From Pseudanabaena mucicola str. Chao 1806 (GTDB lineage Bacteria > Cyanobacteriota > Cyanobacteriia > Pseudanabaenales > Pseudanabaenaceae), in assembly GCF_030323025.1 (NCBI RefSeq), contig NZ_CP097329.1, forward strand, positions 1,891,001-1,955,000: DNA of 64,000 nt, written 5' to 3'. The notes beneath the pieces are model-generated. The model saw only the letters and a program-made list of their open reading frames with translations, searched no databases and was not told the DNA's origin. Positions 1 to 64,000 of the stretch are shown here, one piece after another. Position 1 is the first letter of the stretch; each line of letters begins with the position of its first letter. The position numbers and the translations under genes were made by a program.

Positions 1-2426
1 TATTTGAACTTGCCGAAGAAAATCGTGGCATAAATATGTCAAGTCGTCCTGTGCCAGCGATTCCGCATCAATTCGGTAAGATTGCTCAGACAATCCGTGA
101 CTATCGTGAACAGAAGTACAAAATTATTCTCATTTCGGCACAACCATCACGCACAGTTGCCCTATTACAAGAGCATGACTGCCAAGCGCAATTTATCCCT
201 AATGTGCGAGATTATCCTGCGATCGAGAAAACCCATAACCTGCGAATAGCCGTAGCTTTGAAATATTCAGGTATTGCCGAGATTCAAGGGTTTGTGTTGC
301 CGACTTATCGTATTGTCGTCATTAGCGATCGCGAATTTTTTGGACAGCATGCCCTTGGTACACCCAATTATGTGCGAAAGCGCCGCAGAGCAACTTCTAA
401 GCAGGTTGACATAAATAAGCTCTCCCCAGGGGATTACGTCGTCCACAAAAATCATGGTGTGGGGCAGTTTATCAAATTAGAGAAGTTGACTGTTAATAAT
501 GAAACTCGCGAATATCTCGTTCTTAAATATGCGGATGGATTATTGCGCGTCGTAGTCGATCAGATGTCGATTCTGTCACGCTATCGGGGAATGCATGAGG
601 CAAAACCTGAACTGCATAAAATGACGGGCAAGGCTTGGGCGAATACCACGACCAAGGCAAAGAAAGCTATTAAGAAAATTGCCTTTGATTTGCTAGAACT
701 CTATGCCAAGCGATCGCAACAGGCTGGTTATGCTTTCCCGCCTGATAATCCTTGGCAACAGGAAATGGAAGATTCTTTTCCCTATCAACCCACACCTGAC
801 CAACTCAAGGCAACTCAAGATGTCAAGCTAGATATGGAAAGTTCCCGACCAATGGATCGCCTTGTGTGTGGTGATGTTGGTTTCGGGAAAACAGAAGTTG
901 CGATTCGGACGATCTTTAAAGCAGTAACTTCTGGTAAACAGGCGGCACTACTCGTTCCCACAACGATTCTCGCGCAGCAGCATTACCACAGCCTCCAAGA
1001 GCGCTATGCTGCCTATCCCGTGAATATAGCCCTACTGAACCGCTTTAAGAGTACTTCCGAAAAGAAAGAAATTATCCGCAAGCTGAAAACAGGTGAATTA
1101 GATATTGTCGTGGGTACGCACCAGCTTTTAGCTAAGGATGCAGAATTTAAGGATTTGGGTTTACTTGTCATTGACGAAGAGCAACGCTTCGGGGTGGCAC
1201 AAAAAGAGAAAATTAAAACTATGAAAACGGAAGTGGATGTGCTGACTCTCTCGGCAACACCAATTCCCAGAACCCTCTATATGGCTATGTCGGGCGTGCG
1301 GGAAATGAGTCTGATTACGACCCCACCACCATCGAGGCGATCGATCATAACCCATTTATCTCGCTATAATCTCGAATTAGTTCGCGCTGCCATTCGTCAA
1401 GAACTCGATCGTGGTGGTCAGATTTTCTATGTAGTATCGCGCATTGATGATATTGATGAAGTTGCAGCGAAAGTCCATGAAATGTTGCCATCGGTACGCA
1501 TGGCGATCGCCCACGGCCAGATGCCCGAATCAGAGCTAGAGTCAACCATGCTTAGCTTTAGTAGTGGCGAAGCGGACATGATGATCTGTACCACGATTAT
1601 CGAATCAGGCTTAGACATTCCAAGGGTAAACACCATCATTATCGAAGATGCCCAACGCTTTGGACTTGCTCAGCTTTATCAGTTGCGTGGTCGTGTCGGT
1701 CGTGCAGGCATCCAAGCCCATGCATGGCTCTTTTATCAAGAAAAGGGCGAACTCACCGATGTGGCTCGGAAACGTCTCAAGGCAATTCAAGAATTTACCC
1801 ATCTTGGCTCAGGCTATCAGTTAGCGATGCGTGATATGGAAATTAGAGGTGTCGGCAATCTCCTCGGTGCGGAACAATCTGGACAAATTAACACAATTGG
1901 CTTTGATCTCTATATGGAAATGCTCCAGGAAGCGATCGCGGAAATACGTGGCTCGGAAATCCCTGAAGTCGATGATACGCAGGTAGATCTACCGATTACC
2001 GCCTTTATTCCTGCGGAATATATCCCCGATGGAGATCGCAAGATGAGCGCCTACCGATCCGTATCTTCCGTGACCTCACGCCGCGAACTCGCCCAAATCA
2101 TAGAAGAATGGAATGATTGCTATGGCAAAGTACCTGCACCAGCGATGCAACTGGTTAAAGTGATGGAATTGAAACTGATTGCCAAACGGATTGGCTTCTC
2201 GCGTATCAAACCTGAAGGTAAACAGCACGTTGTCCTCGAATCAAAGATGGAAGAACCTGCATGGAAATTACTCCATGAGCATCTCCCTAGCCATTTGCGA
2301 TCGCGCTTTGTCTATAGCAAAGGTAATGTCACCGTGCGCGGATTGGGCACACTTTCGCATGATAAGCAGCTTGATAGCCTAATCGAATGGCTGGACACAA
2401 TGCAACTTGCGAAATCAGAAGCATAG
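1..2426 (+). CDS. mfd: Transcription-repair coupling factor Mfd, 3' portion
   Basis: Mfd displaces RNA polymerase stalled at DNA lesions and recruits UvrA. The reading frame is open from base 3, upstream of the first ATG at 36, so the gene begins outside the window and its N-terminal UvrB-like part is not seen. Counting from the ATG at 36, a CarD-like RNAP-interaction domain starts near residue 129 ([12 protein letters not shown]). A RecG-like superfamily 2 translocase follows, with Walker A GDVGFGKT near 279, the Walker B-type box DEEQ near 379 and the helicase motif QLRGRVGR. The C-terminal TRCF domain covers about the last 150 residues. Family assignment is secure. A SWIM protein gene follows after 38 bp on the same strand. 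Confidence 0.97.
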
Positions 2427-2464
2427 TTTTACATAACTCATAATTCAATTTCCATCAGAAGAAA

Positions 2465-3850
2465 ATGGTCGAACCAAATCATGATTCTCCTACTCTAGGA
2501 ATAGACACCTGGACAGCAGATCGGGTGATATCTCTAGCCCCCGATCCTGCCTCAGCAAAGAATGGTATAGGCTTAGCGACATTAAATAAATGGAGCAATT
2601 TGGGCAAGGAACAACAGATAATTTGGGGTGAATGCAAAGGTAGTGGGAAAGATCCCTATCGCACACAGGTTGACTTGTCTGAGCCTGCATTTCGTTGTAG
2701 TTGTCCTAGCCGCAAATTCCCTTGTAAGCATGGGTTGGGATTATTGTTTTTGATGGTCAGCCAACCCACAGTTTTAACTGAGGGAACCCCACCTGATTGG
2801 GTAACTGATTGGATCGCATCACGGACGAAATGGGAAGAGAAACAAAAGCAAAAACTAAATCAACCTGAAAAAGCGATCAATCCAGAGGCTCAAGCCAAAC
2901 GTGCTAGCGCCAGACTCCATAAGGTCACAGCAGGAGTTCAGGATCTGCAAATGTGGCTCAATGACTTAATCCGTCAGGGGTTAACTTCAGTACGCACAGA
3001 GTCTTACCAGTTTTGGGAACAGCCTGCGGCGCGGATGGTTGATGCCCAAGCACCGAGTTTAGCCAGACAGTTGCGGGAGATTCCCAGTATCATTAATTCG
3101 GGTACAGGTTGGGAATCGCGACTATTAGCAAAATTAGGCAAGTTACATTTACTTTTGGAAGGTTTTCAGCATCTAGAGTCTCTTCCCTTACCCAATCAAG
3201 CTGATATTCGCAATCAAATCGGCTGGACGCAAAACCAGTCAGAATTAATTACTACTCAGGAAAATTCTTCAACTTTGTCTCCATACCTCCAGCAGGATCT
3301 CTGGCTAGTCATCGGACAGCAAATAGAAACAGAGGAACGTCTGCAGATGAGTCGGACTTGGCTCTGGGGGAAACGGAGTAATCGGTATGCCCTATTACTA
3401 CAATTTGCCCATGGCAATCAAGCCTTTGAGTTGAGTTTTGGTTTAGGAACTTCTTTAGAAGCAGAACTTGCATTTTTCGAGAGTGCCTATCCGCTTCGTG
3501 CAATTATTAAATCTAGACAGAACTCGTCATCGTTTGTATCCGTACGCGAGATTGTCGGATATGAAACTATTGATTTAGCGATCGCCTCTTACAGTAGCGC
3601 CCTAGTTAAAAATCCTTGGTTAGAAAGATTTCCCCTCACCCTTCAGCAGGTCATCCCAGTTCATAATGATGGCAAATGGTTCATTCGCGATCATGCCAAT
3701 CATCTATTAGCAATCAACCCAAGGTTTGAGCGTGGATGGGCAACTTTAGCTTTAAGTGGTGGACATCCTGTCATGATCTTTGGTGAATGGAGTGACAATT
3801 ATATTTATCCTTTAAGTATTTGGGTTAAAGAAAAAATTTATGGTGCTTAA
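2465..3850 (+). CDS. SWIM zinc-finger protein
   Basis: This 461-residue protein carries a SWIM zinc-binding signature near its N-terminus, with Cys78, Cys80, Cys87 and His89 in the C-x-C-xn-C-x-H arrangement. The remaining ~370 residues resemble other uncharacterised bacterial SWIM proteins and show no enzyme motif I recognise. SWIM domains bind DNA or proteins. The gene starts 38 bp after mfd on the same strand and may be co-transcribed with it, so a nucleic-acid role is plausible but only inferred. A strong perfect hairpin lies about 130 bp downstream. There is no clear Shine-Dalgarno at the ATG. Confidence 0.85.
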   Translation: MVEPNHDSPTLGIDTWTADRVISLAPDPASAKNGIGLATLNKWSNLGKEQQIIWGECKGSGKDPYRTQVDLSEPAFRCSCPSRKFPCKHGLGLLFLMVSQPTVLTEGTPPDWVTDWIASRTKWEEKQKQKLNQPEKAINPEAQAKRASARLHKVTAGVQDLQMWLNDLIRQGLTSVRTESYQFWEQPAARMVDAQAPSLARQLREIPSIINSGTGWESRLLAKLGKLHLLLEGFQHLESLPLPNQADIRNQIGWTQNQSELITTQENSSTLSPYLQQDLWLVIGQQIETEERLQMSRTWLWGKRSNRYALLLQFAHGNQAFELSFGLGTSLEAELAFFESAYPLRAIIKSRQNSSSFVSVREIVGYETIDLAIASYSSALVKNPWLERFPLTLQQVIPVHNDGKWFIRDHANHLLAINPRFERGWATLALSGGHPVMIFGEWSDNYIYPLSIWVKEKIYGA

Positions 3851-3978
3851 ACAGTTCTCACAGAGCTTTGTGCTTACTTAAAACATGATGTTAAGTGGAA
3901 CCCTTATGTCCTAACTCTTTCTCCCGCAGGAGAATGCGAGCAAAACTCATATTATTGTCTTGTTCCACGTAACATCAG

Positions 3979-4029
3979 TTATTAAAACCACAAAAAAGCC
4001 ACTAAGTGGCTTTTTTGTGGTTTTAATAA
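3979..4029. terminator. Perfect hairpin between convergent genes
   Basis: Two 24-nt arms (3979-4002 and 4006-4029) are perfectly complementary around a 3-nt loop. A run of six A in one arm and six T in the other would give a U-tract in either direction. It lies between the SWIM gene (+) and the GH57 gene (-), so it probably terminates both. Confidence 0.75.
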
Positions 4030-4103
4030 GGAAAGGATTGATTGTAGTAAGGAAAGATGTGCGAAGCGCAGCCCTTCCTTAGCAATTTAGTACTACCACA
4101 TTT

Positions 4104-5600
4104 TTAACTTTGATCTCCTTGTCGATAGAGTTCACGGGCGTAGTCTGTCCATGTGCCCTGTCCCCAATAACGGAAGCAACTGGTTTGAACAAGCAGGTTA
4201 TAAAGTAAGGCTTGCTGATAGTCTGATCGCTTAGTAATCGAAGGGTCTTGAGCGATCAGTGAATCATATTTTGCATGGAACTTTGCACTGAGTTGATTCA
4301 TCGGTTCTAAGACATTTTCGTAGCCATTTATCCAACTTAAACTATTTGTCCATGATGCCCCGTCCATATGGAATTGATGATCACTGGCTTTGAGTTCACT
4401 AATGGCTTGCTCGACCATAGCTGTATTCAGATTTTGGCGATCGCCGATTTGCTCGACCTTTTGCCAGACCTTATGCTGCTGCACTGCTTGAATTGGCGGA
4501 TAGTCAAGGGGACTCACACCTGCTGCCTCGATCATTTCTAGATATTCAGTACCATTTAGACCAACAACACCCACAGTACCACGACCATTATTTTTCAGCT
4601 GATCCCATACCAAAGGATAATCGCGGGGGAATTCATTCATCATCACACCACCATTCTCACCATCGGCAATCTGAGTGACTAAAGAGGGAATGGAAATATT
4701 CCCAAGTTGCTGTTTGCCTCGACTTTTGGCTTCGTGATAGGGCTGCATTTGCGCGACCAATTTGGTATCAGAACCTTGGGTTTTAATCAGAACTGTGATA
4801 CTAATCGATTCACCCAGAGAGTTCTTTGCAATCAAGCGATTCGGTACATATTTCTGCTCTTGAGTTAAACCTGAACCATCACAGCGTTCTACGGAATGCT
4901 CTTGTACCATCAACCAGCGATAGCCGCATTCCTTAAGTGCTTTAATATATTCGTAGAGTGTATCAGGATGATTGGGAAGATGCATCTCTGGCGGCGAAAA
5001 TCCTTTCACTCGCTTGAGAGCATCAATTCCGAAAATAGAAGCAAAATGACTTTGCCATGCTTGAATATGCAGTTTGATATCAGGAATCGGTGTCGAGGGT
5101 ATCACGGCATGACTCCACATTGTACCGAGCCATTCCACATAGGGCTGATATTGGCGATCGCAAGTAATGCGTTTGAGATTATCTAAAACGTCATGGCGTT
5201 GCATCTGCTGCAAACCCCAGAGCAGGTTTCCTGAATAGTCCAGCATTATCCGAGGATTGCTGCCCTGCGCGACAAGTTGGGGAATGAAATCACCCATGCG
5301 ACTATAGCACCAAGCAAATACCCCAGCGTTGTGATTGTCGCCTTCACCTTGATGCTCGAACATATGCTGAAGATTGCTAATTAAAGCCCCATTCATACCT
5401 GCGGGAATAGTCGGTTGGTGCATATGCAAGGCACAGGCAAAAGCGGAAGTAATCTCTTCTAGTTTTAGGTTATTGCTATTTAGATTGCTATTTAGAAATA
5501 CAGGTGCATCATCCTGTACTGTGCGTTGAATTAATTCTTCATTGCCACAAATAGCAGGAAAATCAGAGGCAACAAAGCTTGATGGTGTCGTTGAAATCAA
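4104..5600 (-). CDS. Glycoside hydrolase family 57-like protein
   Basis: A 498-residue cytoplasmic protein that resembles cyanobacterial GH57 (alpha-amylase/branching-enzyme-like) proteins. The conserved N-terminal metal/active-site segment ALHMHQPTIP lies at residues 57-66. The motif GFSPPEMHLP places Glu205 where GH57 enzymes carry the catalytic nucleophile. No signal peptide is visible. The substrate is probably an alpha-glucan such as glycogen, but this is family inference. The TTG at 5600 gives the longest frame. The conserved domain only begins near residue 52, so a later start is possible. The gene stands alone, divergent from the phosphonate transport genes. Confidence 0.8.
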   Translation of the reverse strand: MISTTPSSFVASDFPAICGNEELIQRTVQDDAPVFLNSNLNSNNLKLEEITSAFACALHMHQPTIPAGMNGALISNLQHMFEHQGEGDNHNAGVFAWCYSRMGDFIPQLVAQGSNPRIMLDYSGNLLWGLQQMQRHDVLDNLKRITCDRQYQPYVEWLGTMWSHAVIPSTPIPDIKLHIQAWQSHFASIFGIDALKRVKGFSPPEMHLPNHPDTLYEYIKALKECGYRWLMVQEHSVERCDGSGLTQEQKYVPNRLIAKNSLGESISITVLIKTQGSDTKLVAQMQPYHEAKSRGKQQLGNISIPSLVTQIADGENGGVMMNEFPRDYPLVWDQLKNNGRGTVGVVGLNGTEYLEMIEAAGVSPLDYPPIQAVQQHKVWQKVEQIGDRQNLNTAMVEQAISELKASDHQFHMDGASWTNSLSWINGYENVLEPMNQLSAKFHAKYDSLIAQDPSITKRSDYQQALLYNLLVQTSCFRYWGQGTWTDYARELYRQGDQS

Positions 5601-5885
5601 AACTTATAAACCTCGATAAAGTTATGTTGATAGTCAATCTAGCATAGCCAAAAAGAGTAGCTATGGAATGACAGATACATCAAGATATATAAATATGTCA
5701 AAATTGTTAATTTTCAAGAGGCAATGACGAACATCTCTTTGAGTCAAAGATCCTATCTCTAAAATTCTGCCATTCTTATGAATCCCCCTAAATTATAGCA
5801 ATTCAAGTTTTGTGATTAGAAACACTAAAGTCCACAATCCGTTCCAATCTTGATCTTTGTTCTTACCCTAAAATACGAATTCTCA

Positions 5886-5929
5886 TTTTAACCAAAACCA
5901 TAAACTAAGTTTAACTCAAAGTTAAACTA
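5886..5929 (+). promoter_or_regulatory. Candidate Pho box upstream of the phosphonate operon
   Basis: TTAA-like cores occur at 5888, 5900 (ATAA), 5911 and 5922, with spacings of 12, 11 and 11 bp. This resembles cyanobacterial Pho boxes, which are tandem 8-bp units separated by 3 bp. A -10-like TATGAT follows at 5948-5953. The site lies about 350 bp before the substrate-binding gene, so a long leader would be needed. The identification rests on spacing and genomic context only. Confidence 0.4.
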
Positions 5930-6155
5930 TCAAGGCTTGCATAAACGTATGATGTCTCCAAGTACGAGAAGAATATGCTGCCTTTTATTTGTAAAAGATG
6001 CTTCTGTCTTTAATACTTATTTAGAAAAGATGTAAGTGATCATGTCTGTTGGTTTAACGAATGAGATGTTTCCAAAGATGTAATGCTCTATACCTTTTGT
6101 CTCGTGACAGTTATTCAACAATTATCTGCGATCACAGCGATATCAGTTGGAATAG

Positions 6156-6203
6156 TTAAGAACTAAAAGAGAACTGCAAGTGCAGTTCTCTTTTAGTTCT
6201 TAA
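6156..6203 (+). repeat. Perfect 23-bp hairpin in the leader of the phosphonate operon
   Basis: Arms 6156-6178 and 6181-6203 are perfectly complementary around a 2-nt loop, 71 bp before the start of the transporter lipoprotein gene. The rest of the 5601-6274 gap contains the candidate Pho box and AT-rich sequence with no coding potential I can support. No U-run follows the hairpin, so it could be a leader structure or a dispersed hairpin rather than a terminator. Confidence 0.6.
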
Positions 6204-6274
6204 GCCAATACTTAAGCCAATAAATGTGATTCTTGCTCAGCTAACGAGTTTTATAAAGTAGGTAATTATTAATT

Positions 6275-7414
6275 ATGCTTATCAACAAACTTAGCAAAAA
6301 AAAGTGGCTGAAATTCGCCCTAAGCTTACTATCAGCGTTTCTGGTAACTGTAGCTGTAACGGCTTGTGTCCAAACCCAAACTCCAGAAAAAAAGCCTGAA
6401 GTTGCAACTACTGCAAAATCGACAGCAACTTCTACCGAAGCAGCCAAGCCTGCTACTGGTAGCATCACAATTTATACTGCTTTAGAAGACGACCAATTGT
6501 CTGAATATTTGCCTTTGTTTCAGAAAACATATCCAGATATTAAAGTGAATAAAGTGCGGGACTCTACGGGGGTCGTAACTGCTAAATTGCTTGCTGAAAA
6601 AGATAATCCAACTGCTGATGTAGTTTGGGGATTGGCTGCCTCTAGCTTGCTCATTGCTGAAAAGCAAGGAATGCTCGAACCCTATGCTCCTAAAGGTCTA
6701 GAAGCAGTTCAACCACAGTTTAGAGATAGTGAAAATCCTCCTAAATGGGTTGGTATAGATGTTTGGGAATCTGCTTTCTGCGTTAATACTGTAGAAGTTG
6801 GTAAGAAGAACCTGCAAATTCCAACATCTTGGGCAGATCTGATCAAGCCTGAATATAAGGGTCAGATCGTCATGTCTAATCCTGCATCTTCGGGGACTGG
6901 ATTCCTATCTGTATCCGCGATCCTACAAATGATGGGAGAAGCTGAAGGTTGGAAATATCTTGATGCACTTCATGAAAATATCGCTCAATACGTTCACTCT
7001 GGTTCTAAGCCTTGCAAACTTGCTGGTTCTGGTGAATATGCGATCGGGATTTCCTTCGGCTATCGCGCTGTGAAGCAGAAAAATGGCGGTGAACCAATTC
7101 AGCCTGTATTCCCTAAAGAAGGTTCGGGTTGGGATATTGAAGCCAATGCTTTGATCAAGAAAGCGAATATCAATCCTGCGGCTAAGACCTTCTTGGATTG
7201 GGCGATTTCTCCAGAAATTTCTAAGAAGTACGCTAAGAACTTCCCCATAACTGCGGTGAAGACAGACGTACCTGTTCCTGCTGGTTTCCCTGAAGATCCG
7301 ATCAAGCAGTTATTTCCCAAGAATGACTTCAAATGGGCGGCTGCTAATCGCGATGCAATTTTGGCAGAATGGACAAAGCGTTACGATTCTAAGTCTGAAG
7401 CGAAGAAGAAGTAA
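6275..7414 (+). CDS. Phosphonate (2-AEP type) ABC transporter substrate-binding lipoprotein
   Basis: This is a 379-residue extracytoplasmic solute-binding protein of the FutA/PhnS2 type, which delivers a substrate to the ATPase and permease encoded just downstream. It has a basic n-region, a hydrophobic segment and a lipobox ending VTAC with the lipid-attachment Cys31. A Thr/Ala/Lys-rich linker to about residue 62 precedes the binding domain. The family includes ferric-iron binders and putative 2-aminoethylphosphonate binders (PhnS2, TIGR03261). The phosphonatase-like, FAD oxidase and PhnZ-like genes downstream make phosphonate the better call. Substrate assignment remains inference, and iron cannot be excluded from sequence alone. 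Confidence 0.8.
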
Positions 7415-7434
7415 AACCTAATAAGCTCAGTTGA

Positions 7435-7497
7435 GATCCCCGACTTTTTTGACGAATTTGCAAATTACCTTTAATTGCATAGAAAAAGTCGGGGATC
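7435..7497. repeat. Dispersed inverted-repeat element (GATCCCCGACTTTTT type)
   Basis: The left arm at 7435-7450 and the right arm at 7482-7497 form an inverted repeat around a ~31-bp spacer. A diverged relative lies at 49261-49323. It sits in the intergenic gap between the binding-protein and ATPase genes and could attenuate transcription within the operon. Confidence 0.55.
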
Positions 7498-7610
7498 GGG
7501 GATCTTGGAAATTTACGGATTCCTTTTGCTGGCTTACTTAGCACTTTTTCAGGGTATGGGCAATTTCAGATTTGCTCGTACCTTTCAGAATTTATTACTA
7601 AATAACTACT

Positions 7611-8798
7611 ATGACAAATTTTCCAGACGGGACAGAGGCGATCGCTAATCAAGCTAGTCCCCCTAATCATGGGCAAATAGCTTCTTCAGGCTCATCCACG
7701 CATCAACCAGACTTGGGGCAGCCTTATCTACAAATTGAGAATATCTGTAAATCTTTCGGACAATTTACTGCGCTAAACAGTATCAATCTCAATGTCTACG
7801 TTGGAGAATTTGTCTGCTTATTAGGACCTAGTGGCTGCGGCAAAACGACATTGCTGCGAATTATTGCGGGACTCGAACAGCAAAGTAGCGGTCGCATAAT
7901 TCAAGGCGGAAAAGATGTCTCGCGGTTGCCGCCTGCAAAAAGAGATTTTGGGATTGTCTTTCAGTCTTACGCACTGTTTCCAAATCTGACGGCAACACAA
8001 AATATTGCCTATGGGTTAGAAAATACACCTATGCCCAAGCGACAAATCGAGCAACGGGTAAAAGAATTATTGGAAACAGTTGGTTTAGAAGGATTCGGGC
8101 AAAAATATCCTTCACAAATGTCTGGCGGACAGCAACAGCGAATTGCTCTAGCCAGAGCTTTAGCGCTTTCGCCCAGTTTGTTGCTTTTAGATGAACCACT
8201 CTCGGCTTTGGATGCAAAGGTGCGAAATCGGTTGCGCGTTGAGATTACTCAATTACAGAAGCGTCTGGGCGTGACGACGGTAATGGTCACACACGATCAA
8301 GAGGAAGCGCTCACTATGTCCGATCGCGTGGTGGTGATGGATAAAGGTGTCATCGCGCAGGTGGGAACGCCGCGTGTGGTCTATCAAAGCCCCAAAACCC
8401 CCTTTGTGGCAAATTTTATCGGCGCGACGAATCTGTTGACAGGTGAAGTGGTTTCAAGCACTCAGGTTCGCTGTGGCAATATCGTTCTTGAAGCAAAGAT
8501 TGAAGATTTAGAAATTAATAGTCAAATCGCGATCGCTATTCGTCCTGAAGCAATCCATATATTGGATGGGAGCGAACAAAACGAGAATTTGCCAAATGTG
8601 ATTTCGGCTGATATCGAAGGTATTGAGTTTCTCGGTTCGGTGTATCACCTGACATTAAGACCTGATGGCAATGCGAAGGTCGCAATGATAATTGAGATTT
8701 CGATCTATAAGGCAAGACAGATCGACTTGAATTTAGGAACTACTTTAAAAATTCAACTTCCCGCCAATGAATTGCAAATCTTTCCGAGTCGTTCTTGA
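7611..8798 (+). CDS. Phosphonate ABC transporter ATP-binding protein
   Basis: A 395-residue ABC ATPase that energises the adjacent permease. A ~37-residue polar N-terminal extension precedes the nucleotide-binding domain. Walker A is GPSGCGKTT (about 72-80), the signature MSGGQQQR lies near 168 and Walker B LLLLDEP near 190. A TOBE-like domain occupies the last ~110 residues. This architecture matches the Fe3+/2-aminoethylphosphonate importer group (PhnT2-type). The permease gene begins 24 bp after its stop, which indicates co-transcription. Function is assigned from the operon. Confidence 0.85.
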   Translation: MTNFPDGTEAIANQASPPNHGQIASSGSSTHQPDLGQPYLQIENICKSFGQFTALNSINLNVYVGEFVCLLGPSGCGKTTLLRIIAGLEQQSSGRIIQGGKDVSRLPPAKRDFGIVFQSYALFPNLTATQNIAYGLENTPMPKRQIEQRVKELLETVGLEGFGQKYPSQMSGGQQQRIALARALALSPSLLLLDEPLSALDAKVRNRLRVEITQLQKRLGVTTVMVTHDQEEALTMSDRVVVMDKGVIAQVGTPRVVYQSPKTPFVANFIGATNLLTGEVVSSTQVRCGNIVLEAKIEDLEINSQIAIAIRPEAIHILDGSEQNENLPNVISADIEGIEFLGSVYHLTLRPDGNAKVAMIIEISIYKARQIDLNLGTTLKIQLPANELQIFPSRS

Positions 8799-8822
8799 TT
8801 AAGTGAAAATAAGTGAAAATCT

Positions 8823-10595
8823 ATGACGCTAACACCATTTAAGAACAAAATATTTCCGTTTCAGCCCCAAAAAGAAGTACATCAAATTCCTACGAAGGAA
8901 GATTGGATGTTAAGGATAGCGATCGCTTTAAGTACACTTTGGCTTTTAGTTGGTGTGCTATTGCCGCTTTATCCGATGTTGATCCGCAGCTTTCAGGATA
9001 CTGAAGGACAATGGATCGGACTAGCTAATTACATTCGTTATTTTCAGACTCCAGCGCTTTCTGTCTCGATTTTCAATACTTTTTATATTGCGATCCTCAG
9101 TTCAGCGATTTCCGTAGTTTTAGGTTTTATCTATGCCTATGCCCTAACTCGCACAGCAATGTTTGGCAAGCCGATTTTTCGGATTCTCGGATTACTACCA
9201 ATATTTATCCCTCCCCTCGCTCACAGTATCGGCTTGGTTTATCTTTTTGGGAATAAAGGATTAGTTACCACTGGTTTCTTATCATTACTGCCAAGCTGGA
9301 ATATTAACCTTTACGGTGCAAATGGCATCATTATTGGTGAAGTTCTCTATTGCTTCCCACAAGCCGTAATTTTGATGATTACGGCGCTGAATATTACCGA
9401 TGCCCGTCTTTATGAAGCTGCTGCTGCTTTGCGAACACATGCCCACCGCGTATTTTTTACGGTGACTTTACCGAGCGTCAAGTATGGATTGATGAGCGCG
9501 ATTTTTGTGTGCTTCACCCTTGCCTTTACAGATTTCGGTGTGCCGAAAGTTGTGGGTGGTAGCTTTAATGTGTTGGCAACTGACATTTATAAGCAAGTCA
9601 TCGGTCAGCAAAACTTCTCAATGGGAGCGACAATTGGCGTATTTTTGCTACTGCCGACAGCGATCGCCTACATTCTGGATCGCCTTTTTCAAGGTCGCCA
9701 AAGTGCCTTAGTCAGCAGTCGCTCAGTTCCATTTCAACCAAGTCTCAATCCCAATCTCGATTGGCTCATGTTCGGCTTTTGCAGCATCATCGCCAGTTTT
9801 ATTCTCTTAGTATTCGGCACAATTATTCTCGCTTCTTTAGTGAAGGTCTGGCCCTACAACTTTGAACTTACTACTAAGCATTATGACTTTAATGCCGTTG
9901 GCGGCGGCGGGCTTAATGCTTATTGGAATAGCATCCAAGTTTCTCTATATACGTCTATATTTGGCACGATCACGGTTTTTCTGGGTGCTTATCTGGTAGA
10001 AAAGGGAAAGGGATTTAAAGCGATGCGTTCCTTTAACTATTTCCTATCAACAATTCCCCTAGCATTACCAGGGCTAGTATTGGGACTTTCCTATGTCTTT
10101 TTCTTTAACAAACCCTTGTGGAATATTCCCTATACAAATTTAGCACTAGTCAATCCTTTTAATGGACTATACGGCACGATCGCTTTATTAGTGATTTGCA
10201 ACATCGTTCATTTCTATACAGTGGGCTTTCTGACCGCGAGTACAGCTCTTAAACAAATCGACCCAGAGTTTGAATCAGTCTCCGCTTCGATGGGTGTTCC
10301 CTTTTACAAAACCTTCTGGCGCGTGACGATTCCATTGACGATTCCTGCGATTTTGGAACTAGGTAGCTACTTTTTTGTAAATTCAATGGTGACTATCTCG
10401 GCAATCATCTTCTTGTATCCCCCCAATGCGCCTTTAGCGGCGGTAGCGATCGTGAATATGGATGATGCTGGCGATGTTGCTCCTGCGGCGGCGATGTCTA
10501 CAGCCTTAGTGTTAACTAGCATTGGCGTGCGAATTCTCTATTGGCTGTTGACGCAAGGTTTATCAAAGCGAACGCAAACTTGGCTAAAGCGATAA
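8823..10595 (+). CDS. Phosphonate ABC transporter permease, two fused domains
   Basis: A 590-residue inner-membrane protein with two consecutive binding-protein-dependent permease domains, about residues 70-290 and 340-585, giving roughly 12 membrane segments. Such tandem fusions are typical of the Fe3+/2-AEP class (PhnU2-like), where one polypeptide supplies both halves of the channel. It follows the ATPase gene closely. A spacer of only 65 bp separates it from the toxin-antitoxin pair that splits the operon. Confidence 0.85.
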   Translation: MTLTPFKNKIFPFQPQKEVHQIPTKEDWMLRIAIALSTLWLLVGVLLPLYPMLIRSFQDTEGQWIGLANYIRYFQTPALSVSIFNTFYIAILSSAISVVLGFIYAYALTRTAMFGKPIFRILGLLPIFIPPLAHSIGLVYLFGNKGLVTTGFLSLLPSWNINLYGANGIIIGEVLYCFPQAVILMITALNITDARLYEAAAALRTHAHRVFFTVTLPSVKYGLMSAIFVCFTLAFTDFGVPKVVGGSFNVLATDIYKQVIGQQNFSMGATIGVFLLLPTAIAYILDRLFQGRQSALVSSRSVPFQPSLNPNLDWLMFGFCSIIASFILLVFGTIILASLVKVWPYNFELTTKHYDFNAVGGGGLNAYWNSIQVSLYTSIFGTITVFLGAYLVEKGKGFKAMRSFNYFLSTIPLALPGLVLGLSYVFFFNKPLWNIPYTNLALVNPFNGLYGTIALLVICNIVHFYTVGFLTASTALKQIDPEFESVSASMGVPFYKTFWRVTIPLTIPAILELGSYFFVNSMVTISAIIFLYPPNAPLAAVAIVNMDDAGDVAPAAAMSTALVLTSIGVRILYWLLTQGLSKRTQTWLKR

Positions 10596-10618
10596 GGCGA
10601 AAGTTTTACTGGGCTGGT

Positions 10619-10624
10619 TATAAT
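10619..10624 (+). promoter_or_regulatory. -10-like TATAAT before the AbiE-like pair
   Basis: A perfect TATAAT hexamer lies 36 bp before the ATG of the antitoxin gene. No convincing -35 is seen. It suggests the toxin-antitoxin pair has its own promoter rather than depending on the phosphonate operon. Confidence 0.35.
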
Positions 10625-10660
10625 GAACTAGACTCAATAAAATTAAGTCGGAAATAGTTT

Positions 10661-11740
10661 ATGCGTCCCAAAAACCCACTATTTCAAAAGTGCATAGCAC
10701 ATCTTGAGGCTTTACCCAATCTTAAGGTTGAAGCGACTATTCAAGATGAGCCTTATTTTTCTAGTGAGGTTTTGGCTGATGGAGAGTTAATAATTAGTAC
10801 CTCTAATAAGACAGCTAATTATATATGTGAAATCAAAACTGGGATAACCAATGACATAGTTGAGCAAGTTGCTGAATATTTTGTCAATTTAAGGAAAAGA
10901 CTGAATGATAAACAACGACCTTTATTAGTTACTCGTAATTTATCTAGTCTGGTTGTAGATCAATTAATAGAGAGAAGCATTGAATTTATTGATGTTGATG
11001 GAAGTGTCTATCTGAATAGCCCAGAAATGTACATAGTTATTCGTAATCAGTTTTCTAGAGATAGTCCAAACAAATCTTTAGAGCTTACTGCAAATGCATT
11101 AGAAGTTATGTATTTCATTCTCAAACATCCAAGTATTATCATGCTTGAAGGAATTGAGGAAAAAATCAATCATTGGTCTGGAAATAGACTCACTCAAAAA
11201 ACAGTAAAAATCACACTTGAAAAGCTTCAAAAACTTGATTACATTAAACGTAACTCTAAAGGATATGAAATAGTTGACTACATCAAGTTCCTTGAAAGAT
11301 GGGAAATTGGATATGCAGAGAGACTCCGAGCAAAATTATTGATTGGCACATTTAGAGCTATAGGGAAACGCGATTTTCATGAAATTGAAGATGAATTAAA
11401 ACAGTATTCTCATAAATATGAATATCGATTAGGTGGTGAACTTGCAGCTTCAATAATGACTCAATATCTTCGTCCTGTTGGCGCGATAATATATATTAAT
11501 GAAGATCGTTACCTTCCTTTAGCAGTCGATCTAAAACTAAAACCTGATCCTGATGGCAATATTGAAATACACCAAGAAATTGATAGACAAAACTTTCAGC
11601 ATATTCATAATGGAGAATTAAACAATCTTATTCATCCATTACTAATTCATGCCGAATTAGTCCGTACTGGTGATAGTCGCTTGAAAGAAACTGCTCAACT
11701 TATTTTTGATAAATATATTGAGGAGATAGCGCAAAGGTAG
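10661..11740 (+). CDS. AbiEi-like antitoxin of a type IV toxin-antitoxin pair (COG4861-like)
   Basis: A 359-residue protein resembling AbiEi_2/COG4861 regulators that pair with nucleotidyltransferase toxins. The N-terminal ~120 residues contain an E-x-K strand (CEIKTG) and alternate helices and strands like a restriction-endonuclease-type fold; catalysis is not established. A winged-helix segment lies at about 143-205, followed by a helical C-terminal half. The stop overlaps the GTG of the next gene by one base, so the two are translationally coupled. The pair sits between the permease and catabolic genes of the phosphonate operon and is visibly more AT-rich than they are, suggesting insertion. 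Confidence 0.7.
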   Translation: MRPKNPLFQKCIAHLEALPNLKVEATIQDEPYFSSEVLADGELIISTSNKTANYICEIKTGITNDIVEQVAEYFVNLRKRLNDKQRPLLVTRNLSSLVVDQLIERSIEFIDVDGSVYLNSPEMYIVIRNQFSRDSPNKSLELTANALEVMYFILKHPSIIMLEGIEEKINHWSGNRLTQKTVKITLEKLQKLDYIKRNSKGYEIVDYIKFLERWEIGYAERLRAKLLIGTFRAIGKRDFHEIEDELKQYSHKYEYRLGGELAASIMTQYLRPVGAIIYINEDRYLPLAVDLKLKPDPDGNIEIHQEIDRQNFQHIHNGELNNLIHPLLIHAELVRTGDSRLKETAQLIFDKYIEEIAQR

Positions 11741-12522
11741 TGATCGATTCTAGAGAGAAGCAGGTTTTAGCTGACCTAACAGCTATTGTCAAAGTGCTAA
11801 ATTTACCAATGATTTTAGTTGGGGCAGGGGCAAGGTTGATAATATGCGATCCAAAAAAATTTGGGGAAGGAAGAAGCACAAAAGATTGGGATGTCGCAAT
11901 ATCTGTAGATAGTTGGGATTCCTATCAAGCATTAGGTGAAGCTCTAACCAATGGTGATTATCCACCCTTTCGGTCTACAAAAACACCTCATAGATTTAGA
12001 CATATTGAAACTGGTATTGATGTTGATATTGTCCCTTTTGGCGCAATTGGTGAACCAGACAAGCAAATTATATGGGCTGATAGTGGAAATCCTATGAGCA
12101 TTTTAGGTTTTGAAGAAGCGCTATCTCATGCCACAACCACTAATATTGATGATTTGGAAATTCAAGTAATTGATATTCCATCTTTTGTAGTTCTCAAAGT
12201 TTTTGCTTGGGGCGATCGCGGAGAAAGTACCAACAAAGATGTAGATGATATTGAATTCATTCTATCGAAGTATGAAGATGACGATCGCGTTTATAGTGAA
12301 TTGGTAGAAGAGCTTTCTAGTGGAGATGTGGATTTTTATGATGCAAATATCTATCTGCTCGGACAAGATATTCGTAGAATGTTGCAAGACAAAACTCTGA
12401 TTGAGCTAAATAAATTGTTGGGAAAAATGATTAAAAAGTTTGATTACGATGAAGAAAGATCTTTCGGCTATATGTTAAAAGTCTTACAGAAAGGAATTAA
12501 CTCAATAAATCTAAAAAAGTGA
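11740..12522 (+). CDS. Nucleotidyltransferase, AbiEii-like toxin (COG4849-like)
   Basis: A 260-residue predicted nucleotidyltransferase. It shows the DNA polymerase-beta-like pattern: a glycine motif VGAGAR at 27-32, then D-x-D at Asp49/Asp51 (KDWDVAI) and a third acidic cluster at Asp94/Asp96 (DVDIVPFG). All expected metal-binding acids are present, so it is probably active. Related AbiEii/MenT proteins inhibit growth by nucleotide transfer, in some cases to tRNA. The target here is unknown. It starts at a GTG overlapping the stop of the upstream gene by one base. Confidence 0.7.
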   Translation: MIDSREKQVLADLTAIVKVLNLPMILVGAGARLIICDPKKFGEGRSTKDWDVAISVDSWDSYQALGEALTNGDYPPFRSTKTPHRFRHIETGIDVDIVPFGAIGEPDKQIIWADSGNPMSILGFEEALSHATTTNIDDLEIQVIDIPSFVVLKVFAWGDRGESTNKDVDDIEFILSKYEDDDRVYSELVEELSSGDVDFYDANIYLLGQDIRRMLQDKTLIELNKLLGKMIKKFDYDEERSFGYMLKVLQKGINSINLKK

Positions 12523-12662
12523 AAATCTTAGAGTCTTTCTTAGAGTCTTTTCAGGCGATCGCTTTGTCTCACATCCACTTGAGATTTTGATTTAGTGATA
12601 TGGGGTTGAGGCGATCGCCCTAATGTTAGGATAAAGATGATTTTCAATTCAGATATAGATCG

Positions 12663-13388
12663 ATGAATGAAATTAAATTAGTAGTTCTTGATATGGCTGG
12701 AACCACAGTCAGAGACGATCGCGAAGTCGAACAATGCTTTATGCAAGCAGCCGCGAATACAGGATTACAGGCTCCGACTGATCGAGTGATTGCCATGATG
12801 GGAATTTCTAAGAAATTAGTTTTCCAAACCCTATGGGCGGAGCAGATTGATAAAGCAGATCCTAACTACGCCTCCAATGTAGAAACTTCCTTTATCGAAT
12901 TTAAACAGATTTTAGAAAACCACTACCGTACTCAACCCGTTGAACCAACGGTCGGATGCTTGGAACTATTTGACTGGTTGCGATCGCAACAAATTAAAAT
13001 CGCGCTAAACACTGGTTTTTATCGGGAAGTGACCGATATCATTCTCAATCGACTCGGATGGGATCGCGGATTAAATGCAAATCATCTTGGTTCTGAAGAT
13101 ACGTTTATTCAATCTTCGATTACTCCATCAGAGATTTACAATCAAGAAGGTCGCCCTGCCCCCTATATGATCCAAAAGGCAATGTATTTACTTGGAATCA
13201 ACGATCCCAAGCAAGTAGTTTGTATTGGCGATACTCCTTCCGATCTTGCCGCAGGGAAAAACGCTAGCTGCCTTTATACTTTTGGTATCACGAATGGAAC
13301 CCATACTGAAGAGCAATTAGCTGCCTATGCTCACGATGGACTAGTTTCATCCTTGTCAGAATTTCAGAATAAACTAGCTAGTCTATAA
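12663..13388 (+). CDS. Phosphonatase-like HAD hydrolase (PhnX-like)
   Basis: A 241-residue HAD-superfamily hydrolase of the phosphonatase-like clade. Motif I is LDMAGTT, with the nucleophile Asp10 followed by Ala12, as in phosphonoacetaldehyde hydrolase rather than the usual D-x-D of phosphatases. Motif IV is IGDTPSDLAAG. This implies C-P bond hydrolysis of an aldehyde-type phosphonate such as phosphonoacetaldehyde, although this clade (TIGR03351 type) lacks firm biochemistry. It resumes the phosphonate operon after the toxin-antitoxin pair. A perfect hairpin separates it from the oxidoreductase gene. Confidence 0.8.
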   Translation: MNEIKLVVLDMAGTTVRDDREVEQCFMQAAANTGLQAPTDRVIAMMGISKKLVFQTLWAEQIDKADPNYASNVETSFIEFKQILENHYRTQPVEPTVGCLELFDWLRSQQIKIALNTGFYREVTDIILNRLGWDRGLNANHLGSEDTFIQSSITPSEIYNQEGRPAPYMIQKAMYLLGINDPKQVVCIGDTPSDLAAGKNASCLYTFGITNGTHTEEQLAAYAHDGLVSSLSEFQNKLASL

Positions 13389-13392
13389 AGTG

Positions 13393-13429
13393 TTAAGGAT
13401 AGACGGCGCAGAGCGCCGTCTATCCTTAA
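13393..13429. repeat. Perfect 17-bp hairpin inside the phosphonate operon
   Basis: Arms 13393-13409 and 13413-13429 pair perfectly around loop AGA, 5 bp after the stop of the phosphonatase-like gene. It has the form of the other post-genic hairpins in this window and may reduce readthrough into the FAD oxidoreductase gene. Confidence 0.6.
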
Positions 13430-13454
13430 ACCAGCAAAGTCAGGTAATACAATC

Positions 13455-14597
13455 ATGAGCAACAAAAATCATAAAAAACACACAGAAATAGCGATCGTAG
13501 GTGCGGGGATTGTCGGACTAGCCCATGCCCTTGCTGCTGCTAAACGCGGCTATCAAGTTACAGTATTTGAGCGAAATTTAAGGGCTGTGGGAGCTTCCAT
13601 TCGCAACTTTGGTATGATCTGGCCAGTCGGACAGCCTTTAGGGAAATTACGCGATCGCGCTCTAAAGTCCAGAGAAATCTGGCTCGAAGTTATCGAAAAA
13701 GCAGGACTATATCATGATCCCAGTGGTTCTCTATTACTCGCCTATCGTCAGGACGAACTAGACGTACTTGAAGAATTTATCGCTACTAATGAAGGCGTTA
13801 ACACGATCGCTTTATTAAATGCTGAAGCCGTCGCCCAAAAGAGTGAAGCCGCGATTACCAAGGGCTTGCTCGGCGCTCTATGGAGTAGCACGGAAGTAAC
13901 CGTCGATCCGAGGGAAGTGATCCAAAAGTTACCAGCATTTTTAGCGAGATATTATCCGATTGAATTTCAATTTGGCAAAGTTGTAAATGCGATCTCACAT
14001 CCTAATCTGCAAGTGGGGAATGAGACTTGGACAGCCGATCGCATTTTTGTTTGTAGCGGTGCAGATTTTGAAACCCTTTATCCAGAAATCTATACAGAGA
14101 GCAATATCACTAAAGTCAAGCTACAAATGATGCGAACTGTGTCCCAACCTGCAAATTGGCGATTAGGTTCTTCCCTCTATGCAGGGCTGACACTAACTCA
14201 CTATAGTTCTTTTAGTCATTGCCAAACCTTAGATGCTTTGAAGAAAAGGATTGAAATAGAAACTCCACATTTTCCTGAATGGGGAATTCATGTCATGGTT
14301 TCGCAAAATGGTTTGGGTGAATTAATTCTAGGTGATTCCCACGAATATGGATTGACTCCCGATCCCTTCGATCGCGCAGAAATTAATAACTACGTTCTCG
14401 AATACTTACAAACATTTGCCAAATTTCCAGAACTCAAGATTGCGGAAACGTGGCATGGAGTCTATGCAAAGCTTGCTAGCAAAACCGAATTTATGGCTGA
14501 GCCTGAAGCCAACGTCACCATCGTTAACGGGCTTAGTGGAGCAGGAATGACTCTATCCTTTGGCTTAGCCGAAGAAAATATTACTGCGTTACTTTAG
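13455..14597 (+). CDS. FAD-dependent amine oxidoreductase of phosphonate clusters (TIGR03364-like)
   Basis: A 380-residue DAO-family flavoenzyme. The FAD-binding Rossmann motif is VGAGIVGLAHA at about 15-25, ending with an acidic residue at the end of strand 2 (FERN). The C-terminus has the typical GLSGAGMTLS flavin-contact loop. Members of this clade recur beside phosphonate catabolism genes. A plausible role is oxidation of an amino- or N-methylamino-phosphonate to an aldehyde that the phosphonatase-like neighbour could cleave. That pathway is inference. The HD gene starts 9 bp after its stop, so the two are almost certainly co-translated. Confidence 0.75.
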   Translation: MSNKNHKKHTEIAIVGAGIVGLAHALAAAKRGYQVTVFERNLRAVGASIRNFGMIWPVGQPLGKLRDRALKSREIWLEVIEKAGLYHDPSGSLLLAYRQDELDVLEEFIATNEGVNTIALLNAEAVAQKSEAAITKGLLGALWSSTEVTVDPREVIQKLPAFLARYYPIEFQFGKVVNAISHPNLQVGNETWTADRIFVCSGADFETLYPEIYTESNITKVKLQMMRTVSQPANWRLGSSLYAGLTLTHYSSFSHCQTLDALKKRIEIETPHFPEWGIHVMVSQNGLGELILGDSHEYGLTPDPFDRAEINNYVLEYLQTFAKFPELKIAETWHGVYAKLASKTEFMAEPEANVTIVNGLSGAGMTLSFGLAEENITALL

Positions 14598-14606
14598 GAA
14601 TAGGGC

Positions 14607-15149
14607 ATGAGATTAAATCTTGACGAAATCTTTGATATATTCGCAACTAAAGGTCACGCCCAATATGGAGGCGAACCAATTACCCAGTTAGAGCATGGGT
14701 TGCAATGTGCCACTCTTGCTATGGAACATGCAGCTAGTCCCGAACTAATTACCGCTTGCCTTCTCCATGATATTGGGCATTTGCTGCACGATCTTGGCGA
14801 AAATCCTACTGAACATGCGATCGATGATCGCCATGAAAAAGAAGGAGCAAAATATTTAGAGCAAATCTTTTCACATGCTGTCACCGAACCGATCCGATTG
14901 CATGTTGATGCGAAGCGCTATCTTTGTGCGATCGATCCTAATTATCGTGCCAGTCTTTCCGAAAATTCTGAAAGTAGTTTGATTTTGCAGGGTGGCACTT
15001 TTTCTAAGAAGGAATCTGCAACATTTATTGCTAAACCCTATGCTAAAGATGCCGTCAAGCTTAGAATCTGGGATGATCGCGCCAAGGTTGTGGGGCTGGA
15101 GACTCAAGATTTACTTAGCTTTGTGGCGATCGCTAAAAGTTGTCTCTAA
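14607..15149 (+). CDS. PhnZ-like HD-domain phosphonate oxygenase
   Basis: A 180-residue HD-domain protein like PhnZ, a mixed-valent di-iron oxygenase that cleaves 1-hydroxyphosphonates to a carboxylate plus phosphate. Candidate metal ligands are His30, His54-Asp55 (LLHDIGH), His76, His99 and Asp156/157, matching the expected order. Tyr20 and Glu23 have the spacing of the gating pair in PhnZ. No 2-oxoglutarate hydroxylase (PhnY-type partner) is encoded in this window, so the hydroxylated substrate must come from elsewhere or the substrate differs. Length agrees with the family. Confidence 0.8.
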   Translation: MRLNLDEIFDIFATKGHAQYGGEPITQLEHGLQCATLAMEHAASPELITACLLHDIGHLLHDLGENPTEHAIDDRHEKEGAKYLEQIFSHAVTEPIRLHVDAKRYLCAIDPNYRASLSENSESSLILQGGTFSKKESATFIAKPYAKDAVKLRIWDDRAKVVGLETQDLLSFVAIAKSCL

Positions 15150-15168
15150 TTAAATTGAACTATACACA

Positions 15169-15624
15169 ATGACTTTAGAAACTAGATTGAGAGTAACAGT
15201 AAATGGTTTATTTGTGGATTCAGGTGAGGTATTGCTAATTCATCAAATGACATTGCCCGAAGTAGACTGTTGGGACTTACCAGGTGGCGGACTAGAGCCT
15301 CAAGAACCAGTTCTTGATGGACTACGTCGGGAAATTGAAGAAGAAACAGGTATTACTACCTTTGAAATTATTCAGCTTTTAACAGTTACTGATAGTTTTT
15401 TTCCCGATCCGCTTATGCAAGGAAGACAACTCCATAATGTAAATATTGTTTATCTATGCTCTGTCGATCGCCAATCTTGTGTTTTGAGCAGTTCCGATCC
15501 AGAAATTGGGGAAAAGGGAATTCAGTGGCTTCAAATTGATACAATTACTGCTGATATTTGCTCAGTTCGCTGTTGGCAATCGCTGAATGTATTGCTAGAG
15601 CAACAAAGTTTATATAAGAAATAG
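15169..15624 (+). CDS. Nudix hydrolase
   Basis: A 151-residue Nudix-fold pyrophosphohydrolase. The Nudix box begins at the GGGLEPQEP segment near residue 40 and continues to REIEEETGI, with the full G-x5-E-x7-R-E-x-x-E-E-x-G pattern, so catalysis should be intact. The substrate cannot be read from sequence. It begins 20 bp after the PhnZ-like gene on the same strand, so it may be the last gene of that operon, although no phosphonate role is known for it. Confidence 0.85.
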   Translation: MTLETRLRVTVNGLFVDSGEVLLIHQMTLPEVDCWDLPGGGLEPQEPVLDGLRREIEEETGITTFEIIQLLTVTDSFFPDPLMQGRQLHNVNIVYLCSVDRQSCVLSSSDPEIGEKGIQWLQIDTITADICSVRCWQSLNVLLEQQSLYKK

Positions 15625-15681
15625 ACTCGCGTTAAAACTGAGAAGTGCTGCAAAGCAGCACTTCTCAGTTTTAACGCGAGT
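15625..15681 (+). terminator. Perfect 27-bp hairpin terminating the phosphonate/Nudix operon
   Basis: Arms 15625-15651 and 15655-15681 pair perfectly around loop AAA, immediately after the Nudix stop codon. No T-run follows. It abuts inverted-repeat element copy A. Confidence 0.6.
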
Positions 15682-15806
15682 TCGGGATAATTTGAAACGA
15701 GCTTTTAGAGATGGTTTGCGTAGCAAATCATCTCTAAGAAGTAAAAGCCTTGCTAAGCAAGGCTTTTACTTCTTAGATTTCAAAATTTGCCAATTTAACC
15801 CAAACT
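15679..15806 (-). mobile_element. MITE-like element family 1, copy A (twin hairpins)
   Basis: About 128 bp bounded by inverted ends of the AGTTCGGG type, holding two hairpins: 15705-15737 (loop GTA, one G-T mismatch) and 15735-15775 (19-bp perfect arms, loop TAA). Its reverse complement aligns over its full length with the element at 35569-35700. No coding capacity is present. Its position just after the hsp20 stop codon could serve hsp20 as a terminator. Confidence 0.65.
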
Positions 15807-15818
15807 GGCGTTATTCAA

Positions 15819-16268
15819 TTAGGAGGCAGGTAACTCAGTGGTAACATTGACCTTAAAAGCTTTGACTTCATTAGCTTTTGGCAAGGCTAGAGTGAGAATA
15901 CCATTGGAGTATTCAGCCTTAACTTGTTCATTTTCGATCGCTACAGGCAGTGCAAATACACGGCGGAACTTACCATAGCTGATTTCACTCCAGTAGTAAC
16001 CTTTTTCAGGAGATTCTTCTTTGCGTTCGAGGTGACGTTCACCAGCAATTGTCAACGAATCCTTGGTTACTTGAATATCGAGATCCTTAGCTTCGATATC
16101 AGGAATGGAGAGTCTGAGGGTCAAATGATCGCCATCATCGCGCAATTCACTAGCGGGAACCCAACCTTTAGCGGCTTCTTGATCCAAGCTAGTAATGTCG
16201 CGGAACATGCGATCAAACTGACGACGAACTTCTTCGATTTCTTGTAAAGGTTGCCAACGTACTAACAT
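15819..16268 (-). CDS. Small heat-shock protein, Hsp20 family
   Basis: An alpha-crystallin-type chaperone that holds unfolding proteins. The N-terminal arm (residues 1-45) is followed by the alpha-crystallin domain (about 48-140) ending with the characteristic NGILTLALPK stretch; a short C-terminal tail follows. I place the start at the ATG at 16268 rather than at the GTG 9 bp upstream, because an AAGGTG Shine-Dalgarno lies 6 nt before that ATG. The 149-residue length is typical. A 10-bp inverted repeat (16282-16291 and 16370-16379) lies in the upstream region. Confidence 0.93.
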   Translation of the reverse strand: MLVRWQPLQEIEEVRRQFDRMFRDITSLDQEAAKGWVPASELRDDGDHLTLRLSIPDIEAKDLDIQVTKDSLTIAGERHLERKEESPEKGYYWSEISYGKFRRVFALPVAIENEQVKAEYSNGILTLALPKANEVKAFKVNVTTELPAS

Positions 16269-16281
16269 AAATATCACCTTG

Positions 16282-16379
16282 AGCTATTTCAAAACAACTA
16301 TGAACATTTAGAAGTAGGTTTAGGATTTAGTTGATATTTTGTACTTCCCTTTCGTTCACAGTTTTATTATGAAATAGCT
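16282..16379 (-). promoter_or_regulatory. Upstream region of hsp20 with a 10-bp inverted repeat
   Basis: AGCTATTTCA at 16282-16291 is exactly inverted at 16370-16379, bracketing the likely promoter/leader region. I could not identify a CIRCE element or a convincing SD-masking thermometer, so its role is open. Confidence 0.3.
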
Positions 16380-16423
16380 GCAAAGCTATGCACAGAAGGA
16401 GAACCGAACTTTTTCGGTAGGGT

Positions 16424-17632
16424 TCACCTCACCCCTTTGACTGCATAATCTTTGCGTTTGATAAAGGCTAAACCTAAGACAAGGAAAGTACAAATACCTG
16501 CTAAATAGAGGGGATAGCTGTAAGATTCAGGATATTCCTGATTGATAACTAAGCCTGCTATGACTGGTCCAAATCCATTGGAAATGCTAAGGTAGGAAGA
16601 GTTAACACCTAACATAGAGCCTTGCTCTGCAGGAGGCGCATTAAGAGAAATTAAGGCGCTAATCATCGGTTGAACGACTGAATTCAGTAATGAGAACAGT
16701 ATACAAACGGCAATAAAGTAATTGATATCTTTCCAAATTGGCATGAGCACAAAGGAGATACTACGGATCAGTAGTCCTAAAAACAAGATTTGTACCAATT
16801 GTAGATATCTAGTCATCTGGGAAATCCCCACTGTTTGCATAATGACCGCGAGTACACCGAACAGCAAAAACATGAGGGCAAGCCCATCGCTGTTTTGCTT
16901 GAGAACATTGAGAAAGTAGGGCTGGAAGGCAAAGGTAAAGATATTGAAGGTTAATCCCGTTAAGAAATTAATAATCAATAAAATACCGATTTTGGGCATC
17001 AATAAGCCATTGATCAGATTCTCTAAGCCGATGTCAAAAATATTTTGAGCTTTTTGGGCTTTAGTCGTGGTGGTTTCTGGTAAGAAGAAAATTGTTAAAA
17101 ATAAAGCGATCGCAGCAATCACTCCTGACACTAAAAACGAAGCACCAAATGATTTTCCTAGGGGGGTATTCAAGGCAACTTTCTGCGCGAGCAAGCTAAT
17201 CGCAGGACCTAAAATAAAACCTAAACCAAAGGCAGCTCCATTAATCCCAAAAGCCTTAGCACGATTTTCGGGGGTAGTGACATCGGAAATGACCGCTTGG
17301 GCAACTGAGGCATTTCCCCCTGTAATACCATCTAGAAATCTTGCAAAAAATAATACTGCGGCGGTCGTAGCGCTTCCTGCCATTAGATTAGCGATGACTG
17401 TACCCGCTAAGCTGATAATTAACAATGGTTTGCGCCCAAAGCGATCACTAAGTTTCCCGATGACTGGCGTGGAGACGAATTGGGAGATCGCGTAGATTGA
17501 AAATAGTAAACTCGTCTCAAAATCATTTAACTGGAACTGTCTACCGTACTGATACAGAACAGGGATGAGAATCGTAAAGCTCAGGGAGTTAATGAAAGAA
17601 ATGAGGGCAATAATCCAAAATTTACGATTCAT
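16424..17632 (-). CDS. MFS transporter, drug-efflux (TetA-like) type
   Basis: A 402-residue, 12-segment major facilitator protein of the inner membrane. The conserved loop 2-3 motif A is present as GKLSDRFGRKP near residue 60. Spacing and hydrophobicity resemble the TetA/multidrug exporters that expel small molecules in exchange for protons. The substrate cannot be predicted. The gene stands alone with an ATG at 17632; downstream is the hsp20 promoter region. Confidence 0.85.
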   Translation of the reverse strand: MNRKFWIIALISFINSLSFTILIPVLYQYGRQFQLNDFETSLLFSIYAISQFVSTPVIGKLSDRFGRKPLLIISLAGTVIANLMAGSATTAAVLFFARFLDGITGGNASVAQAVISDVTTPENRAKAFGINGAAFGLGFILGPAISLLAQKVALNTPLGKSFGASFLVSGVIAAIALFLTIFFLPETTTTKAQKAQNIFDIGLENLINGLLMPKIGILLIINFLTGLTFNIFTFAFQPYFLNVLKQNSDGLALMFLLFGVLAVIMQTVGISQMTRYLQLVQILFLGLLIRSISFVLMPIWKDINYFIAVCILFSLLNSVVQPMISALISLNAPPAEQGSMLGVNSSYLSISNGFGPVIAGLVINQEYPESYSYPLYLAGICTFLVLGLAFIKRKDYAVKGVR

Positions 17633-17751
17633 GCTAAAGGCGATCGCTTAGAGTCCTTGTTTATACTACAGCTCGATTAGAGCAAATTCTTCAGGGCAAT
17701 TACCCTGTTCCATATTGCAGACCTAAGTCAGTTGTGAGAATTATTGGTTTC

Positions 17752-17799
17752 GGCTTCGCTCAGCCAGCAAAAATGAACGTTGGCTGAGCGAAGTCGAAC
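17752..17799. repeat. Imperfect inverted repeat
   Basis: The segment around 17748-17772 pairs with 17780-17799 (TGGCTGAGCGAAGTCGAACC). It carries the GGCTTCGCTCAG word common in cyanobacterial intergenic repeats. Together with the hairpin at 17856-17908 it fills the otherwise empty 17633-18040 gap. Confidence 0.5.
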
Positions 17800-17855
17800 C
17801 CACTCATATTTTGTTGAGGACTACTTTATAAGCAGCTAGACATAAGTAAACTAAA

Positions 17856-17908
17856 AACCGAGAGTTTTGTTCCGCCCGCTACGCGGGCGGAACAAAACTC
17901 TCGGTTTG
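17856..17908. repeat. Perfect 25-bp hairpin
   Basis: Arms 17856-17880 and 17884-17908 are perfectly complementary around loop TAC. It lies downstream of the Nudix gene (-) at 18041 and may terminate it. Confidence 0.65.
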
Positions 17909-18040
17909 GGTTTTAATTAAGTTGAGCTACTTATATCCAGATATAAAATATCAGATATAAAGTTTTTCAGCTTAGTGAATTTCACCTTTGTTAACTCATC
18001 TGCGATAAGTCAACAAATTTCTACAATTTGCTATGATCAC

Positions 18041-18598
18041 CTAGTCTTGTAAAGCTTGCAAAGCCAGATGAAATGCAGTGATGGACTTGGCATCGAGACT
18101 AGTGTCAGCACTTTGCGATCGCAATAAATTAGCGATTTCTTCCCGACTGAGCAAGACTACTTCTATCTCTTCATCTTCATCTTGAGCAGGGGGGTGTGCC
18201 AATTTAGTGAGATCTTGGGCTAGATAGGCATGGATAATCTCATCAGAATAGCCTGGACAAATGTAGAATCCACCGAGATATTGCCATTTACTAGCACTGT
18301 AACCCGTCTCTTCTTCAATTTCTCGCTTAATCGTCACATCATGATGTTCACCAACTTCCAAAGTTCCCGCAGGAAATTCTAATAAATAGCGCTGAATGGC
18401 AAATCGATATTGCTTGACTAAGACAAACTTGCCATCAGCAGTCACAGGAACCGCCATGCCTGCCCCAGGATGTTTGATATAGGAATATTCACCAATCGCG
18501 CCATTAGGTAATTTGATGCGATCAGTATGAAAAGAGAACTTACTACCATGATAGCTCAGACGATTTTGAAGAATTTGGGCTGAAGTGTGATCTGACAT
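18041..18598 (-). CDS. Nudix hydrolase, ADP-ribose pyrophosphatase-like
   Basis: A Nudix protein of about 185 residues. The Nudix box runs from GTLEVGEHH to REIEEETGY, followed by the proline-containing element typical of ADP-ribose pyrophosphatases (CPGYSDE). It probably hydrolyses ADP-ribose or a related nucleoside diphosphate sugar. I prefer the ATG at 18598 over a TTG at 18640 because the longer frame would overlap the upstream gene. With that start the gene begins 31 bp after the decarboxylase stop and is likely in its operon. Confidence 0.85.
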   Translation of the reverse strand: MSDHTSAQILQNRLSYHGSKFSFHTDRIKLPNGAIGEYSYIKHPGAGMAVPVTADGKFVLVKQYRFAIQRYLLEFPAGTLEVGEHHDVTIKREIEEETGYSASKWQYLGGFYICPGYSDEIIHAYLAQDLTKLAHPPAQDEDEEIEVVLLSREEIANLLRSQSADTSLDAKSITAFHLALQALQD

Positions 18599-18629
18599 GA
18601 ATTTGGTTGTGCGAAAATCTCTGCTTATT

Positions 18630-20063
18630 CTACTTGACAACCCGAATTGTTTCTAAGCTGTCATCACTCGCACCATTAATCATCCCGCCCGATCTCAAAA
18701 TACATTGCAACATCTCCACCACTTCGGCAGTAATTTCTTCGCCAATACAAATTAGGGGAATTCCGGGTGGATAGGGACAGAGGGACTCCGCGCTAATTCT
18801 GCCGATTGCTTGCTTTAGAGGTAGACGCTCTCTTTTAGCAAAATAGGCTTCACGGGGAGTAAGTTGAGATTGGTAATTGTTGATTGGTAATTGGTAGTAG
18901 GTGATTGATGATTGATGATTGGTGATTGGTTTTTCATGAATATCTTGAGCAATTTGTTGGAACGCGAGAATTAAGCGATCAATATCTGCTTGGGTATTAC
19001 CGAGGCTAAGGATGAATACTAATTGATTCAGTGTAGGCATTTCTGCCATGACATTTAATTGAGAATGTAACCAGAGATCTGCATCAAAGCCTGTAATTCC
19101 TAAGTGATCAACTAAAACTGTTAAGCGAGTAAGCTCAAGACTAGGGACTGCTATTTGGTCAAAGGTTCGCAAATGAGGAATTTGCTGTAAGCGCGATCGC
19201 GCTTCTTTGGCTAAGCGTAAAGTCTCACTTAACAAATCTTTGCCATTGGTTGCTATTTGTCGCCGCGCCACATCTAGGGAAATTAGCAGCAAGAGATTGG
19301 GACTGCTGGATCGCAATACCTGCAAGGCGCGATCCACTTGTTCCGCTTGAATGCGTTCACCTTGTAAATGTAGTAACGAAGATTGGGTCAGGCTACCTGC
19401 GACCTTGTGTGTTGATTGCACTACGAGATCGGCTCCTGCTTGCAATGCTGAGATTGGCAGGTCAGGATGAAAGCCTAAATGAGCGCCATGTGCTGCGTCG
19501 ACTAGTAGGGGAACATTAAAAGCATGGGCGATCGCTACTAGTTTTTCGATTTCACCGCAAACTCCAAAATAATTAGGACTCACGATCATTACCGCTTTAG
19601 CATCAGGATACTTTTGGAGAAATAATTCTAGAGTTGCTGGACTAACTCCCAAATCTAAATCAAATGCTGGTAAATAGTCCGTGGGTAAATAAATTGGGGT
19701 CGCTCCATTAAGGACTAATCCCGCGATCACTGCCTTGTGGCAATTGCGCCCAATCAGGATCTTGTCGCCCTGTTTACAGGTTGCCAAGAGCATCGCCTGT
19801 ATGCCACAGGTAGATCCATTGGTGAGAAACCATACGTGATCGCTACCATACGCCTCAGCCGCTAATAATTCCGCTTCCGTAATCGCCTCTTCTAGTTCCG
19901 GTAATTCTGGTAAATCTAAACGAAAGACCGTTTCACCCAAGAGCTTACGAAACTCACGATCAATGCCTTGACCACGTTTATGTCCAGGCATATAAAAAGG
20001 TGCGTGATCGATATTGAGATATCGCCACGCCGCTTCTAGTAATGGAGCTGTATCCTGATTCAT
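18630..20063 (-). CDS. Orn/Lys/Arg decarboxylase family PLP enzyme
   Basis: A fold-type I PLP enzyme of the Orn/Lys/Arg decarboxylase family (COG1982), probably for polyamine formation. The PLP aspartate segment is DAAHGAHLGFHP. The Schiff-base lysine lies in QSTHKVAGS. The N-terminal PFYMPGHKRG motif is typical of the family. An unusual Asn/Gln/Ser/Tyr-rich insert before the C-terminal domain is encoded by heptamer-like repeats at 18867-18932. I prefer the ATG at 20063 over a TTG at 20078. Which amino acid is decarboxylated cannot be decided from sequence. Confidence 0.85.
   Translation of the reverse strand: MNQDTAPLLEAAWRYLNIDHAPFYMPGHKRGQGIDREFRKLLGETVFRLDLPELPELEEAITEAELLAAEAYGSDHVWFLTNGSTCGIQAMLLATCKQGDKILIGRNCHKAVIAGLVLNGATPIYLPTDYLPAFDLDLGVSPATLELFLQKYPDAKAVMIVSPNYFGVCGEIEKLVAIAHAFNVPLLVDAAHGAHLGFHPDLPISALQAGADLVVQSTHKVAGSLTQSSLLHLQGERIQAEQVDRALQVLRSSSPNLLLLISLDVARRQIATNGKDLLSETLRLAKEARSRLQQIPHLRTFDQIAVPSLELTRLTVLVDHLGITGFDADLWLHSQLNVMAEMPTLNQLVFILSLGNTQADIDRLILAFQQIAQDIHEKPITNHQSSITYYQLPINNYQSQLTPREAYFAKRERLPLKQAIGRISAESLCPYPPGIPLICIGEEITAEVVEMLQCILRSGGMINGASDDSLETIRVVK
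18867..18932. repeat. Short tandem repeats (GATTGGT/GATTGAT) inside a coding region
   Basis: About 66 bp of degenerate 7-10-bp units based on GATTGGTAATTGGTA, of the short tandemly repeated repetitive kind known from cyanobacterial intergenic DNA. Here they are in frame within the decarboxylase gene and add about 20 polar residues between its catalytic and C-terminal domains. Confidence 0.75.
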
Positions 20064-20076
20064 TTTGCTCTCAATC

Positions 20077-20106
20077 AAAGATCTTCTCTTAAGAGAGTAG
20101 ATCTTT
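20077..20106 (-). terminator. Hairpin after sir
   Basis: AAAGATCT-TCTCTT (20077-20090) pairs with AAGAGA-GT-AGATCTTT (20091-20106) with a small bulge, directly after the sulfite reductase stop on the minus strand. Confidence 0.5.
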
Positions 20107-20112
20107 AGAAGC

Positions 20113-22038
20113 CTATGCTAAATATTTCTCCAGAGCCGCTTCCACAACATCCTTCATTGATGAACCTTGCTCTTCAACTGCTTTCTTGAGAAGCTCAAAG
20201 GACTTGGTGGAAAGTGTGACCCGATGGCGAATATCGCGGCGCTTACCTTTAGCTTTTTCTTCGGGAAGTTCCGACACATAGGTTTCTGCAAACTGCTGTA
20301 AGTCGTTAATGCTCTTGCGATCGCAAAAATCACCAAAGCTTTCGCCTGCTAAGCGATCTTTCTTGAAATAGAAGAATAGAGGTTCTAAACCTTGTTCTAG
20401 ATTATTAATATGGAGACGTTGCACATAGGGCTGAGCTAAACGAGTGGAGTTAAAACTACCACCTAACCAAATCTGATATTCATCAACAGCACTACCAACA
20501 AAGGCAAGTTCCGCCATGTAGGGACGGGCGCAACCATTGGGACAACCTGTGATGCGAGTAACAAAGGTTTCATCTTCCAACCCTAAACGCACCAACAATT
20601 TGCGAATTCTTGCCAAGATATCGGGTAAAGCGCGTTCTGACTCCGCGATCGCTAATCCACAGGTGGGGAAAGCAGGACAAGCCATCGAGTAACGCACCAA
20701 TGTATCGATCTGGTCAGGAGCTAAAATACCGCAACGATCGAGGATTTTCTGGATTTCTTCTTTCTCATCGGCAGCAATTTCGGTAATTAGTAAATTCTGA
20801 TTAGGAGTCAGGACAAAATCATGGTGGAATTTCTCGCTGATTTCGCGCAAAGCTGTTTTAAGGTGTAAACCTTTGCGATCAAGTACCCGACCATTCTCAA
20901 TGGATACACCAACAAAATACTTGCCATCACCCTGTTCATGCCAACCCAGATAATCTTGATATTTGAAAGGAGACAATTCACGGGCATCTGCAAGTTTTGT
21001 TGGATAATAATCCAACAAAACTTGCTTGAACTTTTCTACACCCCATTCTTCCAAAATATATTTAAAACGGGAGTGACGACGGTTGTGGCGATCGCCATAA
21101 TCACGCTGCAACGCAACAATCGCTTTCACAAGATCGTAAACCTGCACCACAGGGACAAAACCAATACTGTCAGCAATTCGCACAATTGTTGCATCATTGT
21201 TATGGGCACGACCTAACCCGCCCCCAACATAGACATTAAATCCTTCTAACTCATTAGCCGCATTGGTAATTACCACTAATGACAAATCATTGGTATAGAG
21301 ATCAACGGAGTTATCACCAGCAACCGCGATTGCAATTTTAAATTTGCGGGGTAAATACTGTGTGCCATAGATTGGCTCAATCTCACTAATATTAGTTTTT
21401 GCTGTTCCTGCACCTTGACGCTTTCTTGCTTCAGTGACCTCTGGGGCTTCGGTGGCAGTTACGGCAACTTCACCATCTAGCCAAATATCGTAATAGGCTC
21501 CAGCTTGTGGTGCTAAAAGATCAGCAAGCCTAACTGCATATTCCCGCGCATAGTCATATTCAGGCTTATTTTTAAAAGGAGCAGGTGGAGCCATCACATT
21601 CCGGTTAATGTCACCACAAGCACCCACAGTTGATCCCATATTCTTGGTGATATCGACGATCACTGTTTTGAGATTTTCTTTAAGAATGCCGTGAAGCTGA
21701 AAGCCCTGTCTGGTCGTGGCACGTAAAGTGTGATTGCCATAGCGATCGCTTAATTTATCCAAAGCGACATACAACTGCCAAGGAATAAATCCCCCAGGGC
21801 TGCGAGTCCTCAACATCATGCTGTACTGAGCTTCTTCCCCCTTCGCCTTTGCCTTTTCTAAATCCCGATCTTTTTGTTGATAAGAACCATGAAATTTTAA
21901 GATTTGCAATCCATCTTGACTAAAAAATGGATTGCCATCGTTTAACTCAACGTCGATAGGACCTCTCAAAAAATTGCTTTTTTGCTTGAGGACTTCAACC
22001 TTTGATACTTTGCCAGTATTAATCAGATTATTTGTCAT
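20113..22038 (-). CDS. sir: Sulfite reductase (ferredoxin)
   Basis: This enzyme reduces sulfite to sulfide with six electrons from ferredoxin, using siroheme coupled to a 4Fe-4S cluster. The four cluster cysteines lie in CPAFPTC and CPNGC (about residues 447-500). The two ferredoxin-like and siroheme-binding halves are complete, at about 590 residues. After them comes a ~45-residue basic tail (from KGKRRD) predicted to form one strand and two helices like a ribbon-helix-helix unit, which is not part of the catalytic core. The gene is monocistronic, with hairpins on both sides. Confidence 0.95.
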   Translation of the reverse strand: MTNNLINTGKVSKVEVLKQKSNFLRGPIDVELNDGNPFFSQDGLQILKFHGSYQQKDRDLEKAKAKGEEAQYSMMLRTRSPGGFIPWQLYVALDKLSDRYGNHTLRATTRQGFQLHGILKENLKTVIVDITKNMGSTVGACGDINRNVMAPPAPFKNKPEYDYAREYAVRLADLLAPQAGAYYDIWLDGEVAVTATEAPEVTEARKRQGAGTAKTNISEIEPIYGTQYLPRKFKIAIAVAGDNSVDLYTNDLSLVVITNAANELEGFNVYVGGGLGRAHNNDATIVRIADSIGFVPVVQVYDLVKAIVALQRDYGDRHNRRHSRFKYILEEWGVEKFKQVLLDYYPTKLADARELSPFKYQDYLGWHEQGDGKYFVGVSIENGRVLDRKGLHLKTALREISEKFHHDFVLTPNQNLLITEIAADEKEEIQKILDRCGILAPDQIDTLVRYSMACPAFPTCGLAIAESERALPDILARIRKLLVRLGLEDETFVTRITGCPNGCARPYMAELAFVGSAVDEYQIWLGGSFNSTRLAQPYVQRLHINNLEQGLEPLFFYFKKDRLAGESFGDFCDRKSINDLQQFAETYVSELPEEKAKGKRRDIRHRVTLSTKSFELLKKAVEEQGSSMKDVVEAALEKYLA

Positions 22039-22141
22039 GGTTCAACTATCGAGACTTAATATAATTTAGTTTTCTTTGCCCCACCATTATACCCCGATAA
22101 TCCTATCGGAATTAGGATGAAGTTTACAAAAAGCAATCCAA

Positions 22142-22170
22142 AAAAAGACGATGCTTAGCATCGTCTTTTT
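22142..22170 (-). terminator. Rho-independent terminator of the first amt gene
   Basis: 13-bp perfect arms (22142-22154 and 22158-22170) with loop TTA; read on the minus strand it is preceded by A and followed by a T-run. It lies about 30 bp after the amt stop codon. Confidence 0.75.
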
Positions 22171-22200
22171 AAATAGTTGTAATAGTAGCTAAGTCAATAA

Positions 22201-23679
22201 TTAACTTTCACTTTCCTTGCCAAAACCAGGGTAAGCCTCCATAGCATGTTCGGAAATATCGAGACCTTTAATTTCCTCTTCCTCAGATACTCGAATACCA
22301 CCTGTAATAAGAGAAATTACATACCAAGCAATGAAGCTAAATACAACTGTGAAGCCACCAACGGCAATAAACCCAACAAATTGATACCAAAGTTGCTCAG
22401 CGCCACCACCAAAGAATAATCCAGCTTTGGGAGCAGGAGCAGCGCCAAACTCTCCTGCTTTGCTAAATAGTCCTAAAGCTAAAGTTCCCCAAGCTCCACA
22501 AACAAGGTGAACTGATGTTGCCCCAACAGGGTCATCAATCTTGATAGAATCAAAAAATCCAACCGCAAAAACAACAATCCCACCTGCAACAGCACCAATT
22601 ATTGCGGCGCTAGGAATATCAACAAATGCACATGATGCGGTAACACCAACCAACCCAGCTAGGATTCCGTTAACAATCATTGAAAGATCTGGTTTACCTA
22701 AGTAAAGCCAAGCAACAATTATTGCTGCAATACCACCTGTAGAAGCAGCCATGTTTGTTGTCAGAGCAATATGAGCAATGAGTTTACCATTGGCATCCAT
22801 CGTTGAACCTGGGTTAAATCCAAACCATCCTAACCACAGAATCAAGCAACCTAGAGTGGCTAAACCCATATTGTGACCGGGGATCGCTCTTACTTTTCCA
22901 TCTGCTCCATACCTACCTAATCGAGGACCAAGTAAAGCCGCACCGACTAGAGCGCCCCAGCCCCCAACAGTATGTACAACGGTGGACCCTGCAAAGTCAT
23001 AAAATCCCATTTTGGCAGCCCAGCCACCACCCCAGATCCAGTGACCTGTGATTGCATAGGAAACGCCTACTAGTAAAAAGCTAAAAATTAAAAATGCGAC
23101 AAACTTAATTCGCTCAGCAACAGCACCTGAAACGATCGTTGCGGCGGTTCCTGCAAATACAAGTTGGAATAGGAATTTGGCTTCTAGGGGGATACTTGTC
23201 CAGTTAAGAGCAGCAAAGTCTCCTTTATATGCATCACCGATCGCAGGACTATTATCAGCCCCAGAAATAAAGAATCCTTTCAAGCCGATGAAAGCATTGC
23301 CATCATCGTTACCAAACATAAATGCAAAACCAATCGCCCAATAAGCAATTGTAGCGATCGCAAATACAACTAAGTTCTTAGTGAGAATATTAACTGCATT
23401 CTTTCGGCGACAAAACCCAGACTCGACCAATGCAAAACCAGCATTCATGAAAAATACTAAAAATGCTGCAATGACGACCCAAAGGGTGTCTAGAGTTGCA
23501 TCGAGAGCACTTACACTAGCTTTAACTTCATCTATTGTCGGTGCAGCAGTTGGAGCCGTAGTCTGAGCAGTGGCTGCATAGATCCAAAAAACACCAATAA
23601 TCGCTGCTAGAGGTACACAAGCAGTCCAGTTGACTGAACTCCTGAGCCTCTTCTTATGATTTGACTTATAAACCAACAC
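22201..23679 (-). CDS. amt: Ammonium transporter Amt (copy 1)
   Basis: An inner-membrane Amt/Mep/Rh ammonium channel with 11 predicted membrane segments after an N-terminal signal-like segment (to about residue 50). Family signatures are present, including the loop [22 protein letters not shown] and the region around [10 protein letters not shown] place the start at the GTG at 23679 because GAGGAG lies 9 nt upstream; the longer TTG frame would read through that SD. A second, different amt lies upstream on the same strand, but an intervening terminator and a separate NtcA-like box indicate independent transcription. Confidence 0.92.
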
Positions 23680-23767
23680 TTTATAGTTCTCCTCGTTGAA
23701 GTAATGCAATCATGCCAATGCAAATATCAATGAAATCAATCACATCAGATTTAAGCACCTATATATT

Positions 23768-23781
23768 GTATAGACTTATAC
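23768..23781 (-). promoter_or_regulatory. NtcA-type binding site upstream of amt copy 1
   Basis: GTATAGACTTATAC matches GTA-N8-TAC and, with flanking T and A, the full TGTA-N8-TACA consensus; the half-sites are a 7-bp perfect inverted repeat. It lies about 90 bp before the start. NtcA activates nitrogen-uptake genes when 2-oxoglutarate is high. A -10-like TTAAAT is only about 13 bp away, shorter than the usual ~22 bp. Confidence 0.6.
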
Positions 23782-23907
23782 AAAATACTTTGGTATGTGC
23801 ACTCTTCAGACATAAGAGATCAACGAAAAAACTAATTATAATCATAGATAATTACTTATCTCTATCTATGCTGCATTGAGTTTCGTTAATAAAAAACAAT
23901 CAAAAAA

Positions 23908-23995
23908 TTAACGTCAGTTCTGGTTTGCCAACTTTACAATCCTAGACACAAGGGCTTTGAGAGACTATTTGCCATCTTAACCCGAACTGACATTA
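23908..23995. mobile_element. MITE-like element family 1, copy D (short form)
   Basis: TTAACGTCAGTTC at the left end is matched inverted at the right end as GAACTGACATTAA, and the inner right sequence (reverse complement AGTTCGGGTTAAGATGGCAA) matches the left end of the copy at 35569. It lacks the twin hairpins of copies A-C, so it looks like an internally deleted relative. Confidence 0.55.
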
Positions 23996-24012
23996 ATTAA
24001 TATCCCAACAAC

Positions 24013-24047
24013 TAAAGATGGGTGGCTGATATAGCCACCCATCTTTA
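24013..24047 (-). terminator. Terminator of the second amt gene
   Basis: 15-bp perfect arms (24013-24027 and 24033-24047) with loop GATAT, about 50 bp after the amt copy 2 stop on the minus strand. Confidence 0.65.
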
Positions 24048-24096
24048 AGTTAGGTATCTAAATATACTTCCTAGAAACTGTAACTAGCAAGTAAGG

Positions 24097-25674
24097 TTAA
24101 CCTTCAGAAGAAGATCCTTGGCTGATGAATACTCCAGAACCAAACTCGCTACCATAACCCTCTTCACCATGAATAGGTAAGTCGATACCTTGTTCTTCGA
24201 TCGAAGGAGCTACTCTCAAATCCATAAATAACTTGAGAATGAACATGATAACAAATGTACCAACTGCCGCAAATACATAGGTAAAAGCAACACCTTCAAA
24301 CTGCTTCCAAATTAGACCAGGATTGCCATCTAAAAGTCCAAGACTAGCTTCTCCACCAAAAGCAGCTTTTGTTGCAAATATACCAGTTAACATTGCTCCA
24401 ATAGTTCCACCAACACCATGCACAGAGAAGGTATCAAGGGAATCATCAAACTTGAATTTGGCACGCAAACTCACAGCAATAAAACAGCACACAGATGTAA
24501 TTGAGCCAATTAAAATTGCACCAATGGGAGTTACAAAACCAGCAGCAGGAGTAATACCAACTAGTCCAGCTAAAAATCCGCTAGCAATACCGACAGCAGT
24601 TGGTTTACCACGTAATACCCATTCAACTAATAGCCATGTGAGTCCACCAGCTGAAGTAGAAACAGTAGTTGCCACAAATGCAACAGCAGCAAGCGGTCCA
24701 GCTGCCAGAGCGCTACCAGCATTAAAGCCAAACCATCCAAACCACAGTAGTCCAATTCCTAAAAGCACGTATGGAACATTGTGGGGAGTATGTGGTCTAG
24801 TCGCAAAGTCTTTACGAGAGCCAACTACCAAAACAGCCACTACGGCAGCAACACCAGAGCTGATATGAACAACCGTTCCGCCAGCAAAGTCTAAAGCTCC
24901 AAGTTCTTGCAGAAAGCCACGTCCCCAGACCATATGGGCGAGAGGTGAGTAGACTAAAGTTGACCAAAGCAGAATAAACCAGAAATAAGCCTTGAAGCTC
25001 ATCCGTTCAACGATCGCACCAGAGATTAGGGCTGGTGTGATGATTGCAAACATCATCTGGTAAACCATGAATATTGCATGGGGGATCGTACCTGCATAGC
25101 CAATAGGATCGGGAGCATCAAATTTAACTCCGTTGAGAAATACCCAATCAAGTCCACCAATAAACTTTTCTAGCCCTTGTCCAAAAGTCCCCTTAGATAC
25201 TTCAGCAGTTACATCAAAGGCTAAGCTATATCCCCATAAAACCCAAGTGACACCGACAACTGCCATGAGCAATAGGCTCATCATCATTGTGTTCAGTACG
25301 TTGCGGGTTCTGACCAGACCACCATAGAAAAAGGCAAGACCAGGAGTCATCAATAACACTAGAGCTGCCGCTACCAAAATAAAAGCGGTATCGCCTGAAC
25401 TGATTGGCGAAGCAGGAGGCGCAGGGGCTAGCAGCTTGTCTAGGGCAGCCTTTTGATCCTTTGTTAAAGTTACAACATCACCACTGGTAGGAGCCAATGT
25501 CGGTGCGGCGCTAGGTGATGCAGTGGGTGAGGCGCTAGAAGTAGGACTAGGGGAAGTAGTTGCTGTTGGGCTAGTTGTAGGAGAAGTAGTTGCTTGTGCC
25601 CAAGTTTGACCTGTAAAAGGAAAACTCACTAACCATAATACTAGCAACGCACTCAGCAAAAATTTTTTGATCAC
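24097..25674 (-). CDS. amt: Ammonium transporter Amt (copy 2)
   Basis: A second Amt-family channel, 525 residues. A cleavable-looking signal segment (about 1-27) is followed by an unusual ~45-residue Thr/Ser/Pro/Ala linker before the membrane core, which has the usual 11 segments and motifs such as FFYGGLVRTRNVLNTM. The GTG start at 25674 is supported by AAGGA 8 nt upstream. Having two paralogues side by side suggests different affinity or regulation, but which is high-affinity cannot be told. An NtcA-type box lies about 190 bp upstream. Confidence 0.92.
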   Translation of the reverse strand: MIKKFLLSALLVLWLVSFPFTGQTWAQATTSPTTSPTATTSPSPTSSASPTASPSAAPTLAPTSGDVVTLTKDQKAALDKLLAPAPPASPISSGDTAFILVAAALVLLMTPGLAFFYGGLVRTRNVLNTMMMSLLLMAVVGVTWVLWGYSLAFDVTAEVSKGTFGQGLEKFIGGLDWVFLNGVKFDAPDPIGYAGTIPHAIFMVYQMMFAIITPALISGAIVERMSFKAYFWFILLWSTLVYSPLAHMVWGRGFLQELGALDFAGGTVVHISSGVAAVVAVLVVGSRKDFATRPHTPHNVPYVLLGIGLLWFGWFGFNAGSALAAGPLAAVAFVATTVSTSAGGLTWLLVEWVLRGKPTAVGIASGFLAGLVGITPAAGFVTPIGAILIGSITSVCCFIAVSLRAKFKFDDSLDTFSVHGVGGTIGAMLTGIFATKAAFGGEASLGLLDGNPGLIWKQFEGVAFTYVFAAVGTFVIMFILKLFMDLRVAPSIEEQGIDLPIHGEEGYGSEFGSGVFISQGSSSEG

Positions 25675-25863
25675 AGACTCTATCCTTTCACAAAATTTCC
25701 TTGTAATTACGATAAGGTGACATGAGATGGGTAAGTACCATTTTCAAGAGCATTCCATCACTGAAAGCGAAAAACTAATGGCACTTATGCATTAGTCATT
25801 TAATATGGTTACCATAGAGAAGTTACTCAAGAATGATTTCACCAATTTATAAGACACCAATTT

Positions 25864-25877
25864 GTATTAGAAGCTAC
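25864..25877 (-). promoter_or_regulatory. NtcA-type binding site in the amt copy 2/ctp intergenic region
   Basis: GTATTAGAAGCTAC, flanked by T and A, fits TGTA-N8-TACA. A TATAAA -10-like element lies 12-14 bp away on the amt side, the same unusually short spacing seen upstream of amt copy 1. No comparable -10 is found on the ctp side. Confidence 0.5.
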
Positions 25878-26039
25878 ATTCATGACTTAGAAGAGGCAAA
25901 ATCTGGTGTTTGAGATCGTAATCAGAACGAATTTATTAGGTTTTACTAATTTCATCACACGCTTAAAAACTCCTGTGCTAGAGTTGATGTACTTATAAAT
26001 CTCGCATTCCTCACTTACATCACCTTTCAGGAAGTTGAC

Positions 26040-27305
26040 ATGGCAAAAGGCGGACTTGTACTTGGTACAACAGCAGCATTAGCGGCTGCGGTCGCAGTTG
26101 TTGGTTTTCAGCTAGCCAATCCTAGCATCGCCGCATTTCGGGATAGCCCCAAAGAAATTGTTGACGAAGCTTGGCAGCTTATCAATCGGGAATATGTCGA
26201 TGGCTCCTTTAACAAAGTAGACTGGCGACAAGTTAGACGACAGTATGTCGAAAATCGTGATTATGCATCCAAGGCTGAGGCATATCGATCAGTTCGAGAA
26301 ATGCTTAAGTTGCTTGATGATCCCTATACTCGCTTTATGGATCCTGAGCAATTCAAGAGTATGCAAATTGATACGTCGGGGGAACTCACAGGAGTTGGTA
26401 TTCAATTAGGCATGGATGATGCCACCAAACAACTAACAGTAGTTGCTCCGATTGAGGACTCACCCGCAGCTCGTGCTGGGCTTTTAACCAAGGACATTAT
26501 TACAGCGATCGCGGGTAAATCTACAGATGGTATGGATATCAACCAAGCTGTAGCCCTCATTCGTGGTCCTGCTGGGACAAAGGTTAAGTTAGGTATTAAG
26601 CGTGGCGAGCGACAATTTGATGTCGAATTAGAACGCGCTAAGATTGAAATTCATCCAGTCAAGGCAGAGTTGCGCGATACCAATATTGGTAAGGTTGGCT
26701 ATATCAGCTTGCGCCAGTTTAATGCTAATGCAGCGAGCGATATGCGTAAGGCAATCCAAGATCACGTTAGCAAGGGTGCAGTTGGCTTTGTACTCGATTT
26801 ACGATCTAACCCTGGTGGGTTACTTTATTCCAGTGCTGAGATTGCCAGAATGTGGCTCGATAACGCCACCATCGTTTCCACTATTGACCGCAAGGGCGAG
26901 AGTGAAAGATTGACCGCAAATCGTCAATCTCTAACCAATAAGCCTCTAGTGGTAATAGTAGATGGTGGCTCTGCAAGTGCTAGTGAAATCCTATCTGGCG
27001 CTTTGCAAGATAACAAACGGGCTATCATTGTTGGTACAAAAACCTTTGGTAAAGGGCTAGTACAGTCAGTTCATTCCTTGACCGATGGTTCAGGGATGGC
27101 GGTGACAATCGCGAAGTACTACACACCCAATGGACGCGATATTAACCACATGGGTATTGTGCCTGATCGTGTAGTTGAGTTGACTAAAGAGGATCTCGAA
27201 AAATTGAACAAGAATCGCGATCTTGTTGGTACAGTTGCTGACCCACAATTTGCCAAAGCGATCGATATTCTGTCGAGCGAATTAAAAAACGTTAGTTCCC
27301 GCTAG
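26040..27305 (+). CDS. ctp: Carboxyl-terminal processing protease (S41 family)
   Basis: A 421-residue S41 peptidase that cleaves protein C-termini; a cyanobacterial relative matures the D1 protein of photosystem II. An N-terminal hydrophobic anchor or signal (about 1-30) is followed by a PDZ domain (about 110-190) and the protease core. The catalytic Ser lies in GGSASASEI near 310 and the Lys in TFGKGLVQS near 337. An AGGAAG SD precedes the ATG. It is transcribed divergently from amt copy 2. Which Ctp paralogue (A, B or C) this is cannot be fixed here. Confidence 0.92.
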   Translation: MAKGGLVLGTTAALAAAVAVVGFQLANPSIAAFRDSPKEIVDEAWQLINREYVDGSFNKVDWRQVRRQYVENRDYASKAEAYRSVREMLKLLDDPYTRFMDPEQFKSMQIDTSGELTGVGIQLGMDDATKQLTVVAPIEDSPAARAGLLTKDIITAIAGKSTDGMDINQAVALIRGPAGTKVKLGIKRGERQFDVELERAKIEIHPVKAELRDTNIGKVGYISLRQFNANAASDMRKAIQDHVSKGAVGFVLDLRSNPGGLLYSSAEIARMWLDNATIVSTIDRKGESERLTANRQSLTNKPLVVIVDGGSASASEILSGALQDNKRAIIVGTKTFGKGLVQSVHSLTDGSGMAVTIAKYYTPNGRDINHMGIVPDRVVELTKEDLEKLNKNRDLVGTVADPQFAKAIDILSSELKNVSSR

Positions 27306-27333
27306 TTCAAAGCAATAAATCAAAGCCACAGCC

Positions 27334-27456
27334 AGTTCAAGTTAATCTTGTAAGTTTTTAGCTATAAATCAAAAGCCTTGCTATGCAAGGCTTTTGATTT
27401 ATAGCTTTAAGAGATGGTTTGCATAGCAAACCATCTCTTAAAGTCTTGCCGACTCT
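27334..27456 (+). mobile_element. MITE-like element family 1, copy C (twin hairpins)
   Basis: Two adjacent perfect hairpins, 27361-27405 (21-bp arms, loop TAT) and 27405-27443 (18-bp arms, loop ATA), share their cores (AAAGCCTTGC and GGTTTGC) with copies A and B but have different outer arms. The left edge AGTTCAAGTTAA resembles the family end. The element lies between convergent ctp and the 27489 gene and probably ends both transcripts. Confidence 0.6.
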
Positions 27457-27488
27457 TAATAAAAAAATGCCCTAGAGATGCCTTTTTA

Positions 27489-27941
27489 TTAAAAGTCAGG
27501 ATGACGAGTCAAGATTGCTTCAATAGTGCTCTCTAGATTTTGTCCAGCAATGATACCACCTGCTAAGAAATAGGTATTATTCTCGCGACGATACAAAGTT
27601 TGAAAACCTGTTCGCATTTTTTTATCACCTATGACCCAATAGCGCTGAATAATTGAATCGGGTCCGATGATACCCTCACCTTCCACTTTCCCCAGATAAC
27701 TATCATCCACAACATAGGTAAATTGACGCTCATCAGTGTCAATTCGACCTTTGTACGCCATAGTTAACTCGTCGCGATCGCTATTGGGAAAAGTCAATTT
27801 TGTGACCATCGTAAACCAATAATTATCCTTAGACCAACCTACTAAAGTTCTACCTTTGACTTCAGTAGGCATTGAGTCTCGATCTATCCAGTTGCCTTCG
27901 AGAGTCCATTTACCAGGTTGAACTAAAAAGGTATGCGCCAC
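27489..27941 (-). CDS. Conserved cyanobacterial protein of unknown function
   Basis: A 150-residue soluble protein without signal peptide. Its alternating short strands (for example WTLEGNWIDRD and RYWVIGDKKMRTGFQTLYRR) suggest a beta-barrel or lipocalin-like fold. I do not recognise catalytic motifs or a named family. The GTG at 27941 gives the full frame, but no SD is seen; an alternative start nearby is possible. It appears monocistronic, convergent with ctp. Confidence 0.7.
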   Translation of the reverse strand: MAHTFLVQPGKWTLEGNWIDRDSMPTEVKGRTLVGWSKDNYWFTMVTKLTFPNSDRDELTMAYKGRIDTDERQFTYVVDDSYLGKVEGEGIIGPDSIIQRYWVIGDKKMRTGFQTLYRRENNTYFLAGGIIAGQNLESTIEAILTRHPDF

Positions 27942-28050
27942 AGTGTTTATAAGCTTAATTTACTGCCTATTATATATCTCGTTAGCGATTGTCGATACAA
28001 AACCTAGCTTCCCAAAAAACCTATTACAGGGACATGATCAAGAATTTACA

Positions 28051-28707
28051 TTAATTGACTAATCCCGATCGCAAAGCAATTACTGCCGCCTGAACGCGAT
28101 CATCCACCGATAATTTATTCATAATGCTACGGACATGAGTTTTAATCGTATTTGGGCTGAGGTAAAGCAGTTTGGCAATTTCAGGGTTACTTTTGCCTTC
28201 AACAATTAATTTCAGGACTTCTAATTCCCTTTGAGATAGATGCGAAGTGTTGTCAATTTGGATAGGAGGTTTGAGGTGATCCATAACTTTACGTGCAATT
28301 TGCGGATCAAGGTAGGTTGCCCCATCCTTAGCTACAGAAAAAGCCGCTAGTAGGCTCTCAGTGCTTGTGCCTTTGACACAGTATGCATCAGCCCCACTGG
28401 AAAGCGCCGCGATGATTTCTATATCATCTGTATGGGAGCTAAGCATCACAATGTGCACATTAGGTAAAATCGTTTTGATTTTCTGAGTTGCCGAAATTCC
28501 ATCCAGTCTTGGCAAACCTATATCCATCACAATAATATCGGGATTTAATTCCTGAGCCATTTTTACGCCGATATAGCCATCTTCAGCGATACCAATTAAC
28601 GTTACATGGGGTTGTTGAGATAGGGATTGCTCTAAACCGAGTTGGATTAATGGATCATCTTCAACAATGAGAACTCTTAGAGCCTTTGATGTTTTTGTCA
28701 CAGACAT
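28051..28707 (-). CDS. NarL/LuxR-family response regulator
   Basis: A 218-residue two-component regulator. The receiver domain (about 11-125) has the acidic pair Glu16-Asp17-Asp18 and phosphoacceptor Asp62 (VMDIGLP). A LuxR-type HTH lies at about 157-205 (LSQRELEVLKLI to KTHVRSIMNKL). It would bind DNA as a phosphorylated dimer. No histidine kinase gene is adjacent, so its partner is unknown. Confidence 0.92.
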   Translation of the reverse strand: MSVTKTSKALRVLIVEDDPLIQLGLEQSLSQQPHVTLIGIAEDGYIGVKMAQELNPDIIVMDIGLPRLDGISATQKIKTILPNVHIVMLSSHTDDIEIIAALSSGADAYCVKGTSTESLLAAFSVAKDGATYLDPQIARKVMDHLKPPIQIDNTSHLSQRELEVLKLIVEGKSNPEIAKLLYLSPNTIKTHVRSIMNKLSVDDRVQAAVIALRSGLVN

Positions 28708-28790
28708 AATTCTAAATTTCCCTCAGTTTGATTTATTTGCCTTAGATCATACCAATTCAGTGAAGTGTAACTCCAACTTATGTAACTAAA

Positions 28791-28885
28791 ATAGGACTTA
28801 CGTATTGGGTAGATGTGGTGCGGGCTTCGCCCGCACCACATCTACCCAATACGTAATAAATTCGTTCGGTTTGCGTAAGTCCTAT
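28791..28885. mobile_element. MITE-like element family 2, copy 1
   Basis: 95 bp with terminal inverted repeats ATAGGACTTACG / CGTAAGTCCTAT enclosing a 28-bp perfect hairpin (28798-28825 and 28829-28856, loop TTC). In opposite orientation it aligns along its length with 58240-58333. It fills part of the 28708-29057 gap, in which I see no gene. Confidence 0.7.
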
Positions 28886-29057
28886 ATCGGATTATTGATG
28901 ACTGAACGAAGTCGAAGTAACTCTCATCTCATTTAGGACTGCTATAGCAATTCATTAATTGGGATTACGGTGCGTTATTTTGTATAAGTCGTATTGATAT
29001 TAATACCATTGTTGTACTATCGCTATGATAAGAAAAATACTAACTAAAGGACATCAA

Positions 29058-30107
29058 ATGAATGCAACCAACTTGGAGAGAATTGATCAATTAATTTTAG
29101 AAGGATATATCACCAAGCGTCCACATTCTAGTGGTGAGCTATTTATCTATAACTACACAGCCAAGGCACAGTACGATCATCTATGGACACCTGAAACCAT
29201 GCAATGTCGTGGCTTAATTTTAGATCATCATGGTGTGATTACTGCTCGACCTTTAATCAAATTTTTTAATTTACAAGAACACCAAGCATCTTTGCCCGCA
29301 GAACCTTTTGAAGTCTATGAGAAATTAGATGGATCATTAGGGATTCTTTATTGGTATCAAGATCAGCCCTATATTGCCTCTAGAGGTAGCTTTAATTCTG
29401 ATCAGGCTATTAAAGCTAATCAAATACTCTATTGTCTTTATGCAGACGCAATTTCCTTATTAGATCGTTCTCTTACATATTTATTTGAGATTATTTATCC
29501 TGCTAATCGGATTGTAGTTGATTATGGTGATTACGAAGCTTTAGTGCTGTTAGCTGTCATAGAAACTGCCTCAGGGCGTGAATATGCTATTGAGGACTTC
29601 CAGCATTTAGGTTTCCCAATTGCCAAAAAATATGATGGTTTAAAAGACTTAGAGTCAATCACTAAGCTTAATGAACAAAATCAAGAAGGCTTTGTGATTC
29701 GCTTTGAAAGTGGATTACGGCTAAAATTTAAGTTTGCGGATTATGTGAAGTTACATCGAGTGCTTACACAGGTAACAAGTAAGGTAATTTGGGAAATGTT
29801 GCGCGATCAAATTCCATTTGAAGATATTTTAGAGCATGTCCCTGATGAATTTTATGATTGGGTAAAGGAAACGAAAGCTATGCTCTTAGGTCAGTATCAA
29901 CAGATTGAGGATCAGGCTAAGGAAGATTTTGAGAGAATTGTATCTATAGTAGATCGCCACGATCGCAAGAAGACGGCGAAACATTTCTTAGCTTGCCAAA
30001 ATCATACAATTTTGTTCTCGATGCTTGATGGCAAAGATTATAGTGATTACATTTGGCGAACGATAAAACCCGCCCATGAGAAGCCTTTTACAGATGATGA
30101 TAATTAA
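29058..30107 (+). CDS. T4 Rnl1-like RNA ligase
   Basis: An ATP-dependent RNA ligase of about 349 residues. Nucleotidyltransferase motif I is EKLDGS with the predicted AMP-accepting Lys89. Upstream CRGLIL and downstream motif IV (EGFVIRF) and motif V (LKFKFADYVKLH, with the paired lysines) follow in the expected order. This is the T4 Rnl1 pattern, an enzyme that rejoins tRNAs cut in the anticodon loop. I chose the ATG at 29058 because AAAGGA lies just upstream; an ATG at 29025 lacks an SD. The T4 Pnkp homologue starts 93 bp downstream, giving a complete end-healing and sealing pair. Confidence 0.88.
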   Translation: MNATNLERIDQLILEGYITKRPHSSGELFIYNYTAKAQYDHLWTPETMQCRGLILDHHGVITARPLIKFFNLQEHQASLPAEPFEVYEKLDGSLGILYWYQDQPYIASRGSFNSDQAIKANQILYCLYADAISLLDRSLTYLFEIIYPANRIVVDYGDYEALVLLAVIETASGREYAIEDFQHLGFPIAKKYDGLKDLESITKLNEQNQEGFVIRFESGLRLKFKFADYVKLHRVLTQVTSKVIWEMLRDQIPFEDILEHVPDEFYDWVKETKAMLLGQYQQIEDQAKEDFERIVSIVDRHDRKKTAKHFLACQNHTILFSMLDGKDYSDYIWRTIKPAHEKPFTDDDN

Positions 30108-30200
30108 ACTTGAGTTCGATAGTGACATTTGTGCCGAGCAAAGTGCGGCGCAAATGGAGGGAAACTGATGTTAATTAAAAATAAATAGAGTAACCTTAAT

Positions 30201-31046
30201 ATGCTGACAGTCTATTTTACAATTGGGCTTCCTGCTTCAGGTAAATCTACATGGGCAAAGGAAAAAGTTAATAAATCTCCCAATATTATTAAGAGAGTCA
30301 ATAAGGATGAATTGAGAGCGATGCTAGACAATTCCTATTTCTCTAAAGGAAATGAGAAGTTTGTTCTGGATATCCAAGACGCAATTATTAAAGCGGCTCT
30401 GGAGAATGGTAAACATGTCATTGTCGATAATACGCATCTTGCTCCTAAACATGAAGCTAGAATTCGCAAATTAATCAATGGTTTAGCAGTTTTGGAAATA
30501 GTGGATTTTCGCCATGTACCGCTAGAAACTTGCATTGAGCGAGATTTAAAGAGGATGAACTCGGTTGGAGAGAAGGTGATTCGTGATATGTATAAACAAT
30601 TTATAGCCCCACCACGATCACCCAAGCCAGACTACAATCCTGAGCTACCCGAGGCAATTATTTGTGATTTAGATGGGACTCTGGCTTTGATTGGCGATCG
30701 CAGTCCCTATGATGCGGCAAACTGTGAGGGAGACATGGTGAATGAACCAGTGCGCTCTATTCTCAGTAAATCAGGCAAAGTGATTTTATTTGTATCAGGT
30801 CGCGAGGATAAATTTAAGCCTCAAACCTTAGCATGGCTTGAAAAGCACAATATCTCTTTTGATGCTATCTATATGCGAAAGTCGGGTGATTTGCGAAAGG
30901 ATAGTATTATCAAGAAGGAAATCTATGATGAATTTATTCTGGATAAATACAATGTCGCTTTTGTGCTGGACGATCGCGATCAAGTGGTGAGACTATGGCG
31001 AGATTTGGGCTTAACTTGCTTGCAGGTTGACTATGGCGATTTCTAA
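30201..31046 (+). CDS. pnkP: T4-type polynucleotide 5'-kinase/3'-phosphatase (Pnkp)
   Basis: A 281-residue bifunctional end-healing enzyme. The N-terminal P-loop kinase has GLPASGKS with Lys15 and Ser16 at the same positions as in T4 Pnkp, and Asp36/Arg39 in the place of T4's Asp35/Arg38. The C-terminal HAD phosphatase has CDLDGT (Asp156 and Asp158), VSGRED, RKSGDLRKD and LDDRDQVV. Even the C-terminal GDF ending matches T4. It would remove 2',3'-cyclic phosphate or 3'-phosphate and phosphorylate the 5'-OH before ligation. Both active sites look intact, and the domain order is that of the phage enzyme. Gene symbol is by analogy. Confidence 0.92.
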   Translation: MLTVYFTIGLPASGKSTWAKEKVNKSPNIIKRVNKDELRAMLDNSYFSKGNEKFVLDIQDAIIKAALENGKHVIVDNTHLAPKHEARIRKLINGLAVLEIVDFRHVPLETCIERDLKRMNSVGEKVIRDMYKQFIAPPRSPKPDYNPELPEAIICDLDGTLALIGDRSPYDAANCEGDMVNEPVRSILSKSGKVILFVSGREDKFKPQTLAWLEKHNISFDAIYMRKSGDLRKDSIIKKEIYDEFILDKYNVAFVLDDRDQVVRLWRDLGLTCLQVDYGDF

Positions 31047-31083
31047 TAGTAGTCGCCGCGTTTCGCATGGCGACTACTATTAG
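31043..31083. terminator. Bidirectional hairpin after the RNA repair genes
   Basis: 15-bp perfect arms (31043-31057 and 31069-31083) around an 11-nt loop, overlapping the stop region of the Pnkp gene and lying just before the stop of the convergent PPOX gene. Confidence 0.6.
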
Positions 31084-31090
31084 ACTACTA

Positions 31091-31678
31091 TTAAGGGTTA
31101 ACTTCTTTTTCTATCCAATTGCCATGATCATCGCGTAGATAGATCCAGCGATTTTGGGGATTACCTCGTAACTCTAAACGATCAACTTCTATCGGTTCTA
31201 GTAATAGCAAACAAAAAGAATCGAGTGGCAATTCGGCATTTGGTGGCTCAGTTTTTTGGAAATGAACCCTTGCTTCTCTAGGAGTCGGCCATGAAAATTG
31301 AACTCTGGCAGGATCAGATAGGGCTTGCCATGTCTCGATTCGAGCGACTTGCAGTTCTTGATTGGGGCATGCATGATCAATTAACTGTAATTTCCCCAAA
31401 ATCCGAAATTGTGATCGCGTTTTTGTAAAATACCAACTTACCTCTGCCCAAGGATTAGCGTTTATTTGAGCAGGTTTTTGACTACGCCGATCCGTGACAA
31501 ATTTGAGACAGTCATGTAGAGGAGTTTGTAAGTGATCGCCATTTTCGAGAAACCCGCGAAATACCACAGTGCGGTTATGTGGACGCTGATCTAGCCCCAC
31601 CGTTGCCAGTTGTAAAAACTTAGCCTCAGGCTGATTGCGGTGATGATATAAAGTTCGAGCTAAATGCGATCGCCACAT
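31091..31678 (-). CDS. PPOX-type FMN-dependent flavoprotein (Alr4036-like)
   Basis: A 195-residue flavin-reductase-like split-barrel protein related to pyridoxamine 5'-phosphate oxidase. The segment RPHNRTVVFRGF and the WAEVSWYFTKTRSQFRI strand pair are typical of the cyanobacterial/plant Alr4036 type. The C-terminus contains the WIYLRDD-like end. The reaction is unknown; FMN binding is inferred from family. Start is the ATG at 31678. It is convergent with the RNA repair cassette and not part of it. Confidence 0.8.
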   Translation of the reverse strand: MWRSHLARTLYHHRNQPEAKFLQLATVGLDQRPHNRTVVFRGFLENGDHLQTPLHDCLKFVTDRRSQKPAQINANPWAEVSWYFTKTRSQFRILGKLQLIDHACPNQELQVARIETWQALSDPARVQFSWPTPREARVHFQKTEPPNAELPLDSFCLLLLEPIEVDRLELRGNPQNRWIYLRDDHGNWIEKEVNP

Positions 31679-31686
31679 AAAAATGC

Positions 31687-31723
31687 TTAGAATAGAGTTG
31701 TGCTTCGCACAATTCTATTCTAA
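31687..31723. repeat. 17-bp hairpin between divergent genes
   Basis: Arms 31687-31703 and 31707-31723 (one G-T mismatch) with loop TTC lie between the divergent starts of the PPOX gene and the ATPase gene, so it cannot be a simple terminator for either. Confidence 0.5.
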
Positions 31724-31731
31724 AAGGGATC

Positions 31732-33744
31732 ATGACTAATTTGTGGATTGAAGGCGGTAGTCGTAGCGGCAAAACTGAATACATGATTCAGAAGTTTTGT
31801 GATTGGGCGGAAGCAAACTTTGCTCAACAGGCTAATCCTCAAGCTGCTTCTCAAAAAGTCTTAGTCTTAGCAGTTGATTCCCAACAAAGACAAAATCTCA
31901 GCGATCGCCTCATTCGTGCAACTCGTGGACAATATCCCGTTATGGCGGCAACACCTCTAAGTTTCTTTCGGGACGAGGTGCGGCTCTTTTGGACATTATT
32001 AGTAAAGAATCTCAATTTTAAATCGCAATTTCCACTGTTGTTAAGGGTGGAGAATGAGCAGGAATTAGCTGCTCAGGTTTGGAAAGGTCGCTTAGACATG
32101 GGAACTTTGCAAATGGAGGGGATAGGACGCGACAGACTTGTGCGAAGGTTGCTCGATTTGTTTCTATTGGGAGCCAATGGCGGTCATGATCTCCGTGAAA
32201 TCCCAAAGATTTTGAATGCGGGTATTGAGACTAATTTAATTGAGACTACGGAAATATTAGATCAGTGGCAAGAAATTGGTGAAGCACTTCATGAATGGCG
32301 AAGATATTGTTGGGAGCGAGGTTTATTGACCTATGGGATCATTGCCGATCTATTTATCCATCATTTATTAACTAATCCTCAATATCAACGTCAACTCAAG
32401 CAGCGATTTACCTATGTAATGATTGATCGCGCCGATGAGATGCCTGCGATCGCCTGTGATTTATGTAAGTTTCTACTCAAATACAAGGCACAAGGAATTT
32501 TTACCTTTAATCCTCATGGGTCTGCGAGGTTAGGACTAGGAGCCGATCCTGAATATTGGCAAGAAATCAAGTCCGATTGTGAAGTTGTCAAACTTTCCCC
32601 TGCTCAAGACACCCTAGGGACAGAAATCTCCGAGTCAGTTTTAACCATTATCAATGAACCAATTTTGCAATTTATCGAACCCTATGCCGTGGTTCATTCA
32701 ATTGAGTCTGTCTCCCGTGCCAAATTATTTCGCAATGTTGCTGAAACCATTGCCGAGGCGATCGCTTCGGGTGAGGTTAAAGCTAGTGATATTGCCATTA
32801 TTGCTCCTGGTCTAGATAACATTGCTAAATATGCGATCGCTGAAATCCTCCGTAAAAAAGAGATTAATATTCTGCCACTTAATGAACAACGTCCACTATC
32901 GTACTCAGCACATGTACGATCGCTTCTCACTTTAATTACCTTGGTTTATCCCAATCTCGGTAAACTAGTCAGCCGCGATCACATTGCGGAGATGTTGGTT
33001 GTCCTTACGGAGGCGATCGATCCTGTCCGTGCAGGCATGATTGCTGACTATTGTTTTGCGCCCCACCCAGAAACTCCCTATCTACTTGCTGCCGAAACCT
33101 ATAATCAATGGAATCGCCTCGGCTATGCAGCTACCCAAGCCTATGAACAGTTGCGCCAATGGATAGAACAGCAATCTCCTAAGGATGCGCCACTGCTATT
33201 CATTGATCGCGCCATTCAAGCTTTTCTCAAACCCCGTAAACTCAACTATGAGCATATGGCAAGTCTCCAATCCCTCATCGAAACTGCTCAATACTACTGG
33301 CAGCTAGGATATCGTCTTGATCAAGAAGATTCATTGATTCTCGAAAATTTTATTCAGTTAATTCGCCAAGGTACTGTCACTGCAAATCCCTATTCTCCTA
33401 ATCCGCCTGATAATTGCGTTGTACTAGCGACAATCTTCCAGTACCGTATGGCGAGACTTTCGCATCGGTGGCAATTTTGGCTTGATGCGAGTTCTGAACT
33501 GTGGCTACAGGGTGGAGCCGCTTCTCTCTTCGGTGCACCACTATTTCTCAAGGGTTGGAATGGGGAAAAATGGACTGTCGAACATCAAAATCAAGCAGAT
33601 ATACAACGCTTACAAAGGTTAATCAAGGATTTACTAGATCGTGTAGGCGATCGCCTATATCTATGTCACAGCGAACTTAGCACGAATGGACAAATCCAAA
33701 ATGGAGCATTAACACCTCTAATCGAGATTAGCACTACAGTTTAG
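31732..33744 (+). CDS. P-loop ATPase, UvrD/RecB-helicase-like, cyanobacterial
   Basis: A 670-residue protein with an N-terminal Walker A (EGGSRSGKT, residues 7-15). The succeeding text resembles superfamily 1 helicases: VLVLAVDSQQR near motif Ia, FTYVMIDRADEMPAI near motif II (DRAD instead of DEAQ), and IAIIAPGLDNI near a RecC-like fold. The degenerate Walker B suggests it may bind ATP without being a processive helicase. Similar proteins are annotated in cyanobacteria as recombinase-family proteins. DNA repair or recombination is a reasonable but unproven role. Confidence 0.65.
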   Translation: MTNLWIEGGSRSGKTEYMIQKFCDWAEANFAQQANPQAASQKVLVLAVDSQQRQNLSDRLIRATRGQYPVMAATPLSFFRDEVRLFWTLLVKNLNFKSQFPLLLRVENEQELAAQVWKGRLDMGTLQMEGIGRDRLVRRLLDLFLLGANGGHDLREIPKILNAGIETNLIETTEILDQWQEIGEALHEWRRYCWERGLLTYGIIADLFIHHLLTNPQYQRQLKQRFTYVMIDRADEMPAIACDLCKFLLKYKAQGIFTFNPHGSARLGLGADPEYWQEIKSDCEVVKLSPAQDTLGTEISESVLTIINEPILQFIEPYAVVHSIESVSRAKLFRNVAETIAEAIASGEVKASDIAIIAPGLDNIAKYAIAEILRKKEINILPLNEQRPLSYSAHVRSLLTLITLVYPNLGKLVSRDHIAEMLVVLTEAIDPVRAGMIADYCFAPHPETPYLLAAETYNQWNRLGYAATQAYEQLRQWIEQQSPKDAPLLFIDRAIQAFLKPRKLNYEHMASLQSLIETAQYYWQLGYRLDQEDSLILENFIQLIRQGTVTANPYSPNPPDNCVVLATIFQYRMARLSHRWQFWLDASSELWLQGGAASLFGAPLFLKGWNGEKWTVEHQNQADIQRLQRLIKDLLDRVGDRLYLCHSELSTNGQIQNGALTPLIEISTTV

Positions 33745-33763
33745 GTCATTTTAAAACCCAAAA

Positions 33764-33796
33764 GATGAGTGGCGGCGCGAAGCGCTGCCACTCATC
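33764..33796 (+). terminator. Hairpin after the ATPase gene
   Basis: 15-bp arms (33764-33778 and 33782-33796, one G-T mismatch) with loop GAA, 20 bp after the stop codon. Confidence 0.5.
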
Positions 33797-33974
33797 AGTA
33801 ATGCACTGTTCAAGCAAGCAAGGTATAGAGTTTTTTTTCACCATCGAAGGCTGGTAAGCAAACAAATACTTCACTAATTGCTATAAAACTCAGATCTGGG
33901 GATTTCCAAAGTACATATACTGTGATATATTACCAACTGCTTTGTTAACTCAAAAAGTAAAAAAAGCATATTTT

Positions 33975-34061
33975 GGAGAGATGGCAGAGTGGTTGAATGC
34001 GTCTGACTCGAAATCAGATTTAGGGTCACACCTAACGGGAGTTCGAATCTCCCTCTCTCCG
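33975..34061 (+). tRNA. tRNA-Ser (anticodon CGA)
   Basis: An 87-nt cloverleaf: acceptor GGAGAGA (33975-33981) pairs with TCTCTCC (34054-34060), discriminator G. The anticodon stem TCTGA/TCAGA encloses the loop with CGA at 34009-34011. A long class II variable arm (GGGTCACACC region) and T-loop GTTCGAATC follow, all as for serine tRNA. The 3' CCA is not encoded. It reads UCG codons. Confidence 0.97.
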
Positions 34062-34076
34062 TACTAAAACTCTTAC

Positions 34077-34108
34077 TCAAAAAAGACTGCGATCGCAGTC
34101 TTTTTTGA
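34077..34108 (+). terminator. Terminator of tRNA-Ser, perfect 32-bp palindrome with HIP1 centre
   Basis: A perfect 16+16 palindrome with no loop, centred on GCGATCGC and ending in a six-T run, 16 bp after the tRNA. It would terminate transcription in either direction. Confidence 0.7.
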
Positions 34109-34114
34109 GCTAAG

Positions 34115-34337
34115 TTAATTGCGCTCCCAGCAAAATTTGTGATCGCTTTCTTGAATTGCAAAACCATTAATACTAGCGAAGCATCGCATCATCAAGCCAT
34201 TTTCGGCAAATTCTCAATTTTCACTGCCATAAGCGCGATACCATTTGCCAGCCTGATTATGATATTCATACTCGAAACGTTCCGCAATCCGATTTGGTAA
34301 TAGATTAGGAAGAATAAAAGCAGAAAACTTTGCTAAA
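34115..34337 (-). pseudogene. Remnant of a DUF1348 (NTF2-like) gene
   Basis: Reading the minus strand gives [13 protein letters not shown], then [11 protein letters not shown], a TGA where the family has Trp, then EFAENGLMM, FASIN and IQESDHKF. This is the conserved middle of DUF1348/NTF2-like proteins. The N-terminal part is missing, the Trp codon is mutated (TGG to TGA), and the C-terminal segment after DHKF is replaced by unrelated residues and a stop. It lies in the gap between the tRNA terminator and the amidohydrolase gene. Confidence 0.65.
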
Positions 34338-34407
34338 TAGGAACTTCTCAAATAGTCTCTAAGTTTTTGAGATTTTCAAAATAGCAATATCACTTTGAAA
34401 ATTGAGA

Positions 34408-35469
34408 TTAGTCTACACGGGCGATTACCGCAACAGGTCCACCGCCTGATGGTCCTTGATGTTCACTCCCCCCCGATACGTAGACCATTGGATCTTGGAC
34501 AATCGATGCTACTACTGCCGCAACTACAGCCCTAGCCATTCTTGTATGGTTAATATCCGAATCATCCATCATTGTATGTCTCCTTCCCAAAATTTCTCCC
34601 GATGGATCAGCTTCAGCTTTGACAAATATATTTACAATCCGATCGCTGGTTTGCCCTGTTGAAGCGATCGCCTTAATTACAGCTTGAGCGTCCAGAGCAT
34701 TTTGCATGACGCTATGACCAATGACAAAATTACTAGTTGATGTTGGAGCATTGCCCAATACTAAAATCTCACAATTGCGTAGCTCTACACCTGCGGAAGT
34801 GGAAGCGACAGTGGAGTATAAAGCATAATTTTGGCAGATATCTTCTGAACTGAGAGCAGCTAATTTAACTTCATCTAAGGCAACAGCAACACCTAGCGCT
34901 GAGGCTCCCCGTGAGTAACCCATTGACTGATAGCTACTTACAGATTTGTTCATAGAGTGAGAATCTTCGAGTAGGCGATCACGACTGGTGACTAATGGAC
35001 ATTTAATCTGTACAAAATGCACATCAGCTTTAGCCATTCCTGCGGATGCGATCGCTTCATTAACAGCTAGAGCCACTTCCTTTACCATTGTTAAGGAACC
35101 GATTTCCGCAGAAGTAAAATCACGAGTATGAATCACGCCCAAAGTCAAAGCCATCTTTGTTGGCATATTGGGTTGAGAAGGCTGACTCGTGAAAATTGTT
35201 AAATGGGGGCTTAAGACTCCTTCGGTTCCCCCAGACATCACATAGACGATGGACTCAGATTGTTCTTGACCCACAAAATTAGAGAGATAATTTTTTAGGG
35301 TTTGAACAGCAAAGCCTCTCGTGAAGTCATTAACACAGCCATTCCCTTCAGTTTTACCCAAAATTGCTACAATATCTTTAGGATTAATTTCGCCAGATGC
35401 GATCGCGGCTTTGAGTGCTGTAAGATCATCTGGGCTGTTTTGAGGAAGTTTATATACATCAACTTTCAT
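34408..35469 (-). CDS. Cyanuric acid hydrolase/barbiturase family ring-opening amidohydrolase
   Basis: A 353-residue member of the AtzD/TrzD/barbiturase family, which opens cyanuric acid or barbiturate rings using three Ser-Lys dyads in a three-fold-repeated fold. Visible family landmarks are YVMSGGTEGVLSPH near the first repeat, GYSRGASALGVAVAL in the second, and YVSGGSEHQGPSGGGPVA near the C-terminus. Substrate (cyanurate, barbiturate or another cyclic amide) cannot be read reliably. I start at the ATG at 35469; the longer upstream frame runs into repeat element B. The gene is solitary. Confidence 0.85.
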   Translation of the reverse strand: MKVDVYKLPQNSPDDLTALKAAIASGEINPKDIVAILGKTEGNGCVNDFTRGFAVQTLKNYLSNFVGQEQSESIVYVMSGGTEGVLSPHLTIFTSQPSQPNMPTKMALTLGVIHTRDFTSAEIGSLTMVKEVALAVNEAIASAGMAKADVHFVQIKCPLVTSRDRLLEDSHSMNKSVSSYQSMGYSRGASALGVAVALDEVKLAALSSEDICQNYALYSTVASTSAGVELRNCEILVLGNAPTSTSNFVIGHSVMQNALDAQAVIKAIASTGQTSDRIVNIFVKAEADPSGEILGRRHTMMDDSDINHTRMARAVVAAVVASIVQDPMVYVSGGSEHQGPSGGGPVAVIARVD

Positions 35470-35568
35470 GGTTTTTCGTTTGAATAGATTAGATGAATTG
35501 CTTCCAAGTAGCGTTAGGTTCCCTAACCAGATGATTTCAGATTCCCAACTTTGACATAAGTTAACATT

Positions 35569-35700
35569 AGTTCGGGTTAAGCTGGCAAATTTTAAAATCT
35601 CAAAAGTAAAAGCCTTGGTAAGCAAGACTTTTACTTTTGAGATTTGAGAGAGGGTTGGCAATGCAAACCCTCTCTCAAATCTCGTTTCAAATTATGTCGT
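35569..35700 (+). mobile_element. MITE-like element family 1, copy B (twin hairpins)
   Basis: About 132 bp beginning AGTTCGGGTTAAGCTGGCAA, with two imperfect hairpins centred near 35620 and 35660 and a CGTTTCAAATTAT end. The reverse complement of copy A (15679-15806) aligns along nearly its whole length. It lies upstream of the amidohydrolase gene within an otherwise empty ~720-bp gap. Confidence 0.65.
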
Positions 35701-35922
35701 AAGAGCTGAGGAGATCTGAGATATTTCACTCTATTTCACTCTTGTCGTTCATACCATTCTTCATTCCTTGCGGCTAAGGTGCGGTTATAAACTAAGCGAT
35801 CTCAACCCATTATCTTCCTCAGCAAAGTTTCCTACTCAGAAGTTGTCTAGAATCGTTACTTGAAGGCTTTTTGTGTCATGCTCACATTATAGTATCTATT
35901 CTGTGAAATAACATAGCCAATA

Positions 35923-36027
35923 TATAGCGGTTTTCAAATGAGTGTGTACTCATTTGAAAACAAAAAATCAGTCCCATTAAGAGTTTTGAGTTTTCATTTT
36001 GCCGTAGGCAAAATGAAAACCGCTATA
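35923..36027. mobile_element. Composite inverted-repeat element (TATAGCGGTTTTCA ends)
   Basis: 105 bp with 14-bp perfect terminal inverted repeats (35923-35936 and 36014-36027). Inside are two further hairpins, one based on TCAAATGAGT and one on TTTTCATTTTGCC. A shortened relative occurs at 54725-54757. It lies upstream of the carotenoid gene. Confidence 0.65.
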
Positions 36028-36191
36028 AAGCCGTCATAGAAGGAAGGAAGGGGCTACACAAATTTTTCGATTCAGGTCGTTGTTGCTGCTTGAAACTACG
36101 ATCCCCCGTTTTCTATACGGGGGATTATGTCACAATATATTAAGAACATTTATTACAAGATAACGACGGTAAGGGTCGAGCATAACAAAAC

Positions 36192-37595
36192 ATGAAAGCA
36201 GCGATTATTGGTGCAGGCTTAGCAGGTATGAGCACTGCCGTAGAACTCAGTGAGCAGGGCTATGAAGTAGAACTTTTTGAATCCCGTCCCTTTGTCGGCG
36301 GCAAGGTCAGCAGTTGGCTAGACAAAGATGGCAACCATATCGAGATGGGCTTGCATGTATTTTTTGGCTGCTATTATAACCTCTTCGCCTTAATGAAAAA
36401 AACGGGGGCTTTTGAACATCTCCGACTCAAGGAACATACACATATTTTTGTTAATCCTGGTGGACGACAAGCAGCCTTAGATTTTCGTAACTTTGGTGGT
36501 GCACCTTTTCATGGACTGAAAGCTTTTGTAACTACTGGACAATTACCTATTCAAGACAAGATTCAAAATGCGATCGCCCTAGCCCGTAGTCCCTTAATTC
36601 GTGGCTTGATCGATCACGTTGGTGCAATGAAGGAGATCCGAGCCCTTGACAACATCAGCTTCAAGGATTGGTTTATCTCGATGGGTGGCTCACAGGCAAG
36701 TCTCGATAGTATGTGGGATGCGATCGCCTACGGTTTAGGTTTCATCGACTGCGAAAATATTTCCGCAAGATGCATGCTCACCATCTTCCAATTCTTTGCA
36801 TCTCGCACCGAAGCTTCCATTTTGAGAATGCTCGAAGGTTCCCCCGACGTATTTCTACATCAACCAATTGTTAAGCATATTGAATCTAAAGGTGGAAAGT
36901 TCCATTTGCGTCGTGGTGTGCGTGAAGTTCTGTTTGAAGGGGAAGGCAAAGATACTCGTGTCACGGGCTTAATTGTCGGTAAAGAAGATGGCGAAGAAAT
37001 TGTTACTGCTGATGTCTATATTTGTGCCACGGATATTCCAGGGGTGAAGCGGATTATTCCTGAAAAATGGCGAGTATGGTCACAGTTTGACAATATCTAT
37101 AAGCTTGATGCTGTGCCAGTCATTACGGTGCAACTACGCTTTGATGGTTGGGTTACGGATATTGATAATCTGCTCTATGCTGTGAAAGTCGATTTCTCTA
37201 CCTTTGCAGATTTGGCGATTACCAGTCCCACTGATTATTACAAAGAAGGCGAAGGTTCTCTCTTGCAGTTAGTAATTACGCCTGCGGATGATTACATTAA
37301 GCTCAGCAATGAAGTGATCGTCGAGAAGATGATTGCTCAAGTGCATCAGATTTTCCCATCTTCTAATAAGTTGAATGTCATTTGGTCAAGTGTGGTCAAA
37401 CTCGCCCAGTCTCTCTATCGTGAAGCACCTGGTAAAGATCCCTTCCGTCCCGAGCAGGCAACTCCCGTGAAGAATTTCTTCCTTGCGGGTAGCTACACCA
37501 TGCAGGACTACATCGATAGTATGGAAGGTGCAACGCTATCGGGTAGGATGTGTGCAGCAGAAGTAATTAAGAGCAAGCAACTTGCTAAAGTCTAA
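36192..37595 (+). CDS. crtQ: Zeta-carotene desaturase (plant/cyanobacterial type)
   Basis: A 467-residue FAD-dependent desaturase converting zeta-carotene to lycopene in the thylakoid carotenoid pathway. The dinucleotide-binding motif [15 protein letters not shown] lies at residues 5-19, followed by [11 protein letters not shown] and [13 protein letters not shown], which is diagnostic of ZDS rather than phytoene desaturase (PDS). The C-terminal flavin motif [19 protein letters not shown] is intact. Length is close to other cyanobacterial enzymes. It is monocistronic; a GC hairpin follows directly. Confidence 0.93.
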
Positions 37596-37610
37596 AGCTA
37601 AAATTTCAAA

Positions 37611-37642
37611 AAAAGAAACGCCGTATTGCGGCGCTTCTTTTT
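37611..37642 (+). terminator. Terminator of the zeta-carotene desaturase gene
   Basis: CGCCG/CGGCG stem around TATTG with AAAGAA/TTCTTT extensions and a closing T-run, 16 bp after the stop codon. Confidence 0.7.
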
Positions 37643-37662
37643 TATTGATTGAGAAAATGGTA

Positions 37663-38613
37663 ATACCAAAACACAAAGAAGAGGCAACAGATGATATAAG
37701 AAAAAAAGGAGAAAGAGGAGAAAAATGGCAGGGGTATATAGATTAGAAATAAGTGAAAGCGAAGCAAAACTAAAAGAGATGCTAGGACGGCAGAAAACAG
37801 GCTCAGACAAAGAACGAGTGCAAGTATTGTACTTATTGAAAAGCAAGCAAGTTGGAACAGTACAAGCCGCCGCTCAACTAATCGGGAGAAACCGTAGCAC
37901 AGTAGTACCTATAGAAATGTGCATGACTTGGTGCATTACCGAATGAAGGCAAAACCAAAGGTAGCCCGTCCCTATAGTGCTAATCAAAGCCAAGGGCAAT
38001 GCGAGGACTATAAAAAACTCTCGGATAACCTAGCCATGGTGGCTTGGTATGTCGTGACTGTGTTGGGATTAACGGGAAAAGTCCGTTTCTTTTGTCAAGA
38101 CGAAACAAGGATTGGTCTGAAAACCATCAGTGGTCGTAAAATAACGGCTCGTGGGGTCAAACCCAAGGCAAAAGTCCAGTGGCAGTTTCAGGCTACATGG
38201 TTATACGGTATCGCCGAACCTGCGACGGGAGAAAGCTTTTTCTATGAATTTAGTCATCTCAACACTGACTGTTTTCAAATATTTCTTGACCTTGTTTCAA
38301 AGAAATTTGCAGATATCTTAATTATCATGCAAGTTGATCAGGCTGGTTGTCATCGGGCTAAGCGTTTACGATTACCTCACAATATCATTTTGATATTTCA
38401 GCCTGCTCATTCTCCAGAATTAAACCCGATTGAGCGGGTTTGGCTACATTTGAAGCAAGGGTTGAGATTTTCTTTACCCAAAAATATGGATGAGTTGCGG
38501 CTTTTAGTCAAGAATCGTCTCTCCGAAATGTCTAAATCTGTAATTGCTTCTCTTGTCGGTAGAGATTCCATACTGGATCCTCTATCTGTTGCATCTCTTT
38601 TGTGATTTGGTAT
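37663..38613 (+). mobile_element. IS630-family insertion sequence, internally deleted
   Basis: Inverted ends begin ATACCAAAACACAAAGA on the left and, reversed, ATACCAAATCACAAAAGAG on the right. The ~950-bp element contains a disrupted IS630/Tc1-type transposase. The target is expected to be TA, but I cannot assign an unambiguous duplication. Confidence 0.8.
37725..38605 (+). pseudogene. IS630-family transposase, broken
   Basis: The 5' part (37725-37903) encodes the N-terminal helix-turn-helix with the family's MAGVYRLEISESEA start and IGRNRSTV. It then joins out of frame at about 37900 to a segment reading TYRNVHDLVHYRMKAKPK and the DDE catalytic domain (FFCQDETR, MQVDQAGCH, FQPAHSPELNPIERVW). 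Roughly 60-75 residues between the HTH and the catalytic domain are missing and the frame is shifted. The transposase cannot be made, although the catalytic acids remain in the 3' frame to 38605. Confidence 0.85.
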
Positions 38614-38651
38614 AACGTCATTTTCTCAATCAATTTAGATCTCCAATTTAT

Positions 38652-38799
38652 GATAAGATACTAAGTACAGGACAAAAAACTTGAAACGCGCTCCCAGCAA
38701 GGATTTGACTTAATAGATCCAAAAGCTTTGCCTAGTAACGGTTTCAGGATGTTTTGGCGTTCTATTTTTAAATTTTTGTCCTGTACTTAGGATAAGATA
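38652..38799. mobile_element. 130-bp MITE with 18-bp inverted ends and 9-bp target duplication
   Basis: CTAAGTACAGGACAAAAA at 38661-38678 is exactly inverted at 38773-38790. The 130-bp unit is flanked by a perfect direct repeat GATAAGATA (38652-38660 and 38791-38799). No open reading frame is inside. The perfect duplication implies a recent insertion mobilised in trans by a transposase not encoded here. Confidence 0.85.
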
Positions 38800-38831
38800 A
38801 CAAAAAAAATTAAAAATCAAAAAATTTACCT

Positions 38832-39446
38832 ATGAAACTTTTAAAAAATGGCATTTCAACATTCTTTACTGTAGCTACAGTTCTTTCAGGTGCTCTATTT
38901 ATTGTCCAAACATCAGTCGCAGACACTACTAGGTTTGCTCCTTCAAGTGCGAAGACATCTGTTGTCAGTAGAGCGATTACCGAGAGCGAAGTCTTAGCTG
39001 CTCAAAAAGCTTGGGGAGAAGCATTGGTGGCTATTTCCAAAACATACGAGACAAAGGGTTTGCAAGAGGCAAAATCCTTGGCAGGAAAAGTGATTGACGA
39101 AGCCTACGGTTATCAATTTGGTACTGTTCTTTTCAAGCCAACACTTACTACGGCTCCACAGACATTCCGAACTACCCGTGCAGGAGCCTTGGCATACTTT
39201 GTAGGAGATGATCCTGCTTTCCCAATGGATAAAGGTTTTGCGTTGAATGGCTGGAGAAAAGTAGAAATCAAGAATGCATCAATCTTTATTTCTGGTAATA
39301 CAGCGACGACAATGGGAAATGTGCTTATCACCGATAAAAATGGAAAGACCACTACAGTAGATAAGACTTGGCAGTTCTTTAAGGATGATAACGGTAAGCT
39401 ACGGATTATTTTGCACCACTCCTCGTTACCTTACACAGAAAAATAA
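38832..39446 (+). CDS. Secreted SnoaL/NTF2-like protein
   Basis: A 204-residue protein with a signal peptide (basic start MKLLKNG, hydrophobic core to about residue 30). The mature part contains a helical N-terminus and the strands WRKVEIKNASIFISG, ATTMGNVLITD and TVDKTWQFFKDD, which look like a SnoaL/NTF2 cone fold. The role is unknown; a secreted or periplasmic ligand-binding or enzymatic function is possible. The 130-bp MITE sits 33 bp upstream, so it may influence its promoter. A strong hairpin follows the stop. Confidence 0.7.
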   Translation: MKLLKNGISTFFTVATVLSGALFIVQTSVADTTRFAPSSAKTSVVSRAITESEVLAAQKAWGEALVAISKTYETKGLQEAKSLAGKVIDEAYGYQFGTVLFKPTLTTAPQTFRTTRAGALAYFVGDDPAFPMDKGFALNGWRKVEIKNASIFISGNTATTMGNVLITDKNGKTTTVDKTWQFFKDDNGKLRIILHHSSLPYTEK

Positions 39447-39501
39447 GTTAAAGATCGAAGAGAATAAGTAGCAGTGCTACTTAACCTCTTCGATCTTTAA
39501 C
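39447..39501. terminator. Bidirectional terminator between convergent genes
   Basis: Outer arms of 16 bp (39447-39462 and 39486-39501) and an inner AAGTAGC/GCTACTT stem. It begins right after one stop codon and overlaps the last codons of the gamma carbonic anhydrase-like gene. Confidence 0.75.
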
Positions 39502-40009
39502 TATATACATTTGCTTTGTGCAACAGCGCTAACTGGTAATAATTTTCGGCATGGGCGATCGCATCTTGTTGTTCCGCTTCTGAAAGTTCGCGCATAACTT
39601 TAGCGGGAACACCTGCCACCACCACACCCGCAGGCACATCCTTAGTCACTACCGCTCCCGCACCGACAATGCTACCTGCGCCAATTTTCACCCCTTCAAG
39701 CAGAATTGCCCCCATGCCAATTAAGCAACCTCTCCCTATTTCGGAACAGTGAATTACGGCTCGATGTCCAATGGTGACATAATCACCGATCACTAATGGT
39801 TTGTCGGGATCGCCGTGGATGATTGTGCCGTCTTGAATATTGGTGCAGTAGCCAATATCCATACGGTTGACATCGGCTCTAATGACGACTTTGTACCAAA
39901 TATTCACGCGATCGCTAAGATGCACATCGCCAACCACCACCGCATCATTGGCAATAAAAGCGGCTTTACTGAGATCGGGAATAGGAAGTTGGGAATAGGG
40001 AAGACGCAT
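39497..40009 (-). CDS. Gamma carbonic anhydrase-like hexapeptide protein
   Basis: A 170-residue left-handed beta-helix protein of the gamma-class carbonic anhydrase/YrdA group. Hexapeptide repeats run from about 10 to 150. Candidate zinc-ligand histidines appear in IIHGDP and GHRAVIHC, with the spacing found in gamma-CAs. It resembles the catalytic half of CcmM but lacks RbcS-like repeats. Activity is possible but not assured. The gene is solitary, with a hairpin on each side. Confidence 0.85.
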
Positions 40010-40032
40010 ATTTACTTACTTTTTCTAAAATA

Positions 40033-40075
40033 ATAGGAGATAATTTGCCCGCTATGCGGGCAAATTATCTCCTAT
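40033..40075. repeat. Perfect 20-bp hairpin between divergent genes
   Basis: Arms 40033-40052 and 40056-40075 with loop TAT lie upstream of both flanking start codons, so it is not a simple terminator. Confidence 0.65.
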
Positions 40076-40127
40076 AGCGAATCACCCTCCTATAATAATG
40101 ATTAATTCTGCTGCTAATTCATAATCT

Positions 40128-41930
40128 ATGTCACCATCTCCAGATTCTGACCAAGCCCCGACCCAGACTACAGATTTATTGCTTTCGGTATGCAACTTGC
40201 AAGTTAGCTTCCGTGGCGATGATAGCCTCGTCCATGCCGTCAAAAATGTTTCCTTCGATCTTGTCCAAGGTCAAACCCTTGGCATCGTTGGCGAATCTGG
40301 CTCTGGCAAATCGGCAACAGCTTTGGCAATTATGGGATTGCTAGGAGAATCAGGCAAAATCACCAACGGGCAGGTGCTATTTCGTCCCAAGGGTAGCCAG
40401 CCCGTAGATCTAGTGCGCGTGTCACCACAAAAAATGCTGCAATATCGAGGCGATCGCATGGCGATGGTATTTCAGGAACCCATGACCTCGCTCAATCCTC
40501 TATTTACCTGCGGCTATCAGGTCATCGAAGCGATTCAAATGCATCAGAAAGTTTCTAAGGAAGAAGCAGAGACTCGCACGATCCAGTTATTTAATGAGGT
40601 GCAATTACCCAATCCTGAGCAATTAATCGAACGCTATCCCCATGAGCTTTCGGGCGGACAATTGCAACGGGTGATGATTGCGATGGCGATTTCCTGCAAT
40701 CCTCAGTTAATTATTGCCGACGAACCAACTACAGCTTTGGATGTGACAGTACAGGCGGCGATTCTGAAACTGCTTAAGGAAATTCAACGATCGCGACAGA
40801 TGTCGATGATTTTTATTACCCATGATTTAGGGATTTTGGCAGAGATTGCCGATCGCGCGATCGTCATGAACCAAGGGGAAATTGTGGAATCAGGGGATAC
40901 GCAATCTATTTTCCAAAGTCCTAAACATCCCTATACCAAGGGCTTGATCGCTTGCCGTCCTCAACCCGATCGCCAGTTGCGTTTGTTACCGACAGTCAGC
41001 GACTTTATGGAAGTACAAAATGGTGTCATCGTTGAGAAAGAACCCTCCGATCCTCGATATTTAGAAGTTGTACCACCCGAAGAAATATCGGCGCGTTTGA
41101 ATGAACTCCAAAAGCAAGAACCATTGCTGGCTGTGCAAAATCTGAGGATCGAATTCCCCATTCGGAGTATTTTAGGCTTCAAAAAACGGTATCTCGTCGC
41201 TGTCAATAATATTAGCTTTGATGTCTATCCAGGGGAAACCCTTGGACTGGTGGGTGAGTCTGGCTGCGGGAAAACGACGACAGGACGGGCAATTTTAGGC
41301 TTAACTAATTCTGTGATGGGTTCCATTAAGTTTGAAGGTCAGGAAATCTCTAGGCTTAAAGGTGAGTCTCTCCAAAATTTACGCTGTGATTTGCAGGTGG
41401 TTTTCCAAGATCCCTACGGTTCGCTCAATCCAAGAATGTCCATTGGTGATGCGATCGCTGAGCCATTGATCGTCCACAATCATCAAGAACGCTTTCAACG
41501 CTATCGCAAAGCCGAAGCCAGAAAAGAAAGGGTAGCCTATTTATTAGAAAGAGTGGGCTTGACTGCAAGTGCCATGCGCCGATATCCTCATGAATTTTCA
41601 GGTGGACAACGCCAACGCATTTGTATTGCTAGAGCCTTAGCCCTCAATCCAAAATTAATCGTCGCCGATGAACCTGTTTCCGCCCTTGATGTTTCCGTAC
41701 AGGCGCAGGTTCTCAACTTATTAAAGGAACTGCAAGCAGAGTTTGGTTTAACTTATATTTTCATTTCCCATGATCTTGGTGTAGTCAAATTTATGAGCGA
41801 TCGCATTATGGTGATGAACAAAGGTGCGATCGTTGAGCTAGATACCGCCGAATCAATCTATACCAATCCTCAACAGGAATATACCCAAAAGCTAATCAGC
41901 GCAATTCCTAAGCCTCTAGTTTTCTCATAG
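40128..41930 (+). CDS. Dipeptide/oligopeptide ABC transporter, fused tandem ATPases
   Basis: A 600-residue fusion of two ABC ATPases equivalent to DppD-DppF (GsiA-like). First domain: Walker A GESGSGKS, signature LSGGQLQR, Walker B LIIADEPT. Second domain from about residue 335: Walker A GESGCGKT, signature FSGGQRQR, Walker B LIVADEPV. Both sites are intact. It would power import of peptides, glutathione or nickel complexes; permease and binding-protein genes are not nearby, so the substrate is open. Confidence 0.92.
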   Translation: MSPSPDSDQAPTQTTDLLLSVCNLQVSFRGDDSLVHAVKNVSFDLVQGQTLGIVGESGSGKSATALAIMGLLGESGKITNGQVLFRPKGSQPVDLVRVSPQKMLQYRGDRMAMVFQEPMTSLNPLFTCGYQVIEAIQMHQKVSKEEAETRTIQLFNEVQLPNPEQLIERYPHELSGGQLQRVMIAMAISCNPQLIIADEPTTALDVTVQAAILKLLKEIQRSRQMSMIFITHDLGILAEIADRAIVMNQGEIVESGDTQSIFQSPKHPYTKGLIACRPQPDRQLRLLPTVSDFMEVQNGVIVEKEPSDPRYLEVVPPEEISARLNELQKQEPLLAVQNLRIEFPIRSILGFKKRYLVAVNNISFDVYPGETLGLVGESGCGKTTTGRAILGLTNSVMGSIKFEGQEISRLKGESLQNLRCDLQVVFQDPYGSLNPRMSIGDAIAEPLIVHNHQERFQRYRKAEARKERVAYLLERVGLTASAMRRYPHEFSGGQRQRICIARALALNPKLIVADEPVSALDVSVQAQVLNLLKELQAEFGLTYIFISHDLGVVKFMSDRIMVMNKGAIVELDTAESIYTNPQQEYTQKLISAIPKPLVFS

Positions 41931-41983
41931 TTAAGACATACCGACATTTTCACCACCACAAACATTATTTTGGATAGAAAGCC

Positions 41984-42556
41984 ATGCTGACACTAACAAA
42001 AAAATATTCGCTTACGGAATACTTTGAGCGCGAAATTATTGCTGAAACCAGAAATGAATATATTGACGGAGAAATTGTTGAAATGACTGGTGGTACGCCA
42101 ACCCATAACACTCTTGTTGTCAACTTATTATCGTTCCTGCATATATCTTTGCCTGACCCTTATAGGGTCTTTGTAACGGATCAACGTCTCTGGATTCCTG
42201 CTCAACGTATTGCGACATACCCTGATGTAATGGTCATTGCTGAACCTTTTTCATATCAAGAAGGTCGCAAGGATACTTTAGTTAACCCGATTTTGATTGC
42301 CGAAGTTTTATCCCCATCAACCGCAAATTATGATCGAAGTGGTAAATTCGCAGCTTTTCGGACTATTCCTAGTTTCCAAGAATATCTACTGATTGCTCAA
42401 GATCGCATCTATGTAGAGCATTTTTATAAAGAAGGCGATCGCTGGATCTTTGCTGCCTATGAGCGCGATGAGACAATTTCTCTGCAATCTGTTAATTTAG
42501 CGATCGCCACAACTGCTATATATAAGCATGTCAACTTTGAAACAGAAGTGTCATAA
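41984..42556 (+). CDS. Uma2-family putative nuclease (DUF820)
   Basis: A 190-residue Uma2/DUF820 protein with the restriction-endonuclease-like core. The conserved NEYIDGEIVEM opening, YPDVMVI and LIAEVLSPST elements give the PD-(D/E)xK-type acidic residues. Such genes are highly expanded in cyanobacteria, and their function is not established. It begins 53 bp after the ABC gene; a second paralogue is at 45324. Confidence 0.85.
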   Translation: MLTLTKKYSLTEYFEREIIAETRNEYIDGEIVEMTGGTPTHNTLVVNLLSFLHISLPDPYRVFVTDQRLWIPAQRIATYPDVMVIAEPFSYQEGRKDTLVNPILIAEVLSPSTANYDRSGKFAAFRTIPSFQEYLLIAQDRIYVEHFYKEGDRWIFAAYERDETISLQSVNLAIATTAIYKHVNFETEVS

Positions 42557-42574
42557 TCGGGGTAGCAATAATGT

Positions 42575-43720
42575 TTATGTTAACAATAGAGCTTCTGCTA
42601 GTTCATTATCCATCTTTTCAGAACTGGCGATCGCATCGGTCATGATTTGACGAGGACTAAGCCCGTTATGATAAGCCACTAGCCAACGTTGGGCTTCATT
42701 GCCCTGTTCAAGGATTTTCCGCAAGGGCGAGAGGAAACACCAGACACCCGAATCTTTTGCTCGCGATCGTAATTCTTCATAGAGCTTAGAAATCCATTCC
42801 CGAGCCGTAATCTCTTCCCCTGTCTGCCAATGGGTTAACACTGCATCAAGACTATTAGTAGCGGCGGCGACTTCATTGCGATCAGCTATTTTCGCAAGTT
42901 CACTCGGCGTAAATTTACTAGCATTAGGCGCAAGTGGATCGAGAGATGAACCAATTCCTGATTCCAGAAATTGAGTGAGGCGCATTTCTAAAAGTGAAGT
43001 TATTGCTAAGAGAGCCACAGGATCAATCACCAGATCGCAAACTCTTAATTCCAATCGATTGAGATTATAGGGGCGATTGTCACCATTGGGGCGCACCGAT
43101 GACCAGAGATGGCGCACATTTTGCATCGTTCCCAATTGCAATTGCTGTTCTGTCCATTCCACAAAATGAAGATGATCACAAAATAGGGGAACCTCCTTTG
43201 GTGTTTTGGGAAACATTTGCCAACGGGAAGAATGAAAACCAGTTGCCTGACCATTGAGAAAAGGCGAAGCAGCACTGAGCGCTAGATACAGAGGTGCTTC
43301 AAGACGAATCAGGCGACAGGCAGCAATTAATAGCTCTAAATCAGGAATCCCAACATTAATATGAATACTTGCAGTGACTACATCCGTACCATAGGTCTGC
43401 TCAATATAGGTGTGATAGGGATTATTAGGATCGGAGCGATAAAAATGATCGGTTCCCCCCAGAGCCAAAGTACTTCCGGGCATCAAGGTATAATCACCTA
43501 GCGATCGCAAATAGCTGCGTAGTTTTTGGCGTGGTTCTACCAAAGCCATTAGTAAAGGTTCATATTTGAGAAAAGGTGGAGTGATGTATTCAACATTGCG
43601 GCTATCGGGTTCGCGCACAAACCCATGCAGATTTGCCACGATGCGATCACTAAAGCCAATCACATCCCCCGTTGGTGTAGAGGTATATATTTCTACTTCA
43701 AAGCCTTTGGATAAAAGCAC
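42575..43720 (-). CDS. gshA: Glutamate-cysteine ligase, cyanobacterial type
   Basis: Catalyses the first step of glutathione synthesis, joining glutamate and cysteine with ATP. It opens with LLSKGFEVEIYT and contains FVREPDSRNVEYITPP and HINVGIPD, which are characteristic of the cyanobacterial GshA group. I place the start at the GTG at 43720: AAGGA lies 8 nt upstream and the family begins here; a TTG at 43768 would add 16 non-conserved residues. The resulting 381 residues agree with family length. Confidence 0.92.
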   Translation of the reverse strand: MLLSKGFEVEIYTSTPTGDVIGFSDRIVANLHGFVREPDSRNVEYITPPFLKYEPLLMALVEPRQKLRSYLRSLGDYTLMPGSTLALGGTDHFYRSDPNNPYHTYIEQTYGTDVVTASIHINVGIPDLELLIAACRLIRLEAPLYLALSAASPFLNGQATGFHSSRWQMFPKTPKEVPLFCDHLHFVEWTEQQLQLGTMQNVRHLWSSVRPNGDNRPYNLNRLELRVCDLVIDPVALLAITSLLEMRLTQFLESGIGSSLDPLAPNASKFTPSELAKIADRNEVAAATNSLDAVLTHWQTGEEITAREWISKLYEELRSRAKDSGVWCFLSPLRKILEQGNEAQRWLVAYHNGLSPRQIMTDAIASSEKMDNELAEALLLT

Positions 43721-43798
43721 GGGAGGTTTCCTTTTGCTATAGACACTATCTATTAGCGTACCTTGCAATGCGATTTCTCACTGTACTTTGAGATATTG

Positions 43799-43860
43799 CA
43801 AAAGTTAGATTTTTATTAAAAATGCTAACCTGCAACACTTTTAATAAAATCTAACTTTTC
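43799..43860 (-). terminator. AT-rich terminator-like inverted repeat
   Basis: AAAAGTTAGATTTTTATTAAAA pairs imperfectly with TTTTAATAAAATCTAACTTTT, overlapping the DUF3095 stop codon region. Confidence 0.45.
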
Positions 43861-45047
43861 ATCAGTTCCTTCATCTGCTTAGCGGCTAAGGCATAGCCAC
43901 CATCAGCACCATCCACAAAATGCACTTGCCGGCCATTACGCTCAAAAACTAAACAAGTCATCAATGCGCGATCAGATACATGAAAGCCATATACTAAATG
44001 TCCCTCTTGGAATTTTTTCTCTAAATAATCAGTTAATTTTTGACGTTGTTTAGCCCTACCAGAAATCACCATCCGCAATACATCATCAAACTTTTTGAAG
44101 TCCGTGGCTTCCGAGACAATCTGCTTGTAATTACCCCAATTAAAGTTTCCTATTTTGATATCAAAGGTCATTAGAAATAGTCCTAACAGGTTGATCATGC
44201 GTAGCTTCAATAGATATAATTTTTTTTGTAACCAACTCTGAGAAGCTGTAAAAACTCGCGTTTCTGATAATAAATTTTTGCATCGAAAAGCAAGTTGCAG
44301 ATTCCTGGTTACGACGGGATGGCATTCCGTGTCTTTACCATAGATGCGATCGATCTGATTAATTACTTCACGATAGAGATTATCGATTTGGGTCTGGCTG
44401 GGTGCGGTCACTTGCACAATTAAACTTAAGATTTCTTCATGGCGAGTAGGGATATCTTGCCATCGGCATTCTAAACCAGAGAAATCCGCGATCGCGGATT
44501 TCTCTGGTTTAGGACTATAGAAATCTGTGATAGCTTTGTCTTTAACTAATTGAGTAGCGTAGCTAATGCCACCTCCCCTTAAAATGGCTTGGTTATAGTT
44601 TTCAGAAATATAGAGTTTGGCAATCTTGATTTCATAGTTTGAAGTAATTGCCTCCATTGGGACAACACTAGCACGTAAGGTAAGGTGAAATTCTTCATCA
44701 GCTAGTTTTTGAACTGCTAACAATGCTTGCTCTGCACCTTCAATAAACTTTGATGGGATCAAAATCGATGCTCCATCACCACCAAATACAAATGGAATTT
44801 CTAGTTCACCAACTAAATTCAAAATGACAATGATAGAACAAGCTCCTAAAAGATTGACATCCTTATATCTCCCTGCCTCGATCGCTTTTGTGGAGTCGGC
44901 AATATCGGTAATAATTACAGCCCAGTCTTTAGGAACTGCATAAAAATTTTCACTATGAGTAATATCTACAAAATTTTCAAGCACAGGTAGATTCGCATAA
45001 AAGTCTTCATTATCAGTATTCTGTTGTTGAGAGCCTTGAATACTCAT
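43851..45047 (-). CDS. DUF3095 protein, nucleotide-cyclase-like
   Basis: A 398-residue DUF3095 protein. The N-terminal segment WAVIITDIADSTKAIEAG and the later FVFGGDGASI resemble the metal-binding D and the GGD region of class III nucleotide cyclases, so a cyclase-like fold is likely; activity is not known. ADFSGLECRWQDIP is a conserved family stretch. I use the ATG at 45047, which has AGGA 8 nt upstream, rather than a TTG at 45092. A 42-bp perfect palindrome lies within the coding region at 44471-44512. Confidence 0.85.
   Translation of the reverse strand: MSIQGSQQQNTDNEDFYANLPVLENFVDITHSENFYAVPKDWAVIITDIADSTKAIEAGRYKDVNLLGACSIIVILNLVGELEIPFVFGGDGASILIPSKFIEGAEQALLAVQKLADEEFHLTLRASVVPMEAITSNYEIKIAKLYISENYNQAILRGGGISYATQLVKDKAITDFYSPKPEKSAIADFSGLECRWQDIPTRHEEILSLIVQVTAPSQTQIDNLYREVINQIDRIYGKDTECHPVVTRNLQLAFRCKNLLSETRVFTASQSWLQKKLYLLKLRMINLLGLFLMTFDIKIGNFNWGNYKQIVSEATDFKKFDDVLRMVISGRAKQRQKLTDYLEKKFQEGHLVYGFHVSDRALMTCLVFERNGRQVHFVDGADGGYALAAKQMKELMKS
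44471..44512. repeat. 42-bp perfect palindrome inside the DUF3095 gene
   Basis: Two 21-bp arms are perfectly complementary with no loop, centred on the HIP1 octamer GCGATCGC (44488-44495). In frame it encodes PKPEKSAIADFSGL. The right-hand half encodes the family-conserved DFSGL; the left half is not conserved, as if copied inverted from it. Confidence 0.9.
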
Positions 45048-45169
45048 ATCTGTAATCCTAAATGCGAATGGTGATTCAGTTGATTTTATCAATAAAAATA
45101 TGGGTAAAAGTAACCGCCACTTGGCGGCTGTTTACGCTCCTTCCACAACAGTGCTTAAGATGAAGTACG

Positions 45170-45279
45170 GGATTGTTTTTCCGCCTTCGGCGAAAAAACA
45201 ATCCTTTGTATCTCGCTTGATTAAAAAGCGCTATATACTAAATGCTAAGGTATCGCCTTCAGTACGAGACCTTAGCATT
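45170..45279. repeat. Two hairpins upstream of the second Uma2 gene
   Basis: A hairpin at about 45169-45203 (GGATTGTTTTT arms around a CTTCG apex) and another at about 45241-45279 (AATGCTAAGGT arms). They occupy the gap between the divergent DUF3095 and Uma2 genes. Confidence 0.5.
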
Positions 45280-45323
45280 ACCCCAAAACATTTCGGCTTT
45301 ACGTCAATCTTTGAGGTGTCACT

Positions 45324-45932
45324 ATGACCCAAGCCCTAATTCGTCCCACTACATCTAGCGAACAAGATCACGATCAACACCTTATCTATTCGGGTATCAC
45401 TTGGGAGCAGTTTAAGCTCATCCAAGCGGGTTTTGCCAATTCTACGGGGGTACGACTTTTTTATTATCAAGAAACTATTGAAATCATTATGCCAGGACGT
45501 GCTCACGAAACAGTCAGCCGATTTATTTGTGTTCTACTAAGCATATTCTGTATAGAAAATAATATCGAGTTTGAGCCAACGGGTTCCATGACTCAACAGC
45601 GCGAAGGGGAAGTTTCGGTTGAACCAGATGAATCTTACTGTTTTGGAACATCAAAGCCCACTCCTGACTTAGTAATCGAAGTTATCTTTACTAGTAGCAG
45701 TCCTAAGAAGTTAAAACGTTATCAAGCTTTAGAGATTCCTGAAGTATGGTTTTGGCAAGATGGCGTATTTAGTCTCTATCGTTTACGCGATCGCACCTAT
45801 GAAGTGATTTCCCAGAGCGAGATTCCAGAGCTTGCAGGTTTAGATATAGAGTTATTAACTCGCTGTGTCTCAATGGCACACACTTCCCGATTAGAAGCGG
45901 CAAATACTTTCCGTAATGCTTTTAAAAATTAA
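45324..45932 (+). CDS. Uma2-family putative nuclease (DUF820)
   Basis: A 202-residue Uma2 protein, paralogous to the one at 41984 but of a different subgroup. Landmarks are ITWEQFKLIQAGF, EPDESYCFG and PTPDLVIEVIFTS, which supply the expected acidic/glutamate active-site residues, then LEIPEVWFWQDG. Function is unknown. It opens a patch rich in toxin-antitoxin and mobile sequences. Confidence 0.85.
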   Translation: MTQALIRPTTSSEQDHDQHLIYSGITWEQFKLIQAGFANSTGVRLFYYQETIEIIMPGRAHETVSRFICVLLSIFCIENNIEFEPTGSMTQQREGEVSVEPDESYCFGTSKPTPDLVIEVIFTSSSPKKLKRYQALEIPEVWFWQDGVFSLYRLRDRTYEVISQSEIPELAGLDIELLTRCVSMAHTSRLEAANTFRNAFKN

Positions 45933-45950
45933 GGGATACTGAATTTTATA

Positions 45951-45973
45951 ACCTACAAGATCGGCAATCGCGC
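45951..45973 (+). repeat. End fragment of the direct-repeat family flanking the Rpn gene
   Basis: CTACAAGATCGGCAATCGCG resembles the right ends of the copies at 46708-46828 and 47717-47839. Only this end is present. Confidence 0.45.
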
Positions 45974-46025
45974 TATATTCCTAAGTATGTTAGCTTTATA
46001 TGTAATTTTGAACTGAGGTTAAGCC

Positions 46026-46313
46026 ATGTTAACTACAGAGACTTCTACACAAATAAATGTTAGACAGGCGTTAATCCAAGAAATTGATCAGACTTCAGAT
46101 TATCTTTTAGGCGAAGTTCTAGACTTTCTTTTGTTTATTAGAGCTAAACATTCGCCAGTACAGCTAGAAAGACAAACAGATGTTGATGAATTAGCAGAAG
46201 ACTATGAGGATCCTAAAGAAAAAATCTTAGAAGATCTGCGTCAGTCTTTAGAAGATGTTAAAGCAGGTAGAGTTCACGATATTTCTGAACTTTGGAATGG
46301 GATTGATGTCTAG
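46026..46313 (+). CDS. Type II antitoxin (DUF2281-like)
   Basis: A 95-residue small acidic protein with the TSDYLLGEVLDFLLFIRA helix typical of DUF2281/VapB-like antitoxins. A near-duplicate of its N-terminal half is seen in the antitoxin at 50297-50572. It ends within the start of the toxin gene (8-bp overlap), so the two are translationally coupled. It presumably neutralises the toxin and represses the promoter. Confidence 0.75.
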   Translation: MLTTETSTQINVRQALIQEIDQTSDYLLGEVLDFLLFIRAKHSPVQLERQTDVDELAEDYEDPKEKILEDLRQSLEDVKAGRVHDISELWNGIDV

Positions 46314-46656
46314 CGATAATCCTAAACTGAAGATTCAGTTTACGGATGTTTTTAAGCGTCAAGTTCGAGATTTGGCAAAACGCTATAGACAGATTAAATT
46401 AGATATTCAACCAGTTTTAGATCAACTCCAAAGTGGTGACTTAGTTGGCGATCAAGTTCAAAGTACTGGACATCCAGTATTTAAAGTTCGCATTAAAAAT
46501 AGTGATATTCAGAAAGGTAAAAGTGGTGGCTATAGGTTGATTTACTATATTAAAATCTCTGAGAATATTTTATGTGTTTTGATTTACTCGAAGTCTGATG
46601 AGGACAATGTAACATCATTAGAAATCAAGAAAATCATTCAAGAATTTCATGATTAA
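46306..46656 (+). CDS. Type II toxin, RelE/ParE-like
   Basis: About 116 residues from the ATG at 46306, which overlaps the antitoxin stop. The pattern of FTDVFKRQVRDLAKRYRQI, FKVRIKNSDIQKGKSGGYRLIYYI and ILCVLIYSKSDE is that of RelE/ParE-superfamily toxins, either ribosome-dependent mRNA interferases or gyrase poisons. The C-terminal basic/aromatic residues look intact, so the toxin is probably functional. Confidence 0.75.
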   Translation: MSSDNPKLKIQFTDVFKRQVRDLAKRYRQIKLDIQPVLDQLQSGDLVGDQVQSTGHPVFKVRIKNSDIQKGKSGGYRLIYYIKISENILCVLIYSKSDEDNVTSLEIKKIIQEFHD

Positions 46657-46707
46657 TGACTAAAATTATAATAATTTAATGCCAATTACTCACCCAAATT
46701 CGATAAT

Positions 46708-46828
46708 GATCGCCCACAGATTAGCCCCTCATCAGCAAATTTCCTATTCGCTAAAGTATTCGATTTTATTCAAACATTAGGTGCGTTACTTCTCATTAAC
46801 GCACCCTACAAGATAGGCGATCGCGCTA
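46708..46828 (+). repeat. ~120-bp direct repeat, copy 1 (upstream side)
   Basis: GATCGCCC at one end, then the shared words AAATTTCCTATTCGCTAAAG and CATTAACGCA, ending in GGCGATCGCGCTA. It aligns along its length in the same orientation with 47717-47839, and brackets the Rpn-type gene. Confidence 0.7.
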
Positions 46829-46840
46829 ACCATCCATAAA

Positions 46841-47695
46841 TTAAGGCTTTGGCGATCGCTTTGGTTTGGATGATTTTGGTGTCTTCAATTTTTGAGCAGA
46901 AACTTTTTGTAACTTTTGCACTTCTTTGAGGCTTAGTCCTGTAAATTGAGCAATTAATTCCATAGATATATTGGAACGCATCATGTTTAGTGCAATCTGG
47001 CTCGCCGTCTCAGCTTTGCCCTTAGCGATGCCTTCAGCAATACCCTCAGCTTTACCTTCAGCTTTACCTTCTAGTAGGATTTCTTGATAAATCACTGATT
47101 CTTTCATGATTTCGCTCCTCAAAAGTCTTTGGATGATTTCTTTATTTAGGGCTATACCTGATATTATAGCGGTGGATGCGGCAACGTTGACTCGTAATTG
47201 GTTATCGGTAATTTGTTCAATTTGTTTGGCTACTTGCCTCAGGGTTTCTTCGGGGTTGTTGGTTTGTGAGAGGGGGGCAAACGGAAATAGCCCGTGATAT
47301 TGCTGAAATATTTCTGTGGGCTGCTCCCATAGTCTGATGACGTTGAATTCATGATTTAGTTTGCCAATGTTAAATGTCGTTTCATGGACTAGAGGGGATT
47401 GGCTGGGGCTGAGATAAATAACAACTTGATGTATCTCTCTTTCTGGAAATTTACGATACAGCCGCAGTCGGTAATCTGCCATGCGAAAGGGAATATTTTT
47501 GTTCGGCTCTGTTTGAAATTCTATATGCAGAATGATTTCGGCTGACTGGAGAAATATTACGGAATCAGCCCGAATTGGTTCGGCTAAAAGTTCCGATGGC
47601 TCGATTTTGGTTAGGGTTATGGCTTCTCCTAACAGCCATCTGGCAAAGTCGCTGGGGAAGGTTTCGGCTAAGAATTTACAGATGTTGTCGATCAT
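46841..47695 (-). CDS. Rpn-family recombination-promoting nuclease-like protein
   Basis: A 284-residue protein of the Rpn/YhgA-like transposase_31 group. A PD-(D/E)xK-type core (IRADSVIFL then ILHIEFQTE, including the E-x-Q variant) lies in the first 120 residues. The C-terminal third contains a GKAEGKAEGIAEGIAKGKAE repeat and a helical segment common to cyanobacterial members. Rpn proteins promote RecA-independent recombination. It is flanked on both sides by direct copies of a ~120-bp repeat, consistent with arrival as a unit or with its own activity. Confidence 0.8.
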   Translation of the reverse strand: MIDNICKFLAETFPSDFARWLLGEAITLTKIEPSELLAEPIRADSVIFLQSAEIILHIEFQTEPNKNIPFRMADYRLRLYRKFPEREIHQVVIYLSPSQSPLVHETTFNIGKLNHEFNVIRLWEQPTEIFQQYHGLFPFAPLSQTNNPEETLRQVAKQIEQITDNQLRVNVAASTAIISGIALNKEIIQRLLRSEIMKESVIYQEILLEGKAEGKAEGIAEGIAKGKAETASQIALNMMRSNISMELIAQFTGLSLKEVQKLQKVSAQKLKTPKSSKPKRSPKP

Positions 47696-47716
47696 TGCGG
47701 AATTTTATCATCTACT

Positions 47717-47839
47717 GATCGCCCCCAGATTGCCGCAACACCAATAAATTTCCTGTTCGCTAAGGTATCCGATTTGATTCAAAACAACTAGGGGCGTTAC
47801 ATTTCATTAACGCACTCTATGAGATCGGCGATCGGGCTA
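47717..47839 (+). repeat. ~120-bp direct repeat, copy 2 (downstream side)
   Basis: The partner of 46708-46828 in the same orientation, with scattered substitutions and short indels. Shared words include AAATTTCCTGTTCGCTAAGG and TCATTAACGCACTC. Confidence 0.7.
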
Positions 47840-47939
47840 CAGTAAGGTCTTTAGGTTGAAATTCCTAGCTACTCCAAATGACTATTGCAAAAGAGGCTAG
47901 AGCGATAAAGAACCAACCAACCCAAGACCAACCAACAAA

Positions 47940-48703
47940 GAATCCAAGCATGACGAAACAGGGATGCGGGTCAAAGGAAAACTGATGTGGTTGCATGTGG
48001 CAAGTACATCAGGGTTAACCTACTACTTTATGCATACCAAACGGGGTCAAATAGCTATGGATGCGATGGATATTCTGCCCAACTTTGACGGTATCAGTGT
48101 CCATGATGGTTTATCTAGTTATGCCCAATATGATTGTAAACATGCTTTGTGCAATGCACATCATTTACGGGAATTGACGTTTATCGTTGAACGTTACCAA
48201 CAGCCATGGGCAGAGTTGATGCTCTCGTTATTGGTTGAAATCAAAGACCAGATAGGAGTTGCCAAAACTGATGGACTCAGCGCTTTACCCTCAGAAAAAT
48301 CAGCAGATTTTGAGCGACGTTATCAGGAACTAATTGACCAAGGACTTAAAGCTAATCCGCCGCCTCCCATAGATCCAGATATCCCACCAAGGAAAGGTCG
48401 TCTTAAACAAAGTCCAGCCAAGAACTTACTCGACCGTCTTCAAAAAAATCAATCGGCTGTTTTAGCTTTTATGTATGATTTTCGTGTTCCTTTTGATAAC
48501 AATCAGGCGGAACGTGATTTACGTATGATGAAACTCAAACAGAAAGTATCTGGCACTTTTCGCTCTCTTGAGGGCGCTCAAATGTTCTGTCGCATTCGTG
48601 GCTATATTTCGACTCTCAGAAAGCAAGGTGTTAATGTTCTGGCGTCTCTCAAACAAGTGTTTCTTGGAAACCATTTCTTCCCAAATCTCCAGCCTGAGTA
48701 GTT
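47940..48703 (+). mobile_element. IS66-family transposase, 3' remnant
   Basis: The frame encodes the catalytic domain of an IS66 transposase: the first catalytic Asp in DETG (47952-47963, before the ATG at 47964), then [25 protein letters not shown], and [19 protein letters not shown] with the final Glu, ending at 48701. The N-terminal ~200 residues and the helper ORFs are missing: upstream the frame meets a stop within about 50 bp. The right end stops at the transposase stop codon without a recognisable terminal repeat, so the copy is truncated on both sides. It abuts and truncates a VapC gene. Confidence 0.85.
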
Positions 48704-49014
48704 ACAGCTGTAATAATTTGATCGGCGGGATCGCGATGAAAATTGACTAACTGAGTGGAGGTAATAGCAATCTGAGGCGTGAGATCTAGCAATTGAACTG
48801 CTGGATAGGACAAAGCTTTTTCAAACCATTCTGAAATTTCACAGGGAAGTGTCAAGCGATTGTATTCGACTAATTTTGCAATTTCCCAACAGGACATGAC
48901 GCTAATGCCAATAGCTAGAGACTCTTGGCTTTCAATGGCTATTTTGGCAGTTTGGCTAAGTTTTGGATCGCCATGTACCCACCAAATCCAGATATGTGTG
49001 TCTAAGACGATCAT
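48649..49014 (-). pseudogene. vapC: VapC-type PIN-domain toxin, 3' end replaced by IS66 sequence
   Basis: From the ATG at 49014 the frame encodes a PIN domain: MIVLDTHIWIWW (first Asp), SCWEIAKL (Glu) and HRDPADQIITAVT (third acidic residue). At about 48703 the sequence crosses into the IS66 remnant, and the last 18 residues are antisense transposase sequence. The usual final PIN strand (LLTAD...) and its fourth acidic residue are therefore missing. The toxin is probably inactive, although three of four metal ligands remain. Confidence 0.75.
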
Positions 49015-49214
49015 GCTATGACTTCCCAATCAGAGATTGCTACAGGTTGCATCGGATCGATGTATTCGACAGGTAAGCCGCGCAAGGGGTAGTTTTTAGA
49101 GGTAGATGGTTTGTGATGGGTCAAGCCGAAGAATTGCAATAGCTTCAAGATTTTTTCTAGCTCAGTTTCAGACATTTGATCGAGTTCGTTGATCAACAAT
49201 TCTTTTACAGTCAT
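49011..49214 (-). CDS. VapB-like antitoxin
   Basis: A 67-residue protein with the short MTVKELLINELDQMSETELEKIL helix of DUF2281-type antitoxins, ending in an ATGA overlap with the truncated VapC gene. It appears intact. With its toxin broken, it is a candidate orphan antitoxin. Confidence 0.7.
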   Translation of the reverse strand: MTVKELLINELDQMSETELEKILKLLQFFGLTHHKPSTSKNYPLRGLPVEYIDPMQPVAISDWEVIA

Positions 49215-49260
49215 GACTTAATTACCGCTTGCTTTAAGTTGTTTACTCTACACAGATTAA

Positions 49261-49323
49261 GATCCCCGATTTTTTGTGACTAGCAGGATTGATCTGTGAT
49301 TGCAAAGAAAGAGTCGAGGATCT
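49261..49323. repeat. Dispersed inverted-repeat element (GATCCCCGATTTTT type), second copy
   Basis: GATCCCCGATTTTTTG at the left and AAAGAGTCGAGGATCT at the right, related to 7435-7497. A further right-end-like piece (AAAAAGTCAGAGATCT) lies at 49369-49384. They fill the 49215-49482 gap. Confidence 0.45.
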
Positions 49324-49482
49324 AGATATCTACTTTCTTTTGCTGAACCAGTTACTACATTATTATAGAAAAAGTCAGAGATCTGAGTATGTGGTCAGTA
49401 TAAAACAAATTTTTTTGTTAAGGCGGAAAAAGACAGGAAAAGACGGTTATAATCGGAGTTGAGGATTTATGGCTCTGTAAGC

Positions 49483-50052
49483 ATGGACGTTAAAGAATTG
49501 CTGAAGTTTGTTGATGAAAGTATGTTTGCAAAGACGGGGAAAAGACTTAATGATTTGCAGCGTCAAGTGATAGAGGGAGCGCTTAATCATCGGAAATATG
49601 TGGATATTGCGGAATCTTTTGAAAGGAGTGAAGGTCATGTTAAAGATACTGGTTATGAGCTTCTGCAAATGCTTTCAGATGTTTTTGAAGAGCCAGTTAA
49701 GAAAGGAAATCTTAAATCAGTTTTAGAGAGACAGAGAAGTACAATTTTTAATGTTAGTGATGGAAGTGTAGGAAATGTTGGAGATGTTATTAATTGCGTA
49801 AATTTTAATAGCGATTCTAAATCCAAATCAAATCAAGTTCCATTAGAAAAGACTGATTCTCAAAGAGAGAAGCAAATAGCTAAAATCAAGAAACTGCGCG
49901 ATCGCGGCTTAACCGATGATGAAATTGCCGAATTGTTAGAGATTCCTTTGGAATCAATTATAGGTATAAATTTAGAAGAATCTGCTTATTTCTTAAATCA
50001 ATTAGCATCGTGCTTTACACATGGCGAGATCACCTCACCTAATTACTGGTAA
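49483..50052 (+). CDS. vMAP-type N-terminal HTH protein, stand-alone
   Basis: An ~189-residue protein. Its first ~85 residues (MDVKELLKFVDESMF, then DLQRQVIEGAL, IAESFERSEGHVKDTGYEL) match the helix-turn-helix domain normally found at the N-terminus of cyanobacterial NACHT, CHAT or WD40 conflict proteins. Here no NTPase or effector domain follows. A linker and a second HTH-like segment (REKQIAKIKKLRDRGLTDDE...) make up the rest. I chose the ATG at 49483; a TTG at 49459 is weaker. It lies between toxin-antitoxin loci. Confidence 0.6.
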   Translation: MDVKELLKFVDESMFAKTGKRLNDLQRQVIEGALNHRKYVDIAESFERSEGHVKDTGYELLQMLSDVFEEPVKKGNLKSVLERQRSTIFNVSDGSVGNVGDVINCVNFNSDSKSKSNQVPLEKTDSQREKQIAKIKKLRDRGLTDDEIAELLEIPLESIIGINLEESAYFLNQLASCFTHGEITSPNYW

Positions 50053-50300
50053 ACATCCCTACGATGACCAATTTTAAGCACTAAAATCAACAGTTGATTA
50101 TCCTGAATAGAGTAGATGATGCGATAGTTCCCCACCCTAATACGATAAAGATTATCTTCACCTACCAGCTTAACCACACCATCAGGACGCGGAACCTCAG
50201 CTAAAGCATCAATCTTTATCTTTATCCTTTGCTTCTCTTCAGTGGATAGGGCTTTTAACTGTTTGGCAGATTGTTTTACAAACTCAATACGATACGTCAT
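50043..50300 (-). CDS. Type II toxin, RelE/ParE family
   Basis: An 85-residue RelE-superfamily toxin: MTYRIEFVKQSAKQL, IDALAEVPRPDGVVKL, LYRIRVGNYRIIYSI and VLKIGHRRDVYQ follow the family pattern through the C-terminal catalytic GHRRDVY. It overlaps the antitoxin stop by 4 bp (ATGA) and its own 3' end overlaps the convergent vMAP-like gene by 10 bp. Expected to be an mRNA interferase; it looks intact. Confidence 0.88.
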   Translation of the reverse strand: MTYRIEFVKQSAKQLKALSTEEKQRIKIKIDALAEVPRPDGVVKLVGEDNLYRIRVGNYRIIYSIQDNQLLILVLKIGHRRDVYQ

Positions 50301-50572
50301 AGACCAATCTCAGCCTTGAGACTTTCCCAAGAGATAGTACCTTCAGAATCAATAGATGCTAGAGCAGCTTTAGCATCTTCAATATCCTCGTAATCTTCAT
50401 CAGCTTCATAGTTGCCAGCATTTATATTCAAACCAGCTTGTGAATGTTTTGCTCTCACAAACAAAAGAAAGTCTAAAACTTCACTTAAAACACTATCTGA
50501 AGTTAGTTCAATTTCTTGAATTAGAGATCGTCTAATATCGCTTTGAGTTGAAGTTTCTGTAGTTATCATCAC
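50297..50572 (-). CDS. Type II antitoxin (DUF2281-like)
   Basis: A 91-residue partner of the RelE toxin. Its N-terminus (MMITTETSTQSDIRRSLIQE) closely parallels that of the antitoxin at 46026, and an acidic C-terminal half likely wraps the toxin. Coupled by an ATGA overlap. Confidence 0.8.
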   Translation of the reverse strand: MMITTETSTQSDIRRSLIQEIELTSDSVLSEVLDFLLFVRAKHSQAGLNINAGNYEADEDYEDIEDAKAALASIDSEGTISWESLKAEIGL

Positions 50573-50716
50573 TTTACATCTCTCGCATATTTTAGTTTCT
50601 AAAATCTTAGCAAATTCTAACAGTAGATTGATTGCACTAAAAACAATATCTAAGCTGCGATCGCAATAAAGATCGAAATAAATAAGGGACGCAATGCGTC
50701 CCCCTTCTATATTAAT

Positions 50717-52390
50717 TTATTCCCATTCAATCGTGCCAGGGGGCTTAGACGTAATATCTAGCACCACGCGATTGACACCTTCTACTTCATTGACAATGCG
50801 ATTAGAAATTGTTTCCAATAGCTCATAGGGAACCCTTGCCCAGTCCGCAGTCATGCCATCCTCACTACTGACGAGACGCAAAACCACGGGATTGGAATAA
50901 GTGCGCTTATCACCCATTACACCAACACTGCGAACCGTTGGTAATAGCACCGCAAAGGCTTGCCAGAGGTTATTGTATTGACCTGCGCGATTGATTTCTT
51001 GACGCACGATCAGATCGGCATCACGTAAAGTATTCAATCTCTCGCTAGTAATTTCACCAATAATCCGAATCGCTAATCCAGGACCAGGGAAAGGCTGACG
51101 CTTGACAATCTCTTCAGGAAGACCGAGAGCAGTTCCCACTTTCCGCACTTCATCTTTAAAGAGTTTGCGAAGTGGTTCCACAAGTGTGAAACGAAGATTC
51201 TCAGGCAATCCACCGACATTGTGATGACTCTTGATTTTGACGGCAACACGTTTTCCAGTAGCAGGATCGACGTTAGTATCTGCTGACTCAATCACATCAG
51301 GATAGAGTGTACCTTGAGCGAGAAAATCAAAAGGACCTAAACGGCTTGATTCTTCCTCAAAGACATTGATAAATTCGCCGCCAATAATCTTGCGCTTTTG
51401 TTCTGGATCAGTGACTCCTTTGACCTTTGCGAGGAATCTTTCACGAGCATTGACATATTCCACATGAATATGGAACTGCTCCTCAAAGAGTTTGACAAGG
51501 CGTTCAGGTTCTAGCTTCCTCATAAAGCCCTGATCGATAAACATACAGGTGAGTTGATCACCGATCGCTTTATGTAGCAGAAAGGCAAGTGTAGAAGAGT
51601 CCACCCCACCTGAAAGGGCTAGCAAAACGCGCTTAGTCCCAACCTGTTCGCGGATTTCACGAATCGCATTTTCGATAAAAGCATCGGTTGTCCAGTTTGG
51701 TTCACATTTGCAAATGTGATAAACAAAATTACAAATCATTGCCATACCACCTGCGGAATGTACTACCTCAGGATGAAATTGCACACCGTAGAGCTTTTTG
51801 ACATGATCAGCGATCGCTGCACAGGGAGTATTTGCTGTATGAGCAATGACTTCAAATCCATTAGGTAGATCTACTACAGAGTCACCATGACTCATCCACA
51901 TAGTGATACCTGTATCGACATTGAAGAGGAGATCAATTGGGTCATCAATTTGTAATTCTGCTTTGCCATATTCTCCACGATCGGCGCGTTCGACATTGCC
52001 GCCAAGCTGTTTCGCCATTAGCTGCATTCCATAGCAAACGCCTAAAACAGGTATACCTAAATCAAAAATCTTTGGATCACATTGTGGCGCACCTTCATCG
52101 TAAACAGAACTAGGACCACCCGACAAGATAATCCCTTTAATGTTTGATTGCAGTAATTTTTCGGCTGATGTGTTATAAGGTAAAACCTCTGAGTAAACTT
52201 GTGTCTCACGGATCCGTCGAGCAATTAGCTCCGAGTACTGAGACCCGAAATCAAGAATAGCAATCATGGAACGAGTAACTTTATTGGCTGTGGTACTATC
52301 AGAACTTGTGCTAGCTGAATCTATACTAGATGAAAGCGCACCTTCAAGATTTAGTACGGCATTCGATGATGTTGGGAGAGAAGAAACCAC
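50717..52390 (-). CDS. guaA: GMP synthase (glutamine-hydrolysing)
   Basis: Converts XMP to GMP with glutamine and ATP. A ~41-residue Ser/Thr-rich N-terminal extension precedes the class I amidotransferase domain ([11 protein letters not shown]; nucleophile Cys in [14 protein letters not shown] His-Glu). The ATP pyrophosphatase domain follows ([11 protein letters not shown]-loop), then the C-terminal dimerisation domain ending KPPGTIEWE. The GTG at 52390 includes the extension; an internal start at the Met before AILDFG is possible. Confidence 0.97.
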
Positions 52391-52483
52391 AGTAGATACC
52401 TCTATCTTAATGAGATAGCACTTAAGTGAGAGTGTCAGGCTTTCGTTAAGCCTATTGCTGCGAAAAAAGTAGCTATTCGTACA

Positions 52484-53086
52484 ATGCTAGCAAAATGGTA
52501 CGTGTTTATGTATAAAAAAGTTATGATACTAATCGCATTACTACCAATTTTAGGTTTTCCAGTTTTAGGATTGCCGATTTTGGAAGCAGGAGCAGTGCAG
52601 TTGCGCGATGGTAAGACTTATTTCGTGCATCTACCAACATTACTAGAGGCTGAGTCAACCGTAAATGTGATCTATGCGCGGAATGCCACATATTATTTCA
52701 AGATCGCACTTCCCCAGAGTATGGGAGAAAACTTACAAAGGCTAGAAATATTTCAATCAGAAGGTTTTGAGACGATTGACTTTCGGCTTGATGAAACAAT
52801 TGCCTATTTGCAACCACCATCGGGGGATCGCCTTCCTATTTCTGGTAAAGCTGAAATTATCCAAAATCAGGATCGCGATCAAAAGAAAATTATCATTACT
52901 TTTGATCCCCCAATTCCTGCTAATGGTGAGCTTAATCACCAACTAGTAGTCGGACTAAGACCAATTCGCAATCCCCGTTATGATGGGGTCTATTTATTTG
53001 GAGTCTCTGTATCTCCGCAAGGCGATCGCCCTAATACTCAATTTCTCGGCTATGGGAGATTAAACTTCTATGATCCTTTCTATTAA
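52484..53086 (+). CDS. DUF2808 secreted protein
   Basis: A 200-residue protein of the cyanobacterial DUF2808 group. A signal peptide or anchor occupies about the first 35 residues ([19 protein letters not shown]). The mature part carries the family's [33 protein letters not shown] and [18 protein letters not shown] stretches. Function is unknown; periplasmic or outer-envelope location is expected. A second ATG at 52508 would keep the signal peptide and may be the real start. Confidence 0.85.
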
Positions 53087-53094
53087 ACAATTAT

Positions 53095-53132
53095 GGGTAG
53101 TCATGCAATGTAATTGTGTTGCATGACTACCC
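53095..53132 (+). terminator. Hairpin after the DUF2808 gene
   Basis: 14-bp perfect arms (53095-53108 and 53119-53132) around a 10-nt loop, 9 bp after the stop. Confidence 0.5.
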
Positions 53133-53267
53133 AATTATGCAAAAACTTAATATATGATTCTATGGAAACGCAGGTAATTTGGCGAATGGATGCAGAAAAA
53201 TTAACTGATTCAGAAATTATGAGAGCGAAGGATAGTTTGCAAGATCCAGAGAAATAGATCTTCAATA

Positions 53268-53768
53268 TTAAAGATTGGCTTTGCCCATATCTAGAAGCCT
53301 CTCTCCAGCAACCCTCACAATATCTTGAATACGAGTTAGTGGCACATGGTGCGATCGCGCTAGCTTCGCGCAGTCCTCATATTCTGGTTGAATTGTCCAC
53401 AAACCGTCCCGCCTTGCTATCTTCACTCGGGCTTTGCCATATTCCGTTTCAACTTCATGGATCTCGCGATGGAGAATTTTGCGCTCTTGGAGACGATGGC
53501 GAATACCGAGGGTACTCGTTTCCCGAAAGAGAATTTGCTCACAAATAGATTGGTGATCGCAGTGACAAATCACAGTAATTAGTATTCCGTTGCGGGATTT
53601 TTTCATGCCCACTGCTTGGGTATACACATCCAGAGCGCCATTTTGCAATAACTGCTCCATCGTGTAGGCGATCGCTTGAGCAGACATATCATCAACCTGC
53701 GTTTCAAGAATGACGATGGTTTCAGTAATGCTTGCGTCTGTTTGCTGTTTGTCAATTTCTTGAATCAA
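53268..53768 (-). CDS. larC: LarC C-terminal half (LarC2), in -1 frame to LarC1
   Basis: The C-terminal domain of the nickel-pincer cofactor cyclometallase LarC, which inserts nickel using CTP. ETQVDDMSAQAIAY, the MKKSRNGILITVICH region and RIQDIVRVAGERLL are typical. The first start codon in this frame is a TTG at 53768 with no SD, and the frame stays open further upstream into the A9 run at the end of LarC1. It is therefore more likely made only as a LarC1-LarC2 fusion through a -1 shift than as a separate protein. Confidence 0.88.
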   Translation of the reverse strand: MIQEIDKQQTDASITETIVILETQVDDMSAQAIAYTMEQLLQNGALDVYTQAVGMKKSRNGILITVICHCDHQSICEQILFRETSTLGIRHRLQERKILHREIHEVETEYGKARVKIARRDGLWTIQPEYEDCAKLARSHHVPLTRIQDIVRVAGERLLDMGKANL

Positions 53769-53782
53769 AGCAGCGTTAATCT

Positions 53783-54664
53783 CTAATCTTTTTTTTTATC
53801 CTTGGACTTACTCTTGCCAACCCATAACCGCAAGGCATTAGGGATTTCTAAATCCTGAGCACCTGCTCCTAAACCTACTTTTTTGATTTTCATTAAGGGA
53901 ACCTCGCCAAACTTTTCACTGAGGGTGACAGCGATCGCAGCTCCCGTGGGAGTGACTAATTCCTTGCGAAGGCCATTGTCAAAGGTCGTTACACTATGTA
54001 GTTCCCATAGCTTCAAAGTTGCAGGAGCAGGCACAGGCATCTTGCCATGATCGCAATTAACATAGCCACCACCCGCAGGCATAGCCGAACAATAGATTCT
54101 TTCGACTTCTAACCAAGCAAAGCCTGCACAGGTACAGACAATATCGACGATCGCATCAATTGCGCCAACTTCATGAAAATGCACTGCTTCGGGAGCGATC
54201 CCATGCACGGCTCCCTCCGCGATCGCTAGTTCTCTAAATATCGCTAAACTCCATTTCTCAACTTGCACTGGTAACTTAGCATTAAGAATGATCTGCTCAA
54301 TCTCAGGTAAATGTCGATGCCCTTGATGTATATAGTTTTTATGATGATCATGTCGATGGGAATTTTCTCCATGATCATGCGCGTCATGAACGTGAATATG
54401 ATCATGACTGTGCATATGGGAATTGGCGGCAGCTACTGTGGGCGGCTCATTACCAACATAATTTAATAACTCGACATGGAACTTAGTCGCTTGAATACCC
54501 CCACGATGAACCGATTCTGTCCATAGCTTCACTTCGTGATCGAGTCCTAACTTATGCACAACATCTTGCAAATATTCTAGTGGGACACCTGCGTTCACTA
54601 GTGCCCCCAGACACATATCACCTGCAAGACCTGTCGGGCAATCTAAATATGCAATGGTTCCCAT
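53783..54664 (-). CDS. larC: LarC N-terminal half (LarC1)
   Basis: The N-terminal part of LarC. It begins IAYLDCPTGLAGDMCLGALV and contains the family's HFHEVGAIDAIVDIVC and ELVTPTGAAI. A His/Asp-rich loop (residues about 82-117, over a dozen His) probably binds nickel. The frame ends KSKDKKKD at a stop immediately after nine A residues (53789-53797 on the plus strand as T). A -1 shift there continues into LarC2. LarB and LarE genes are not in this window. Confidence 0.9.
   Translation of the reverse strand: MGTIAYLDCPTGLAGDMCLGALVNAGVPLEYLQDVVHKLGLDHEVKLWTESVHRGGIQATKFHVELLNYVGNEPPTVAAANSHMHSHDHIHVHDAHDHGENSHRHDHHKNYIHQGHRHLPEIEQIILNAKLPVQVEKWSLAIFRELAIAEGAVHGIAPEAVHFHEVGAIDAIVDIVCTCAGFAWLEVERIYCSAMPAGGGYVNCDHGKMPVPAPATLKLWELHSVTTFDNGLRKELVTPTGAAIAVTLSEKFGEVPLMKIKKVGLGAGAQDLEIPNALRLWVGKSKSKDKKKD
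53789..53797 (-). other. A9 slippery run joining LarC1 and LarC2
   Basis: On the coding strand nine consecutive A (codons AAA AAA AAA) are followed by GAT TAG. Moving back one base gives AAA AGA TTA GAG, which continues without a stop into LarC2. Ribosomal -1 frameshifting or RNA polymerase slippage adding one A would both give full-length LarC. LarC of Lactobacillus plantarum is known to need a programmed frameshift. Confidence 0.7.
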
Positions 54665-54724
54665 ACTTAATCACTATAGAGGATATCAAAATACTCTTAT
54701 GTGCATCCTAGCATTTGATATGGC

Positions 54725-54757
54725 GGTTTTCATTTTACCTACGGTAAAATGAAAACC
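54725..54757. repeat. 15-bp hairpin of the GGTTTTCATTTTACC type
   Basis: Perfect arms 54725-54739 and 54743-54757 with loop TAC. Preceded by TATGGC, it resembles half of the composite element at 35923-36027. It lies between the pentapeptide gene end and the larC start. Confidence 0.6.
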
Positions 54758-54775
54758 TAAAAGAGTTCATTTTTA

Positions 54776-55876
54776 CTAGAGTGAAAAGCCAATTACTCCT
54801 TGCAGATTAGCACCTTCCCAAATTGTACTTTCTACAATTACACCAGTTAAATTGGCATTCGCAAAATTTGCATTTCGTAAATTGGTACCCATTAGACTTG
54901 CTCCACTCAAGTCTGCACCACCTAAGTATGAATTCCGAAGATCAGCTACAGCAAAATTTGCTTGTTTAAGAATTGCCATACTGAGATCAACTTCATTAAG
55001 TTCAGCATGATAAAACTTAGTTTCTATACATGTTGCCTGAGTCAGAATCGCTCTATATAAGTAGGTACGACTTAAATCAGCATGGCTAATATTTGCCTTC
55101 GTTAAATTAGTCATGCTCAAAAAAGCATCTCCCAGAAAAGCATCACATAACTCTGCTCCGACTAGCTGCGCTCCACTAAAAATTGTGCCCCCTAAATTTG
55201 CTTTATTGAGAATTGCTTTATTTAAAATTGCCTCACTAAAATTTGCCATCAGACAACCACTCATACTGATATCCGCAAAATCAAGAGAAGCCCCACATAA
55301 ATTTGCACGAGTTAGTAATGCGCCTCTCAATTTTGCACGAATCAGCTTGGCATTGCTGAGATTCGCATTACTCAAATTTGCCCCGCTAAAATCGGTGTTC
55401 TGGAGATATGCGCCACTGAGATTAGCTCCATTAAGATTGATCTTTTGGAAACTCTCGCCACTGAGGTTCACTCCACGTAGATCTACGCCACTGAGGTTAG
55501 CTGAGCCAAAATTGATGCCCCTAAGCTCTAGCGATCGCAGGTCTGTACCAGCCAAATTGACATCTTGAACATTCGCTTGGCTAATGTTTGCTTGAGCTAG
55601 GATTGCGCCACGCAAATCAGCTCCCTTTAGGTTAGCATTGTGAAATACAGCACCACTCAGATTAGCTCCCGTTAAATTCGCATTACTTAAATCAGCTCGA
55701 CTAAAATTAGCTTTACTGAGATTAGCTTGATTTAAATTGATGCCACTCATCTTGAGACCAGAGAGGTCTGCTTTTTGCAAATCAATCTCAATCTCTTCAG
55801 GTTGAGCTTTCTCACGCCAAGCATTCCAGCGCTCTGCACCTTCTTTAATATGTCGAACAATCTTTAGGTCAGCCAA
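54776..55876 (-). CDS. Pentapeptide-repeat protein
   Basis: A 366-residue protein composed almost wholly (about 30-360) of A(D/N)LxX pentapeptide repeats, expected to fold as a right-handed quadrilateral beta-helix. There is a short charged N-terminal segment (WNAWREKAQPEEIEI) and no signal peptide or membrane segment. Such proteins are abundant in cyanobacteria and mostly without known function. Repetitive DNA produces a long antisense open frame that I do not call. Confidence 0.93.
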   Translation of the reverse strand: MADLKIVRHIKEGAERWNAWREKAQPEEIEIDLQKADLSGLKMSGINLNQANLSKANFSRADLSNANLTGANLSGAVFHNANLKGADLRGAILAQANISQANVQDVNLAGTDLRSLELRGINFGSANLSGVDLRGVNLSGESFQKINLNGANLSGAYLQNTDFSGANLSNANLSNAKLIRAKLRGALLTRANLCGASLDFADISMSGCLMANFSEAILNKAILNKANLGGTIFSGAQLVGAELCDAFLGDAFLSMTNLTKANISHADLSRTYLYRAILTQATCIETKFYHAELNEVDLSMAILKQANFAVADLRNSYLGGADLSGASLMGTNLRNANFANANLTGVIVESTIWEGANLQGVIGFSL

Positions 55877-55975
55877 AATGATTTAATTACTCAAATTTAC
55901 TGTTGATATCATTCTAATCTAAGCTTCTTATTAAACAAATTTATATCAGCCGTTTAGCTTATGCAAGCATCAATG

Positions 55976-56030
55976 GCAGAACTCAATTTTTGGAGCTTGG
56001 CAAAGCCAAACCCAAAAAATTGAGTTCTGC
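55976..56030 (-). terminator. 26-bp hairpin after queG
   Basis: Arms 55976-56001 and 56005-56030 pair with a few mismatches around loop AAA, directly after the queG stop on the minus strand. Confidence 0.55.
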
Positions 56031-56041
56031 TATTCTACTGC

Positions 56042-57010
56042 TCATCCCTTATCAATTAATGTTTGGGCGTTACGTTGCCAGCGATCGCGTTTAATCCTTC
56101 GCAGTGCTGAGCCTTTAAAGTGCTGATCCCATATTTCTTCTGTCATAGTTACTAAATCAGTTAACTGTGGATCAATATTGTGAGGAAAAGGATGGAAATC
56201 AGCTTCCGATGTCTCTTGAGCAAAACGATGGTTCCAAGGACAGACATCTTGACAAATATCACAGCCTGCAACCCAGTTTTGTAAATTAGTTGCGATCGCT
56301 TCAGGAATTTGTTTGGCTTTATTCTCAATGGTGTGATAAGCAATACATCTATTAGCATCCACCACAAAAGGCTGGGCGATCGCCCCCGTTGGGCAAGCAT
56401 CAATACAGCGCGTACAAGTACCACAATGCTCGGTATGAGGGCGATCAGGCTCTAGTTCGAGATTGGTGAGAACTTCTCCGAGAAATAACCAAGAGCCATA
56501 GTCGCGAGTAATCACATTGCTATGTTTGCCAATCCAACCGATCCCTGCCCTCTGAGCAAAGGCTTTTTCGGCGATCGGTCCTGTATCCACATAATAACGA
56601 GTTTGGATCTTCTCCCCTTGATAATCACCCAGATCATTACTCAGAGACTCCAACCAAGTAGCCAAAGCCTTTAATTTTTTAGTCAAAACCTTATGATAGT
56701 CACGTCCCCAGCCATAGCGGGAAATTTTCCCCACTTGGCGATGACTTGAATGTTGCTGAGGGGTGTAATAATTCAGCGCTAAACAAATTACAGACTTGGC
56801 TCCTGACATTACCTGTGTAATATCCTGCCGCTTCGGATTTGCCATCCAGTCCATATCTGCTTGATAGCCTAAAGAAAGCCATTCTTGCAAACGCTCAGCT
56901 TCAATCCCAGATTCCGCCTTCGCAATCCCGACCTTATTAAATCCCAAGGCTAGAGCTTTTTGAGCGATCGCTTGTTTTAGTTCCTGTGCAGGTAATTGAT
57001 GCTCGTTCAT
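56042..57010 (-). CDS. queG: Epoxyqueuosine reductase
   Basis: Catalyses the last step of queuosine synthesis, reducing epoxyqueuosine in tRNA wobble position 34 using cobalamin. Two 4Fe-4S clusters are encoded by CGTCTRCIDACPTGA and CDICQDVCPWN. The conserved FNKVGIAKAE N-terminus and YVDTGPIAEKAFAQRAGIGWIGKHSN are present. At 322 residues it is the core type without the C-terminal HEAT repeats. Confidence 0.95.
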   Translation of the reverse strand: MNEHQLPAQELKQAIAQKALALGFNKVGIAKAESGIEAERLQEWLSLGYQADMDWMANPKRQDITQVMSGAKSVICLALNYYTPQQHSSHRQVGKISRYGWGRDYHKVLTKKLKALATWLESLSNDLGDYQGEKIQTRYYVDTGPIAEKAFAQRAGIGWIGKHSNVITRDYGSWLFLGEVLTNLELEPDRPHTEHCGTCTRCIDACPTGAIAQPFVVDANRCIAYHTIENKAKQIPEAIATNLQNWVAGCDICQDVCPWNHRFAQETSEADFHPFPHNIDPQLTDLVTMTEEIWDQHFKGSALRRIKRDRWQRNAQTLIDKG

Positions 57011-57058
57011 ACTTCAAATCAAAAATGCGATGCAAAGCACCACATTTTTTTGGTAATT

Positions 57059-58174
57059 TTAGTCTTTACTTAACCAACCAAACAATCCACTTTTCTTGTC
57101 GTCTTTAGGCTTAGATTGATTTTTACCTACATTTGATGTTACGCCACTAACTTGATTAATGTACTGTAGTGCCAAAGGCTCATTTGGATTGAGTTTCAAT
57201 GCTTGCTGAAAACTCACCTTCGCCATACCTGATAGCTTTTGATTCATATAGACCAATCCTAACAAAGCATGACATTTGCTGTTTTTACAATCTACTTGAA
57301 TCGCACTGCGTAATTCCTTTAATGCTAAAGCCCATAATTCTTGATTGATATAGACCTCAGCTTGACGAATATATTGATTACTTGAGGCAGATGCATTATT
57401 AGTCGCAGTTTGAGCTTGCTCTGTACTGCCTGATGCAACGTTATTCGCGCTAGACGCGGCATTATTTGCATTACCATCTACATTACGGGACGAAGCTTGA
57501 GCTTCACCTCGCATTTGAAAGTTGCTATTCGTTCTATTGGGATAACTAGAACTGACTCTACTACCACTAGTATTGCTGACATTATTTGTACTATTGCTAT
57601 TTATGTTGCTTGTCATGCCATTAGGTACAGCTATCTTAGCTGTACTAGTACTAGTTCCTGAATTCATCGCTTCATGGGATTTATGCCTATATCCTTCTTG
57701 AAGGAGAATATGCACCAAATTTAGTTCGCTTAATAGACTAATGTGATCTAAGACTTGGTCAAGATCTTGATACTGGACTTTTGCAATAGTCTGGACTATT
57801 TCTTCGTAATTGATATCTGTAGACGTAGTTAAATATTTTTTGGCAAGTTCCGACTGAAGTGTAAATATCTGCTTACGCTTCATTAAGCGTTTCCCTAATA
57901 ATTTTAAAATCGCTGAATATTCTGTACGCTCACGCTCTTGAGAAAGCACGTCGTAGGCGGGATTTACTAATTTAGATAGGTATTGAGTAGCAACCAGTTT
58001 CTCAGATGGCGAACGCCTATAAATATCTGGATGCAAACATTTTGCAATTGAGAGATATTGCCTACGCACTTGGGAAGCATTTGCTGTAAGTGGTAAGCCT
58101 AATACAGCATAGTAATCATTAAAGTCATATTGACCAATGCCACGCTCTATGCGGAATGTTCTTGGAGTTTCCAC
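57059..58174 (-). CDS. J-domain protein with C-terminal TPR
   Basis: A 371-residue DnaJ-type co-chaperone. The J domain (about 16-90) carries the essential HPD (KCLHPDIYRR). A helical linker follows, then a low-complexity Asn/Ser/Thr/Ala stretch (about 170-265) and a TPR-like region (about 268-335, IRQAEVYINQELWALALKEL). It presumably recruits an Hsp70 to clients bound by the TPR. The GTG at 58174 has AAGGA upstream. Confidence 0.85.
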   Translation of the reverse strand: METPRTFRIERGIGQYDFNDYYAVLGLPLTANASQVRRQYLSIAKCLHPDIYRRSPSEKLVATQYLSKLVNPAYDVLSQERERTEYSAILKLLGKRLMKRKQIFTLQSELAKKYLTTSTDINYEEIVQTIAKVQYQDLDQVLDHISLLSELNLVHILLQEGYRHKSHEAMNSGTSTSTAKIAVPNGMTSNINSNSTNNVSNTSGSRVSSSYPNRTNSNFQMRGEAQASSRNVDGNANNAASSANNVASGSTEQAQTATNNASASSNQYIRQAEVYINQELWALALKELRSAIQVDCKNSKCHALLGLVYMNQKLSGMAKVSFQQALKLNPNEPLALQYINQVSGVTSNVGKNQSKPKDDKKSGLFGWLSKD

Positions 58175-58239
58175 TATCTATCCTTCTATCTTTGGCTTTT
58201 CGCAACCCAAACAAAATTCTTTGATTTTAAACTAGCTAA

Positions 58240-58333
58240 ATAGGATTTACGCAAACCGAACGAATATATTAGGTTTAGGGTAGATGTGGTTTGGGATTCG
58301 CCTGCACCAAATCTATAAATATGTAAGTCCTAT
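58240..58333. mobile_element. MITE-like element family 2, copy 2
   Basis: 94 bp with ends ATAGGATTTACG / TGTAAGTCCTAT, colinear in the opposite orientation with 28791-28885. The internal hairpin has decayed more in this copy. The rest of the gap to 58676 is AT-rich and holds a partial duplication of the TPR gene 3' end. Confidence 0.65.
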
Positions 58334-58580
58334 AAATAATAATAAATTAATCAATTATTAATACGGTTATAAGCGAAACATTCACACGTTTATCTTAGCT
58401 AAATATTGGAAGCTTAAGTATTATTATTTTATATGTATTTCATGGATATTGATTATGTTGTCTTAGCAAGATATCGCAATCCCAAGTTTTTATGGGATTA
58501 CACCCTAAAGAGGGAACTTCCAAAAAGCAAAAAATTAACAAATGATTTAGAATTTCTATACATTATATAGTATATGGCAT

Positions 58581-58726
58581 ATAGAAAATCTACTATAAAT
58601 TAACAAAACTTGTTTAGCGACTTGAATTTGCTCATTGCTAATGATTTAAGTAGATGTAAATTACATAGAAAAAATGCTATAAACTGGCTAAAACTTGTTT
58701 AGCGATTTGAATTTGCTCATTGCTAA
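58581..58726. repeat. 84-bp direct duplication of the TPR gene 3' end
   Basis: 58593-58641 repeats 58677-58726, the last ~45 bp of the TPR gene, with a few mismatches (shared AAACTTGTTTAGCGA and TTGAATTTGCTCATTGCTAA). The similarity extends about 12 bp further upstream. It looks like an old tandem duplication that left a non-coding copy downstream. Confidence 0.65.
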
Positions 58727-59444
58727 AGCCTGCTTCGTTGAGAAAACTTAAGAAGTCGGAACTTCGATATCGCACATCCACACTGATAGCATCCCGAAAT
58801 GTTTTTTTTGCCCCAGACTGATCGCCAGATGTCCATTGAGCAATCGCCAGAGCCACAAGGGGATGTGGGTTACTAGGCTCTAGTTTGATTGCTTTTTGGG
58901 CATAGGCGATCGCTAAATCATATTTTTTTAAACGCTGATAGGCTAGGCTGAGATTGTAATGTGCGATCTCGTTGTCTGTTTTGAGAAGTGCAGCCCAACT
59001 ATGTAAAACCACTGACTGGGGGAGATCTCCCCGCACTAGATAGACGATACCGATCGCATTAAAAGCCTGTAGAGATGTGGGTGATCGGTAGATTGCTTCC
59101 CACAGTGATGTAGCGGCTGCCTCATGCTTTTTCGCGAGATGTTGTGTCCAACCAAGGATAATGCGACCGTCAATATTTTGGGGATCGAGTTTGACGGATT
59201 GCTGTAAAGCGGCGATCGCATCATCAAAACGTTCTTGCTTGCGATAGGAAAGCCCTAACTGTCGATATTCATCAGCAGCCCGTTGATCGACTGGAGAGAT
59301 TTGATTAGCCAGAGATGTATTTGCTTTTGGATTAGCCGCGAGCACTGTTAATTGTGGTGCAAGGCTAATGCAAGTCAGCCAATTTAACAAGCTGAAAATA
59401 TTAGACAATCTTTTCAAAGCAACTGTTATCCCTAAAATAGACAA
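58677..59444 (-). CDS. TPR-repeat protein, probably secreted
   Basis: A 255-residue protein. An N-terminal hydrophobic segment (about 18-35) looks like a signal peptide. It is followed by four to five tetratricopeptide repeats (about 52-225), for example AIAALQQSVKLDPQNIDGRI and AIAYAQKAIKLEPSNPHPLV. It is expected to be a protein-interaction scaffold in the periplasm. The TTG at 59444 is the first start, but an internal TTG at 59417 would give a more typical basic n-region. Its 3' end is duplicated downstream. Confidence 0.75.
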   Translation of the reverse strand: MSILGITVALKRLSNIFSLLNWLTCISLAPQLTVLAANPKANTSLANQISPVDQRAADEYRQLGLSYRKQERFDDAIAALQQSVKLDPQNIDGRIILGWTQHLAKKHEAAATSLWEAIYRSPTSLQAFNAIGIVYLVRGDLPQSVVLHSWAALLKTDNEIAHYNLSLAYQRLKKYDLAIAYAQKAIKLEPSNPHPLVALAIAQWTSGDQSGAKKTFRDAISVDVRYRSSDFLSFLNEAGFSNEQIQIAKQVLASL

Positions 59445-59470
59445 GGTTCACCTAGCGAACCTTGTTTATT

Positions 59471-60514
59471 TTATTTGCTAGCGGTCAGTTGACGATAGGC
59501 TCTAGAAACTAACTTGTCATCGACAAAGGTAGCATTCATGCTTAAGTCATTGTTTGACCAACTTACAATCACGGCGCGATCGCCATATTTATGATCGATA
59601 CCTAGAGGACGACCTTCTCCTCCCAAGATGCTGGATACTTGGTCATAACGCATTCCCCGTCCTAGACAAACATAGTTTTTAAGGGTGACTCCAGGGTTGC
59701 CACAACGGTACTGTACATTAGTAATGTTGTTGTCATAATGACGTGGAGGCAATAGCGCTAGATTAATAGTTGGTCCCGATAGGGCTTCGGTCAGCCAATA
59801 TAGACATATCAGGACTACCCCCAACACTATTACATCTTCAATCACAGCACGGACAAGATTGCGTTGATGGCGGCGTTTAATCTGTTGCGCTTTTTCCTTA
59901 GTCCAAGTTTCCCAAGGGAAAGTATCAACCCATTCAATAGTGTCATTAAACTTGGCGATCGCACTAGTCCGAATTGCTTCTAAAGCTCCTTTGGGATCGC
60001 GGATGGTGATGCGACTCGTAATACGAGCTGCGGCAATTGTTCTCGGATCAAGCAACCAGCCTCGTAAACGTCGAACCAGATTGCCAACTTTAAATCTACC
60101 TTTAGATATAGCTCCTTGAGGAGTATTTCGAGTAAGCGATTGCCGATCCTCTTTACGCACTAGGGCGCTTTGAGGGAGGGGAGCAGGTGCAGCAATTAAT
60201 GGAATATCTCTCCCCTGTGCTAAGACTGGGACATCTTCTCCAATGATATAAAATTCCCATTCTATGCGACGTACACTCACCAATTGCAACCGATTAAAAT
60301 AGCGGTCAATATTTTGAGTGAATTCATTGATGCGATCGCGATCGGAATTAGCTTCAATCAAAGTAAAAGCAATGGATAGAACTTGCTGTTCAAACTTAAA
60401 TTCTGTTTGTTCAGCAGCCACGATATCCATATAATCGGAAGCAAGACTGGTCAGAACATGCTGTAGTTTCTGCCAAGCTTGTCTATCTTCAAGATTTAAT
60501 CGCACTGCTTTCAT
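59471..60514 (-). CDS. Conserved cyanobacterial membrane protein, BamE/SmpA-like C-terminus
   Basis: A 347-residue protein of unknown function. The N-terminal ~215 residues look cytosolic and helical. One membrane segment lies at about 228-248 (VIEDVIVLGVVLICLYWL), so the C-terminal ~100 residues face the periplasm or lumen. That tail has YVCLGRGMRYDQVSSILGG, reminiscent of SmpA/OmlA (BamE-like) domains. The start ATG at 60514 has AGGA upstream. Confidence 0.7.
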   Translation of the reverse strand: MKAVRLNLEDRQAWQKLQHVLTSLASDYMDIVAAEQTEFKFEQQVLSIAFTLIEANSDRDRINEFTQNIDRYFNRLQLVSVRRIEWEFYIIGEDVPVLAQGRDIPLIAAPAPLPQSALVRKEDRQSLTRNTPQGAISKGRFKVGNLVRRLRGWLLDPRTIAAARITSRITIRDPKGALEAIRTSAIAKFNDTIEWVDTFPWETWTKEKAQQIKRRHQRNLVRAVIEDVIVLGVVLICLYWLTEALSGPTINLALLPPRHYDNNITNVQYRCGNPGVTLKNYVCLGRGMRYDQVSSILGGEGRPLGIDHKYGDRAVIVSWSNNDLSMNATFVDDKLVSRAYRQLTASK

Positions 60515-60645
60515 GATTTATCCTCATTCTTAGACCCTAATTTGGTCTCAGTCTCTAACAATTGAGCAATGGTTTTAAGCAAGTAATGACTTAATTATTG
60601 CTTTGTTTGTAACATTGACGATTTTACCCAAACCAATGAGGGTTT

Positions 60646-61728
60646 TTAACATCCAAGGAATAATTCAGCTACGGCTGGATAAACAATTTTACCGTTTTGA
60701 ATATTTACCCCCTTTGCCAAAGCGTGATCGTATTTCAATGCATCTAATCCCAAATCCGCTAAAGCTAAAGCATAGGGCAATGTAGCATTAACTAAAGCTT
60801 GGGTTGCTGTCCAAGGTACAGCCCCAGGCATATTTGGGACACCATAATGTAAAACCCCTTCTTCTTCATAAATCGGTTGTGTGTGCGAAGTTGGGCACAC
60901 TGTTTCAATACAACCACCTTGATCAACTGCCACATCGACTATTACGGAATGCGATCGCATCTGACGCACTAATTCACGATTTACTAGAGTGGGTGCGCGT
61001 TTGCCCGTAATCAATACCGCACCGATTACTAAATCTGCCGAAATCACAACTTCCGAAATATTACTGGCATTGCTATACAACAGTTGTACCCGTGATCCAA
61101 ATAGGGATTCGAGTTCGCTAAGGCGCGTTAAATTGATATCTAAAATTGTCACCCTCGCCCCCAAACCAATTGCCATTCTGGCTGCTTCAGTCCCAACTAC
61201 GCCACCACCAAGAACCACAACATGACCAGAACGCACCCCCGGAATACCGCCTAGTAAAACTCCACTGCCCCCTTGTTGCTTCGTTAAGTAATGCGCCCCA
61301 AACTGCACTGATAACCGCCCTGCAATGATGCTCATCGGTACGAGCAGAGGTAATTGACCATTGTCTAACTGTACTGTTTCATAAGCAATGCAGGTCGCCC
61401 CCGACTTGATCAGAGCCTCTGTTAATTGGCGATCAGCCGCAAGATGCAGATAGGCAAATAAAATCAAATGCGGATGTAGTAAGGGATATTCACTGGGCAA
61501 AGGTTCCTTCACCTTGATTACCATTTCTTGGGCATATACCTCTTGGGGAGTCGCCACAATTTTTGCACCTGCCTCGATGTATTCCTCATCACTAAAGCCA
61601 GAACCAAGCCCCGCATTTGTCTCAATAAAAACTTGATGCGATCGCGCAGTTAAAGCCTCTACTCCCGCAGGTGTAAGCCCTACCCGAAACTCAAGATCCT
61701 TAATTTCTTTTGGTACGCCAATTTTCAC
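60646..61728 (-). CDS. ald: Alanine dehydrogenase
   Basis: Interconverts alanine and pyruvate plus ammonium with NAD. The opening KIGVPKEIKDLEFRVGLTP and the conserved KVKEPLPSEY are characteristic, with the active-site Lys in that region. The NAD-binding Rossmann fold shows VVLGGGVVGTEAARMA at about 170-185. YGVPNMPGAVPWTATQALVN near the C-terminus is diagnostic of alanine dehydrogenase. GTG start at 61728, supported by GGAGAG 6 nt upstream. Length, 360, is normal. Confidence 0.97.
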   Translation of the reverse strand: MKIGVPKEIKDLEFRVGLTPAGVEALTARSHQVFIETNAGLGSGFSDEEYIEAGAKIVATPQEVYAQEMVIKVKEPLPSEYPLLHPHLILFAYLHLAADRQLTEALIKSGATCIAYETVQLDNGQLPLLVPMSIIAGRLSVQFGAHYLTKQQGGSGVLLGGIPGVRSGHVVVLGGGVVGTEAARMAIGLGARVTILDINLTRLSELESLFGSRVQLLYSNASNISEVVISADLVIGAVLITGKRAPTLVNRELVRQMRSHSVIVDVAVDQGGCIETVCPTSHTQPIYEEEGVLHYGVPNMPGAVPWTATQALVNATLPYALALADLGLDALKYDHALAKGVNIQNGKIVYPAVAELFLGC

Positions 61729-61852
61729 TACTATCTCTCCTCAAAAATCAAGAACTTGAATATGGACATATATTTTATGAAAGTAAACCCTTTGGAAAGC
61801 TCATCCTCAAAATACAAAATCAACAACTTATTACAATTGTAAAGCCTATTAT

Positions 61853-64000
61853 CTAAGCCCTATGTGTGCTAGATTGCGATCGCAATAATGCATCTACTAG
61901 CAAATTTACATTGACGGGTTTACTGATGTAGTCATCCATACCTGATTCTAGACAAATCTCACGATCACCTTCCATAGCACCAGCTGTCATTGCAATAATA
62001 TAAGGACGATGCAATCTATGGGGATCATTCACAATTTTCTTAGTAGCTTCCAAACCATCCATCTCAGGCATCTGTACATCCATAAAAATTACATCATAGC
62101 TGTGTTTATTCAATGCTTCTAAGACCTTTAACCCATTAGTAACAATATCAGCTTCATAACCTAATCTACTCAAAATTCTATGAGCAACTTTTTGATTAAC
62201 AATGTTATCTTCAGCAATTAGAATTTTTAAGGGCAGCTTCTGTGATAGGTTTTGCTCAAAGACTGAGTTACCACCAATAATTGATACATTTGGTTTAACA
62301 GACAAATTGGACTCAGGGACTTGGAACTTAACACTAAATTGAAAAATACTTCCAACACCAAGTTGACTGCTAACAACAATTTTACTACCCATCATTTTTG
62401 CAATTTTTTGACTAATTGCTAATCCTAAGCCAGTACCCAGACTTTTTAAGTGTGTTTCACCAACTTGCTCAAAGGCTAGAAATATGGATTCTAATTTATC
62501 TACAGAAATACCTATACCTGAGTCTTCAACCTCAAAATTAATCAATATATTTGTTGATGTTTCTGTTGTATCCACATCCACTTGAGGAAAATAGACGCGG
62601 AAAATAATATGACCTTTATTAGTAAATTTAACAGCATTACTAAGTAAGTTCAATAAAATTTGTCTTAATCTTTTATTGTCAGTATGGACTATTCTTGGTA
62701 AATCAGGGGAAAATGAATAAATGAATTCAATATTTTTTTGATTAGCTTGAACTCTGATAATTTCTACTAAGTCTTGTAATAAACTGAATAAGTAAACATC
62801 TTGCAGATGTAGATCCATCTTGCCTGCTTCAATCTTAGAGATGTCGAGAATGTCATCAATTAAGTTAAGTAGATGTTTTCCTGATTGATATATTGTTTGA
62901 ATATCTAATCTCTCTTGACGGTCAATATTTTTAGATTCTTGTAATAGCTGTACTAAGCCCAAAATAGCATTGAGAGGAGTTCTCAATTCATGGCTCATAT
63001 TCGAGATAAATTCTGTTTTCGTCCGATTTGCTTCTTCAGCCGCTTTTTTTGCTTCAGTTAATGCTAGATTTTGTCTTTCTAGCATTAAAGCTGTTTCGTT
63101 CAAACTTGTCTTACTACTTTCAAGCTGAATAGATTTATTGACTAGTCTTATTTTTGATTGCTGTAAACTAGCGATCGCTTGCTGTTTCTCTGCTAGTATT
63201 ACGATTAGGCTCAGAGTCGTGACAACCATAACCACAATAAAAGATTGCAAACCAATCAATGAATAGACGGATTCATCACCAAAAGCACCGAATCTCTTTA
63301 CAGTTCCTAAAATTGCAATCATTGTAATCACAACAATTAAATTTGTGGCTCCTAGGTGACCAAATCTTAGTACTGTCCAGACTAGGCAAGGAATTAACAT
63401 ATATTCCAAGTCGAATTCTTCATAGAAAGAAGCTAAGCTAAGACAAATCACAGTAATAATTAATGTGGTTGTCTCAAAAACTCGCCATAGATTTAATCGT
63501 GAAATTTGAATTTGAGCGCTAAATGGGAATTGCTTAGCATCTTGAATAGTATTGAGATGTTTTAAATAGAATTCATACCAGCTTAAAATTGCAGGCGTAA
63601 ATATACATATTCCTGCAACATTAGAAATCCACCAAGTTAGCCAAACTGTTCCAAAAACTGACCAACTAACTTTGCTTCCTAAGCATAAACAAACTACGCC
63701 AACGGTAGCGTTGATCATGGGTGGAATCAAGCCTATTAAGAGAAGAAACTTATAAACGTCATTCAAACGTCTAAATAGATTTCTCCTCTTCATGATTTGT
63801 CGAAACAAATAATTGCCAAAGCCAGTACCAAGCGTTGTCCCGATTGCAATTCCTACTACCTGAAGGACGGAAGCGATCGCCATATACCAGTTATCCGCAT
63901 TAAAAAAAGCCCAGATATTAGCAAGAAATGAGCCAATTAATACCCCTGGTAAAATCTGATAGCCAAAAATTAAAACTGCAGCCGAAGCAAAGCCATCAGG
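61853..64000 (-). CDS. MASE1-type hybrid histidine kinase, 5' end outside the window
   Basis: A membrane sensor kinase. The frame stays open from the first in-window ATG at 63883 to the right edge (reading PDGFASAAVLIFGYQILPG at the edge), so the MASE1 domain begins outside. The in-window part contains about six MASE1 membrane segments, a coiled-coil linker, HisKA with FISNMSHELRTPLN (phospho-His), HATPase with the NKRLRQILLNLLSNAVKF and GTGLGLAIS boxes, and a C-terminal receiver with FMDVQMPEMDG (phospho-Asp). The ligand is unknown. No cognate regulator is adjacent. Confidence 0.93.
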   Translation of the reverse strand, partial: PDGFASAAVLIFGYQILPGVLIGSFLANIWAFFNADNWYMAIASVLQVVGIAIGTTLGTGFGNYLFRQIMKRRNLFRRLNDVYKFLLLIGLIPPMINATVGVVCLCLGSKVSWSVFGTVWLTWWISNVAGICIFTPAILSWYEFYLKHLNTIQDAKQFPFSAQIQISRLNLWRVFETTTLIITVICLSLASFYEEFDLEYMLIPCLVWTVLRFGHLGATNLIVVITMIAILGTVKRFGAFGDESVYSLIGLQSFIVVMVVTTLSLIVILAEKQQAIASLQQSKIRLVNKSIQLESSKTSLNETALMLERQNLALTEAKKAAEEANRTKTEFISNMSHELRTPLNAILGLVQLLQESKNIDRQERLDIQTIYQSGKHLLNLIDDILDISKIEAGKMDLHLQDVYLFSLLQDLVEIIRVQANQKNIEFIYSFSPDLPRIVHTDNKRLRQILLNLLSNAVKFTNKGHIIFRVYFPQVDVDTTETSTNILINFEVEDSGIGISVDKLESIFLAFEQVGETHLKSLGTGLGLAISQKIAKMMGSKIVVSSQLGVGSIFQFSVKFQVPESNLSVKPNVSIIGGNSVFEQNLSQKLPLKILIAEDNIVNQKVAHRILSRLGYEADIVTNGLKVLEALNKHSYDVIFMDVQMPEMDGLEATKKIVNDPHRLHRPYIIAMTAGAMEGDREICLESGMDDYISKPVNVNLLVDALLRSQSSTHRA

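Follow-up and report, generated by a model that had tools for sequence, protein, structure and literature searches.

Background

Cyanuric acid hydrolases (CAHs) of the AtzD/TrzD family are known mainly from the breakdown of man-made triazines. The available excerpt of PMC4051656 describes three dyads in the Azorhizobium enzyme (K40/S79, K156/S226, and K285/S333), with Ser226 proposed as the nucleophile and Lys156 as the base; it also reports that barbiturases carry Gln at the position of Arg188 and that barbiturate is a substrate of related family members. R194 and R324 of AtzD set CAHs apart from barbiturases, and the CAH motif is given as SGGxExQGPxGGGP (excerpt of PMC9118981). Pseudomonas ADP is described as unable to go beyond biuret and urea, which are dead ends there because the strain has no hydrolase for either (excerpt of PMC6219798), and a figure legend in PMC7948467 names the chemical oxidation of urate as a source of triuret and cyanuric acid.

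Our literature search turned up no work on cyanobacterial CAH or biuret hydrolase, although an earlier mention is possible. Nothing was found that joins oxonic acid with cyanuric acid, nothing relevant by title on Pseudanabaena and uric acid, and nothing on topic under "ring-opening amidohydrolase". We analysed a 64-kb window (the whole stretch of DNA under study) from Pseudanabaena mucicola str. Chao 1806, whose closed 4.53 Mb genome is referred to below as the host genome.

The CAH gene and its catalytic residues

The CAH gene is an uninterrupted ORF on the minus strand, with its start ATG at 35469 and its stop at 34408, and the plus strand over the same interval is rich in stops. The features of the locus are:

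33974-34062, plus strand: tRNA-Ser (cga), past the 3' end of the CAH gene, outside the pathway
34408-35469, minus strand: cyanuric acid hydrolase (CAH, AtzD/TrzD family), 353 aa (NF052395, PF09663, PDB 6bum)
35470-36191, no strand: intergenic region of 722 bp upstream of the CAH gene, with no GTAN8TAC box
36192-37595, plus strand: flavin amine oxidoreductase, divergent neighbour of the CAH gene, outside the pathway

The encoded protein passes the NCBIfam CAH equivalog cut-off over its full length (NF052395, 478.4 bits against a cut-off of 360, E 1.2e-143, profile positions 1-363 of 364) and also matches TIGR02714 (420 bits) and PF09663 (472 bits, E 1.7e-141). Its top solved relative is the Moorella CAH (PDB 6bum, 404 bits, E 3.5e-120), and of the seven solved relatives five are CAH sequences, the other two being a barbiturase and a "ring-opening amidohydrolase". 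Nine of the ten relatives retrieved are named Pseudanabaena and one Phormidium tenue. In a metagenome-assembled genome of the same species, the CAH is identical at 352/353 residues, and 10/11 of the window neighbours are matched at 99-100%.

Alignment to the Azorhizobium CAH located the following codons, with residue roles taken from the excerpts of PMC4051656 and, for the signature, PMC9118981:

35353-35355, minus strand: Lys39 (Lys40 of Azorhizobium CAH), repeat 1 dyad
35233-35235, minus strand: Ser79 (Ser79 of Azorhizobium CAH), repeat 1 dyad
35002-35004, minus strand: Lys156 (Lys156 of Azorhizobium CAH), repeat 2 dyad, proposed base
34909-34911, minus strand: Arg187 (Arg188 of Azorhizobium CAH; Gln in barbiturases)
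34795-34797, minus strand: Ser225 (Ser226 of Azorhizobium CAH, proposed nucleophile)
34618-34620, minus strand: Lys284 (Lys285 of Azorhizobium CAH), repeat 3 dyad
34531-34533, minus strand: Arg313 (Arg314 of Azorhizobium CAH)
34435-34476, minus strand: signature SGGxExQGPxGGGP, residues 332-345, beginning with Ser332 of the repeat 3 dyad

All three dyads (K39/S79, K156/S225, and K284/S332) and all three substrate arginines (R51, R187, and R313) are kept, as is E229, the counterpart of Glu230, so that 10/10 catalytic or substrate positions are retained. The motif reads SGGSEHQGPSGGGP and fits the published consensus; together with R187 and R313 it places the protein with the CAHs. Barbiturase identity was rejected, since Arg187 stands where barbiturases have Gln. 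The ten positions are identical in all 14 copies of the Pseudanabaena clade (the window, L001-L010, L117, L118, and L131), and 13 of these copies match the motif, the exception being L007, which ends in GGGA. Comparisons of the window gene with the other copies gave dN/dS values of 0.055-0.091 in 9/13 cases, one of them near saturation (dS 2.1), and the remaining four were saturated. The low dN/dS, with the positions and motif kept across the clade, indicates that the gene has been maintained. By its sequence, the window protein is an ordinary CAH.

The original prediction had placed a cyanuric acid hydrolase/barbiturase homologue at exactly the interval of this ORF, naming no strand, in a cyanobacterium. 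The location and the cyanobacterial setting are borne out by the minus-strand ORF and by its Pseudanabaena and Phormidium tenue relatives, the same-species copy included. The CAH half of the family name stands, and the barbiturase half is disfavoured by the Arg. The three repeats with Ser-containing motifs carry every named Ser, Lys, and Arg position, with no catalytic Ser or Lys lost on alignment, which supports the suggestion that the enzyme may be active.

The neighbours of the CAH gene are the tRNA-Ser, a 670-aa ORF without a Pfam match, and the flavin amine oxidoreductase, which we take to be zeta-carotene desaturase-like. BiuH and TrtA queries found no match in the 64-kb window at E<=0.01, nor did the AtzE, AtzF, AtzG, and AtzH/HpxZ queries from a Pseudomonas plasmid. 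Elsewhere in the window, a 228-aa DDE_3 transposase ORF with a GTG start lies at 37919-38605 on the plus strand, 0.3 kb past the gene divergent from CAH. At 29025-31046 on the plus strand, a gene resembling T4 RNA ligase 1 (PF09511) stands immediately before a polynucleotide kinase gene with a PNKP-type phosphatase domain (PF13671 and PF25109), a pair that resembles an RNA-repair pair.

Partner genes in the host genome

Two isochorismatase-family genes were found at 3.48 Mb of the host genome, in a cluster at 3480440-3484022 (G000:C1) with the order biuH, nucleoside/sugar-type ABC ATPase, cupin, and trtA-like gene. The biuH product (3480440-3481123) exceeds the cut-off of the BiuH model (NF050097, 411.7 bits against 370), and 174/222 of its residues (78%) are identical to those of Rhizobium leguminosarum BiuH (6azo). 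All 16 positions checked are kept, among them D27, K133, and C166, equivalent to the Asp36/Lys142/Cys175 triad, and F32, K136, and Q206, equivalent to Phe41, Lys145, and Gln215 (roles from the excerpts of PMC5806882 and PMC7948467). The trtA-like gene (3483354-3484022) scores 270 bits to the solved TrtA versus 187 to BiuH, and 127/209 aligned columns are identical with 6xix. Its product keeps 14/14 checked TrtA positions, including the triad D24/K129/C162, and carries F35, N41, A134, E160, Y187, and I205 at the six positions where TrtA differs from BiuH (roles from the excerpt of PMC7948467); it is thus TrtA-type by residues. It reaches 237 bits against the BiuH model, below the cut-off of 370, and no TrtA model was among its NCBIfam matches. 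The cluster ATPase passed none of the displayed NCBIfam cut-offs.

Further away, a BMP-type binding protein gene (PF02608) and two permease-like ORFs lie at 3.64 Mb, the latter matching B6-type ABC permease models below cut-off. Urease alpha is present in the host genome. The urate genes hpxO-uraD-puuE lie 0.11 Mb from the CAH gene, all three above their NCBIfam cut-offs, and no uraH was seen in the 19-kb stretch around them. Amidase-family searches of the closed genome found no allophanate hydrolase: the sole PF01425 gene found is gatA (628 bits, cut-off 481), and the same gene reaches 213 bits against a cut-off of 511 for AtzF and 293 against 461 for AtzE.

A solitary CAH without partners was therefore rejected, since the genome searches found partner genes. 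The original prediction of a gene standing alone holds for the 64-kb window and fails for the genome, which has BiuH and the TrtA-like gene at 3480440-3484022. What it drew from the missing neighbours proved wrong for biuret hydrolase and has so far been right for allophanate hydrolase.

A formamidase-like ORF seen by eye beside biuH in another cyanobacterial genome (G008) was dropped as a candidate, as the host genome gives just 29-30% matches to it. Unlike the window's genome, two CAH-bearing cyanobacteria outside Pseudanabaena, G005 and G170, encode AtzE-family amidohydrolases above the cut-off of 461 bits (L041 1501-2760, 702 bits; L042 1501-2760, 694 bits).

Linkage to urate genes and placement of the CAH gene

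In Pseudanabaena sp. ABRG5-3, the CAH orthologue sits on a 134,662-bp plasmid where the annotation puts it after puuE (allantoinase) and ahead of uraH, in the order hpxO, uraD, puuE, CAH, a gamma-glutamylcyclotransferase gene on the opposite strand, uraH, and a porin gene. The same order is present in Phormidium tenue FACHB-1050, Pseudanabaena SR411, P. mucicola FACHB-723, and one further genome (G390). The CAH gene thus lies inside the urate operon (hpxO-uraD-puuE-CAH-uraH) in 5/14 CAH-bearing genomes of the genus sample and outside it in the other 9, the window's genome included. In the CAH tree the five operon copies group together, weakly supported (80/49), and under midpoint rooting the deepest Pseudanabaena copies are non-operon ones; taken together, these suggest that the operon state may have arisen in a single event.

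The neighbours of the non-operon copies mostly differ between lineages (~6.5 kb on each side, ORFs of at least 90 aa). Three upstream genes near CAH are common to L003 and L004 and two downstream gene families to L002 and L003; the window, G395, L008, L009, and L010 have no common neighbours except an ABC ATPase family found in the window and L010. The 102 bp directly upstream of CAH are 86% alike in L002 and L003, although the upstream genes differ. From the differing neighbours and this match, the gene appears to have moved repeatedly, and in at least one case to have taken its promoter region along.

Several looser arrangements were also observed. CAH lies ~7 kb from a BMP gene in G193, with other genes between, and ~6 kb from an 8-oxoguanine deaminase gene in P. 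cinerea; we regard both as weak hints. A Pseudanabaena genome without a CAH match (G392, L142 2880-4411) keeps the urate operon order, and the place of CAH is taken there by small ORFs that by eye resemble pieces of a histidine kinase and a response regulator.

The sequence GTAN8TAC, which we take to be an NtcA-type box, was absent within 350 bp upstream of CAH in all 13 copies examined. NtcA control was set aside as a candidate, and for want of the box we make no claim of nitrogen control for CAH. The box occurred within 350 bp upstream of hpxO in 3/12 copies, against a background of 0.05 per 350 bp; across the window there were 10 matches versus a mean of 7.0, near chance.

Phylogeny and plasmid copies

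The CAH tree contained 14 Pseudanabaena-clade rows, one G005 copy, G170, a divergent G005 paralogue, and eight outside rows (Moorella, Azorhizobium, and six plasmid sequences). The cyanobacterial CAHs, from three families, form one clade (98/89) apart from the eight other rows, and identity among the Pseudanabaena copies goes down to 75%. With so few outside sequences, the tree does not tell the origin of the gene. The divergent G005 paralogue falls outside the cyanobacterial clade and lacks several active-site residues.

This second G005 gene (L049 2770-3900) was observed beside the normal one. Its C-terminal motif is broken, and it has Gln, Ile, Lys, Asn, and Lys at the positions of K40, S79, R188, K285, and R314. 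Nearby are an ABC binding protein gene and ORFs that look GlcG-like and GntR-like by eye. Judging from these replacements, it possibly acts on a different substrate.

In a plasmid collection, 66 of the 132 records with a CAH match were typed as conjugative. A CAH ~54% identical to P0001 occurs on Citrobacter, Klebsiella, Enterobacter, and Leclercia plasmids, several of which come from showers or clinical samples.

Co-occurrence across genomes

Among 26 Pseudanabaena genomes, CAH was found in 14, biuH in 24, urease alpha in 24, and uraD in 21, and all 14 CAH-bearing genomes have biuH, urease, and uraD. The association of CAH with uraD is moderately unlikely by chance (p 0.012) and that with biuH gives p 0.20, kinship being ignored in both.

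In a phylum sample of 386 cyanobacterial genomes, CAH was present in 5, biuH in 13, and uraD in 36. The CAH count excludes a match in G283 below the family cut-off, and the biuH count takes matches above 400 bits, weaker query matches being excluded, which removed a broken copy in G215. All five CAH genomes fall within both the biuH and the uraD sets, and 12/13 biuH genomes have uraD. Counted by genus (142 genera), the four CAH genera are all among the 11 biuH genera (p 2e-5) and among the 30 uraD genera (p 0.0017), and uraD was present in one or more sampled members of each of the 11 biuH genera (p 7e-9). The CAH of G008 is a remnant, ~2 kb past a biuH-ATPase-trtA run, and that of G170 has a frame change near its end; with these two omitted, the by-genus CAH values weaken to p 0.0055 for biuH and 0.043 for uraD. 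Since uraD and biuH are likewise found where CAH is absent, CAH is an optional addition.

Discussion

We consider it probable (roughly 0.7) that the window encodes an active CAH serving nitrogen salvage, the likeliest source being urate oxidation products, with biuret and then urea as intermediates. In the predicted reaction, Ser225, activated by Lys156, would attack a ring carbonyl of cyanuric acid held by the three arginines; ring opening would give carboxybiuret, which would lose CO2 to yield biuret, a decarboxylation we take to be uncatalysed. BiuH would then convert biuret to allophanate and ammonia, and the TrtA-like hydrolase would feed in triuret as carboxybiuret, an intermediate common to both routes. 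Because no allophanate hydrolase gene was found, allophanate would most likely decarboxylate to urea, which urease would split; urease used in this manner would depend on an uncatalysed step. Since the host has genes for hydrolysis of both biuret and urea, a route from biuret that dispenses with allophanate hydrolase is plausible.

In G170, an RraA/aldolase-decarboxylase-like gene (L050 9461-11073, models below cut-off) lies on the same strand as CAH and overlaps its start by 4 bases, making it a candidate carboxybiuret decarboxylase by position only.

On the most economical interpretation, cyanuric acid and triuret would be by-products of urate that CAH and TrtA, respectively, convert to carboxybiuret, which would become biuret for BiuH; the urate operon and the co-occurrence support this. 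The same linkage to the operon, with the co-occurrence with biuH and uraD, lends support to the earlier suggestion that a natural cyclic amide serves as a nitrogen source. More tentatively, and at somewhat less than even odds, we propose that in cyanobacteria CAH, TrtA, and BiuH form a side branch of urate degradation that cleans up and salvages nitrogen: urate that escapes HpxO would be oxidised by light and reactive oxygen in a photosynthetic cell to triuret and cyanuric acid, and its nitrogen recovered through biuret and urea. Several observations count against our main reading of urate-derived nitrogen salvage: CAH lies outside the urate operon in nine of 14 genomes, the window's among them, and the operon state may reflect one event; no NtcA-type box precedes CAH; urease would depend on an uncatalysed step; no uraH was seen beside the host's hpxO-uraD-puuE; biuH and uraD also occur where CAH is absent; and two of the five CAH genes in the phylum sample are a remnant or frame-changed.

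Three other explanations were weighed. The substrate could be mostly cyanuric acid of industrial origin, derived from triazine herbicides or from chlorine stabiliser in fresh water, with the gene acquired by recent horizontal transfer, as the plasmid-borne CAH genes of other bacteria (66/132 matching records conjugative), the several locations within Pseudanabaena, and the plasmid copy of ABRG5-3 might suggest. We find this unlikely, given that CAHs from three cyanobacterial families fall into a single clade (98/89), that the genomic linkage is to urate genes, and that searches of the host genome found neither AtzE nor AtzF; the 75% identity and low dN/dS also point, as an undated estimate, to an age beyond recent herbicides. 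That the enzyme opens another ring of purine breakdown (urate-, hydantoin-, or barbiturate-like) in place of cyanuric acid is likewise improbable: the protein retains the CAH motif and 10/10 of the positions compared with a proven CAH, Arg stands where barbiturases have Gln, the known steps are already covered in the operon by HpxO, UraH, UraD, and PuuE, and BiuH and TrtA fit the product of a CAH, not that of a barbiturase. In favour of such a ring, five genomes have CAH immediately behind puuE in their urate operon, and the family has barbiturate-active members (excerpt of PMC4051656).

It is very improbable that the gene is a non-functional leftover of a lost pathway, since the window CAH is full length and under purifying selection and biuH and urease are kept in 14/14 CAH-bearing Pseudanabaena of the genus sample; the G008 remnant, and the G170 frame change, whether real or an assembly error, are the observations that agree with such decay.

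A CAH gene within a urate operon hints at a natural source of cyanuric acid, a compound whose presence is usually blamed on herbicides and pool chemicals, and together with the co-occurrence of CAH, biuH, and uraD it allows a natural role for the family to be put to the test. If true, the urate-salvage branch would explain why CAH sits inside the urate operon and would give a herbicide-breakdown family a natural role older than industrial triazines.

Comparison with known systems

The window CAH shares its motif and dyads with the Moorella thermoacetica enzyme (PDB 6bum; 209/348 aligned residues identical, 60%) and with Pseudomonas AtzD (PDB 4bvq; 175/349 aligned residues identical). The barbiturase PDB 5hwe belongs to the same family (243 bits) and differs in that barbiturases have Gln at the Arg188 position, where the window protein has Arg. 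On a Pseudomonas plasmid, atzD shares its operon with atzG-atzE-hpxZ-atzF, whereas the window CAH is solitary and the predicted Pseudanabaena route would run through biuret without atzE or atzF.

The same gene set occurs in a plasmid cluster of R. leguminosarum holding a BMP transporter, formamidase, biuH, atzD, a nucleoside-type ATPase, trtA, and cupin, its biuH and ATPase having been located by tblastn, as they carry no annotation. Identity to the host proteins is 46% for CAH, 78% for BiuH (158-residue match), 55% for the ATPase, 57% for TrtA, and 47% for the cupin. In R. leguminosarum the set is in one cluster, CAH included, whereas the host genome has it in at least three places, with CAH outside the biuH-trtA cluster. 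In the triuret/biuret clusters of nitrifiers, biuH, trtA, and bmpA-nupABC occur together, and purine-derived triuret and biuret are proposed as substrates; according to the excerpt of PMC12625717, those nitrifier genomes have no reported atzD and some have atzF, while the Pseudanabaena host has CAH and atzF was not found in it. The pathway layout in Pseudanabaena, with scattered genes, urease present, and no allophanate hydrolase found, is a variant, and the enzyme itself is ordinary.
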